A DNA stretch of 48,279 nt from an uncultured Candidatus Saccharibacteria bacterium. Lineage in GTDB: Bacteria; Patescibacteriota; Saccharimonadia; Saccharimonadales; Saccharimonadaceae. The notes beneath the pieces were generated by a model. It did not search any database. It had not been told where the DNA came from and saw only the letters and a program-made list of their open reading frames with translations. Location of the stretch: NCBI GenBank assembly GCA_947166895.1, contig CAMVFY010000004.1, positions 1 through 48,279 on the forward strand, in the 5' to 3' direction. Shown here one piece after another: positions 1 to 48,279 of the stretch (position 1 is the stretch's first letter; every line of letters starts with the position of its first letter). The position numbers and the translations under genes are program-made.

Positions 1-77
1 TGGTGAGTCAGGTGGGGCTTGAACCCACGACACCGGGCTTAAAAGGCCCGTGCTCTAACCAGCTGAGCTACTGACCC
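1..77 (-). tRNA. tRNA-Lys (anticodon TTT), CCA encoded
   Basis: Reverse complement GGGTCAGTAGCTCAG...CTTTTAA...GGTTCAAGCC...CTGACTCACCA folds as a cloverleaf; anticodon loop CTTTTAA. Confidence 0.95.
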
Positions 78-93
78 AATTTGTTAATTTTTT

Positions 94-187
94 CCTCCAA
101 AATCATTCAGATTGGTATTTTCTCCGAGCGAAGCGCGTCTATCGACGAGCAAGCGAGGAAAAATGCCGAGATGAGCGATTTTGGTGG
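94..187. repeat. Nested palindromic element (copy 1) between tRNA-Lys and tRNA-Phe
   Basis: Arms CCtCCAAAATC...TCa..GGtATTTT / AAAATgCC...TGA..GATTTTGGtGG; core CCGAGCGAAGCGCGTCTATCGACGAGCAAGCGAGG; right arm runs into the tRNA-Phe 3' CCA. Confidence 0.7.
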
Positions 188-257
188 TTCCGGCTGGACT
201 TGAACCAGCGACACAAGGCTCTTCAGGCCTCTGCTCTACCAACTGAGCTACAGAACC
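182..257 (-). tRNA. tRNA-Phe (anticodon GAA), CCA encoded
   Basis: Reverse complement GGTTCTGTAGCTCAGTTGGTAGAGC...CTGAAGA...GGTTCAAGTCC...CGGAACCACCA. Confidence 0.95.
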
Positions 258-284
258 GCTTTCCCAATTATAACACAGGTGTGC

Positions 285-290
285 TATAAT
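285..290 (+). promoter_or_regulatory. Extended -10 TGCTATAAT 7 nt before hisS ATG (leaderless-type promoter)
   Basis: tgctataattaaaagtATG. Confidence 0.6.
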
Positions 291-297
291 TAAAAGT

Positions 298-1590
298 ATG
301 AAAAAAATCAATACCACCAAAGTTTCTGGCACACAAGAGCTCTTACCAAGCGAGCAAGCGATTTTCGATCAACTTAAAGACAAAATCAGCAACACCTACA
401 AAAAACACGGCTTTTTGAATATCGAAACCCCGCACCTAGAGCGCACCGAAATTCTTCTCGCCAAAGCCGGTGGTGATACCGAAAAACAAATTTACAAAGT
501 CGTCAAAACCGCCGAAACCGCCGACGAATCCGACCAGGCTCTCCGTTTTGACCACACCGTCCCTCTCGCGCGCTACGTCGTCGAACACGAGAATAACTTA
601 ACATTCCCCTTTAAAGTTTCTCAAATCGGTCAAAGCTTTCGCGGTGAACGCGCCCAAAAAGGCCGTTTCCGCGAATTTTACCAATGCGATGTCGATGTTA
701 TCGGACGAAATAATCTCCCAATCGCTTATGATTCCGACATCATCGCCACTCTTCTTGACACCTTCATGAGTTTTGGTCTCGACACCCCAGTCCTTGCCCG
801 TATCAGCAACCGTAAAATCCTATCCGGTCTCCTTAAAGCCTTTAATCTTGAAGATAAATCTAAGGATATCTATAGCATCATCGACCACTCCGAAAAGGTT
901 CCTTACGAAAAAACTAAATCTAGTTTTACCGAAATCGGTTTATCAGAGCACGATACCAACATGCTACTTGAACTTATTGACACCAACGGCAACCGCACGA
1001 CGGTTATCGACAAATTAACCAGTCTTAATATCGAAAACGAAACCTTCAAAGCCGGCGTTCGCGAACTAAACGAAGTTCTCAGCCTGCTCGAGGCTCAAAA
1101 CCTAACAGACAACATCACTGCTGACCTTAAAATCGTTCGAGGGCTAGATTATTACACTGGTACCGTTTTCGAGTTTATCCTTCCGGAACACAAAGCAATC
1201 GGTTCAGTTTGCGGTGGCGGTCGTTACGAAAATCTCACCAAGTATTTTTCCGACCAATCTTTTCCCGGCGTTGGTGGCTCAATTGGACTAACCAGGCTAT
1301 TTTATGTTCTAAATGAAAATAATTTACTAAAAAATCAAGTTGATTCGCTCTTTGATTACGCCATCATCCCAATCTCCGAGCAAGAATTTGCTACCGCCAG
1401 CAAACTGGCAGCCGACCTCCAAAAAAATAGCACGGTCACGGTAGTCTATACCGATAAAAAATTAGGCGATAAGCTCACCTATGCCACGAAACTTGCAAAA
1501 AATGCTATTATCGTTGGCGACGAAGAAACACGGACCAATAAATTCAAAATCAAAAACTTCCTCACCGGCGAAACAACCAACCTTGAATAA
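298..1590 (+). CDS. hisS: Histidyl-tRNA synthetase
   Basis: Class II motifs: RFDHTVPLARY, F.VSQIGQSFRGERAQKGRFREFYQCDVD, GLDYYTGTVFEF, GGGRYENL. Confidence 0.95.
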   Translation: MKKINTTKVSGTQELLPSEQAIFDQLKDKISNTYKKHGFLNIETPHLERTEILLAKAGGDTEKQIYKVVKTAETADESDQALRFDHTVPLARYVVEHENNLTFPFKVSQIGQSFRGERAQKGRFREFYQCDVDVIGRNNLPIAYDSDIIATLLDTFMSFGLDTPVLARISNRKILSGLLKAFNLEDKSKDIYSIIDHSEKVPYEKTKSSFTEIGLSEHDTNMLLELIDTNGNRTTVIDKLTSLNIENETFKAGVRELNEVLSLLEAQNLTDNITADLKIVRGLDYYTGTVFEFILPEHKAIGSVCGGGRYENLTKYFSDQSFPGVGGSIGLTRLFYVLNENNLLKNQVDSLFDYAIIPISEQEFATASKLAADLQKNSTVTVVYTDKKLGDKLTYATKLAKNAIIVGDEETRTNKFKIKNFLTGETTNLE

Positions 1591-1603
1591 CTTTTAATTT
1601 GAA

Positions 1604-3376
1604 TCACATATCATCAAGAAAAGCCCCACTCTGTCTAGACCACAGTCTCTTGTATTCCCCGCTATCACGAAGTAGTTCTTGGTGTTTTCCTTCTTCCACT
1701 ATTTTGCCGTCATCCAAAACCACAATCTTATCTAACCCAGCAATGGTTGACAATCTATGGGCAACAACAATCGAAGTCCTTCCTTTCATCAGATTGGCTA
1801 AAGCCTCCTGAATCAACGCTTCAGATTCGGAATCAAGCGCAGAAGTAGCCTCATCAAGAACCAAAATCGGGGCATTCTTCAAAATCGCCCTTGCAATTGC
1901 AATTCTCTGACGTTGGCCACCAGAAAGCTTGATGCCACGTTCTCCCACCATCGTATCATAACCATCTGGTAGTTTACGAATGAAATCATCTGCATTAGCC
2001 ATTTTTGCGGCTTTTACAACTTCCTCGCGTGTTGCTCCAATTTTTCCGTAAGCGATGTTATCATAGACTGAACGGTGAAAGAGTGCAGATTCCTGTGGCA
2101 CATAAGCAATTGCGTCTCGCAAGCTCTTTTGGGTTACATCTCTTAAATCCTGTCCATCAATATAAATAGCGCCCTTAAGCACGTCGTCAAAACGAAGCAG
2201 CAATTTCGTTAACGTGGATTTTCCGGAGCCACTCTTCCCAACCAACCCTACACTTTGCCCAGCTGGTATGTTTAGCGTAAAATCTTCAAACAGCTTTTCT
2301 TTTTGTTCGCTATGTTTAAAAGTTATATGCGAAATGTCTATTTCAGCTTTCACCACCTTCAAAGGTTTATCCGTCTTATCATCTATAATGCAAGGCATAT
2401 CAAGAATTTTCACCATCTCCTTTGCGTTGCCAAATGAATGATTAATCTTCCTCAATATGTGATTTACGGTCCATAAATTAGACAACAATTCATTTGATAA
2501 TGAATACAAAAGCACCAGGTTAGCAATCGTAAGCCCGAACAAAGAATGTCCCGCTACAATCAATATTAAAAGCCCGGCAAATGTCACCATATTTACTACA
2601 TTCATTGCTAAGTTTCGCCAAAACGACACCTTCGCCACCCCAAAAGTAGCCTCTTTGGTTCGTTTTGTAGCACGCCCAAATCTCCATTCTTCCATTTTTT
2701 CACGCGCATAAGATTTTACCGACATTTCATTCGTGATAGCGTCCGCCAGCTGCCCAGTTTGTTTGTTTTCCGCGTCAGCCAAATCTTCATCAACTCTTCT
2801 TGTCTTATAATAAGTAGTAATCGCCACCGTCATATAAACCAGCACATATAAGGCTAAAATTATTGCAAACGGAAAGCAAACTATGCCCGCAACGACAACT
2901 GAATAAACCATTGTCAAAATAAGCGGGTAGACGTCCCAGATAAAATTCGACTTAAAATCAATAAATGCGCTCGGCAATTTGTTTGCTGCACTCGTTAATG
3001 CACCAGAAAATCGATCTCCATGAAAAGTCATTGATTGGTTAATCACCGCGCTAAAAGCAAGTTTCGATAAATACTCCCCACATTTTGCATCAAGCGACCA
3101 GTCTAGCCAATCAATCACTCTAATTACGGCCAGATTATTGATAGCCGCCGGAACAATAGTAATAAGTAAAATTCCAACGTAATTTTCGATCACAAAATCT
3201 CCGCCCGAAAGCTTTCCGATGATTTCCGAAGTCCCAAATGGCACTAGCACATTGGAGATAAAAACCCAAATCGGGACAAGCGCCACCACCAAAGCCGTAC
3301 GTATTTTGTATTGCATTAAAGCTTTCCAGAAATAATGCAAAACCCTACCAACATTTTTTGTCTTATCTCGCTTCAT
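1604..3376 (-). CDS. ABC transporter, fused TMD-NBD (exporter type)
   Basis: Walker A GKSGSGKST, signature LSGGQRQRIAIARA, Walker B ILVLDEATSALD, N-terminal multi-TM region. Confidence 0.92.
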   Translation of the reverse strand: MKRDKTKNVGRVLHYFWKALMQYKIRTALVVALVPIWVFISNVLVPFGTSEIIGKLSGGDFVIENYVGILLITIVPAAINNLAVIRVIDWLDWSLDAKCGEYLSKLAFSAVINQSMTFHGDRFSGALTSAANKLPSAFIDFKSNFIWDVYPLILTMVYSVVVAGIVCFPFAIILALYVLVYMTVAITTYYKTRRVDEDLADAENKQTGQLADAITNEMSVKSYAREKMEEWRFGRATKRTKEATFGVAKVSFWRNLAMNVVNMVTFAGLLILIVAGHSLFGLTIANLVLLYSLSNELLSNLWTVNHILRKINHSFGNAKEMVKILDMPCIIDDKTDKPLKVVKAEIDISHITFKHSEQKEKLFEDFTLNIPAGQSVGLVGKSGSGKSTLTKLLLRFDDVLKGAIYIDGQDLRDVTQKSLRDAIAYVPQESALFHRSVYDNIAYGKIGATREEVVKAAKMANADDFIRKLPDGYDTMVGERGIKLSGGQRQRIAIARAILKNAPILVLDEATSALDSESEALIQEALANLMKGRTSIVVAHRLSTIAGLDKIVVLDDGKIVEEGKHQELLRDSGEYKRLWSRQSGAFLDDM

Positions 3377-3437
3377 ATTCTTTATATTGTATCACAATCA
3401 CTGGGAAAAACCCCTTGTTGGTGATATAATACAAAAC

Positions 3438-4781
3438 ATGAGTAAATTAGAAGATATTGTGAGTCTATGTAAACGTCGCGGGTTTATTTTTCCAGGCTCT
3501 GACGTTTATGGTGGCTTTGCCGGCACCTGGGATTTTGGACCCCTCGGTGTCACCTTAAAGAAAAAAATTATGGACGAATGGTGGAAATACTTCGTCGAAA
3601 ATAGAGAGGACATTTACGGTATTGATGCGGCCATTTTGATGAACCCCAAAACTTGGGAAGCCTCAGGCCACACCGCCACTTTTGCAGATCCACTTGTCGA
3701 GTGCAAAGAATGCAAGTCCCGTTTTCGGGCTGACAAGATTGCCGACGGGATCAATGAATCAGTCACCACTGAAGAATTCCTCGCAACTCATACCAAGTGT
3801 CCAGTTTGTGGTAAAGAAAATTGGGGACCAATTCGCAAGTTCAACATGATGTTTACCACTCATGTTGGCGCAGTCCTCCCAGACGATGACGAAAAACTTG
3901 CTTCTCAAAATATCGCTTATCTTCGCCCCGAAACCGCCCAAGGTATTTTTACGAACTACAAGAACGTTATCGACACAATTTATCCAGATCTACCTTTTGG
4001 CCTTGCCCAACAAGGTAAAGCCTTCCGCAACGAAATCAGCCCTCGTGATTTCATTTTACGGGATCGCGAGTGTAGCCAAATGGAAATCGAATATTTTGTC
4101 GCACCAGACACTTGGGAAGAAAATTTCGAAATCATGCGAAAAGCCCAGCACGACTTTTTGGAAAACACCGTTATGCTCCCCAAAGAAAACATCCATGAAC
4201 TCGAAGTTCCCAAAGAAGACCGCGCCCATTACAGCAAACGCACTATCGATTTCATGTTTGACTATCCTGGTGGCGAGCAGGAACTGATGGGCCTCGCCTA
4301 CCGCACTGATTTTGATCTTCAAAATATTGCTCGCGAATCTGGTAAATCAATGGACTATCGCGACAAAAAGACCAATCAAGTATTTGTTCCGCACGTCATC
4401 GAACCATCAATTGGCGTTGAGCGCCTAGTTTTAGCAATTCTTTCGACTGCCTACACCGAAGACGAAATTAACGGCGAAAAGCGCATCGTCTTAAAACTGC
4501 CCGAGAATCTAGCGCCTTTCAAATTCTGTGTTTCACCCTTGCTTAAGAATAAGCCCGAACTCGTAGCTAAAGCCAAGGAAGTTTACACTAAACTTCGTCA
4601 AAAGTACAACTATGTCACCTGGGACGACTCTGGCAATATCGGCAAGCGCTACCGCAAGCAAGACGAAATCGGTACACCAAAATGCATTGTTATCGACTTC
4701 GACACCCTTGAAGATAACACTGTCACCGTACGCGATCGTGATACCACCGAGCAAATTCGTGTCAAAATTGACAACCTCTAA
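3438..4781 (+). CDS. glyS: Glycyl-tRNA synthetase (alpha2 type); start MSKLEDIV at 3438 preferred over ORF start 3387
   Basis: RRGFIFPGSDVYGG..GTWDFGPLG, NMMFTT, LRPETAQGIF, FRNEISPRDFILRDREC; TATAAT at 3425-3430. Confidence 0.93.
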   Translation: MSKLEDIVSLCKRRGFIFPGSDVYGGFAGTWDFGPLGVTLKKKIMDEWWKYFVENREDIYGIDAAILMNPKTWEASGHTATFADPLVECKECKSRFRADKIADGINESVTTEEFLATHTKCPVCGKENWGPIRKFNMMFTTHVGAVLPDDDEKLASQNIAYLRPETAQGIFTNYKNVIDTIYPDLPFGLAQQGKAFRNEISPRDFILRDRECSQMEIEYFVAPDTWEENFEIMRKAQHDFLENTVMLPKENIHELEVPKEDRAHYSKRTIDFMFDYPGGEQELMGLAYRTDFDLQNIARESGKSMDYRDKKTNQVFVPHVIEPSIGVERLVLAILSTAYTEDEINGEKRIVLKLPENLAPFKFCVSPLLKNKPELVAKAKEVYTKLRQKYNYVTWDDSGNIGKRYRKQDEIGTPKCIVIDFDTLEDNTVTVRDRDTTEQIRVKIDNL

Positions 4782-4843
4782 ACACTATACTTTACAACCT
4801 CATAGCGTTTATGTTAAAATAAGGCCATAAAAGGAGAATAATA

Positions 4844-5365
4844 ATGGCTAATAAAGGAAAAAAGTCCGACAATAAAAATTTAATTATAGGAATTTGCATC
4901 GCAGCTGTAGTTGTCATAGCGATAATTATAGCGGTCGTTTTAGTTACTCGCGGCAACACCATAAATGATTCTTATTTCGTATCTGATGGCACTAAATATG
5001 TTCTTACCCTTGACGCCAACGACATATCAATGGAAGACGCCGAGTACAATCCAATTAAAGCTCACCTCGTGTACACATATTCCGGCGATGAAATTACTGG
5101 TCTTAAAGCCTACTACGAATACGCCGATAATGCCACTGCAAAAGCAGCAGCCGATTATCTAAAAAGCAACTACGAAGAAAGTGACCAAGCCAAAATCGCC
5201 ACGGACGGCAAATACGTTGTCTACACTTCCCCCGAAGAAGATTACAAAGATCTAACAGCATCAGACGTCAAACAGCAAATCGAGTTTATGGAAATGCTAA
5301 AAAACATGGGTTCAGGTGACACCGAGGAATTTGAAGAAGTCGAAGAAACCACCGATAACGAGTAA
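4844..5365 (+). CDS. Hypothetical single-TM extracytoplasmic protein
   Basis: SD aaggag; N-terminal TM LIIGICIAAVVVIAIIIAVVLV; acidic C-terminus. Confidence 0.75.
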   Translation: MANKGKKSDNKNLIIGICIAAVVVIAIIIAVVLVTRGNTINDSYFVSDGTKYVLTLDANDISMEDAEYNPIKAHLVYTYSGDEITGLKAYYEYADNATAKAAADYLKSNYEESDQAKIATDGKYVVYTSPEEDYKDLTASDVKQQIEFMEMLKNMGSGDTEEFEEVEETTDNE

Positions 5366-5377
5366 TAACCATCCATC

Positions 5378-5412
5378 AAAAAACACGACGCGATAAAAGC
5401 GTCGTGTTTTTT
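5378..5412. terminator. Bidirectional intrinsic terminator
   Basis: AAAAAACACGACGC-gataaaa-GCGTCGTGTTTTTTT between convergent genes. Confidence 0.9.
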
Positions 5413-5419
5413 TATAAGC

Positions 5420-6022
5420 TTAAGCTTCCTTTATAGCTTTTTTAACAGCTTCAACCGTATCCTCTACGCCTTTCTTAATTCTAAGCTCCGGATGTGCGTC
5501 GAGATACCGTTCAACCGCCGCAGCAACAACTTTTTTAGCCGATTTTACGTCCTCAAAAGCCTTCACCTCAGTACTACCTGGTTTCTTCAAATCTTTATAG
5601 TGATTAAAATGATACTCTATCTGCTTCAGAGTCTGAGCCGGAAGGTCCTCTAGCGAATTATAAGCATCTCCATTATTGCGGTCATCGGCTGGCACACAAA
5701 TAATTTTATCATCCACTTCATCACTGTCGATAAACTTCATTACACCGAGAATCTTTGCCTTCATCCAAATACCGGTCGTAAGAGGCTGGTCGGTAATCAT
5801 AAGAACGTCTAGTTCATCACCGTCTTCGTCTAGAGTTTGCGGAATAAAACCATAATTACAAGGTTTTGCAAAGGCCATTGGTTCAACCCTATCAAGCATA
5901 AAACAAGCATGCTCGCGATCCCATTCTATTTTATGGTTTGAGCCAGTTGGGATTTCAATCACAACATTTAACTCGCCTTTTTCGTAATCACCAGGCGTCA
6001 AAACCTTATTAAAATCTGCCAT
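5420..6022 (-). CDS. ppa: Inorganic pyrophosphatase
   Basis: VIEIPTGSNHKIEWD, YGFIPQTLDEDGDELDVLMIT. Confidence 0.93.
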   Translation of the reverse strand: MADFNKVLTPGDYEKGELNVVIEIPTGSNHKIEWDREHACFMLDRVEPMAFAKPCNYGFIPQTLDEDGDELDVLMITDQPLTTGIWMKAKILGVMKFIDSDEVDDKIICVPADDRNNGDAYNSLEDLPAQTLKQIEYHFNHYKDLKKPGSTEVKAFEDVKSAKKVVAAAVERYLDAHPELRIKKGVEDTVEAVKKAIKEA

Positions 6023-6048
6023 TTTTACTCCTTATTATTATGTGTATA

Positions 6049-6741
6049 TTATACCGCACCACTCATTATTCGCGCAAGCCCAAGGACTTTTGGCAAGATC
6101 AAATCTAAATTCTTTACCCGAGCCACGATAGCCACCTTCGTAGCTAGCATCAGGCGCATCATTTTAATTTCCTCCGCGCCAAGCTCGCCATCCAAGGCCA
6201 CAAATAGAGCTTTTTCGGAAATATTATAGCTATATCTGTTTTCAGGTGACAGCTTAACCCCATCAACGTCACGGTGCAAATTGATTTCCTCACCAGAAGC
6301 TCTTGCCAAATTTAACCAAAACCAACTCTCAATTAAGCTACTACTAAGCCCAACATTAAGCCCAGACAAAGTCTGGTCAACAATATCAAAAAAATCTGGA
6401 TTATCCGAACTCTCAGCCGCGGCGCTCACCTTTCTCAAAATCAAAGCCGAAAGCTCCACCCTAGCAAGGTCCTTCAAAAGATTACCATAATATTCTTTCA
6501 TCCTTGCACTTGTTATTAAACCCATTTCGCCTCTTCCCTGATGAACGCCAAGCTCCACTAGCGAAAACATCTCTATCCCACCCGCCAACTTAGACTTTTC
6601 TTTCCTAGCCCCTTTTGCAATTACCGAAATTTTTCCGCGTGGCGTAATGACATTCAAAATCCTATCTGCTTCACCATAATTAGTTCTTTTCAAAATATAG
6701 CCAGTCGTTCTAAAATCTTTATCCAGTATATTTCTCGACAT
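6049..6741 (-). CDS. recO: DNA repair protein RecO
   Basis: TTGYILKRTNYGEADRILNVITPRGKISVIAKGARKEKSKLAG. Confidence 0.85.
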   Translation of the reverse strand: MSRNILDKDFRTTGYILKRTNYGEADRILNVITPRGKISVIAKGARKEKSKLAGGIEMFSLVELGVHQGRGEMGLITSARMKEYYGNLLKDLARVELSALILRKVSAAAESSDNPDFFDIVDQTLSGLNVGLSSSLIESWFWLNLARASGEEINLHRDVDGVKLSPENRYSYNISEKALFVALDGELGAEEIKMMRLMLATKVAIVARVKNLDLILPKVLGLARIMSGAV

Positions 6742-7066
6742 ATTGACGTATTTCCTGTGGAAGCATAGTGTCCTTATTTAAATAACCCACTACACCATAA
6801 TTAGATAAATCCGATTTTGTATAATTCAAAGATGATACAATCACGATTGGAATTCTACCAGTGTCCGTGTATGAAACTAATTCGTTCAAAAAAGTAAAGC
6901 CATCTGGTCCGTCTAATAATATATCTAGAAAAATTAGCTCCGGCATCACTCCAGCCGCAATTTCTTCCATCGCACTGATCGCATTCGTAAAAATACGAGC
7001 ATCTGTTTTGCACGCCCGCGCTACACATTCCGCCATCGACACGTCATCATCTATTACAAAAATCAT
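6719..7066 (-). CDS. Single-domain response regulator (receiver only)
   Basis: IFVIDDD, LIFLDILLDGPDG phosphoacceptor region, YLNKDT lysine; 115 aa, no output domain. Confidence 0.85.
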   Translation of the reverse strand: MIFVIDDDVSMAECVARACKTDARIFTNAISAMEEIAAGVMPELIFLDILLDGPDGFTFLNELVSYTDTGRIPIVIVSSLNYTKSDLSNYGVVGYLNKDTMLPQEIRQYVEKYTG

Positions 7067-7746
7067 ATGAACAAGCTCGCTTGCTTAGATACTGGTAGTT
7101 CAACGTAAAAACTCGTACCATCACGATGACGAACCGCCCCAACATTAGCGTTCATATAGCGCGAAAATTTGGAGGCGATATAAAGGCCTAATCCCGAAGA
7201 ACCTGGTCGCATCGCTATAGAAGTCGGCTTTTCTATGAACCCTCTCTTCATTTCGCGCCAAACATCTACCGGGAGCGAAGGCCCAAAATCTCGCACCGAT
7301 ATCTTTACTTTATCTGAATAATCCTGCACGAGTAGCTCTGAACGAGTTTGTTCCCCCGAATAATGCATCGCATTTAGCAAAAAATTATACACGACGCTAT
7401 AAAGTAGGTCTCTGTTAGCCGTCACTAGTCGCTCACGGTTAGAATATTTAATAAACAAATACCTACGATTATAGTCAAACAAATAGCTGAGTTCGCGTGC
7501 CACCTCATCGCAAACCGCCCGCACCGCTACTGGTTCCATTTCAAACAAGCCGTCCTCAAGTCGTCTAATCTTGGCAAGGTCGTTCACTTGCTTAATTGCC
7601 CGCTCCGAAACTCTCACCATCTCCGAACGAATGTGTTCATTTGGGGCGTCTATATTATCAAGAGACAAAGCTAACTGCCGAAGCAACGCAAGTGGCGCTT
7701 TAAGCTCATGCGCCGCCACCAAAATTCCATCAACCTCCTTGTCCAT
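7063..7746 (-). CDS. Sensor-less histidine kinase (HisKA + HATPase_c)
   Basis: AAHELKAPLALLRQLA H-box; NFLLNAMHYS N-box; DFGPSLP; GSSGLGLYIASKF. Confidence 0.85.
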   Translation of the reverse strand: MDKEVDGILVAAHELKAPLALLRQLALSLDNIDAPNEHIRSEMVRVSERAIKQVNDLAKIRRLEDGLFEMEPVAVRAVCDEVARELSYLFDYNRRYLFIKYSNRERLVTANRDLLYSVVYNFLLNAMHYSGEQTRSELLVQDYSDKVKISVRDFGPSLPVDVWREMKRGFIEKPTSIAMRPGSSGLGLYIASKFSRYMNANVGAVRHRDGTSFYVELPVSKQASLFI

Positions 7747-7768
7747 GCCCCCATTATATCACACTCAC

Positions 7769-8524
7769 TTAAGCGTTGAATGTGACCGTACCAAGTAACT
7801 TATCAAAATCTTCCTTAAAAAGAACGGAATCCGTCTGCAAAATAGCAGTCTTATCTCGAATCTTAAAAATCACAATATATCCACTTAAGTCAGTGTCAGG
7901 GATTTTTCCACTATAAAGACTTGCCGAAACACCATTAACGGTAACAGACTCTACAGTTAAGCCTGAGTCTTTTTTGTTCATATACTTTTGGTATTCATTC
8001 GAGACTTCCTCAAAACTCTTATCCCTAATCTCAACCCTAAGCGCATTTATCGTATCCTTAGCAACAGTATTTACTTGCCCGGGATTAAAATAAGCATTGA
8101 AATTTCCACCCGTTGCCGCATCGGCCGCCACATATACGCTCCAAGTCCTAGGATATTCAAAGGTTAATTGACCATAATCAGCCGGGCCCGAAAAAATCTT
8201 GTAAGGATATTTTTCGCGCTCCAAAAACTCCGCCTCAAGCTCGCTTGCTTGTTTATCTTTTGCCTCTGCAACGGCCGCACTAATTTGACCATCAACGTCA
8301 TCACGCGCTTCGTTATATTGCATAAGCATCCAGATAAAAAGACCGATAAAAGTTACCGCAACCAGAGATAAAACAATAATGGCAATCGTTTTGATTAGCC
8401 CAGTTAAATCTTTGCCAGAATCTGGAACAACTTGCACCGGCTGAGCCACCGGCACACCAGAAGCAACCTGCATCGGTTGCGTCGGAACTGCTTGCTGCAT
8501 AGATGAAAATCCTGAATTTTCCAT
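7769..8524 (-). CDS. Hypothetical membrane-anchored protein
   Basis: TM IAIIVLSLVAVTFIGLFIWML after a Gln/Pro-rich N-terminus; TATAAT 6 nt before ATG. Confidence 0.7.
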   Translation of the reverse strand: MENSGFSSMQQAVPTQPMQVASGVPVAQPVQVVPDSGKDLTGLIKTIAIIVLSLVAVTFIGLFIWMLMQYNEARDDVDGQISAAVAEAKDKQASELEAEFLEREKYPYKIFSGPADYGQLTFEYPRTWSVYVAADAATGGNFNAYFNPGQVNTVAKDTINALRVEIRDKSFEEVSNEYQKYMNKKDSGLTVESVTVNGVSASLYSGKIPDTDLSGYIVIFKIRDKTAILQTDSVLFKEDFDKLLGTVTFNA

Positions 8525-8541
8525 AAGTATATTATATCACA

Positions 8542-8739
8542 CTATTTACTAAAATCTTCTTTTAGAACTTCTATTTCGTTCTGCAAATCTTTCAATTCCT
8601 TTTGCAGTTCTTTTGCAAGCAGGATTGCCGACTTGTATTTTTTCGTGGCTTCACCCAACTCAAAGTCGTCAGAATAAAACCATTCGACCTCATCTTCAAG
8701 TTCTTTAATTTTTTGGTTTAACGTTTTATTCTCTTGCAT
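8542..8739 (-). CDS. xseB: Exodeoxyribonuclease VII small subunit
   Basis: Small coiled-coil protein directly downstream of and overlapping xseA; E..LGEA...Y..A..L. Confidence 0.8.
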   Translation of the reverse strand: MQENKTLNQKIKELEDEVEWFYSDDFELGEATKKYKSAILLAKELQKELKDLQNEIEVLKEDFSK

Positions 8740-9901
8740 GTACCTCCTTTATTTCAGCGCTTATTTCGTTATCAACTGTTGTAATTTTTACAACATTACC
8801 TACATCAATTTCCCCTCTCACGATTGCATATCCCCTCTCCAAAATCTTGTCGGGATTTAACGCCTCTAAGATTTTGATTTTATCCAAAAGCTCTTTTTGA
8901 TAGCTTGATATTTTAATTTGCACCACATTATAAACTTGCATTGTTTTTTCATACTGTTCTTTCCACAGCTTATCGATCTGAAATAACAAATTATCCCCCG
9001 CACGCCTTATCATTGTATTAACCTCAGAAGTTAGCGCCTCACGATCAAAGGTCAAAAGTTCCGCCGCGTTGGATGGAGTTGAAGCCCTGACATCCGCCGC
9101 AAGGTCCGCCAGTGACTCATCTACCTCGTGACCAATCCCCGTAATCACCGGAATTTTTGAAGCCGCAATCGCTCGCACCAGTTGTTCATCGTTAAAACAC
9201 GCCAAGTCATCAGCCGAACCTCCACCTCTAACAATCGCAATTGCTTCAACTTCTCCATGTTCGTTGAAAAACTTTAGAGCCCGGATAATTTGGTCAGCCG
9301 CGTCCATACCCTGCACCTGAGTGTGTGCAACCTGAATCTTTGTTCCACCCCACCTCGCATTAAAAATCTTAATAAAATCCGCATACCCCGCCGCTGCTGT
9401 ACTAGAAATTACGCCAATTTTTGATAACCCCCGCGGTATTTCGCGCTTCTTAGTTGCATCAAATAGCCCTTCCTCGCCAAGTTTCTTTTTTAATATTTCG
9501 TAGGCTTTTTTAAGGTTTCCCTCACCAACCGGCTGCACCGTTTGCACCGTAAAAGAAAACTTTCCCCACTTTGTGATTTTTGGCACACCTCTAACTATCA
9601 CTTTCATTCCGTCTTCAATCGGAATCCGAAGCTGATACAAAGACATAAAGCAACTCACCGACGACTCCTCGTCTTTAATATCAAAAAATACCCACTTCCC
9701 TTGATTTACCTTAAAACTCGCCACTTCACCCACAATTGTCACACTAGAATATGCGTACTCTAACGTCTGGTTTACAACACTAATAAACTCCGAGGGAGTC
9801 ATGGTGTCGACTTCATTTGAAAACATCTGCTTTGGGACCATAAGCTTGGGCGAGCGCCCTTGAGCGTGTCCCAAAGCAGGTGTTTCAAATGAGTTACTCA
9901 C
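8726..9901 (-). CDS. xseA: Exodeoxyribonuclease VII large subunit (GTG at 9901; alternative ATG at 9826 past the palindromic element)
   Basis: VTIVGEVASFK..QGKWVFFDIKDEESSVSCFM, IGVISSTAAAGYADF, AIVRGGGSADDLACFND, GIGHEVDESLADLAADVRASTPSNAAEL. Confidence 0.93.
   Translation of the reverse strand: MSNSFETPALGHAQGRSPKLMVPKQMFSNEVDTMTPSEFISVVNQTLEYAYSSVTIVGEVASFKVNQGKWVFFDIKDEESSVSCFMSLYQLRIPIEDGMKVIVRGVPKITKWGKFSFTVQTVQPVGEGNLKKAYEILKKKLGEEGLFDATKKREIPRGLSKIGVISSTAAAGYADFIKIFNARWGGTKIQVAHTQVQGMDAADQIIRALKFFNEHGEVEAIAIVRGGGSADDLACFNDEQLVRAIAASKIPVITGIGHEVDESLADLAADVRASTPSNAAELLTFDREALTSEVNTMIRRAGDNLLFQIDKLWKEQYEKTMQVYNVVQIKISSYQKELLDKIKILEALNPDKILERGYAIVRGEIDVGNVVKITTVDNEISAEIKEVHARE
9811..9892. 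repeat. Nested palindromic element (copy 2) at the 5' end of xseA; core family A
   Basis: Arms CATTTGAAAACATCTGCTTTGGGAC / GTCCCAAAGCAGGTGTTTCAAATG around core ccataagcttgggcgagcgcccttgagcgt. Confidence 0.9.
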
Positions 9902-10937
9902 TTTTACCCCTAATTACTTTGTAATACGGGATTGAACCAGAAGCGATTGTAAACACCAGTGTAATCACCCTAGTCATCACGGTGATAATGGTTGCCACCG
10001 GAAATTCCACCCCGAGCGCAATCATCACACCCGCCATCCCTAGTTCATAAAGCCCGTATGGTACGATCCCGTCAAACACCGACCCAATCGCTTCACCCAC
10101 CATTATGTATAGCAAAAGTTCTGGCCGCCCCAATGAAATCGCCACAATCCAATAAGTTGCCACTTCACAAAAACTATAAATAAATCCCCAAAGTATCGGT
10201 TTTTTTAGATATTTCTTGTTTTCTTTAGCGATTTTGACGCTTTCATGAATGTCGCCAAAATATTCGCTGATTTTTTCGTATTTCATCAGCTGTTTTTTCT
10301 TGCCAAAAGTAACTACTCGGATCGCCGCACCACAAAGCCCCGCCACCGTTCTAGAGAAAAACTCGATCCGTTTTCTACTACTCGCCACAAACACCACCAA
10401 CCACAGTACTACAAAAACCCCCAAATTCATCACCAGCGCCACCGGAATAATCCACTGCGCCTCTGACGGTATTAAATTCAACACTAATAATATCAAAATT
10501 GCAACGAGCGCCTGTGCGTAATTTACCACCGTCGTCATTGCATATCTAAAAATATACAAAAAACTCGCCTGCCCGGCCGACACCCCAAACGGCCCCAAAC
10601 GATAAGTCAAATACGCTAGCCCGCCAATTCCCCCCGCCGGCACCGCATGGTTTACGAAGTTTAGCTCTGTCGATATCCTTAACATTTCACCATTACTAAA
10701 CTTCTTAATATCCCTACGGTTCTTTAGATACGAAAAGAAAATCTGCCCACAGGCAAAATACATAAATAGTTGCTCCGGAATAAGTAGTAGTAATACAAAA
10801 ATATTCGTTTCCTTCAAATGATTCACAGCTTCGACCATATCTGGCCAATTCTGATAAACCACGTACCCAACTAAAACCGCCGTCAAAATCAGTAGTATCG
10901 TCCGAAACGAAAAGCCCACGTGCTTTTTCTTAACCAT
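9894..10937 (-). CDS. Lysylphosphatidylglycerol synthase TM-like / UPF0104 family membrane protein (start MVKKKHV)
   Basis: Multi-TM; NHAVPAGGIGGLAYLTYRLGPFGVS, VGEAIGSVFDGIVPYGLYELGMAGVMIALG; TATAAT 6 nt upstream of ATG 10937. Confidence 0.75.
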   Translation of the reverse strand: MVKKKHVGFSFRTILLILTAVLVGYVVYQNWPDMVEAVNHLKETNIFVLLLLIPEQLFMYFACGQIFFSYLKNRRDIKKFSNGEMLRISTELNFVNHAVPAGGIGGLAYLTYRLGPFGVSAGQASFLYIFRYAMTTVVNYAQALVAILILLVLNLIPSEAQWIIPVALVMNLGVFVVLWLVVFVASSRKRIEFFSRTVAGLCGAAIRVVTFGKKKQLMKYEKISEYFGDIHESVKIAKENKKYLKKPILWGFIYSFCEVATYWIVAISLGRPELLLYIMVGEAIGSVFDGIVPYGLYELGMAGVMIALGVEFPVATIITVMTRVITLVFTIASGSIPYYKVIRGKSE

Positions 10938-10951
10938 GAAATGATTATAGC

Positions 10952-10979
10952 ACAAAAAACGGGCCCCGCGAGGCCCGCT
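10952..10979 (-). terminator. Intrinsic terminator after rpmA
   Basis: Minus strand GCGGGCCTCGCGGGGCCCGTTTTTT. Confidence 0.85.
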
Positions 10980-10985
10980 CATTTT

Positions 10986-11258
10986 TTAGCGTACTTCAAC
11001 ACGAATTCTTGGTAAAGACTTGCCCGAAAAATGAGTTTTCTTGGTCTTTACAAAAGTAACTACGCCATCCTTAGCAGCATGAATCGTAAAGTTACGTGAC
11101 ATATAAGTACCCGGACCAGCAATCTTCGTGGCACCAGTTTGGCGAACTAGAACTTCACCGTTTTTAACTTTTTGGCCACCAAAGCGCTTAACGCCGAGGC
11201 GCTGGCCAGCATTATTATGGACGTTTTTGGCGGTACCGCCAGCTTTTACGTGTGACAT
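10986..11258 (-). CDS. rpmA: 50S ribosomal protein L27
   Basis: MSHVKAGGTAKNVHNNAGQRLGVKRFGGQKVKNGEVLVRQTGATKIAGPGTYMSRNFTIHAAKDGVVTF. Confidence 0.95.
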   Translation of the reverse strand: MSHVKAGGTAKNVHNNAGQRLGVKRFGGQKVKNGEVLVRQTGATKIAGPGTYMSRNFTIHAAKDGVVTFVKTKKTHFSGKSLPRIRVEVR

Positions 11259-12400
11259 TATTTCTTCCTTAAAATTATTATATCTCTCGCTACGATTTGT
11301 TCAGGCCGATGATAAAGTAGCCCCTCGCGCGATCTATTATTAACATTATACCCCATAGTTTCAATTTCGTCAAGAATATCAAGCCGCTCATACTCACCGC
11401 TTCCCCGTAACCATGCCGGCACCGCAATCACTACTGGCGTGCCAGCCTCGATTTGCCCCGCCAAATTCTTCAAAAATCCTAAAACAATCGCTCCACACTC
11501 CTGTTTTTGTTCTTTTAGCGCCATTTCAGTTGGTACCTGCGAAAAAGGCTTCCCCAGATATCCCTCACACGCCACTGCATCGATTGGTTGCTCCCAACAA
11601 AACGAAGTCGCATCGCCTTGTGAGATCTGAAATAGAATATTTTCGGATTTCACGAGCCAATCGAGATTCTTTTTGCTATATTCCACCATCCGTTCGCTAA
11701 TGTCAGTTCCATACGCTTGGTATCCCATAAGTACTGCCTCCTGCAGCACCACTCCAGTCCCGCAAAACGGGTCAAGAATCGTAGAGCCAGGCTTTAAGGG
11801 CCCGCAAAGATTTATTAAAATCTGCGCTAGTTTCGGCGGAAGCATTCCAACCTTTGCATCTCGCGCCGGCCGCGCCTGGTCGCGCTTCGCGTACGCATCA
11901 ATGTCTTGCACGCCAATCACCCTATACCAACCGTTATCAACTTTTATTAGTTCCACCTTCCGTTCATTTTTGCCCGACAAACCATTATGAAGCGACGTCG
12001 CTGTCGATAGCGCCGCGTCTTTGTTTTCAACCACTCGCACACTCCGTCCGTGCCGCGTCAAAATCTTCTTCAATTTAAGCGCTTCTACTGTCGCCGATTT
12101 TCGCGATGCCTTCTTTGAATAATCTGACACTCCCAAAGTAATCTTCCCCTCCGGCAATCTTTGCAAATACTCTAGCGGCTTTTCTTCAAGCTTCACCGCC
12201 AATTTAAGGATCCCGCCAAAGCGATTGATATCGATACTGATATCGGATTCGAACTCAACATGAGCGGGTGACAGACCTGGAGAGGCCCCCCCGCTGAGCG
12301 CACGCGAAGTGGGGGAGGAAAAGGTCCGGCAGGACCCACTCAGAGTGAGTTCTGCTATCGAAATCTCCGGTTGCCTTCCAAGTACCGCTAAATACTTCAT
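11258..12400 (-). CDS. TRM11-like tRNA guanine-N2 methyltransferase family protein
   Basis: ILDPFCGTGVVLQEAVLMGYQAYGTDIS SAM motif; RDAKVGMLPPKLAQILINL; N-terminal MKYLAVLGRQPEISIAEL. Confidence 0.8.
   Translation of the reverse strand: MKYLAVLGRQPEISIAELTLSGSCRTFSSPTSRALSGGASPGLSPAHVEFESDISIDINRFGGILKLAVKLEEKPLEYLQRLPEGKITLGVSDYSKKASRKSATVEALKLKKILTRHGRSVRVVENKDAALSTATSLHNGLSGKNERKVELIKVDNGWYRVIGVQDIDAYAKRDQARPARDAKVGMLPPKLAQILINLCGPLKPGSTILDPFCGTGVVLQEAVLMGYQAYGTDISERMVEYSKKNLDWLVKSENILFQISQGDATSFCWEQPIDAVACEGYLGKPFSQVPTEMALKEQKQECGAIVLGFLKNLAGQIEAGTPVVIAVPAWLRGSGEYERLDILDEIETMGYNVNNRSREGLLYHRPEQIVARDIIILRKK
12251..12352. repeat. Nested palindromic element (copy 3) inside the methyltransferase gene; core family D
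   Basis: Arms GAACTCAacatGAGcGGGT / ACCCaCTCagagTGAGTTC; inner GACCT/AGGTC and CCCCC/GGGGG; encodes LSGSCRTFSSPTSRALSGGASPGLSPAHVEF. Confidence 0.8.
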
Positions 12401-13713
12401 TTTACAATCAAGAACTTATTCTTCCCCTTCTTAATAATCGCTGTTTGGTTAAGCTCAACATCTTCGGACACTTTCACCCCATTGATAGTAATCGCCCCCT
12501 GAGAAATAAACTCACGCGCTTTTTTCTTCGATTCTGCCAACCCATTATTAACCAAGGCATCAACCAGCATCACGCCCTTTTTCACCGTTGGTAGATATGT
12601 AGCAAACTCGCTGATTTCATCCGCCGTAAACTCCGCAAAATTTGTATCTCGTGCAAAAAGTAGCGACGACAAACCTTCCACTGCTTCGGCCGCTTCTTTA
12701 CCATGCACCACCGTCGTCGCACCTCGCGCCAAAGCATTCTGCGCGATCCTTTCCCCCGGATTTTCAAAATGCCGCTTTAAGACGTCCTCAATCTCGTCTT
12801 TTTCTAGCAAAGTATAAATCTTAATCAAATATTCCACACTTTCGTCCGGTTGATTTAGCCAAAACTGGTAAAAATCAAAGATCGAAGTGTAATTACCGGA
12901 GCCATTATCTGACGAAGCGAGCCACACAGCATTCCCCTCGGACTTGCCAAACTTTCGCCCAGTCACCGGGTCAATCACGAGTGGTGTTGACCACACATCC
13001 GCTGTTGCATCTTCAAGCCGCTTAATTAAATGTATCCCCGAGGTACAGTTACCGTATTGATCTGCCCCGCAAAGTTGCAAATCCACCCCACAAGTACGAT
13101 ACAGATGTAAGAAATCATAGCCCTGAATCAGAGTGTACGAAAATTCTGCATAAGATATTCCCGAACCGCCCTCGCCAATCCGTTTTTGTACAAACTGCCG
13201 ATCCAGTAGTTGCGTCATCGAAAACACCTTCCCGACTTCCCTCAAAAAATCGAGATATTTCATATCACGAAACCAGTCGTAGTTGTCAACCATCGTAACC
13301 CGAAACGGTTGGGCGGGTCCTGCCGCCACTTTTCCCCCATTCTCGTCAAGCTCGATGGGTGACCCCCAAGTGGCGTCACCCGCCCCACTTCCTATCACGC
13401 GCTCAATCTGTGCCTTTATGCACAATTTATTATGCTCTACCTCGTCAAGAGACTTCAAATCTCGCTCGCCGTTTTCTTTCGGATCACCAATCTGACCGGT
13501 CGCCCCGCCTACTAATAAATACGGCTGGTACCCATGCCGCACAAAACATGCACACATCATTAAAGCCGCCAAGTTCCCAATTGTTAGCGAATCCGCCGAT
13601 GGGTCCGCCCCCCAGTAAAACTTTTTTGACTCCCTAGTGTCCAAATCTGCTGGATTTTCAATCGTCGTTTCCGCAGCAAAACCACGATAGATTAATTCTT
13701 CCGATAACTTCAT
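12397..13713 (-). CDS. tyrS: Tyrosyl-tRNA synthetase
   Basis: YWGADPSADSLTIGNLAALMM, NNYDWF-like DNYDWF, YTLIQGYDFLHLY, CGADQYGNCTSGIHLI, KFGKSEGNAVWL, C-terminal S4 domain. Confidence 0.95.
   Translation of the reverse strand: MKLSEELIYRGFAAETTIENPADLDTRESKKFYWGADPSADSLTIGNLAALMMCACFVRHGYQPYLLVGGATGQIGDPKENGERDLKSLDEVEHNKLCIKAQIERVIGSGAGDATWGSPIELDENGGKVAAGPAQPFRVTMVDNYDWFRDMKYLDFLREVGKVFSMTQLLDRQFVQKRIGEGGSGISYAEFSYTLIQGYDFLHLYRTCGVDLQLCGADQYGNCTSGIHLIKRLEDATADVWSTPLVIDPVTGRKFGKSEGNAVWLASSDNGSGNYTSIFDFYQFWLNQPDESVEYLIKIYTLLEKDEIEDVLKRHFENPGERIAQNALARGATTVVHGKEAAEAVEGLSSLLFARDTNFAEFTADEISEFATYLPTVKKGVMLVDALVNNGLAESKKKAREFISQGAITINGVKVSEDVELNQTAIIKKGKNKFLIVK
13311..13385. repeat. Nested palindromic element (copy 4) inside tyrS; core family D
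   Basis: GGGCGGGTcctgCCGCCACTT...CCCATtctcgtcaagctcgATGGG...AAGTGGCGtcACCCGCCC. Confidence 0.75.
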
Positions 13714-13762
13714 GTTCCCATTATACCATCTTTTACTATCTATAATGTGCTAAAATAATACT

Positions 13763-14194
13763 ATGAAGATTTTATGGACCGACGGCAGCGCTGAGCCAAA
13801 TCCTGGCGACGGTGGCTTCGCTGTAATTGAAGTTGTAAACGGCGAAGGCAAGCCAGTCGCACTCGGTAGCGACCAAGACACTACTAATATTCGCATGGAA
13901 GGCTCCGCCCTCATCGCTGCCATTAAATACGCTGGGGACGAAGGTTGCGAAATCCACACTGATTCTGAATTTTGGCTCAACGTCCTTACCAAATGGGCCG
14001 ACGGCTGGGCCGCCAATGGTTGGCACAAAAAATCCGGCCCCATCAAGAATCTCGACCTCGTTCGCGAACTCTACACACTCTACCACAAGTATCCAGTTAG
14101 GCTCATCTGGACCCGTGGCCACGTTGGCACAAAATTCAACGAAATGGCCGACGAGTGGGCCAACAAAGCCCGCCTCGGTAGTGCTTTGGCGTAG
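13763..14194 (+). CDS. rnhA: Ribonuclease HI
   Basis: WTDGSAEPNPGDGGFAV, NIRMEGSALIAAI, THTDSE-like IHTDSEFWLN, WTRGHVGTKFNEMADEWANKA. Confidence 0.92.
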   Translation: MKILWTDGSAEPNPGDGGFAVIEVVNGEGKPVALGSDQDTTNIRMEGSALIAAIKYAGDEGCEIHTDSEFWLNVLTKWADGWAANGWHKKSGPIKNLDLVRELYTLYHKYPVRLIWTRGHVGTKFNEMADEWANKARLGSALA

Positions 14195-14201
14195 TATAAA
14201 A

Positions 14202-14233
14202 TATGCGTGGTTTAATTTAACACCACGCATATC
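14202..14233. terminator. Hairpin, probable bidirectional terminator (or DGR-associated hairpin)
   Basis: ATATGCGTGGT-ttaatttaac-ACCACGCATAT. Confidence 0.6.
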
Positions 14234-14259
14234 CCACAGGTGAAGGCCTGCAAAAGAGA

Positions 14260-15813
14260 CTAGCTACTTCTAACGCAGCGAATATAGAGCCCGCTGCTGC
14301 CCCTGTCGTGGGAGCCGTAAGTCAGGGTCCTACCGGTGTAGACCAGGTTGTAGCGGCCCGGGGGAGTGTCGGCGACAGACGACCACCAGTAACCGCTGCC
14401 GGTATAGTCGATATTACCGCCGTTGTAGTAGCCGCCGGTAACCGAGGAGAAGTAACGCTTAATCGGCAAATCTATTAGGCTATTAATAGAACCAGCTGGC
14501 TTAGTCGTGTCATAGTTTGGTAAATGCCATCCAGCCGGACAGATATCCTCAGTGGCAAGCGTTTTATTGCTGGTCCCCGTGATGGTTCCAGCTGAAGCTG
14601 AAGCGTAGTTGTACCATACACCCTTTGAATTATCTCCCGAATCATGGCACCTTGCTTCATCGTAAGAGTTGCCTGCGGTTAAGTCACCCACGCATGGGTT
14701 AAAGGTAGAATTTGTGCTAAAGTTTGAATATTGTGAGCTTACTGTATTGGTCAATCTTAGGTTTTGTGTCATCCAGCAAGCGTTTTGCAGGTATCGGACC
14801 GTATAATCGCTCTCGTCTCTTCGGTCATACACCGTAAAATTCCCGTCGGACGCAAGGGTACTACACTGAGTAGCCGTAAGGTCTTGCATATAAACTTTAC
14901 CAATTTCGCTGCTCAGCGTCAGTGTCCCCGCCCCAGTCACATTAATAGTAGTAGGGTTAGCCGAAGTATCAGCAATCGTAACGTTACCAGTGGCCGCCCA
15001 GGCCTCAAACTCATAACCACCCGAAAGCGAAGCCGAAATAGTATGAGTACCATACGTGAGATTGAGTGTTGTACTGGCCGCATACGAAACACCGTCAACG
15101 GTCACATTGGCTACGCCCGTCGCCAAAGTAAGATTCACCGGATACGACTCAAGAGTACCGTCAGCATTACTATAGTTCGGATGAACCAAAGTGTATTTTA
15201 CTTGGCCAACATAAGTATCAGCCGTTTGTGACAAAGTAGTCGCCACGGCATAAGTGGTCTGAAAACCTATCGCAGAAGGGATATTCACATCTCCGATATA
15301 GGTAATCACCTTAGCAGCCGTAGCTGGCACCACATGGTAGCTAGCATAAGAACCGTTACTATCGCTTAATATAGTTGGGGCAACAACGCCGCTCATCGGC
15401 ATCAGCTTCAATGCCCAGTTAGATACCGTCGTATCGGTACTAGTGCCCGTCGGGATGGTAAGACTTGATGTAGAACCAATCAAATTAGTGTTGCCTACCA
15501 CGTTATTACTATACCCCACCGCATAAACCGAAAAACCATCACGGTCGTTACAAGATACCAAAACGTCAGTAAGCCCAATATTAGGCTCATACGTACCAGC
15601 ATTGATCAGCTTAGTATGTTCATTGCCGGTAACAATGTTATCCGTCATCGAACAGGAAACTGGCACCGTAATCGTCACTGCATCCACAGCAGGCTCATCA
15701 GCGCTCACATTGCCCGAAGTCAAGACAAAAAAAGAAAGGCTAGATAAAACGGCAAATGTAAGCATAAACATACATGAGGAGTTTCGCTTACCCATTAATC
15801 TAGCCATTACCAT
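14260..15813 (-). CDS. Secreted surface protein with C-terminal FSL (Fibrobacter major paralogous, TIGR02145-like) domain
   Basis: Signal peptide; VYMQDLTATQCSTLASDGNFTVYDRRDESDYTVRYLQNACWMTQNLRL; EDICPAGWHLPN; GYWWSSV...LYIRCVRSS. Confidence 0.8.
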   Translation of the reverse strand: MVMARLMGKRNSSCMFMLTFAVLSSLSFFVLTSGNVSADEPAVDAVTITVPVSCSMTDNIVTGNEHTKLINAGTYEPNIGLTDVLVSCNDRDGFSVYAVGYSNNVVGNTNLIGSTSSLTIPTGTSTDTTVSNWALKLMPMSGVVAPTILSDSNGSYASYHVVPATAAKVITYIGDVNIPSAIGFQTTYAVATTLSQTADTYVGQVKYTLVHPNYSNADGTLESYPVNLTLATGVANVTVDGVSYAASTTLNLTYGTHTISASLSGGYEFEAWAATGNVTIADTSANPTTINVTGAGTLTLSSEIGKVYMQDLTATQCSTLASDGNFTVYDRRDESDYTVRYLQNACWMTQNLRLTNTVSSQYSNFSTNSTFNPCVGDLTAGNSYDEARCHDSGDNSKGVWYNYASASAGTITGTSNKTLATEDICPAGWHLPNYDTTKPAGSINSLIDLPIKRYFSSVTGGYYNGGNIDYTGSGYWWSSVADTPPGRYNLVYTGRTLTYGSHDRGSSGLYIRCVRSS

Positions 15814-15831
15814 ACGCCTTTCCTAATTGAA

Positions 15832-15850
15832 TGTTAGATGTTTTCTAACA
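15832..15850. promoter_or_regulatory. Inverted repeat in the 5' region of the surface protein gene
   Basis: TGTTAGA-tgttt-TCTAACA. Confidence 0.4.
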
Positions 15851-15898
15851 TCTTAGATTAGCATAATAATTTTCGTTTGTAAATAATTTTTTCAAAAA

Positions 15899-16480
15899 TT
15901 ATTTAATAATCTTGTCGATAATCCCATAGTTCAAAGCCTCCTCGGCGCTCATCCAGTTGTCGCGGTCCATATCTTTCACCACTTGTTTCAATTCTTTACC
16001 GGTATTTTTTGCAAAAATCTCTGCCAGGCGTTTTTTCAGAAACACACCCTCTCGGAGCATTATCTCTTGATCGGTAATTTTGCCCTGCGTCCCAGACGAC
16101 GGCTGATGAATCATAATCCTAGCGTTTGGTAAACAATACCTTTTGCCCTTCGTACCAGAGGACAAAAGCATCGCCCCCATACTCGCCTGAAGCCCTATCC
16201 CGATCGTTTCTACGTCCGGCTCGATATAATTCATCGTGTCAATAATCGCAAGGCCATCATACACCGAGCCGCCTGGCGAATTAATGTATAGCTTGATTGG
16301 TTTTTTCGCATCTTCGTGCGCCAAATACAACAATTGCGCAATTACTAAGTTGGCCGTATGTGCATTTACTTCCTCACCGAGGAAAATAATCCGGTCGTTT
16401 AAAAGCCGCGAATAAATATCAAACGCCCGTTCCCCCTTATTAGTTTCTTCCACCACCGTTGGTACTAAATAATCTTTCAT
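15899..16480 (-). CDS. clpP: ATP-dependent Clp protease proteolytic subunit
   Basis: [80 protein letters not shown]. Confidence 0.96.
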
Positions 16481-16481
16481 T

Positions 16482-18950
16482 TTACTCCTTTACTAACTTT
16501 AACTTTTTTCCGACTAGTTTAAGCGTTGGAATATCCCCTTTCGTGAGCTTCCCCGCAATAATTTCTTCGCTAAGTAGCGACTCCACCTCATCCTCAATTT
16601 TGCGTCTCAAAGGCCGCGCCCCATTCTTTGGATCGTAGCCTTCGCTGATGAGATATTCTTTGGCCTTCTCGTCAACTTTTAAGCCAATTCCCTTTGTGGC
16701 AAGACGTTTTCTTAGATCATCAATCAAATTGTCAAAAATCTTCTCTACATTTTGCTTCGTCAACGCATGAAACACTATCACATTATCTAACCGGTTGATT
16801 AGCTCTGGCCGCATCGCTTTCTTTAAGGCTTTCATCGCATAGGATTTATTTTCCTCATATTCCTCAGCCAAAGCTTTTTTATCCTTCGCCGTTTTGGCGC
16901 TAAAGCCAAGTTCGCTTTCGCGATACATATCCGCCGAGCCCAAATTAGACGTTAGTATCACGATGGTATTGTTAAACTTAATCTTGCTCCCCTGTCCATC
17001 CGTCAACACACCATCTTCCAATATTTGCAGTAGCAAATTAAACACATCTGGGTGCGCCTTTTCAATCTCGTCAAACAAAATCACCGAATAGGGCTTCCGC
17101 CGTACCGCCTCAGTTAATTTGCCACCATCATCATACCCCACGTAGCCCGCCGGCGCCCCCACCAACCGCGACACGTTATGTTTTTCACCAAATTCACTCA
17201 TATCAATTTTAACTAACGCATTTTCCCCGCCAAACACTTCGCGCGCTATCACCCGAGCCAACTCGGTTTTACCCACTCCCGTCGGCCCCATAAAGATAAA
17301 CGAACCAATCGGCCGCCGCGAATCAGCAATACCACTTCGCCCTCGCCGAATCGCCTTTGCCACCGCCGCTATCGCCTCATCTTGCCCGATAATCGATTTT
17401 TTTAACTCATCCTCTAGCCCAAGTAGCATCTTCATCTCGCTACCATGGACTTTTGAAACCGGAATTCCGGTCTTTAGTGACACCGCCGTCGCCAAATTAT
17501 CCTCCGTGAGCTTTGGATTTTCCGCTCGCTTTACGCCAGCTTTTTCAAGCTTCTTAATCTCTTGCTCCAACTTCGCCAGCTCGGTTTTATAATTGGCGGC
17601 CTTTTCGTAATCCTCTTTTTCGGCGGCTTCGGTGATTTTATTTTCGAGCGACGATTTTTCGATTTTTAGCTTCTTATATTTACCGCCGCCTTTTTTATCG
17701 GCCGCAACCCTACAAATTGCCGACGCCTCATCAATAATATCAATCACTTTATCCGGCATAAACCGATCATTAATATACCTCTGGCTCATCGTAATGGCAG
17801 TTTCAAGAACTGCGTCCGAAATTACCACACCATGGTGTTTTTCGTAATGTCCCTTTATGCCCTTCAAAATCCTAAGTGTCACCGCCGCTGATGGCTCCTC
17901 CACCATTACGGTCTGAAAACGCCTCGAAAGTGCCTTGTCCTTTTCAATCGTCTTGCGATATTCGTCTAGTGTCGTCGCACCAATCAAATTGATCGAATTT
18001 CGCGCCAGCGCCGGCTTCAAAATATTCGCCGCGTCCATTGAACCCTCACTTGAACCTGCGCCACAAAGCAGATGAATCTCGTCAATAAAGAGCAGTATCG
18101 AATCGTCCCCCGTCGCCTCGTCAATAATCCCCTTAATTCGTTCCTCAAATTCTCCCCGAAACTTCGTCCCGGCTACTACCGACGATAAATCTACCTGGTA
18201 AATATGCTTACCAATCAAATTCCCCGGTACCTGCGTCTTAGAAATCCTCGTAGCGAGCCCCTCCACGATTGCCGTCTTACCTACCCCAGCTTCACCAATT
18301 AATACCGGATTCGATTTTGTTCGACGAGAAAGTACCGTCACCACCCGCTCAATCTCCTGTTCACGTCCAATCACCGCATCTAATTTGCCCATTCTTGCTT
18401 CTTCGGTCAAATCCTTCCCGTAACGGCTAAGAAACTTAAGCGGCTTTTTCTTTAGATACTTCGCTTTTTCAGCTTTTAACTTTTCGTCTTTAGTTTGCTC
18501 CTCTACCAAATCCTCAATCTCGTCCAAAATTTTTTCATTATCAACTTTAAGCCCCATCAAAATCAGCGACGCTCGCGAGTTTGGCTGACTAAGTAGTGCA
18601 TATAATATATGCTCCGTCCCAATTACCGTGAGGCCCTGCTCTTTAACGTAGTTTTGCGCCATCCGAAGCGTCAAAATCACTGCCTCCGATAATGACATCA
18701 TCGCCATATCGCTTCCGGGCACCTCCACCGCTACCTTATTAAGGGCTTTTTCTACTTCCTCAAGAGTCGCACCTTCGTCTCGTACCAACCTCGCACCAGT
18801 CGACGTATCTATCGACATCACACCAAGTAGCAGATGTTCCGTCCCCATGTAACCGTTATTATACCTTTTACTATAAAAGTCGGCTTTTTGCAAAGCAAAC
18901 CTCGCATTTTCCGACAAATGATTCATAATTTCACTAAATTCTGCTTGCAT
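16482..18950 (-). CDS. clpC: Clp protease ATP-binding subunit ClpC (start [12 protein letters not shown] at 18950)
   Basis: Clp_N repeats; [15 protein letters not shown] and [18 protein letters not shown] motif; TATACT 6 nt upstream of ATG 18950. Confidence 0.95.
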
Positions 18951-18967
18951 ACCCCCAGTATAACAAA

Positions 18968-18994
18968 CTAGCACTCTCACGTCAAGAGTGCTAG
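18968..18994. promoter_or_regulatory. CIRCE-type operator (HrcA site) upstream of clpC
   Basis: cTAGCACTC-N9(tcacgtcaa)-GAGTGCTAg; consensus TTAGCACTC-N9-GAGTGCTAA. Confidence 0.88.
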
Positions 18995-19009
18995 TTACCT
19001 ATTTTTCAT

Positions 19010-19903
19010 CTATTTGCGTCGCGCCGCTAGTCCACAATATGCTGCTATCATAATCGCGATAATACCCCCGGCCGCAATCGCCACATAGTCAATCGCCTCA
19101 GCACTTGCGTTCTCGGTTTTAGTATTACTACCCGTATTTGGCACCGGGATTTCTGGCTCTTCCGGCTCCTCTGGCACCACTGGTTCCTCTGGTAGTTGGT
19201 ATGGCATTCTCAAATAAAATGGGCCAAAAATCACCGAGTCAGGTATCCCAAATTCTTCTACACTAATTAGTCCATCGTAATCCGTAACATCAAATATAGT
19301 CAAGATTCCAGTATCAGAATCAAAGCTGTAGTGTCCATCCTCGGTAATACTTCGACAAAATGTATGGCCAAAAAACGGCTCTACTCCAAAACATAAAAAG
19401 TTTAGCGGTGGCATTAATTGCACTTTTAGTTCTTTTCCATTTAATTCCATAGATAGTTCACTCGTATCAAAATCTACAATCTTACCGATATCCACATTAA
19501 AATATGTCAATTTTTTATTATTGGTTATGTCGACTTCCTCTACCAAATCTCCAATCTCTGCCAAATTCAAATGTTCAAGCTCAAGATTATGTGAAAGATC
19601 AATCGAGGGTATCCAGCTATACCTTAAAACAAGAACTTTTAATCCCAAAAGCTTCTCGACACCATCCGCACTTGTAATATTAGCGCATTGCACCTCCTCC
19701 AGCCTTGCTAGTTGTTCGTCGTTAAGCCCAGTCTCAGGGATGGCTTCGTTAGGATTCTCGACTATGAATGCAGCCTCGACGCAATCATAAAAAGTTTGGT
19801 CCGTAAATCCCGCCGACATACTCGCAAAAGCCTCCGGCGCACTAAAAAACCACGCGCCGCCGACTACCGCCCCGATTATAATTGCAATTGTTTGTTTTTT
19901 CAT
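19010..19903 (-). CDS. Cell-surface protein with LRR-like segment and VPNTG...TM...RRK putative sorting signal
   Basis: Signal peptide; LKVLVLRYSWIPSIDLSHNLELEHLNL; Glu/Pro-rich stalk; VPNTGSNTKTEN plus C-terminal TM and RRK. Confidence 0.7.
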   Translation of the reverse strand: MKKQTIAIIIGAVVGGAWFFSAPEAFASMSAGFTDQTFYDCVEAAFIVENPNEAIPETGLNDEQLARLEEVQCANITSADGVEKLLGLKVLVLRYSWIPSIDLSHNLELEHLNLAEIGDLVEEVDITNNKKLTYFNVDIGKIVDFDTSELSMELNGKELKVQLMPPLNFLCFGVEPFFGHTFCRSITEDGHYSFDSDTGILTIFDVTDYDGLISVEEFGIPDSVIFGPFYLRMPYQLPEEPVVPEEPEEPEIPVPNTGSNTKTENASAEAIDYVAIAAGGIIAIMIAAYCGLAARRK

Positions 19904-20024
19904 GTTGATGTTGCACCTTTCTATTTTAGAGCATAAACGTTTTTCAAAAAATTGTCAAGCCTTTTTATCACTATTTTTAACTTTGTGTTATAATCACCTT
20001 AAGTTTAAATCAAGCGAGGTAAAA

Positions 20025-21725
20025 ATGTTAAAAATCAAAGGCCAAAAAAGAGATCCTTTTGTGCCACCACTCAGTATTTCAGCGCTCTTTAATCTATCCA
20101 GCTTTCGCCATTGGAACCAAATTGTCGTCAACCAAAAAGAATTTGATTTTACTCGCCGCGAGCTTAAATCTGATCGCAAAATTCTCGCCAAAGCTTTCCT
20201 TGCGCTCGGCATCAAAAAAGGCGACATCATCACTGTTGCAACCGGACGTAGCATGTATGACAACATCCTTATTTTTCTCGCCGCCAACAAAATCGGCGCC
20301 ATCGTGAGTTTTTTGGACGAAAAAACTCCCCGCGAAACGCTGCTTCATTACATCCAAGAATTTAACTCTAAGCTAGTCATTACATATAAATACAACGACA
20401 AACGCATCAAAGAGCTAAAACACGACGCCAAAACCATCCAAAACATCCTTAATCTTGATGGCAAATTAATCGATGAGGGGGATATCGACGATTCGCAAGA
20501 AGAAGATATCGAAATGTCCGTCCTTGATCATATCTGGTTAGGCGCACAAACAGTTCGCAAAGTCGCCGAAAAATATCGCGGGCATATTCCAAAAAATATC
20601 TTCGGTGGCAAAAACGAAGCCATAGTTACTTTTACTTCTGGCTCCACTTCCGGCCCCAAGCCTATGGTTTTTACCAACAAAGCCCTGATTGCCGCCGCAT
20701 TATTTTCCAAAGCCGCTTCCGGCATCAAAATGTGGGATAAAGAAATCCGCACTTGGTTTTCTTTTGTTAAATTTGACTGCCCCTACGGATTTTGGACCTC
20801 GGTCCTAACTCCCATCATTGGCGGCAGTTCCGTCATCCTCACCCCCGACTTAGACAAAGACAATTACCCTTATTACTTTGGCAAAGAAATTAACGTCGTC
20901 CAAGCCGTTCCGCTTCTCTTTTCAATGCTCCCTAATGTTTTACCAGAAGATCTAGACCTGTCTTCTGTCAAAATGTGTATTTCTGGTGGCGAGCGTCTCG
21001 AAAAGCAAGCTTCGCTCGATATTGCCGATTATTTTGCCGCGCATGGTGCCACCGTCAAAATGTGTAACGGTTATGGCGTCGGAGAATGTCTCGGCTCCAT
21101 CACTGTCGCTGTTGGCTCTACTTACCACCCCGACACCGTCGGGAAAGTTGTCCCCGGCGCACACGTTATGGTTCTAGATCCCGAAACCGGCGAAGAACTC
21201 GACTTTGGTAAGACTGGCCTACTTTATGTCTCCGGCAAACACACCCTAAAACGCTACTTCAATCGCCCCGAACTCACCGAAGAAAAAATCCTGAAAATCC
21301 GCGGCCGTAATTATATCAACACCGGCGATCTCGCCACCGTTTCCGAAACCGGCTTCGTTACTTTAGTCGGTCGCGCCACTTTCTTCATTAACACCGTTCC
21401 AGCCAAAGTTTATTACGAAGTCGTCCGCGCGTCCATTGCAAGAAACGAAGTTGTCAAAAGCTGTTACGTCGTCAAAATGCCCGACGCTAAACTTGGCTGG
21501 GCTTCCTGTGCCTTTGTGGTCGTAAATGATGGCATCGGCAAAAACAACGAAACTCGTCGCAAAATTGCTAAAGAATCCACGACGCCCTTCTATATCGGCA
21601 AGCGCCGCATTACCCTAAAGGAATACGAAATTCCCCGTCGCGTAGTCTTCCTTGACGAGCTCCCCCTCACCCGCGCCAACAAAATCGACTTCCGAAAACT
21701 CGAACGCATGGCGAAAGAATTATAA
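20025..21725 (+). CDS. AMP-dependent synthetase/ligase family protein (start MLKIKGQKRD)
   Basis: VTFTSGSTSGPKPMVFTNKAL, NGYGVGECLGSITV, INTGDLATVSETGFVTLVGR. Confidence 0.85.
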   Translation: MLKIKGQKRDPFVPPLSISALFNLSSFRHWNQIVVNQKEFDFTRRELKSDRKILAKAFLALGIKKGDIITVATGRSMYDNILIFLAANKIGAIVSFLDEKTPRETLLHYIQEFNSKLVITYKYNDKRIKELKHDAKTIQNILNLDGKLIDEGDIDDSQEEDIEMSVLDHIWLGAQTVRKVAEKYRGHIPKNIFGGKNEAIVTFTSGSTSGPKPMVFTNKALIAAALFSKAASGIKMWDKEIRTWFSFVKFDCPYGFWTSVLTPIIGGSSVILTPDLDKDNYPYYFGKEINVVQAVPLLFSMLPNVLPEDLDLSSVKMCISGGERLEKQASLDIADYFAAHGATVKMCNGYGVGECLGSITVAVGSTYHPDTVGKVVPGAHVMVLDPETGEELDFGKTGLLYVSGKHTLKRYFNRPELTEEKILKIRGRNYINTGDLATVSETGFVTLVGRATFFINTVPAKVYYEVVRASIARNEVVKSCYVVKMPDAKLGWASCAFVVVNDGIGKNNETRRKIAKESTTPFYIGKRRITLKEYEIPRRVVFLDELPLTRANKIDFRKLERMAKEL

Positions 21726-21800
21726 AAATACCATTTTGAGGACCATAAGCTTGGGCGAGCACCCTTGAGCGTATCCGAAAAATGGTATTTTATAATTCTT
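21715..21800. repeat. Nested palindromic element (copy 5) between convergent ligase and galU genes; core family A
   Basis: Arms AAGAATTATAAAAATACCATTTTgaGGA / TCCgaAAAATGGTATTTTATAATTCTT around ccataagcttgggcgagcacccttgagcgt. Confidence 0.9.
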
Positions 21801-22626
21801 ATCTACAAACTACATTGTTTGCATGTAGCCAACCTTCAACCGAACCACCATCAAGATATTCACCGGTGGTTGGCGCCACCCGCATTACTCCGCCATCCTT
21901 AATATATTCATCAATCGGGTCGGTCACCATGTATTCCTGGTCCTTCGGTCCAAAATCATTCTCCTCAACATATTTTACGATTCGCTTTAGTAAATCAGGC
22001 GCCATAATATATTTCGATACATTAATTAGATTCGACGGTGCCTCCTCTGGAGTAGGTTTTTCCACCACGCCAACCAATTTCCCATCCTCTTCCGACAAAA
22101 CGCCGTACTTTTCGACATCCTTCTTATCAATCTCTACACCTAAAATCGCCGACTCACCCTCACCAGCCGCATGGATCAAAGCCTCCGCTGCCGATTCACC
22201 TCCTGGATTCCAAATAAAATCATCGCCCATAAACACTAGCACTGGCTCGTCAATCTTATATTCTTCTACCACCATCGCAATCGGCACCGCCGTACCATAT
22301 TTACCCGCCGGGTCCTGTACGGTATAGTGAATCGTCACATCATCCGGCAAAGTTTTTGCGAGTTTCAACCTATCCTCTTTACCCCGGTCAATCAAATACT
22401 GATTAAGCGCCAAATTATCTTTGTAAAACTCCTGCACCTGGCAAGGTTCTACATTGGATATCACCATATAAATATCCTTAACGCCAGCCTTTATGAGCTC
22501 TTGCACCGAATAGTCCACTAGCGGCCGATTCCCCACCGGGAGCATTGATTTTTCTATAATTTTGGTAATTGGCAGCCGCCTCGTCCCCCATCCGGCGACT
22601 GGAATAATCGCTTTAGAAATTTTCAT
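21799..22626 (-). CDS. galU: UTP-glucose-1-phosphate uridylyltransferase
   Basis: KAIIPVAGWGTRRLPITKIIEKSMLPVGNRPLVDYSVQE; FMGDDFIW; VVEKPTPEEAPSNL. Confidence 0.93.
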   Translation of the reverse strand: MKISKAIIPVAGWGTRRLPITKIIEKSMLPVGNRPLVDYSVQELIKAGVKDIYMVISNVEPCQVQEFYKDNLALNQYLIDRGKEDRLKLAKTLPDDVTIHYTVQDPAGKYGTAVPIAMVVEEYKIDEPVLVFMGDDFIWNPGGESAAEALIHAAGEGESAILGVEIDKKDVEKYGVLSEEDGKLVGVVEKPTPEEAPSNLINVSKYIMAPDLLKRIVKYVEENDFGPKDQEYMVTDPIDEYIKDGGVMRVAPTTGEYLDGGSVEGWLHANNVVCR

Positions 22627-22636
22627 AATACCCTGA

Positions 22637-24286
22637 TTATAACACAGAAATCAGTGGCCGTCCCCATTCTACCGGATAGTCATCTTGGCCCAGCATTACC
22701 GCCACAGTTGCCGCAATGTTTTTAAGTCCCGCATCGTCCAACTTAGCGAGTTGGTATTTTTGTCGGTTACTAGTATGATCATAAATAATGCAGGGCACCT
22801 TGTTGGTAGTGTGTGAAGTTTTTTTCATGCCAGTTTCATCTAGTAGTTCTTCGGCATTACCATGGTCCGCCACGATAATCATTGCGCCACCTTTTTTATC
22901 AACTTCTGCCGCAATTCTAGAAAGCGCGATATCTATTGCTTCCATCGCCACAATCGTAGCTTCCATATCTGCCGTGTGGCCCACCATATCGCCACCCGGG
23001 AAATTTAGCCGTATAAACTTGTATTTTGCCAGATTTTCAATCACCGCATCTGCAATCTCCGCCGACTTCATCCAAGGCCTCGTCTCAAACGGCTCAGTAT
23101 CCGATTCTATTTTCAAAAATTCCTCTAAGTTTGCTTTTTCGTAACTATTTCCGTTAAAATAATACGTAATATGCCCAAATTTTACCGTCTCCGAAACTGC
23201 TAATTGGCTAATCTCTTTTTTGCTCAAAAACCGATTTAGGGTATCCGTGATATTACTTGGCTCCACCAAACGGTGTTCTGGCACGTGCGTGTCCGAATTA
23301 TATTCTGTCATCCCCACAAAATACACATCATCTGGCGTATAACCACCACGATTAAAATACGGAAAATCCCAGTACGTAAACGCCTGCGCTATCTCAATCG
23401 CCCGGTCCGCCCGAAAGTCAAAGTAAATTAACCCGTCACCTTTTTCAATCTTTCCAACCGGCCGATCCTTTTCATCAACCACCACGAATGCCGGCAAATC
23501 TTGATCCTGCACCGCCGGATTCAGCCGCCGAAGCGTCATCACCCCTTCCTCTGCCGACCTAAAATAATAGTCTGCCTCACCGTTTACCATCATATCCCAA
23601 CCCCGCGCCACAACCGACCAATCGTTTTCGTACCTATCTGCCACCGTCGTCATCCGACCACCACCTGACGCAATCTTGATGTCGGCATCCGGAAATCTAG
23701 TCGCAAAATCCTCAAATCTTCTAATAAACTTTGGCTCCGACTGCGGCGACACATCTCGACCATCAAAAATCGCATGCACCCGTATTCGCCGAATACCCTC
23801 CGCATAAGCGCGCTCTATCATCTGTTCCAAATGCGAAATATGGCTATGCACCCCACCATCTGAGAAAATCCCTGCAAAGTGTAAAGTCGCAGGTGTCATC
23901 CTTTCATTATACCATACATCACTAGAATTGTCAACTGTAGCCACAATCTTGTTCTCTCTCGTAATCCGCGAAATCACCCCTCGCCAAGCGTCCGAGTTAA
24001 ATATCTCGCCCGAATTAAAAGCTTCTTCAATTCTAGCAATTCCCTGCTTAATCGCTCTGCCCGCCCCCATTGTATTGTGCCCAACTTCGGAGTTGCCCAT
24101 CTGCCCAGAAAGTAATCCCACCGCCTCGCCAGACGCATCTAATGCAATATGCGGGCACTCTCTCGCCGCTTTACCCAAAAACGAAGTTCTTGCTTTTGAA
24201 ACCGCATTGCCCGGTCCATCCGGCGCCAACCCCACTCCATCTAAAATAGCCAAAACTATCGGCCCATCAAACGATAATTTATCCAT
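22637..24286 (-). CDS. gpmI: 2,3-bisphosphoglycerate-independent phosphoglycerate mutase
   Basis: LAILDGVGLAP..GNAVSKA; QMGNSEVGHNTMGAGR; HAIFDGRDVSP; FPGGDMVGHTAD; VADHGNAEEL. Confidence 0.95.
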   Translation of the reverse strand: MDKLSFDGPIVLAILDGVGLAPDGPGNAVSKARTSFLGKAARECPHIALDASGEAVGLLSGQMGNSEVGHNTMGAGRAIKQGIARIEEAFNSGEIFNSDAWRGVISRITRENKIVATVDNSSDVWYNERMTPATLHFAGIFSDGGVHSHISHLEQMIERAYAEGIRRIRVHAIFDGRDVSPQSEPKFIRRFEDFATRFPDADIKIASGGGRMTTVADRYENDWSVVARGWDMMVNGEADYYFRSAEEGVMTLRRLNPAVQDQDLPAFVVVDEKDRPVGKIEKGDGLIYFDFRADRAIEIAQAFTYWDFPYFNRGGYTPDDVYFVGMTEYNSDTHVPEHRLVEPSNITDTLNRFLSKKEISQLAVSETVKFGHITYYFNGNSYEKANLEEFLKIESDTEPFETRPWMKSAEIADAVIENLAKYKFIRLNFPGGDMVGHTADMEATIVAMEAIDIALSRIAAEVDKKGGAMIIVADHGNAEELLDETGMKKTSHTTNKVPCIIYDHTSNRQKYQLAKLDDAGLKNIAATVAVMLGQDDYPVEWGRPLISVL

Positions 24287-24298
24287 AAACGTATTATA

Positions 24299-25393
24299 TC
24301 ATACCTTCGGGACTTGTTGAGTAATACAATGGATATTACCGCCACCAAGCAAAATCTCACGCGCATAAACCGTTTCAATCACTCTATCCGGGAACAACGC
24401 CTGCAAAGTCCGGATCGCTGCTTCATCATGCGGATCATTAAAGACGGGCAAAATTATCGCACCATTACAGTTGTAATAATTAATATAAGAAGCTGGCAAC
24501 CTATCGCCCTCATTACGAGGAAAAGTCCCCTCCACTACATCAACACCTTCCGACTCTTCTTTAGTAATAGTTACCACATTCGGGACATGTATTTTTATAA
24601 TTTCAAGTTGGCGACCACGCGCATCAGTCACAGATTGCAAATATTCTAAATCTCTCACCGACCGCTCATGCTGTGGATCGGAAGTGTTATCTTCCCAAGC
24701 CAGTACTACCTTACCCGGCGCAACAAACTGACATACATTATCAACGTGTCCATTAGTATCTTCGTCCTTATAAATACCGTAAGGAACCCACAAAACTTTC
24801 TCGGCACCACAATAGTCTAATAGATATCTCTCAATTTCCTCCTTGCTCTTACCTGGATTACGCCCTTCATCAAGTAGGGTTTCTTCCGTCACAAGCAAAG
24901 TGCCTTCGCCGTCAGAATGAACCGAGCCACCCTCAAGCACAAAATCATCTGTGCGATACCTGTCAACTTTCTCAATTGCCGCCATCTTACTAGCAATAGC
25001 ATCGTCTAAATCCCACGGAAAATAAATCCCATTAACTAAACCACCGTAGCCGTTAAAAGCCCAGTCCACCGCACGCATTTCACCTTGATTATTAACCACC
25101 ATCGTAGCACCAGTATCGCGAATCCACGAATCGTTGTTTGATATCTCCACTACTTGGACGTTTGGCAAATTCATCCCCAGCACGTGAGAATACTGAGACT
25201 GGTTTACCCCCAAAACCACCGGTTCATGCTTTGCTATTTTTTCAATCACTTCACGAAAAGCCTTCTGTGCCGGTTTAGCACCGCCTCTCCAGTTATCCGG
25301 ACGCTCCGGCCATAGTAGATAAGTACATTTATGAGGTGCAAGTTCCGACGGCATATAAAAGTCGTCTTGTTTGGGAGTTGAATTTAGTCTCAC
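24299..25393 (-). CDS. aguA: Agmatine deiminase
   Basis: MPSELAPHKCTYLLWPERPDNWRGGAKPAQKAF; NDSWIRDTGATMVVN; EDTNGHVDNVCQFV; GGGNIHCITQQVPK; ends in TGA. Confidence 0.93.
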   Translation of the reverse strand: MRLNSTPKQDDFYMPSELAPHKCTYLLWPERPDNWRGGAKPAQKAFREVIEKIAKHEPVVLGVNQSQYSHVLGMNLPNVQVVEISNNDSWIRDTGATMVVNNQGEMRAVDWAFNGYGGLVNGIYFPWDLDDAIASKMAAIEKVDRYRTDDFVLEGGSVHSDGEGTLLVTEETLLDEGRNPGKSKEEIERYLLDYCGAEKVLWVPYGIYKDEDTNGHVDNVCQFVAPGKVVLAWEDNTSDPQHERSVRDLEYLQSVTDARGRQLEIIKIHVPNVVTITKEESEGVDVVEGTFPRNEGDRLPASYINYYNCNGAIILPVFNDPHDEAAIRTLQALFPDRVIETVYAREILLGGGNIHCITQQVPKV

Positions 25394-25464
25394 TTAAAAC
25401 CTTCTTTCTTTAACTTAAATAGTAGGGCATTACACCCTACTATTTATTATAAACTATTTGCGCC

Positions 25465-26916
25465 TTAAGCTCTAGCTTTTCTAGCTAATTTCTTACGCTT
25501 ATCCTTCTGGACCATCCTACAAACCATCACTTCACCGATTACTATACACACCGCCGAGCTTATTAGCAAAGTAGCATTATCAGCAATCGCTTCTATACTG
25601 AACTCTGGAATCCAAGTAAAGAACAATGATACGAATAACAGCAACAATGGCACAATACCCATCAGCCATCGCATCACCGGACCGACTTTAATCCAGTAGC
25701 CATTTTGAACTTGTTTGCCTTTTTTGTGCAACTTGATAAATGCTGCAAACATCGGAATATAAGACAAAAGTAGACATACAAGCGACAAATCAAAGAACGC
25801 CCAGAACATATTTTGACCATCTTCCCACTCCGGGAAACAATACGCCAAAATAATACCAGCCACCGCTAAAATCGTAGCTACTACGCCAGTCCATACGCCC
25901 ACCATATAAGGCACGCCATCTTTATTGCGCTTCTTCCAAGATTTCGGGAACATCCCATCTTCTGCTGCGTAAGCGATTACCGAATATACACCAAAGTTCC
26001 AAGACGACACATTTGAAATCAAAGTTAAGATAAACAACCCGCCCACTACGATTGTCACCGCCTGGATAGCCGCTTCGGTAAATCCAGCGTTTGCCATCAG
26101 CACATTGTATGAATCAAGAAAACCTGTGTTTGTCTGAATCTCTTCAAACGGAGTCCCGACACCCATACCAAATGAAGGCAAGATGTAGAAGATAGCGATC
26201 AAAATCCCGCCAAGAATGATTGCTTTCGGGATTTGTTTCTTAGGTTTATCCATATCATCATAAAATGTACCGACCACCTCAAAGCCAAGCATGTTAAAAA
26301 TAATAAGTGACACAAAGGATAGCCCCGCCCAATCAATCCCACCATCGGCTGACGCCAAAGGCACAAAATCGTGCCAAGACTCGATTGGATTAGCCGTACC
26401 TTTTGTAAACAACACATAAAACCCAAGAAAACCAATGCTAGCTAAAATCAAAATTTTTATTATTGCACCAATATTTGATACCCAGTCCGACTGAGAAATC
26501 CTAAGCATACCTAGTACAGTCACCAGTACGATATACCCCACCTGCAAAGCCAGCACCATCCAGAGTTCCATCTCGATGCCAAACATTTGCATTATCATAG
26601 TGGTAATAAGGTCGGCCAGCGACGCAATCCAAAGCGGATAGTTCACCCAGTAAAACCAAGCTACGCGCGAAGCCCACTTTTTCCCAAAGGCTTTTTTAAT
26701 CCAAGTATACATCCCGCCTTCAGATGGATACTGGGTGCCAAGCTCGGCGCTAATTAGCGCATACGGCACAAAGAAGCCGATTAGCATAATCGCCCACCAG
26801 ACATACATCGAATTTCCGATGGCTGCTGTTGGTGCTACGGCATCTCCAACCAAAATTATACAAACTGTCGCGAGCACTGCCGAAAACAGTCTGAACTTAT
26901 ATTTTTTCTTTGGCAT
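25465..26916 (-). CDS. APC-superfamily amino acid permease (probable agmatine/putrescine antiporter)
   Basis: Multi-TM; ELGTQYPSEGGMYTWIKKAFGKKWASRVAWFYWVNYPLWIASL; between aguA and ptc. Confidence 0.85.
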   Translation of the reverse strand: MPKKKYKFRLFSAVLATVCIILVGDAVAPTAAIGNSMYVWWAIMLIGFFVPYALISAELGTQYPSEGGMYTWIKKAFGKKWASRVAWFYWVNYPLWIASLADLITTMIMQMFGIEMELWMVLALQVGYIVLVTVLGMLRISQSDWVSNIGAIIKILILASIGFLGFYVLFTKGTANPIESWHDFVPLASADGGIDWAGLSFVSLIIFNMLGFEVVGTFYDDMDKPKKQIPKAIILGGILIAIFYILPSFGMGVGTPFEEIQTNTGFLDSYNVLMANAGFTEAAIQAVTIVVGGLFILTLISNVSSWNFGVYSVIAYAAEDGMFPKSWKKRNKDGVPYMVGVWTGVVATILAVAGIILAYCFPEWEDGQNMFWAFFDLSLVCLLLSYIPMFAAFIKLHKKGKQVQNGYWIKVGPVMRWLMGIVPLLLLFVSLFFTWIPEFSIEAIADNATLLISSAVCIVIGEVMVCRMVQKDKRKKLARKARA

Positions 26917-27935
26917 TATTTAGCCTCCTTTTGTTGCTTTATGTAATCGAGCGCAGCTTGCGCAACTCGACCAAAATATAATACCAGCCCTCTCTGGGCG
27001 GTTAGACGGTTTTCTGCCTCGTCCCATGCCACCGAATTCGGACCGTCTAGCACCGAATCAGTTACTTCTTCGTTACGGTTAGCTGGCAAACAGTGCATGA
27101 ACTTACAGTCTGGATTTTCGGTCGCCTTCATCATCTCATCATTCACTTGATATTTCGGGTAAAAATCTTTCATATATTCTTCTTTCGGTGTTTCCTTATC
27201 ATATAATCCATACCAAACATCAGTGTAAATGAAGTTGGCCCCTTTCAAACAATCTGGATTATCCGTCCACTCACATGAACCACCGTACTTCAAAGCGTTT
27301 CTCCTGCCTATTTCTAGCCATTCATCCGTAATTCTGTGATTGTCCGGACCGTAGTGTATAAAATTAAAACCTAGCTTAGTTGTTATATCGCACAAAGTAT
27401 TGCAAACTTGCGTTGCATCACCAACAAAGATAAACTTAAGTTCATTGGGCCTTTTACCGGTTGGCCAATGGTCAAAGACCGTAATCATATCTCCAACCCC
27501 CTGAGTAGGATGCACGCGATCACTCATACCGTTAATCACCGGAACATTAGCATATTTGGCTAAAGCCTCAATCGACTCATGTCGGTCGACTCTTGACATA
27601 ATCATGTCACACATTCTGCCTAGCACTACAGCAGTATCTTCTATTGTCTCGTGCGCCCCAAGCTGGATTGCACCCGGAGCTAAATTAATCGCATGACCAC
27701 CCAGCTGCACCATCGCCGTCTCAAATGAAACCCGCGTTCGAGTAGATTTTTGTTCAAACAGCATCGCTAAAGTCTTATGAAACAACAAATTTAAATATCC
27801 ACCACCTTTAATATATTCCCTTACCACTCGCGACACTTTTATAATGTCAATTATCTCCGACTGATCAAAATCTACCGTGTCAATAAAATCTTTTTTGGTT
27901 GGCACTTGATGCCCTAAAGTGTACAACTTATCCAT
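26916..27935 (-). CDS. ptcA: Putrescine carbamoyltransferase
   Basis: EQKSTRTRVSFETAMVQLGGHAI; YTDVWYGLYDKE (PTC-type loop instead of OTC SMG); KFMHCLPANRNEEVTDSVLDG. Confidence 0.85.
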   Translation of the reverse strand: MDKLYTLGHQVPTKKDFIDTVDFDQSEIIDIIKVSRVVREYIKGGGYLNLLFHKTLAMLFEQKSTRTRVSFETAMVQLGGHAINLAPGAIQLGAHETIEDTAVVLGRMCDMIMSRVDRHESIEALAKYANVPVINGMSDRVHPTQGVGDMITVFDHWPTGKRPNELKFIFVGDATQVCNTLCDITTKLGFNFIHYGPDNHRITDEWLEIGRRNALKYGGSCEWTDNPDCLKGANFIYTDVWYGLYDKETPKEEYMKDFYPKYQVNDEMMKATENPDCKFMHCLPANRNEEVTDSVLDGPNSVAWDEAENRLTAQRGLVLYFGRVAQAALDYIKQQKEAK

Positions 27936-27952
27936 AAGCTTTATTATACCAC

Positions 27953-27981
27953 AAAAAATAGCCCCGCGGGGCTATTTTTTT
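27953..27981. terminator. Intrinsic terminator between the antiporter gene and ptcA
   Basis: AAAAAATAGCCCCGCGGGGCTATTTTTT. Confidence 0.9.
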
Positions 27982-27990
27982 GCTGTTGCA

Positions 27991-29748
27991 CTACAGCGAG
28001 AACAGACAAAGCACTACGATATTAATTACCGCAATACATGCTACCACTCTGATTCCCCACTTAAACCAAGTCGAATACTCAACCTTAGCCAGTGCAAGAC
28101 CAGCCATAATTGCACCACAAGTTGGTGTAATGAGATTTACCAAACCGTTAGCTGATACAATCGTCATAGCTGCTACGTTGGTGCTGTAACCAAGATTTGC
28201 AGCCACCGGCGCGATAATCGGTGTCGACAAAGTCGCGAGGCCAGATGAAGATGGCACCAGTACCGACAGCACAATGTGCAAAATATAGTTAAGTGGTACG
28301 AACGCCATTTCCGGCAATGTCGCTAGGAAATTCGACGCGTTATAGATAATGTAGTTATCAAGCGAAGTCTCAGCCATTAGTACCGATGCTCCACGTGCTA
28401 CCGCAATCACCAATACTACGCCGATCATATCGTCTGCACCATCAACGAAGGCATCTACGAACCCGTGTTCACCTTGGCGGTTGATAATCGAAATGAGTAT
28501 CGCTGCGAGTAGGAACCACAATGCCGATTCAAAGAACCACCACTCACCTAGAGGCGCACCAGTCAACCACCCTGTCCATGATACGAAGAATTCAATTCCA
28601 AAGTCTTCCCAAGGAATAAACCCTACAATCATTACAAGGAAGGTCAAGCCAAATATAATTAGCGAAGCAATTTGTTTACCTGTTAGTTTTTCAATTTCGT
28701 CTTTGTTTTCCAAATACTTTGCGTATTTCTTTTCAGCTACCGCCTGTTCGCGAAGACTTAAGAATGTTGACCCTTTATCACGTTGCACCTTTTTTGCATA
28801 TCTCACCACAAAGAACGCTGCAATTGCCAAAGTTGTAAGCCATAGCACCACTGCTATCAAAATGATTGTGCCCTGGTTAAACTCAATTCCAGCATCCTTC
28901 ATCGCTGATATAGCAACACCGGTCGCAAATGGGTTGATTGTGGAACCTAGCACGCCTGCGCCCGAACCAAGTAGGATAGTTGCCACACCGACAAGCGGAT
29001 CCATCCCTGCCGCGAACATAGTCGCCGCAATCAGTACATAAAACCCGACGCTTTCCTCCAGGAACCCGTAAGTCGTACCGAGTATCGAGAAGATAAACAT
29101 GAGAAGCAGTATCAATAAATATTCCTTGCCATTCATCTTCTTGACTAAAATCTTGATCCCAGTTTCCAAAGCCTTGGTCTTTGCCATTACCGCTAGGAAG
29201 CCGCCGAGCACCATCACAAAGATACAGACGTCAATTGCGTTTTCAAACCCAAGAATCGGGGCCATCAAAACTTGATAGAGTTTTGCGCCAGCGACACCAG
29301 AGCCGTCTACGATTACACAGCCTTCCTCGCCATTAACCTCTTCACAAGCTTCCTTAGTATCGAAAACCTCGTCCGAATCCAACAAGTTTTCACCGATTGG
29401 CATCACCTCACCGCCTTCTTCGGGTGCATTTATGGCTTCGGGTGCAACCGGCTCAGCCTGACCAGGAAGTTCAGCTGGAACTTCATCGCCGACCTCGGGA
29501 GTAAAAGTTTCTCCGTTCGGCAAAACATCAGGCGCCTCTTTTACGCCTTCCGCCGGCACTTCACCTTCCCACTCACCAGGGCCAACTTCCACGCTTGGAA
29601 CTTCATCATCAAGCGGTGCCGCCATGTATTTGGCTTTCGGCAACACATGCGACAAAATACCAAGCAAGATAATTAGAATCATGATAATCGAATATGCTGA
29701 GAGCATTGCACGACTGCGTCTCTTGCTTCGATTCTTCTTTCTAAACAT
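27991..29748 (-). CDS. YfcC-family (arginine/ornithine antiporter-like) membrane protein with acidic extracytoplasmic insertion
   Basis: Multi-TM; LGGFLAVMAKTKALETGIKILVKKMNGKEYLLILLLMFIFSILGTTYGFLEE; VPSSSGLATLSTPIIAPVA. Confidence 0.85.
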   Translation of the reverse strand: MFRKKNRSKRRSRAMLSAYSIIMILIILLGILSHVLPKAKYMAAPLDDEVPSVEVGPGEWEGEVPAEGVKEAPDVLPNGETFTPEVGDEVPAELPGQAEPVAPEAINAPEEGGEVMPIGENLLDSDEVFDTKEACEEVNGEEGCVIVDGSGVAGAKLYQVLMAPILGFENAIDVCIFVMVLGGFLAVMAKTKALETGIKILVKKMNGKEYLLILLLMFIFSILGTTYGFLEESVGFYVLIAATMFAAGMDPLVGVATILLGSGAGVLGSTINPFATGVAISAMKDAGIEFNQGTIILIAVVLWLTTLAIAAFFVVRYAKKVQRDKGSTFLSLREQAVAEKKYAKYLENKDEIEKLTGKQIASLIIFGLTFLVMIVGFIPWEDFGIEFFVSWTGWLTGAPLGEWWFFESALWFLLAAILISIINRQGEHGFVDAFVDGADDMIGVVLVIAVARGASVLMAETSLDNYIIYNASNFLATLPEMAFVPLNYILHIVLSVLVPSSSGLATLSTPIIAPVAANLGYSTNVAAMTIVSANGLVNLITPTCGAIMAGLALAKVEYSTWFKWGIRVVACIAVINIVVLCLFSL

Positions 29749-29800
29749 TTGTTTTCCTCTTTAAGTTGATATTATCCCCCTAGTGATGTCTAATCGCTAC

Positions 29801-31030
29801 CTATTCCTCCTCTCTGACTAATGCCATCGTCATACAGTGCGTCCCACCACGTCCACGTGACAATTCTGAACTCGGGATTTCGATTACCCTGATACCATGT
29901 TTTCTAAGCGCCTCGTTTGTAACGAAATTTCTATCATACGCCGTTACTACACCCGGCTTGATACAGAATAAGTTCACACCGTCGCTCCACTGTTCACGTT
30001 CGGCGTCAATCCTTCGGCCATTACCGCATTTAATCAGCTCCACCTTATTCAGATGTAAATATTTCTCCAGCACCTTCTGCAAACTTTGGTGAATTTCAAC
30101 AATGTCGAGCTCTCCGCCAGCCCCCTTCGTAATCTCGTAAATCGTCGAAATATCCATAATCGCATCCTGTACTGCAAACTTATCTACATCTACTCGCGTC
30201 ATCACCGTATCAAGATGCATAAAACTGCGTTCGTCCGGAATATCAACTGCCAGCACATATTTAAAGGTGTTTTTCTTGTCTTTAAACAGGTTTCTCGCAA
30301 AATCCGCAATCGCATCCGGTTCTGTCCTTTGCGAAATACCAATTGCAATTACTTCCTTCGACAAAACCATAATGTCGCCACCTTCAATCGAATACGGCTC
30401 CGTGCGATCATAATATAGTTTCGTATCAGTATAGAATGGGTGGTACTTAAACACATAATCAAAGAACATCGACTCGCGGTTACGCGTCGGCGCCCACATT
30501 CTATGCAACGTTGCGCCATAACCAATCGTAGAAATCGGATCTCTCGGACAGTAAATATTCGGGATTGGGTCTAATATCATTTTACCAATATCACGCGTCG
30601 CATAAAATCCCGAAACATTTCGGAGCTTCTTTAACTCGGTAATATCCGTACCCGCAATACATTTTTTTACCAAATCACGGTTGTCTTTGAAACTATTTAA
30701 GAATTCAAAACAATGTTTAGCTAGTTTCGCCGATGTCACTCCAGCCTCAGCGATAAACTGCTCAATGAATTTCTTTCGCACAGTCCTGCCACCGGCGTCT
30801 AAAGCCTCTGCGATTAAGTCCGTCACATAAACCACTTCGACACCTTCTGCTCTCAAAGCATTTGCAAAAGCGTCATGCTCTTGCTGTGCTACTTTGAGAT
30901 ACGGAATCTCATCAAACAGCAACCGACTAAGTGAATTCGGCGTCAAGTTCAAAAACTCTTCCCCTGGCCGGTGTAGCAACACCTTCTTCACAGGCGCAAT
31001 TTCGCTGAAATTGCAAATTGTACTTCGCAT
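29801..31030 (-). CDS. arcA: Arginine deiminase
   Basis: EIAPVKKVLLHRPGEEFLNLTP; FYATRDIGKMILDPIPNIYCPRDPISTIG; EGGDIMVLSKEVIAIGISQRT; MHLDTVMTRVD; SELSRGRGGTHCMTMALVREE. Confidence 0.96.
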   Translation of the reverse strand: MRSTICNFSEIAPVKKVLLHRPGEEFLNLTPNSLSRLLFDEIPYLKVAQQEHDAFANALRAEGVEVVYVTDLIAEALDAGGRTVRKKFIEQFIAEAGVTSAKLAKHCFEFLNSFKDNRDLVKKCIAGTDITELKKLRNVSGFYATRDIGKMILDPIPNIYCPRDPISTIGYGATLHRMWAPTRNRESMFFDYVFKYHPFYTDTKLYYDRTEPYSIEGGDIMVLSKEVIAIGISQRTEPDAIADFARNLFKDKKNTFKYVLAVDIPDERSFMHLDTVMTRVDVDKFAVQDAIMDISTIYEITKGAGGELDIVEIHQSLQKVLEKYLHLNKVELIKCGNGRRIDAEREQWSDGVNLFCIKPGVVTAYDRNFVTNEALRKHGIRVIEIPSSELSRGRGGTHCMTMALVREEE

Positions 31031-32031
31031 TATTTTTCTCTCCTTTCATAGAGCGTTAAAAACATTACTGCTTTAATAGTATGCATCCGGTTTTCCGCCT
31101 CATCAAACACAATCGAACGTTCCGATTCAAACACTTCGTTAGTCACTTCCATTTCCGAAAGCCCAAATTTTTCATGAACATCTCGTGCCACTGATGTATT
31201 TAGATCGTGGAATGATGGCAACGCATGCAAAAACACCGCGCCCGGCTTCGCCCGATTCATCATCTCCATATTCACCTGGTATGGTTTCAGCTGTTCAATT
31301 CTTTCGCCCCATTTTTCCTTATCCTCGCCCATCGACAACCACACATCGGCATAAATTGCATCCGCTGTATCGTCTAGCGCATGAAGGTCACTTGTCACCG
31401 TAATAGTGCAACCATTCTTCTTTGCGATTTCCCGACATTTTTCCACCAACTCATCTGCTGGCCTCAATTCTTCCGGCCCGCAAGCAATAAAGTTTACACC
31501 CATTTTCGCGCTCATTGCCATTAAAGAATTTGCCACATTATTCCTCGCATCTCCCACGAACGCCAAAGTTAACCCTTTCAAATTCCCCAAATGCTCTTCC
31601 ATCGTCATGAAGTCCGCTAGCACCTGAGTTGGGTGACATTCATCGGTAAGACCATTCCAAACCGGCACATCAGCATATTTTGCCAAATCCTCTACAATTT
31701 TCTGATCAAATCCGCGGTACTCAATTCCATCATAAAATCTCGCGAGCACCCGCGCCGTATCTGCAATCGACTCCTTGTGCCCCATCTGTGAACCTGTCGG
31801 ATCAAGGTAAGTTACCCCCATACCGAGGTCATACCCGGCCACCTCAAACGAACATCTAGTTCGTGTCGACGTTTTCTCAAACAAAATCGCAATGTTTTTA
31901 TCCGGAAAAAACTTATGGCTTCTTCCCTCATGTTTTAATTCTTTGAATTTTTTTGCCGTTGCCAACATATAACGAAGCTCGTCTTCGCTAAAGTCTAAGA
32001 TTTTTAAAAAGTCTCTTCCGTAAAAATCCAT
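31030..32031 (-). CDS. arcB: Ornithine carbamoyltransferase (catabolic)
   Basis: FEKTSTRTRCSFEVAGYDLGMGVTYLDPTGSQMGHKESIADTARVLARFYDGIEYRGF; DVWLSMGE; HALPSFHD. Confidence 0.95.
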   Translation of the reverse strand: MDFYGRDFLKILDFSEDELRYMLATAKKFKELKHEGRSHKFFPDKNIAILFEKTSTRTRCSFEVAGYDLGMGVTYLDPTGSQMGHKESIADTARVLARFYDGIEYRGFDQKIVEDLAKYADVPVWNGLTDECHPTQVLADFMTMEEHLGNLKGLTLAFVGDARNNVANSLMAMSAKMGVNFIACGPEELRPADELVEKCREIAKKNGCTITVTSDLHALDDTADAIYADVWLSMGEDKEKWGERIEQLKPYQVNMEMMNRAKPGAVFLHALPSFHDLNTSVARDVHEKFGLSEMEVTNEVFESERSIVFDEAENRMHTIKAVMFLTLYERREK

Positions 32032-32095
32032 TGTATCACCCTTTTTACTTAAGTCTATTGTAGCTTAAAATAACTTTAAGCGCAAGCTTTTTGCT

Positions 32096-33031
32096 TTACC
32101 TAACAATCGTTCCCGCCTTACCTTTTAGAGCCGCTTCCACATTTTCGATATCCGTAATTATTCCCGTTCCGCCTTTTTTTGCAAACGCCACCGCTGCTTC
32201 AACTTTTGGCAGCATCGAACCGGCTTTAAAATATCCATATTTTTTTAGCCTTGTCATTTCAGTCGCCGACACCTCACCCAAAGCTTCTTGTTCATTAGTT
32301 CCAAAATTCAAATACACATTTGGCACCGCCGTCACCGACACGAATATATCCGCCTTCGTTAGCTCCGCCAATTTTTCGGCCGCAAAATCTTTATCGATCA
32401 CTGCGTCAATGCCCTTTAAGCGTTTCAATACTCGCGTCCGATAAACCGGAATCCCACCACCCCCGGCTGCGATTACGATCACCCCGTCCTTCACCAGTTC
32501 CAAAATCGCCTTCTTCTCCACAATATCAATCGGTTTTGGTGATGCTACCACTCTTCGCCACCCCCGCCCAGCATCTTCCTTTACCGTCCAGCCCTTCACT
32601 AATGCCATTTTTTTAGCTTCTTTTTCGGTATAAAATTGCCCGATTGGCTTGGTCGGATTTTTAAACGCCGCATCTGCCTTATCTACTACTACCTGAGAAA
32701 CCACCGTCACCACCTTCGCATTCCGACCTTTTTTCAAAAATGCGTTATTTATCGCCTGAGTCAACCAATAACCAATTTGTCCTTGGCTCATCGCTACCGC
32801 TGTTTCAAGTGGCATCGCTGGAGCTTTCTCAGTACCAGCCGACTCCTCGTGGATCAAAATATTTCCTACTTGCGGTCCATTGCCATGCGCGATAATAATC
32901 TCGTATTTATCCGCTAGTTTCGCTACAATCTCCCCCACTTCCATCGCAATTGCTTTCTGTGCTTCCGCCGTTGCTTCGCCATTTTTTTGTAAAGCATTAC
33001 CGCCTAGCGCTAATACCACCCTTTTTTTCAT
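32096..33031 (-). CDS. arcC: Carbamate kinase
   Basis: VVLALGGNALQ; IIAHGNGPQVGNI; GWRRVVASPKPIDIVE; VIAAGGGGIPV; AVIDKDFAAEKLA; GSMLPKVEAA. Confidence 0.95.
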   Translation of the reverse strand: MKKRVVLALGGNALQKNGEATAEAQKAIAMEVGEIVAKLADKYEIIIAHGNGPQVGNILIHEESAGTEKAPAMPLETAVAMSQGQIGYWLTQAINNAFLKKGRNAKVVTVVSQVVVDKADAAFKNPTKPIGQFYTEKEAKKMALVKGWTVKEDAGRGWRRVVASPKPIDIVEKKAILELVKDGVIVIAAGGGGIPVYRTRVLKRLKGIDAVIDKDFAAEKLAELTKADIFVSVTAVPNVYLNFGTNEQEALGEVSATEMTRLKKYGYFKAGSMLPKVEAAVAFAKKGGTGIITDIENVEAALKGKAGTIVR

Positions 33032-34164
33032 TATTTTTCTCCCATTAATTTTTTGAGCTCATTCTTATAAGCTTCTACGCCCGGTTGGTCAAACGGGTTC
33101 ACACCAAACATTTTCGCCGAAATCGCACACGTTAGCTCAAAGAAATACACCAGCTCCCCAAACCCCTTCTCATCGTAACTAGATGGCGTAATCGTAAGTA
33201 CCGGAATCCCCCCTTGCATATGAGCGATTTTTACCGCTTGCACCACCTTAGCATTCATCTCGTCAGTTGGATAATCAATAATCGTTTCAAACAGATTCCG
33301 CCTTCCGTCCTGCATGAATTGGCCCATCGAATGTAAGTCTGTCGAATAAATCACCGCCGCCGGGAAAATCCCTTGCTTATTTTTACCTTCCGACTCTCCA
33401 AATAACTGTTTCAACCACTCATTAAAAAACATTGTCGCCGGCTCAAAACTCGCAAACACTTCCGTATCATAACCCTTTGTGCCTAAGCTATGCCGCATCG
33501 TCGCATACTCTACCGCCGGCCGCACCGCCGACTCTACCGCTTCCGCTGCTCCTTCCAGTAGTTTGTCAATATCGACTCCAGCCACCGCCATCGGAAGTAG
33601 CCCCACCGCCGTCAACACCGAGTATCGGCCACCGATGTTATCCGGCACAACAAATCTAGCATAGCCATTTCTTACAGCCTCATCATGCAAAGTCCCCACC
33701 TTCGCATCCGTCGTCGCATAGATCCGACTTTTCCCTTCTTCCTCACCATATTTTTCAAACAATTTTTTCTTAAAAGCCTCAAAAGCTATCGCCGGCTCCA
33801 AAGTCGTCCCAGATTTTGATATCACATTAATCGAAAAATCTGCATCCCCCACCTCACTTAAAGCTCGTTCAAGCTCTCTCCGGCTCAACGAATTCCCGGC
33901 GTAGATAATCTTTGTCCCAGATTTAGGCCTCAAAGCCTCGATAATAGCTCGATGCCCCAAATACGACCCGCCAATTCCAATACATACTAAGTATTCGCTC
34001 TCTTCCTGAATTTTCTGTGCCGCCTCTTTAATCCTCGCGAACTCCCCCATATCATATCTACGCGGCAAATTCAACCATCCACTCATCTTGTCCCGAGCTA
34101 TTTCCTTCAAAATCCCCTCGGCTCGTTTTTCGTCAATCTCAATCTTAAAATTGGTCGCTATCAT
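33031..34164 (-). CDS. pgi: Glucose-6-phosphate isomerase
   Basis: VCIGIGGSYLGHRAIIEAL; NVISKSGTTLEPAIAFEAF; GGRYSVLTAVGLLPMAVAG; QPGVEAYKNELKK; stop overlaps arcC start. Confidence 0.93.
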   Translation of the reverse strand: MIATNFKIEIDEKRAEGILKEIARDKMSGWLNLPRRYDMGEFARIKEAAQKIQEESEYLVCIGIGGSYLGHRAIIEALRPKSGTKIIYAGNSLSRRELERALSEVGDADFSINVISKSGTTLEPAIAFEAFKKKLFEKYGEEEGKSRIYATTDAKVGTLHDEAVRNGYARFVVPDNIGGRYSVLTAVGLLPMAVAGVDIDKLLEGAAEAVESAVRPAVEYATMRHSLGTKGYDTEVFASFEPATMFFNEWLKQLFGESEGKNKQGIFPAAVIYSTDLHSMGQFMQDGRRNLFETIIDYPTDEMNAKVVQAVKIAHMQGGIPVLTITPSSYDEKGFGELVYFFELTCAISAKMFGVNPFDQPGVEAYKNELKKLMGEK

Positions 34165-34214
34165 GTTACCTCCAACTATATCTCTATTATATCAAATAAA
34201 AATCATTTAGCCTC

Positions 34215-34243
34215 TTGTGTTTTTTCAAAATGTATGGTATAAT
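34215..34243 (+). promoter_or_regulatory. Sigma70-like promoter for the 102-aa ORF
   Basis: TTGTGT-17 nt-TATAAT (34238-34243). Confidence 0.7.
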
Positions 34244-34275
34244 AGTAATAGAACTGATTCTAGGGGGATACACGT

Positions 34276-34584
34276 ATGCAATACGAAGTAACAGTTCACT
34301 TAACATCAAACCAATCAGAGCTAATCAGAACATTGCTCGAAAAAAACGGTTTCGTAATTTATCAAATCAACAAATGGACACTCAGCTTAAAGCCACTGAA
34401 ACACAGTAAAGTCATCCCATTTCAACAGCCAAGAGATTACTTTTTCTGTTGCATCTACAACGGAGAAAAAAGTCTCGAGGACATGCAAATTAATCGTCGA
34501 AAATTAGTGGAGCACCCGAGCTTTATAGATATGCAAGAGCGAACCAGATCTTCTACTTCCGTCGAAATAATTTCCCCCTTTTAA
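34276..34584 (+). CDS. Hypothetical protein, 102 aa
   Basis: Upstream promoter and aggggg SD; downstream terminator. Confidence 0.6.
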   Translation: MQYEVTVHLTSNQSELIRTLLEKNGFVIYQINKWTLSLKPLKHSKVIPFQQPRDYFFCCIYNGEKSLEDMQINRRKLVEHPSFIDMQERTRSSTSVEIISPF

Positions 34585-34673
34585 CCTCCTGCTCGCCTCG
34601 TAACACCACCAATGACATCCTCCTTTTTATCCTCCTTTTACTCTTTTCTCGGCCTGAGTGCTCCCTAATTTTA

Positions 34674-34706
34674 CCCCGGTGACAATAGCCACCGGGGATT
34701 TTTTAT
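34674..34706 (+). terminator. Intrinsic terminator
   Basis: CCCCGGTGacaatagcCACCGGGGATTTTTT. Confidence 0.85.
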
Positions 34707-34722
34707 GCTATAATCTCTTTGT

Positions 34723-34809
34723 GCCCGAGTGGCGGAATTGGCAGACGCGCTAGCTTCAGGTGCTAGTGGTAGCAATACTGTGCAGGTTCAACCCCTGTCT
34801 CGGGCACCA
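34723..34809 (+). tRNA. tRNA-Leu (anticodon CAG), CCA encoded
   Basis: GCCCGAGTGGCGGAATTGGCAGACGCGCTAGCTTCAGGTGCTAG...GTTCAACCC...CTCGGGCACCA; long variable arm. Confidence 0.95.
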
Positions 34810-34836
34810 TCTACTCAACACCCACCAGGGCGTTTT

Positions 34837-35745
34837 TTATTTATGAACACTCTTGATTTTTTTAAAATCAACTTTCAAAACCGCATCGCGTAAAGCTTCT
34901 TCATTGCCATAATGCGTATGTACTCCCGGCGAATCCGACAACATATGTTGCGCAAACGGAAAACTCACCACTTTATCAAGCACCGCACCAAACTTTCCAA
35001 CCCGAGACGAAGCTACATAAAAATGATCCACATCTTTTAATGGAATATCTAGTGCCTGCTTCATTTCTTCCGGAAAGAATGTCAAAGAAAACAAATCTCC
35101 GTCCGGCTCACCGGCAAGTCGCCCATAAGCAATCGACGTGTTCCCCTCGATCCAAAGCCTTTGATTTAATGGTCTCATTTTGGCATTCATCAAGTTCGCC
35201 AAGCACTCCACTTTTTTCGAACCATCCGTGTTTTTCATTTCACACACAAAATCCCCCTCACAAGTCGTCGTCATCACCGCACCGTGCACATCTGGCGATT
35301 TCAAACCATGTTTTTCGTCATACGAAATTGTGTCACTGATATAATCCATCATCACCCACGACAAAAGCCCAGTCTTAGTGTTCTCTGCCATCAAATAATA
35401 CTCTGCCCTCGCACCCCAAAACACACTCGTATGAATCCGAAACATCGACACAATTCCGTAGTATTTTTCCTCATCACCCTCAAAGACTGCCGATTTCGCC
35501 GGCACAAACCCCTCAGGCATGAACTTTTGCACCCTCTCCGGCACCGGAATCTCGTAAAATAGAAACGAGCAGTACGGTTCCACCACAAACGGCATTTTAT
35601 CGGCCTTTTTTGCTGATGAAACAACGATTTTCTTCTGCAGCCAAACCGGCATCTTTGCTAGTTTTGTCTGCATATAGTGAGCTTTTCCGACCATCACCGG
35701 GTCGACCAATTTTTCTACCCCCTTCGCATACGCCAAAACATTCAT
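34837..35745 (-). CDS. Conserved hypothetical protein (possible acetoacetate decarboxylase-like fold, weak)
   Basis: Long ORF with TATAAT 6 nt before ATG; no family recognised securely. Confidence 0.6.
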   Translation of the reverse strand: MNVLAYAKGVEKLVDPVMVGKAHYMQTKLAKMPVWLQKKIVVSSAKKADKMPFVVEPYCSFLFYEIPVPERVQKFMPEGFVPAKSAVFEGDEEKYYGIVSMFRIHTSVFWGARAEYYLMAENTKTGLLSWVMMDYISDTISYDEKHGLKSPDVHGAVMTTTCEGDFVCEMKNTDGSKKVECLANLMNAKMRPLNQRLWIEGNTSIAYGRLAGEPDGDLFSLTFFPEEMKQALDIPLKDVDHFYVASSRVGKFGAVLDKVVSFPFAQHMLSDSPGVHTHYGNEEALRDAVLKVDFKKIKSVHK

Positions 35746-35770
35746 GCTTAAATTATAGCATAGGTATGCA

Positions 35771-38248
35771 CTACTTACTGCTAAAATATTCCGTTAGCGT
35801 CCGCAAAACCGCTGGTTGATTTTCTTGAATTAACTTCACTCGCGCCCGAATCTCATTTTCACCAATTTGTATCGCCCTTGAAAGTGCTAGATCTCTTCTC
35901 ATCGGTCCAAAAAACTTCACAAACTCGTCAAGCTCATCTTCAGTTCTCGCGAGTCTCGCCACGAACATCGGATAGTCACTAAGCGTCTTGTCCCCGCCAG
36001 TCTTTTTCACGAAATCCCAATTCTTTGTTAGCCACTCAAATGTCTTCTTACGCGCCTTCGGGTTACGGTAAAGATAAATAAATAAATACAACTGGTCTTG
36101 CGGTTTCACGATTTCAACATTACCAAGTAGCGCTAACATTTTTTCCAGCTGCTTTTCGTCTTTTACCAAACACGCCGCCGCGAGATAGTCAAACTTTACA
36201 TCCGGATCTACCACCGACTTATACTTTTCTAAATAAGTCTCAACTATTTTCGGCTCTAAATATACCTTTGCACTCAAAATATCGTCACGAATTTCTTTAT
36301 CCATCTCTTCGTAATTTTCAGAATACATCGCTGCTAGCTTCTTTAGCCGCGCCTCATCTTCCGCAAAATAATCAAGTCCGAGCAAATTTGCCCTCAGCCG
36401 AATTTCCTCTTCGCCATCATTATCACGAGTCACCAAGCCAACTTCATTTAATTTTTCGTCAACCAAATCCAACACGTATTTTTTTAGTAATTTTTCACCT
36501 TCTGATTCGGCGTCAAAGTATATTCTCAAATTCGCAATTAGTGACGATACCTTATTCCATACCGCCGGCGCCGATTCGTTCTTAAATTTTAAAGCCAGTG
36601 ACACTAGCGATGCGGCACTCTGCAACCCCGATTTCGTAATTAAATCCCGGTCAATCAAAAGCCTCAACTTTTCTTCTAGCCCCAACCTGTCAAAATTCGC
36701 CAACCTTTCATTAAACTCGGTCTCACTCAAATTCAACACATAATGTCCCGACATATCTTCAGTAATTTCCGGTAGTGGCCAATCCGAATCCTCCATCGGC
36801 CCATCTAACAAAAACCGCTTCTGTGAATATTTTGTAAAATCGCCTTCCTCACTCGTGATTACCGGATATCCCGGCCGGTCAATAAACGCGTGCATTAATT
36901 CCTTCGGATCAAACTCCGCATAGGGCTTCAAACTCGCCCACAAATCATCACCGGCTGTATTTTGATATTTATATTTATCAAAATAATCCACTAGCCCTTT
37001 GCAAAAGTTCTCCCAACCCATCAAACGAATTAACATCAACATTAACCGCGCACCCTTAGCATACACAATTGCCGAATCAAACAGCGTAGCAATCTCCGCC
37101 GGATCGTTTACCTCCTGGTGCACCGACTGCACACCAGTGTAAGCATCACGGAGCAAAGCCGCATAAGTATCGCCCGTAAAAAACCCTTCAAAAATCTTAT
37201 ATTCTGGATGTATTGCATCGACCGCAAAATACTCCATCACGCTCGCAAACGATTCATTTAACCATAAGTCGTCCCACCACTTCATTGTTACAAGGTCCCC
37301 AAACCACTGATGCGAAAGTTCGTGCGCCACAGTTAGTGCCACAGACTTCTTGGTGCCGAGCGTGGCATTATCAGAAACTAGCATCATCGATTCGCGATAA
37401 GTTACTAACCCCCAGTTTTCCATTGCTCCCGCTTCAAAATCCGGCAACGCCACTTGATCTAACTTCTTTAGAGGATATGGTTCCTTAAAATTATCGTCGT
37501 AAAACTCCAAACTTTTTGCTGCAATCTCGTTTGCATAATCCACCGCATCAATGCTCTGCGCCAGAGTCGTATAGGTTGTAATCTCGACACCATGCGCATT
37601 TGTCACCGTTTTGCCGTGAAACTTTCCAATCACCCACGCCAACAAATATGTGCTCATTTTTGGCGTCGGTTCAAACACCGAGGTTAAAAGAACTTCCGGC
37701 GCATTGCGGAGCGCGGCAGCGCGAGCGTTAGCGCGCGAGCCCCGTGGCGACGGGCGCGAGCGACGCGGCGACGGATAGTTCTTTAACCTTGGTGTATTTG
37801 ACAACACCAAATCATCCTTATCGGTCGTGATCGAAAGTTCAAACACGGCTTTCGCCGCCGGTTCATCAATACACGGAAACGCCTCGCGAGCATAATGACT
37901 CTCAAATTGCGTCGCCACAATTATCTCGGTCTTGCCATCATATTCATAGGTCGAAAGATACGCCCCCTCCATATTTTCGTTCAATCTACCATTATAATAT
38001 ATGGCAATCTCCGCTTCACCTAGCGGCACCTTAAAAATTGTAAGTTCCTTTCCATCCGCCTTAAATTCAGCCTTCTTGCCATCCACAAGAACATCCGTGA
38101 CTTTTAAATCTACTGCGTGAAACTTTACCGTCTCGTCTAGCACTTGACCACTAACCGTCACCACCCCACTAATCGTCTTTTTGTGCTTATCAATGGCCAA
38201 ATCTAATACGTACTTTTCTGGCTTAAAATAATCCAGGAACCTCTCCAC
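35771..38248 (-). CDS. M1 family aminopeptidase (PepN-like)
   Basis: GAMENWGLVTYRE; VAHELSHQWFGDLVTMKWWDDLWLNESFASVMEY; FEPTPKMSTYLLAWVIG. Confidence 0.95.
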   Translation of the reverse strand: MERFLDYFKPEKYVLDLAIDKHKKTISGVVTVSGQVLDETVKFHAVDLKVTDVLVDGKKAEFKADGKELTIFKVPLGEAEIAIYYNGRLNENMEGAYLSTYEYDGKTEIIVATQFESHYAREAFPCIDEPAAKAVFELSITTDKDDLVLSNTPRLKNYPSPRRSRPSPRGSRANARAAALRNAPEVLLTSVFEPTPKMSTYLLAWVIGKFHGKTVTNAHGVEITTYTTLAQSIDAVDYANEIAAKSLEFYDDNFKEPYPLKKLDQVALPDFEAGAMENWGLVTYRESMMLVSDNATLGTKKSVALTVAHELSHQWFGDLVTMKWWDDLWLNESFASVMEYFAVDAIHPEYKIFEGFFTGDTYAALLRDAYTGVQSVHQEVNDPAEIATLFDSAIVYAKGARLMLMLIRLMGWENFCKGLVDYFDKYKYQNTAGDDLWASLKPYAEFDPKELMHAFIDRPGYPVITSEEGDFTKYSQKRFLLDGPMEDSDWPLPEITEDMSGHYVLNLSETEFNERLANFDRLGLEEKLRLLIDRDLITKSGLQSAASLVSLALKFKNESAPAVWNKVSSLIANLRIYFDAESEGEKLLKKYVLDLVDEKLNEVGLVTRDNDGEEEIRLRANLLGLDYFAEDEARLKKLAAMYSENYEEMDKEIRDDILSAKVYLEPKIVETYLEKYKSVVDPDVKFDYLAAACLVKDEKQLEKMLALLGNVEIVKPQDQLYLFIYLYRNPKARKKTFEWLTKNWDFVKKTGGDKTLSDYPMFVARLARTEDELDEFVKFFGPMRRDLALSRAIQIGENEIRARVKLIQENQPAVLRTLTEYFSSK
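37676..37794. repeat. Nested palindromic element (copy 6) inside the aminopeptidase gene; core family B
   Basis: Arms CACCGAGGTTAAAAGAACT / AGTTCTTTAACCTTGGTG; core gcgcgagccccgtggcgacgggcgcgagcgac (37733-37764). Confidence 0.88.
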
Positions 38249-38263
38249 AATTATCCTCCTTGT

Positions 38264-40189
38264 TTATTTGTAAAGCTTTGCTGTTTCTGGCAATTTTGCT
38301 GACTTCAAAATCGGCTCAAGCTCTGCCTCTTCAAGCGTTTCATGTTGCAAAAGTTCTTCGGCCAACTTATCTAACACCGCTTTGTTTGCTTTCAAAACTT
38401 CTTCCGCACGTTTCGCTGCTTCGTCCGACAGCTTCTTAATTTCCGCGTCGATTAGTTCTGCAGTTTTTTCCGAATACGGCTTATCAGTAGTAATAGTATA
38501 GTATCCAGTGGCTTCGCTCGGAAACACCAAGTTCCGCGTCCCCTCACCCATACCTTCCTCGAGAATCATCGACTTCGCAAGCTGCGCTACGTTTTTTAAG
38601 TCCGACGATGCGCCAGTCGTTACTGCATCTTTGCCAAAAATCAATTTCTCCGCCATTCGTCCACCCATCGCCCGCGCCAAAATATCTTTGAGCTCATAGA
38701 TGTTCTTATAGCTGCGATCCTCTGGTGGCAAGAACCAAGTCACCCCACCAGTATTCCCACGCGGAATAATCGTTACCTTATGCACCGGGTCAGAATCCGG
38801 CAACACATGCCCCACAACCGCATGCCCCGCCTCATGATACGCCGTAATTTTCTTTTCTTTCTCGTTCATCACCTTACTTTTTCTCGCTGGCCCAATCGCC
38901 ACTCGCTCAAAAGCCTCTACCACGTCTTTATTTGAAATCGCCTTATGTCCCTCACGCGCTGCACCAATCGCCGCTTCGTTCGCGATGTTTGCAAGATCCG
39001 CACCAGATGAACCTGCCGTCTTCTTTGCTAGCGACTCTAAATCCACATCTTCTTCCACCGGCTTACCCTTAAAATGCACTTTTAAAATTTCCAAACGGTC
39101 TTTTCGTTCCGGCAAAGTCACATTTACATGTCGATCAAAACGCCCCGGACGAAGCAGTGCTTTGTCTAGCATATCCACCCGGTTAGTCGCCGCCATCACA
39201 ATCACGCCCGAATCATTATCAAACCCGTCCATTTCAACCAAAATTTGATTCAAAGTTTGCTCATCTTCACGCCCAGCGCCACCCTTAGCATCACGTTTAT
39301 GTGCGACCGCATCAATCTCGTCAATAAATATAATCGATGGTGCATTTTTCTTTGCTTTTGAAAACAAATCTCGCACCCGACTTGCGCCCACACCTACAAA
39401 CATCTCCGCAAACTCCGAACCAGAAATCGAGAAAAACGGCACATCAGCCTCACCCGCTACTGCGCGCGCCATCAAAGTTTTGCCAGTACCTGGATCACCG
39501 GCAAGCAAGACTCCACGCGGAATCTTCGCACCCAGTTTCTCGTATTTTTTCGGATTTTTCAAAAAATCAACAATCTCGGTTAAGTCTTGTTTAGCAGATT
39601 CATTACCCGCTACGTCCTTAAAAGTCACTTTCTTTTTATCTGGCCCATAAAGCCTAGCTCGTGACTTTCCAAACGACATCGATTGGTTGTTCGCCGCATT
39701 CGCTTGCTTCATCATCCAAGAGAAGAAAAACACAAGCGCCACAATCGGGAGCACCGTCAATGCAATATTTAGTACAATCCCCCACACGTCGACATCTTCC
39801 TTGTATTCGATTACCGGATAAGTCTCTTGGCACCCGGTAAGTTCCTCTCCTTCCAAACCGTCACAATAATTGATTAAACCTTGATCATATAACGTGCCAG
39901 ATGGATCTTTGCGCGAAATTTCAGTCGGCTTGTCTTTACCTTTCAAAGTGATATCAAGCGAATTACCAGTGACGGTGATTTTCGCAATGTTTCCCTCTGG
40001 ATCATTCGCCCGCTGAATCACATCCGAAATTGGCACTTCATCTTTTTTCGTATCACCATAATTCATGTTCGCAATCAAAAACGCTCCAAAACATAACAAA
40101 ATAAACGTAAACAAAATACTCCGCACTGTATTCGATTTGTTATTTGCACCTGGCCTCATTATCGGCTTCTTTGGTAAATTTTCCGCCAC
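38264..40189 (-). CDS. ftsH: ATP-dependent zinc metalloprotease FtsH
   Basis: [66 protein letters not shown]. Confidence 0.97.
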
Positions 40190-40228
40190 TTGTGATCTCC
40201 TTTATCTCTTTTTATAATATCACATCGT

Positions 40229-40264
40229 AAGAGAACACAAAAGCTTTTATGTTCTCTTTTTTTG
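40229..40264 (+). terminator. Hairpin with T tract upstream of the tRNA-Pro cluster
   Basis: AAGAGAACA-caaaagctttta-TGTTCTCTTTTTTT. Confidence 0.6.
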
Positions 40265-40281
40265 TGATATAATAAAACCAT

Positions 40282-40357
40282 CTGGGTGTAGCACAGTTGG
40301 TAGCGCGCAACGTTTGGGACGTTGAGGTCGCAGGTTCAAGTCCTGTCACCCAGACCA
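40282..40357 (+). tRNA. tRNA-Pro (anticodon TGG), CCA encoded
   Basis: CTGGGTGTAGCACAGTTGGTAGCGC-GCAACGTTTGGGACGTTG...CACCCAGACCA. Confidence 0.93.
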
Positions 40358-40363
40358 TTTTTT

Positions 40364-40439
40364 CAGGGTGTGGCGCAGTTGGTAGCGCGCGGCGTTCGGG
40401 ACGCCGAGGTCGTCAGTTCAAGTCTGATCACCCTGACCA
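40364..40439 (+). tRNA. tRNA-Pro (anticodon CGG), CCA encoded
   Basis: CAGGGTGTGGCGCAGTTGGTAGCGC-GCGGCGTTCGGGACGCCG...CACCCTGACCA. Confidence 0.93.
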
Positions 40440-40447
40440 TTCAGCTC

Positions 40448-40522
40448 CTGGGATTGGCGCAGCTCGGTAGCGCTTTACGCTGCGGGTACGTGAGGTCAGG
40501 AGTTCAAATCTCCTATAATTTA
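40448..40522 (+). pseudogene. Degenerate tandem copy of tRNA-Pro (broken 3' acceptor strand, no CCA)
   Basis: CTGGGATTGGCGCAGCTCGGTAGCGC and GTGAGGTCAGGAGTTCAAATCTCCTAT identical to the next tRNA; 3' acceptor ATAATTT cannot pair with CTGGGAT; altered 9-nt anticodon loop. Confidence 0.75.
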
Positions 40523-40599
40523 CTGGGATTGGCGCAGCTCGGTAGCGCGCACGCATGGGGTGCGTGAGGTCAGGAGTTCAAATCTCCTATCCCAGACCA
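40523..40599 (+). tRNA. tRNA-Pro (anticodon GGG), CCA encoded
   Basis: CTGGGATTGGCGCAGCTCGGTAGCGCGCACGCATGGGGTGCGTG...ATCCCAGACCA. Confidence 0.93.
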
Positions 40600-40612
40600 T
40601 ATTAACGAATGA

Positions 40613-40641
40613 AAAACCGGCCCACTAAGGGCCGGGTTTTT
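40613..40641. terminator. Bidirectional intrinsic terminator
   Basis: AAAAACCGGCCC-actaa-GGGCCGGGTTTTT. Confidence 0.9.
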
Positions 40642-41434
40642 AGTTATCATAGGGATTATGGGGCGCATCAAATGGATCATATTGATCACCCCAACAGTAG
40701 CGATAAAAATAATTATAGATTCCGCCGCTCGCCTTGAAAAATAGGTGTGTAGCCGGCATCGTCCTGCCGACATCCTCTTCGGGAGCTCCCATATCCTCCA
40801 AAATCTTACGTGCAAAGACATCCCGCACAATCCAATCAATCCTCGGATCGACCTCTTTGCTCAAACTGTCTTCCGTGTACGTGCTAAACTGGTTCCGCGC
40901 AGACAAAATTCCAATTATAGAATCGTTCTGCTCGAACCCCGACGCACCAACACGGCCCAAGATTACCCACACGTGAGCACTCCAAACCGTTTGAGAATCT
41001 GCAATTAAATCTTCAGCCTGAACAATTTGCCCAGTTTGCCGAATTTCTTCGTCAGTATAGTACAGATAAAGATGTTCTTTGACCCATTCTAAATCAATAT
41101 ACTCTTCGACTGTCTTTTCTCCGAATTCTAGTTCTACCTTCTGCTTTTTCGCTCCTTGCTCTTTAGAATCATTCGAAGTTACGACTTCCAAATCCGGTTC
41201 AGCCGTGACCAGTTCAACCGTAATCGGTCCAACCGTAACCGGTTCCGTCGTAATCTCAGTTACCACGTCAACGTCAATTTCAGCACTGACATTAGTATCA
41301 GCACTGGCGCCAACACCAGTGTTGCACACGAAAACAACCAATACGGAGATTAAAATCGCCTCACATAAAAAAATTCCAATAGCCCTAAGTCTCAAAACAA
41401 AAACCTCCCATGATCTATAAAAATACTGCGTCAA
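40640..41434 (-). CDS. Hypothetical secreted/membrane-anchored protein with Thr/Val/Glu/Pro-rich linker
   Basis: N-terminal hydrophobic LRAIGIFLCEAILISVLVVFVCNTG; DVDVVTEITTEPVTVGPITVELVTAEP. Confidence 0.65.
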   Translation of the reverse strand: MTQYFYRSWEVFVLRLRAIGIFLCEAILISVLVVFVCNTGVGASADTNVSAEIDVDVVTEITTEPVTVGPITVELVTAEPDLEVVTSNDSKEQGAKKQKVELEFGEKTVEEYIDLEWVKEHLYLYYTDEEIRQTGQIVQAEDLIADSQTVWSAHVWVILGRVGASGFEQNDSIIGILSARNQFSTYTEDSLSKEVDPRIDWIVRDVFARKILEDMGAPEEDVGRTMPATHLFFKASGGIYNYFYRYCWGDQYDPFDAPHNPYDN

Positions 41435-41494
41435 TATTTTGACTACCTCTTATAATTATATCACACTTACAACAAAAAGTCAAGCTAATACGTT

Positions 41495-43588
41495 TTATTC
41501 AAAAATCGGCAAATCTTCCGGGAATGGATCAAAATCCTCTTCTGAAAAATCAGAAAAATCCTTAAATCCGTCTCCGTCTTCATCTTTATACCCTGCCGAA
41601 CCATACGGATTATACCCCAGCTCCATTAAGAATCTTGACGGCATATTATAGTTCCGATCACCAAACGTAAATCTCGAAACCGCATAGGTCAAAAACAGCC
41701 TCTGCATCGCCCTCGTCATCCCCACATAAGCCAACCTTCGTTCCTCTTCCAGCTCATCTTCGTTATCAAATGCTCGACTCCCCGGAAACAACCCTTCTTC
41801 CATTCCAACCATAAACACTACTGGGAATTCTAGCCCCTTAGCCGCATGCATAGTCATGAGTGTCACTGAGTTTCTTTCAGACGCTTCGTCTGCCGACGAC
41901 ATCAAACTCGCATCCGCCAAAAAGTCTTCCACCGTATCATACACCGAAGCATTGGACTGTAATACTTCCAGGTTTCGCATCCGATCCTCTGCCGCCGGCG
42001 TTCCGTCGTCGGTCAAAGTCTCAAAATCAAAATAATCCACCGCACGTTTCACCACGTCTCCCGGATTTTCAATCTGTCTGGCTTCGTGTAAAAAGTTCAC
42101 CAGCCGAGAAAAACCGTTTCTGGCCCTGGTTGACTTTAATATCTCCACCAAATCTGGGTTAAATAAAGGCTCTTCGTCTTTCAAAGCATCAAATAAACTG
42201 ATGATTTTATTTAGTGACACTTCTCCAATTCCAGATAAAACATTCTGCACTACTCGACCGAGACTCACTTTGTCTCGCTGATTTACGCATAAACGCAAAA
42301 TCGCTAGCACATCCTTAACTTCTTTCCGATCGTAAAATCTTACCCCGCCCACAATTTTATACGGAATTTGCATACTCATAAATGCTTTTTCAAAAGCATA
42401 CGATTGCGCATTCGTCCGGTAAAGCACCGCAAAATCCGCAAAATCCGGATATTCCCTTTGTAAATTCAAAATCTTAAGCGCCACAAAGTTCGCTTCGGCA
42501 TTTTCATCCGGCAAAGATTCAATATCCACCGGCTCACCTTTCCCGGCTTCTGTAAATAGGGTTTTATCCGTCCGCGTTTTATTCTCGCGGATAATTTTTT
42601 GTGATGCCTCAAGGATATTTCCTGTCGAACGATAATTTTGCTCCAGTTTTATCACCTTCGCACCCGGAAAATCCTTCTCGAAATGCAAAATGTTTGTAAA
42701 ATCCGCCCCTCGCCACGAATAAATTGACTGCCAATCATCTCCCACCACACAAATGTTTTTCTGATCGTTCACGAGCAGCCTCACAATCTGATACTGCACC
42801 GTGTTCGTGTCTTGATATTCATCGATCAAAATATGCTCAAACCTATTCTGCCACTTTTTTCGCACTTCCGGATGTTTTTGCAAAATCTCCAACTCTTTCA
42901 AAAGCAAATCATCAAAATCTAGCGCCCCTGCTCTGCTTTTTTCGACCTCATACTTTGCAAAAATTTTTGCGATTTTTTGTTGATTTGGATAAAAAGCGCT
43001 CGCCGCATATTCTTCCGGCCCATTACCTTTATTTTTTTCACTTGAAATAATCGACTGAATTGATTTTGGTTTAAGTTGTTTATTGTCCGACAACTTCAAA
43101 TCTTTCATAATCCGCCGAATTAACGACACTTGGTCATCTGTATCATAAATCACAAAGTTCCGGTCTAGCCCCGCCGCGTCCGCTTCCATCCGTAGAATCT
43201 TCACTGCAATTCCATGAAATGTTCCCATATATGGCATAAAACTTCGTGGAGGTTCAGGAGCTTCTGTATGTTCAATTCGAGGGCTTCCGGAGGTTACGAC
43301 CGAGGATGAGGGCGCGAGCCCCGTGACGACGGGAGCGAGCGACCCGTCCCGAGAGCGAACATACAGAAGTTTCCATAACCTCTCGCGCATTTCCTTTGCT
43401 GCCTTATTCGTAAAGGTTACTGCAAGAATCTGATGCGGCTGTATTCCGTGCGTAATTAAATTTGCAATTCGATGCGTCAAAGTTTTAGTTTTACCAGATC
43501 CCGCTCCAGCCAAAATCAAAAGCGGGCCACTAAGCGTTTCCACTGCTTCTTTCTGCGCCGGGTTCAAGCCTTCAAAAATCGCATCCAT
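41495..43588 (-). CDS. pcrA: UvrD/PcrA-family superfamily 1 DNA helicase
   Basis: LNPAQKEAVETLSGPLLILAGAGSGKTKTLTHRIANLI; VTFTNKAAKEMRERL; ILIDEYQDTNTVQY; LTMHAAKGLEFPVVFMVGMEEGLFP; RRLAYVGMTRA. Confidence 0.96.
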   Translation of the reverse strand: MDAIFEGLNPAQKEAVETLSGPLLILAGAGSGKTKTLTHRIANLITHGIQPHQILAVTFTNKAAKEMRERLWKLLYVRSRDGSLAPVVTGLAPSSSVVTSGSPRIEHTEAPEPPRSFMPYMGTFHGIAVKILRMEADAAGLDRNFVIYDTDDQVSLIRRIMKDLKLSDNKQLKPKSIQSIISSEKNKGNGPEEYAASAFYPNQQKIAKIFAKYEVEKSRAGALDFDDLLLKELEILQKHPEVRKKWQNRFEHILIDEYQDTNTVQYQIVRLLVNDQKNICVVGDDWQSIYSWRGADFTNILHFEKDFPGAKVIKLEQNYRSTGNILEASQKIIRENKTRTDKTLFTEAGKGEPVDIESLPDENAEANFVALKILNLQREYPDFADFAVLYRTNAQSYAFEKAFMSMQIPYKIVGGVRFYDRKEVKDVLAILRLCVNQRDKVSLGRVVQNVLSGIGEVSLNKIISLFDALKDEEPLFNPDLVEILKSTRARNGFSRLVNFLHEARQIENPGDVVKRAVDYFDFETLTDDGTPAAEDRMRNLEVLQSNASVYDTVEDFLADASLMSSADEASERNSVTLMTMHAAKGLEFPVVFMVGMEEGLFPGSRAFDNEDELEEERRLAYVGMTRAMQRLFLTYAVSRFTFGDRNYNMPSRFLMELGYNPYGSAGYKDEDGDGFKDFSDFSEEDFDPFPEDLPIFE
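43249..43382. repeat. Nested palindromic element (copy 7) inside pcrA/uvrD; core family B
   Basis: Arms GAGGTTcaGGAgCTTCTGTATGTTC / GAACATACAGAAGttTCCatAACCTC; core gcgcgagccccgtgacgacgggagcgagcgac (43312-43343). Confidence 0.9.
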
Positions 43589-43603
43589 TTCACCATTATA
43601 GCA

Positions 43604-45154
43604 TTAGATGCCAGTCAGCGGCGCAATGTCGGCCCCCAAATGTCGGAGTCTCAAAGCAAAATCCTGATACCCACGATTAATCGGATACACGTTTCTCAAG
43701 ATTGACTTTCCTGGCGCCGCCAACATCGCAATCAATATCACCACTGCCGGGCGCAAAGCCTGCGGTGCCACTAGCTCCGCCGGGCGCCAATTTGTCGGCC
43801 CCTCGATATACACTCGATGAGCATCAAGTAGTTCTACCTTCGCATTCAAGTTAGACAATTCCGTAATATACACCGCCCGATTTTCGAAAACCCAATCATG
43901 AATGAGTGTCCTACCCTCTGCCACCGCCGCTATCACCGAGAAAAACGGCAAATTATCAATATTAAGCCCCGGAAACGGCATCGGATGAATTTTGTCCACC
44001 GGTGCCACCAATTTAGATTTCTTGATCGTCAAATCAACCAACCGTGTTCGCCCATTCGCCGACAAATACTCTTCCGATTTTTCGTACTCTGCATGCATAT
44101 TTTTCAAAACTTCTAGTTCGATTTCCAAAAACTCGATTGGTGCTCGCAGCAATTTTATTTCCGAATGAGTCACTAGTGCGGCCGCAATAAAGCTCATCGC
44201 TTCAATCGGATCTTCCGATACGCAATAATCAACTTCCTCATTAAAATATGGTTTACCGTAAACCGTCAACCTTGTTGTCCCAATCCCAAATATTTTAATT
44301 CCTAATCTTTCCAAGAAGAAACACATATCCTGCACCATGTAGTTTGGTGATGCCCCCACGATAGTCGTTTTACCCGGATTCAGCGCTGCCGCCATTAACA
44401 CATTCTCTGTCACTGTATCCCCTCGTTCAGCAAGTACAATATAACGATCGGATTTATCATTTAATACTTCACGGTTAACCTCCACCTCATAAAAACCGCT
44501 ATTCTTCATTGCATCTACCTTAAGGCCAAAGCTTTCAAGCGCCTGCAAATGTGGTTCTACTGTTCGTGTTCCTAGCGAACAACCGCCGGCATAGGGGATA
44601 TGAAATTTTTCGTATTTGTGAAGAAGTGGCCCCAAAAACATAATAATTGATCGCGTCCGTCTTGCTGCCTCAATATCCATTTCATCCAATCTTAATTCAC
44701 GGGGTGATATAATTTCCAAATCACGACGTCGGTTAGTCCAGCGACATTTTACCCCAATCGACTCCAAAACTTCAATAATCCTGAACACTTCCTCAATCCG
44801 CGCCACCCTATGTAAAATTGTCTTTCCAGTGTTGAGGAGCGCCGCACAAAGGAGCCCCACCGCCGCATTCTTGGACGTGTTTATCGTGATTTCACCCGAC
44901 AACTCTTTCCCACCATGGATCATAAAACTTTGCGAAGCCGAATCATTTATAGAGAGAATCTGATTACCCAAGGCTTCCGAAAGCTTCTTCACCATCTCAA
45001 GAGACACATTTTGCCCACCCTTCTCAATTCGGTGAATTGCCGACTGGCTAGAACCTACCGCCTCGGCCAAATCCTCCTGCGTCCACCCCTTTTCGAGCCG
45101 CATATGCTCGATGGTTTCCCCGATAACCTGCTGGTAATTCCTCACTTTTTTCAT
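43604..45154 (-). CDS. murA: XRE-type HTH fused to UDP-GlcNAc 1-carboxyvinyltransferase (MurA)
   Basis: HTH IGETIEHMRLEKGWTQEDLAEAVGSSQSAIHRIEKGGQNVSLEMVKKLSEAL; MurA ITINTSKNAAVGLLCAALL, AGGCSLGTRTVEPHLQALESFG (catalytic Cys), PFPGLNIDNLPFF. Confidence 0.92.
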   Translation of the reverse strand: MKKVRNYQQVIGETIEHMRLEKGWTQEDLAEAVGSSQSAIHRIEKGGQNVSLEMVKKLSEALGNQILSINDSASQSFMIHGGKELSGEITINTSKNAAVGLLCAALLNTGKTILHRVARIEEVFRIIEVLESIGVKCRWTNRRRDLEIISPRELRLDEMDIEAARRTRSIIMFLGPLLHKYEKFHIPYAGGCSLGTRTVEPHLQALESFGLKVDAMKNSGFYEVEVNREVLNDKSDRYIVLAERGDTVTENVLMAAALNPGKTTIVGASPNYMVQDMCFFLERLGIKIFGIGTTRLTVYGKPYFNEEVDYCVSEDPIEAMSFIAAALVTHSEIKLLRAPIEFLEIELEVLKNMHAEYEKSEEYLSANGRTRLVDLTIKKSKLVAPVDKIHPMPFPGLNIDNLPFFSVIAAVAEGRTLIHDWVFENRAVYITELSNLNAKVELLDAHRVYIEGPTNWRPAELVAPQALRPAVVILIAMLAAPGKSILRNVYPINRGYQDFALRLRHLGADIAPLTGI

Positions 45155-45173
45155 AATACCATTATATCACAAT

Positions 45174-46241
45174 ATGAATAATACTTTCATGAAAACTATA
45201 AAAGATGTTGACGTCAAAGATAAAACAATTCTCGTTCGTGTAGATTATAATGTCCCTCTGAAAAACAGCAAAGTCGAAAACGATCTCCGTATTCGCGCTA
45301 GTCTCCCAACCATTAATTATTTGCTAGACCACGGCGCCAAAAAAATCATTTTAATTTCCCATCTCGGCCGACCCGAAGGCAAAATAACACCTGAATTATC
45401 TCTCTCACCGATAGCAAATACCTTGTGCAAACTTCTTCCTCATCAAAAAATCGGTTTTTACCCCTTACCAACTCCAGGCGAAAAATTAAAAACTCCTGCC
45501 GATGAAAAAATCGTCCTGCTTGAAAATCTTCGTTTCGACCCTGGCGAAGAGCAGAATTCTTTAGACTTCATTAAAAATATCGTTACAGCTACAGACGCAG
45601 ATATATTTATCCAAGACGGATTCGCCGTTATTCACCGCGCGCACGCCTCCACCGATGCTATAACGACTTTACTCCCCAGTTACGCTGGACTATTAGTCGA
45701 AAAAGAAGTCGAAAACCTCAAAAAAATACTCCAGAATCCAGATTCACCAGTACTTCTTATTATTGGTGGCTCCAAAGTCGAAGACAAACAGCCCCTGATT
45801 GATAAATTCATTAAAATCGCTGATCAAATCATAGTTGGTGGCAAAATCGCCGCTGATGGTTATATGTCCACAAACAAAAAAATCTACGTAGCCGAAGATT
45901 TCGACGAAAATTCCGAAGGTGCCAAGCTAGATATCGGCCCTCTCTCTACTGGTAAAATCGCCAGCTTCATCACTGATGCCAAGACTATCATTTGGAACGG
46001 ATTATTAGGCTATGCCGAGGACCCAACGTACGCCACCGCTTCAACCATCACCGCCGAACTAATTGGAGAGAAAAAGGACGCAACTACTATTATTTGTGGC
46101 GGTGACACCACTGGCTTTGTCGAAAACCTCATGGAAAATCATCCAAGTCTAAGCTACTCTCTAGTTTCAACTGGTGGTGGTGCCGCTCTTGAATTTTTAC
46201 TTGGCAAAGATTTACCCGGTCTTAAGGCTATATCTTCCTAA
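45174..46241 (+). CDS. pgk: Phosphoglycerate kinase
   Basis: KTILVRVDYNVPLKN; LISHLGRPEG; VLLENLRFDPGEE; DGFAVIHRAHAST; CGGDTTGFVE; STGGGAALEFLLGKDLPGLKAI. Confidence 0.94.
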   Translation: MNNTFMKTIKDVDVKDKTILVRVDYNVPLKNSKVENDLRIRASLPTINYLLDHGAKKIILISHLGRPEGKITPELSLSPIANTLCKLLPHQKIGFYPLPTPGEKLKTPADEKIVLLENLRFDPGEEQNSLDFIKNIVTATDADIFIQDGFAVIHRAHASTDAITTLLPSYAGLLVEKEVENLKKILQNPDSPVLLIIGGSKVEDKQPLIDKFIKIADQIIVGGKIAADGYMSTNKKIYVAEDFDENSEGAKLDIGPLSTGKIASFITDAKTIIWNGLLGYAEDPTYATASTITAELIGEKKDATTIICGGDTTGFVENLMENHPSLSYSLVSTGGGAALEFLLGKDLPGLKAISS

Positions 46242-47661
46242 CCTTAATTGTATCCGTACCAGCTATATTATTGTCCCCCGACACAACTACAACCAGCAAA
46301 TCCTTCTTGCCTTCCTTAGTCTGCAAGTAGCCGGACGCTTTTAACTCTTCTGCTAATTTTATTCCAAAATCGTTTTCGTAAGGCCTACAAAACGCCGAAC
46401 TAGCGTAGTTCAAGGCCAATTGGTTCGCTACTCTCTGATTTGGTGTCACCGATACTATTGGCAAATTTGGCCTCTGCGCCGCCATTGTCGTCGCAGTCAC
46501 GCCCGACGCAGTTTGACAAATAATCACATCTGCCGCAATCCGCTCAGCTAATCTTGCTGCCGCATCCGAAATCGCATCATACACCTCAGACTTTTCTCCA
46601 ATTGGTAAACCAGCAATTGATGCAATCCGCGAGTGATTTTGCGTATACAAAATCACTTTTTTCATCTCTTTCACTGTCTCTACCGGATATTTCCCGTTCG
46701 CAGTTTCATCCGAAAGCATTACGACATCAGCACCCTGCACCACTGCTGTTGCCACATCCGAAACTTCTGCTCGAGTCGGCTCCGGATTATCAACCATTGA
46801 ACTAAGCATCTGCGTAGCCACAATACAAAGCTTCGAGTGGGCCCTGCATAGCGAAATCAATTTCCGTTGAACAATTGGTACCACCTCTGCACCCGCCTCC
46901 ACCGCCATGTCACCACGCGCAACCATAATACCATCCGCCGCCTTCACAATCGCCTCCAGATTTTCCTCGCTCTCGACCGCCTTTTTTGTTTCAATCTTAG
47001 CTATTACTTTCGCATTTGAACCATAAGACAATAACAGTTGCTTTAGCCTTTGTATATCACTTGCTGATTGCACAAAAGACAACGAAACATAGTCATAATC
47101 CGAACCAGCTCCATATTCAATATCTGCCAAGTCTTTCGGGGTCAGAATATCACCACCAAAATCCGTTTCCGGCAAGTTTAATCCCTTACGCGACATAATA
47201 AAGCCATCGTTTAATATTTTGACTTTAATTGCAGTGTCCGAGACGATTTCCACCACTTCAGTCTTAATTTTCCCATCAAACATCGAAATCGGCTCCCCCA
47301 CTTTAACCTTTTCCGCCAAATTATATTGTACCGGCACAATCATTTCACCGTTATGTTCAAATTCTTTGGACTCCAATATCAATTCATCACCCTTCGCCAA
47401 GTCTAAGCGATTATCTTTAATCATGCCAAGCCTTATTTTTGGCCCTTGCAAATCTTGGAGAATAGCCACCGAACGCCCTTTCTTCATAGCCGCCGCCCGA
47501 ATCCATTTTATTTGCTGATCACGCTCTTCGTTTGAACCATGCGAACAGTTTAATCTACAACCATTTACGCCAGCCATGATCACTTCTTCTATCTTTTCTG
47601 CCGTATTAGTTGACGGGCCAATCGTTGCTAAAATTTTTGTTCTCTTAAAAAGTTTGCTCAT
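46228..47661 (-). CDS. pyk: Pyruvate kinase
   Basis: RTKILATIGPSTNTAEKIEEVIMAGVNGCRLNCSHG; LQDLQGPKIRLG; IMVARGDMAVE; CIVATQMLSSMVDNPEPTRAEVSDVATAVVQGADVVMLSDETANGKYPVE. Confidence 0.96.
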   Translation of the reverse strand: MSKLFKRTKILATIGPSTNTAEKIEEVIMAGVNGCRLNCSHGSNEERDQQIKWIRAAAMKKGRSVAILQDLQGPKIRLGMIKDNRLDLAKGDELILESKEFEHNGEMIVPVQYNLAEKVKVGEPISMFDGKIKTEVVEIVSDTAIKVKILNDGFIMSRKGLNLPETDFGGDILTPKDLADIEYGAGSDYDYVSLSFVQSASDIQRLKQLLLSYGSNAKVIAKIETKKAVESEENLEAIVKAADGIMVARGDMAVEAGAEVVPIVQRKLISLCRAHSKLCIVATQMLSSMVDNPEPTRAEVSDVATAVVQGADVVMLSDETANGKYPVETVKEMKKVILYTQNHSRIASIAGLPIGEKSEVYDAISDAAARLAERIAADVIICQTASGVTATTMAAQRPNLPIVSVTPNQRVANQLALNYASSAFCRPYENDFGIKLAEELKASGYLQTKEGKKDLLVVVVSGDNNIAGTDTIKVRKI

Positions 47662-47705
47662 GCTATAATCTTATCATAATATGAAACTTATGGTAATATT
47701 ATTAC

Positions 47706-48131
47706 ATGGCATCTAAAAAACACCGTTTTACAACTCCACAAATTGTTGTGCTTATTGTTATCGTTTTGAGTATGGTCGCCGTAATCGCCGCAGCCATCTG
47801 TACCGTATTCTTAAAACCCGAAAATACCGTCAAGGATAAAATTTCCGAGCTTTCAGCCGATTATTACGAAAATTATCTCTACGAAAAATTCGACTTCAGC
47901 AACCTGTCCCCCGAAGACTACTTAGATTTCATGCAAAAATACGAAAAAACCGGCCTCACTGCCACCACCCTTCGTCAACTTCTTCTCTACGATCATCAAA
48001 AAAATGCCGAATTCGCCCCCCTCCTCAAAAAATACTGTGACGAAGATACTACATATATTAAATACTATCCCGAGCATCCATATTCTAAAACCTCCTACCG
48101 GGTGGAATACACATATTCTTGCGAATTCTAA
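47706..48131 (+). CDS. Hypothetical single-TM protein
   Basis: TM IVVLIVIVLSMVAVIAAAICTVFL; TAATAT 6 nt before ATG. Confidence 0.65.
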   Translation: MASKKHRFTTPQIVVLIVIVLSMVAVIAAAICTVFLKPENTVKDKISELSADYYENYLYEKFDFSNLSPEDYLDFMQKYEKTGLTATTLRQLLLYDHQKNAEFAPLLKKYCDEDTTYIKYYPEHPYSKTSYRVEYTYSCEF

Positions 48132-48155
48132 TCAAAAAAGGCTCATCTGAGCCGT

Positions 48156-48199
48156 TGGTGATCTCGGCGGGAGTCGCATCGAAGATTCGCATTCCCCGC
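48156..48199 (-). pseudogene. tRNA-Glu 3'-end fragment (also folds as terminator-like hairpin followed by TTTTT on + strand)
   Basis: 21-bp exact match TGGTGATCTCGGCGGGAGTCG to the 3' end of the adjacent tRNA-Glu (48225-48245), then divergence. Confidence 0.6.
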
Positions 48200-48224
48200 T
48201 TTTTATCGCGCACTATTATGTGCG

Positions 48225-48279
48225 TGGTGATCTCGGCGGGAGTCGAACCCGCGTTGTCGGGATGAAAACCCGATGTACT
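48225..48279 (-). tRNA. tRNA-Glu (anticodon TTC), truncated by the window end
   Basis: Reverse complement ...TCGGGTTTTCATCCCGACAACGCGGGTTCGACTCCCGCCGAGATCACCA. Confidence 0.9.

Follow-up and report, generated by a model that had tools for sequence, protein, structure and literature searches.

A small palindromic element of one Saccharibacteria genus that probably inserts together with an inverted copy of adjacent host sequence

The Rickettsia palindromic elements (RPEs) are small palindromic repeats of several families that lie in frame within protein genes in the reduced genomes of host-dependent bacteria (PMC10969869). Inverted repeats of host coding sequence are also found within genes as the coding palindromes of Nematomorpha mitochondria and as quasipalindromes, for which template switching has been proposed (PMC6649704, PMC8794818). 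Two further systems bear a likeness to the element reported here: MITEs, which are short, non-autonomous, dispersed and hairpin-forming, and REP/REPIN sequences with RAYT, which form bulged hairpins in many copies.

The Saccharibacteria element shares with the RPEs its dispersal as a palindromic repeat in one lineage and its in-frame insertion in protein-coding genes; its core and inner arms are shorter (53 bp compared with about 150 bp), and its outer arms are locus-specific inverted copies of host sequence. To our knowledge, host-derived inverted outer arms have not been described for RPEs. Compared by description and not by sequence, the element may be said to work like an RPE, and we do not file it as one. 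In contrast to MITEs, its copies show no direct target-site duplication, as direct repeats of the flanks exceed the control in 0 of 68 copies (11.1 versus 10.5, a measure that could miss a duplication of 2-3 bp), and no terminal inverted repeat is common to the copies further out than 9 nt from the core. No MITE-style partner transposon was found in searches for Y1_Tnp and RVT_1 only; the IS200-type Y1 transposase (Y1_Tnp) is absent from the genome, a 93% complete draft, while RVT_1 gave two matches. The element differs from REP/REPIN in this lack of a Y1 transposase, in lying mostly within genes and in combining a conserved center with variable arms, and it differs from the Nematomorpha palindromes in its conserved, apparently mobile core, with which those are not described. 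We consider it likely that this is a non-autonomous selfish palindromic element of approximately 53 bp (9+35+9), belonging to a single Saccharibacteria genus, whose insertion adds an inverted copy of some 13-25 nt of host sequence. The evidence that the core is mobile and that the outer arms derive from the host comes from comparing genomes.

The window, by which we mean the whole 48,279-nt stretch of DNA that was analysed, holds one copy of the element between two convergent genes and a second copy within xseA:

21715-21740, plus strand: left arm of the junction hairpin, 26 nt, AAGAATTATAAAAATACCATTTTGAG
21741-21775, plus strand: conserved core, 35 nt, GACCATAAGCTTGGGCGAGCACCCTTGAGCGTATC, with a closing stem and a bulged GCTT-GGG(C) hairpin with a GAGC loop
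21776-21800, plus strand: right arm of the junction hairpin, 25 nt, CGAAAAATGGTATTTTATAATTCTT
21715-21731, plus strand: outer left arm, locus-specific and apparently host-derived, having no inverted partner in empty relatives; contains the ligase stop
21732-21740, plus strand: inner left arm, 9 nt, pyrimidine-rich with a GAG end; weakly conserved part of the element by information content
21776-21784, plus strand: inner right arm, 9 nt, purine-rich, by information content
21785-21800, plus strand: outer right arm, the apparent inverted copy of the ligase 3' end; its last two bases overlap the galU stop
19902-21725, plus strand: open reading frame (ORF) of an AMP-binding (acyl-CoA-type) ligase by Pfam; the outer left arm is made up of its final codons and stop
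21799-22626, minus strand: ORF of a galU-type nucleotidyltransferase by Pfam, convergent with the ligase
9820-9885, plus strand: second family A copy, running antisense to the xseA ORF (8726-9901, minus strand) in its N-terminal part

The arms of the junction hairpin pair at 23 positions of 26/25, with one extra A on the left. Folded as RNA, this strand reaches -33.2 kcal/mol (z -5.3), a stability equalled by none of 200 shuffles, and its folding as DNA (-20) is also far better than that of shuffles. The arm score of 38 was matched by none of the 668 pairs of left and right arms dealt between different copies. An earlier sequence-only reading had placed both stop codons inside the inverted arms and had taken both gene ends to be inverted copies of each other. 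The ligase stop (TAA, 21723-21725) does lie within the left arm, while the galU stop (21799-21801) overlaps the right arm only in its final two bases and is not wholly within it; likewise, the arms do pair, and duplication is apparent for the ligase end only. The gene which that reading called a ligase carries AMP-binding domains according to Pfam, and the core that it noted also at xseA is indeed present there, at 9836-9870 within the ORF.

Comparison of the intergenic region in relatives bears out the view that the inverted gene ends accompany the core. The three junction relatives without a core (L155, L160 and L173) have no hairpin and show no inverted gene ends; in these, ligase and galU nearly abut or overlap, the stop codons of the L155 genes having two bases in common. 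The L155 ligase has AAAGAACTA where that of the genome studied here (G000) has AAAGAATTA, and then runs seven codons further. Because L155 keeps AAAGAACTA and extends in this way, the ligase end would be the original and the right arm its inverted copy, and the ligase of G000 appears from this comparison to be shortened relative to that of L155. The junctions of three other relatives (L154, L156 and L167) contain different cores, each flanked by local sequence in inverted copies; in L167 these include a 26-bp inverted copy that takes in the ligase 3' end and its stop. The ligase end has diverged in the empty sequences available for comparison with the junction copy, and the middle of the left arm has no traced source; the best automatic split of the junction, against L160, accounts for 87% of the arm bases at low identity, so that the argument for this locus rests on the absent inverted repeat and on the reading of the relatives' sequences. 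The best explanation of these observations is that an element came between the convergent genes and left a second, inverted copy of the ligase 3' end.

In a pattern scan of the 660-kb genome the core came up eight times and the reversed control not at all; blastn and a covariance model added a ninth family A locus, on C7. The orthologue of the xseA site in L089 also has a family A copy, and that in G077 does not. In a public genome collection, every match to the core pattern came from Saccharibacteria, Ca. Nanosyncoccus alces among them. The covariance model, built on the core and short arms, matched 108 of 170 genomes in the genus to which Ca. Nanosyncoccus alces belongs, with up to 29 copies per genome, and, among 247 genomes drawn from the order and spanning 132 genera, none outside this genus. 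The core was absent from the viral contigs searched, Rfam gave no match at gathering or permissive thresholds, and a search of open-access literature for Saccharibacteria papers about palindromic elements or hairpin inverted repeats found none.

The arms of each copy match one another and not those of other copies. Across 68 distinct copies the mean arm score was 31.9, compared with 5.6 when right arms were dealt to other copies, and the arms of 66 of the 68 scored above the 99th percentile of this control. Sequence conservation is confined to 9+35+9 nt (53 bp): information content runs at about 1-2 bits for each core base and mostly about 0.5-1 bit in the flanking nine bases, with more at the first, and falls to near zero from position 10 outward, save for a weak A/T preference at positions 13-16. 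Outside this 53-bp unit, the inverted similarity of the two 40-nt flanks was 22.9 against 11.0 for the control, exceeding the control maximum in 49 of 68 copies. These data uphold the earlier suggestion of a mobile-looking core with an inverted duplication of host 3'-end sequence around it, and extend this arrangement across the family. A fixed mobile unit does not account for the variation that is also seen in the 9-nt inner arms. In the outer helix, 9 of 11 pairs have changes on both sides, and arm mismatches, counted relative to the core strand, are of the G.U type in 50 cases and of the A.C type in 17 (p 7e-5, for copies that are not fully independent); in antisense copies the counts are 21 and 3. 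This excess, which simple DNA copying does not predict, points to a stage at which the core strand is single-stranded, as RNA or DNA.

The long host-specific hairpin of every copy would be accounted for if insertion joins the element to an inverted copy of adjacent host DNA. In the mechanism that we propose, the core would be inserted and, being self-complementary, would fold back at its newly joined 3' end; by a template switch, this end could then prime copying of a short stretch of the host strand upstream before rejoining. Such fold-back copying would yield an inverted duplication of limited length, although the arm-making step is the inferred part of the scheme. The RVT_1 search identified two reverse transcriptases in the genome, and nothing links either to the element; they lie at L266 1095-2399 and L267 1264-2400, have repeats some 300 nt long close by, and are possibly of the diversity-generating retroelement type as judged by gene arrangement.

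The main rival to insertion-coupled copying places arm growth later: a small hairpin would arrive first, and rounds of quasipalindrome template switching as the DNA replicates would then extend the palindrome outward into host sequence. Hairpin stems are known to arise and to be repaired through template switching (PMC8794818), which has also been proposed for the coding palindromes of Nematomorpha (PMC6649704), and the arms of the Saccharibacteria copies do vary in length and hold small indels, as such growth would have it. Against this, no copy with only the 9-nt inner arms was singled out, the clear family A inserts cluster at 66-78 nt, and bulges cluster near positions 9-10, the extra bases of right arms falling 9-10 nt from the core, near the conservation boundary, which suggests one junction. 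We regard later growth as an unlikely sole source of the arms; quasipalindrome correction may also act alongside insertion-coupled copying.

Orthologous sites with and without the element bear on whether the palindrome was there before the core. Some mobile elements prefer hairpin targets, and the core could by the same token have entered the loop of a palindrome already present in the host. A pre-existing palindrome should leave close to 100% of the bases of both arms at the empty site, compared with about 50% at most for a single native arm. We compared 33 filled and empty pairs, comprising the family A loci of G000 and G077 together with the ligase-galU junction: none of the 33 empty sites keeps an inverted repeat, the median arm score is 12 at empty sites and 37 at filled ones, and the empty site accounts for a median of 35% of the bases of both arms, less than one arm's worth. 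Insertion into an existing hairpin is already contradicted by these figures and is very improbable. The relatives are only about 70-90% identical, which leaves the exact breakpoints and the side copied uncertain, and the closer pairs sought among congeners were all too diverged to fix the breakpoints. By eye, the host-derived arm in TsaD had seemed always to be that on the 5' side of the gene; a wider set divided 5 to 6, and we rejected this rule.

The sequence-only reading had also raised co-option of the junction hairpin as a bidirectional intrinsic terminator, in keeping with its strong stem and its position between convergent genes. A terminator scan found no terminator-like site, neither strand has a T run 3' of the stem, and the relatives with an empty junction manage without any hairpin. 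Moreover, about two thirds of copies lie in open frames in both orientations: of 71 copies, 24 run in the sense direction of a long open frame and 23 against it, and the other 24 are intergenic. Termination is thus a highly doubtful role for the hairpin. The least credible alternative, a structured regulatory RNA kept by selection locus by locus, would accommodate the G.U excess and the stem covariation, but the host genes are unrelated, the strand is random relative to the gene and presence or absence varies among orthologues.

The copies within genes mostly preserve the reading frame, and in many genes the frame stays open through the element. In the clearest coding pairs the family A inserts are of 66, 69, 72, 75 or 78 nt, and of the 69 indels that distinguish G000 from G077, 52 have a length divisible by three (p 1e-12). 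Genes such as tsaD and gyrA have in-frame hairpins only where the element is present, with EDHKLGRAPSSVSEED as an example of the peptide inserted in GyrA. Across the genus, two loops of TsaD have been struck in different genomes by different cores, and the arms match their own locus in each case. At the second tsaD site, L088 and L262 carry an apparently decayed element that has lost its right arm and is still in frame.

Five further core families, B, C, D, E and F, have the same architecture as family A. Those in the window are as follows:

37694-37769: family B hairpin (core ..GAGCCCCGTGGCGACGGGAGCGAGCG..) with locus-specific inverted arms, in a peptidase M1 ORF
43277-43358: family B hairpin, likewise with locus-specific inverted arms, in a UvrD-type helicase ORF
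12257-12350: family C hairpin (GGGTCCTGCC.../...GTCACCC), in a methyltransferase ORF
13312-13383: family C hairpin, in a TyrRS-like ORF

In G077, families C and E include nested-looking modules in which an A-like core sits within a GGGTCCTGTC/GNCACCC collar, as if built concentrically. Some of families A-F are unrelated in sequence. We suggest, tentatively, that all of them share one putative machinery, which would represent a new mode of mobility: it would insert a core and make an inverted and not a direct duplication of the flank. The G.U excess hints that the core strand may pass through an RNA or single-stranded stage in this process.

The target duplications produced by ordinary transposition are direct. 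A small element whose insertions in gyrA, tsaD and other genes, across a whole genus of episymbionts, leave the target copied in inverted form would have an insertion signature of its own, and the family supplies many natural pairs of filled and empty sites on which the origin of palindromes can be tested. The element also offers an explanation for odd in-frame peptides in Saccharibacteria proteins, which annotation accepts at face value.
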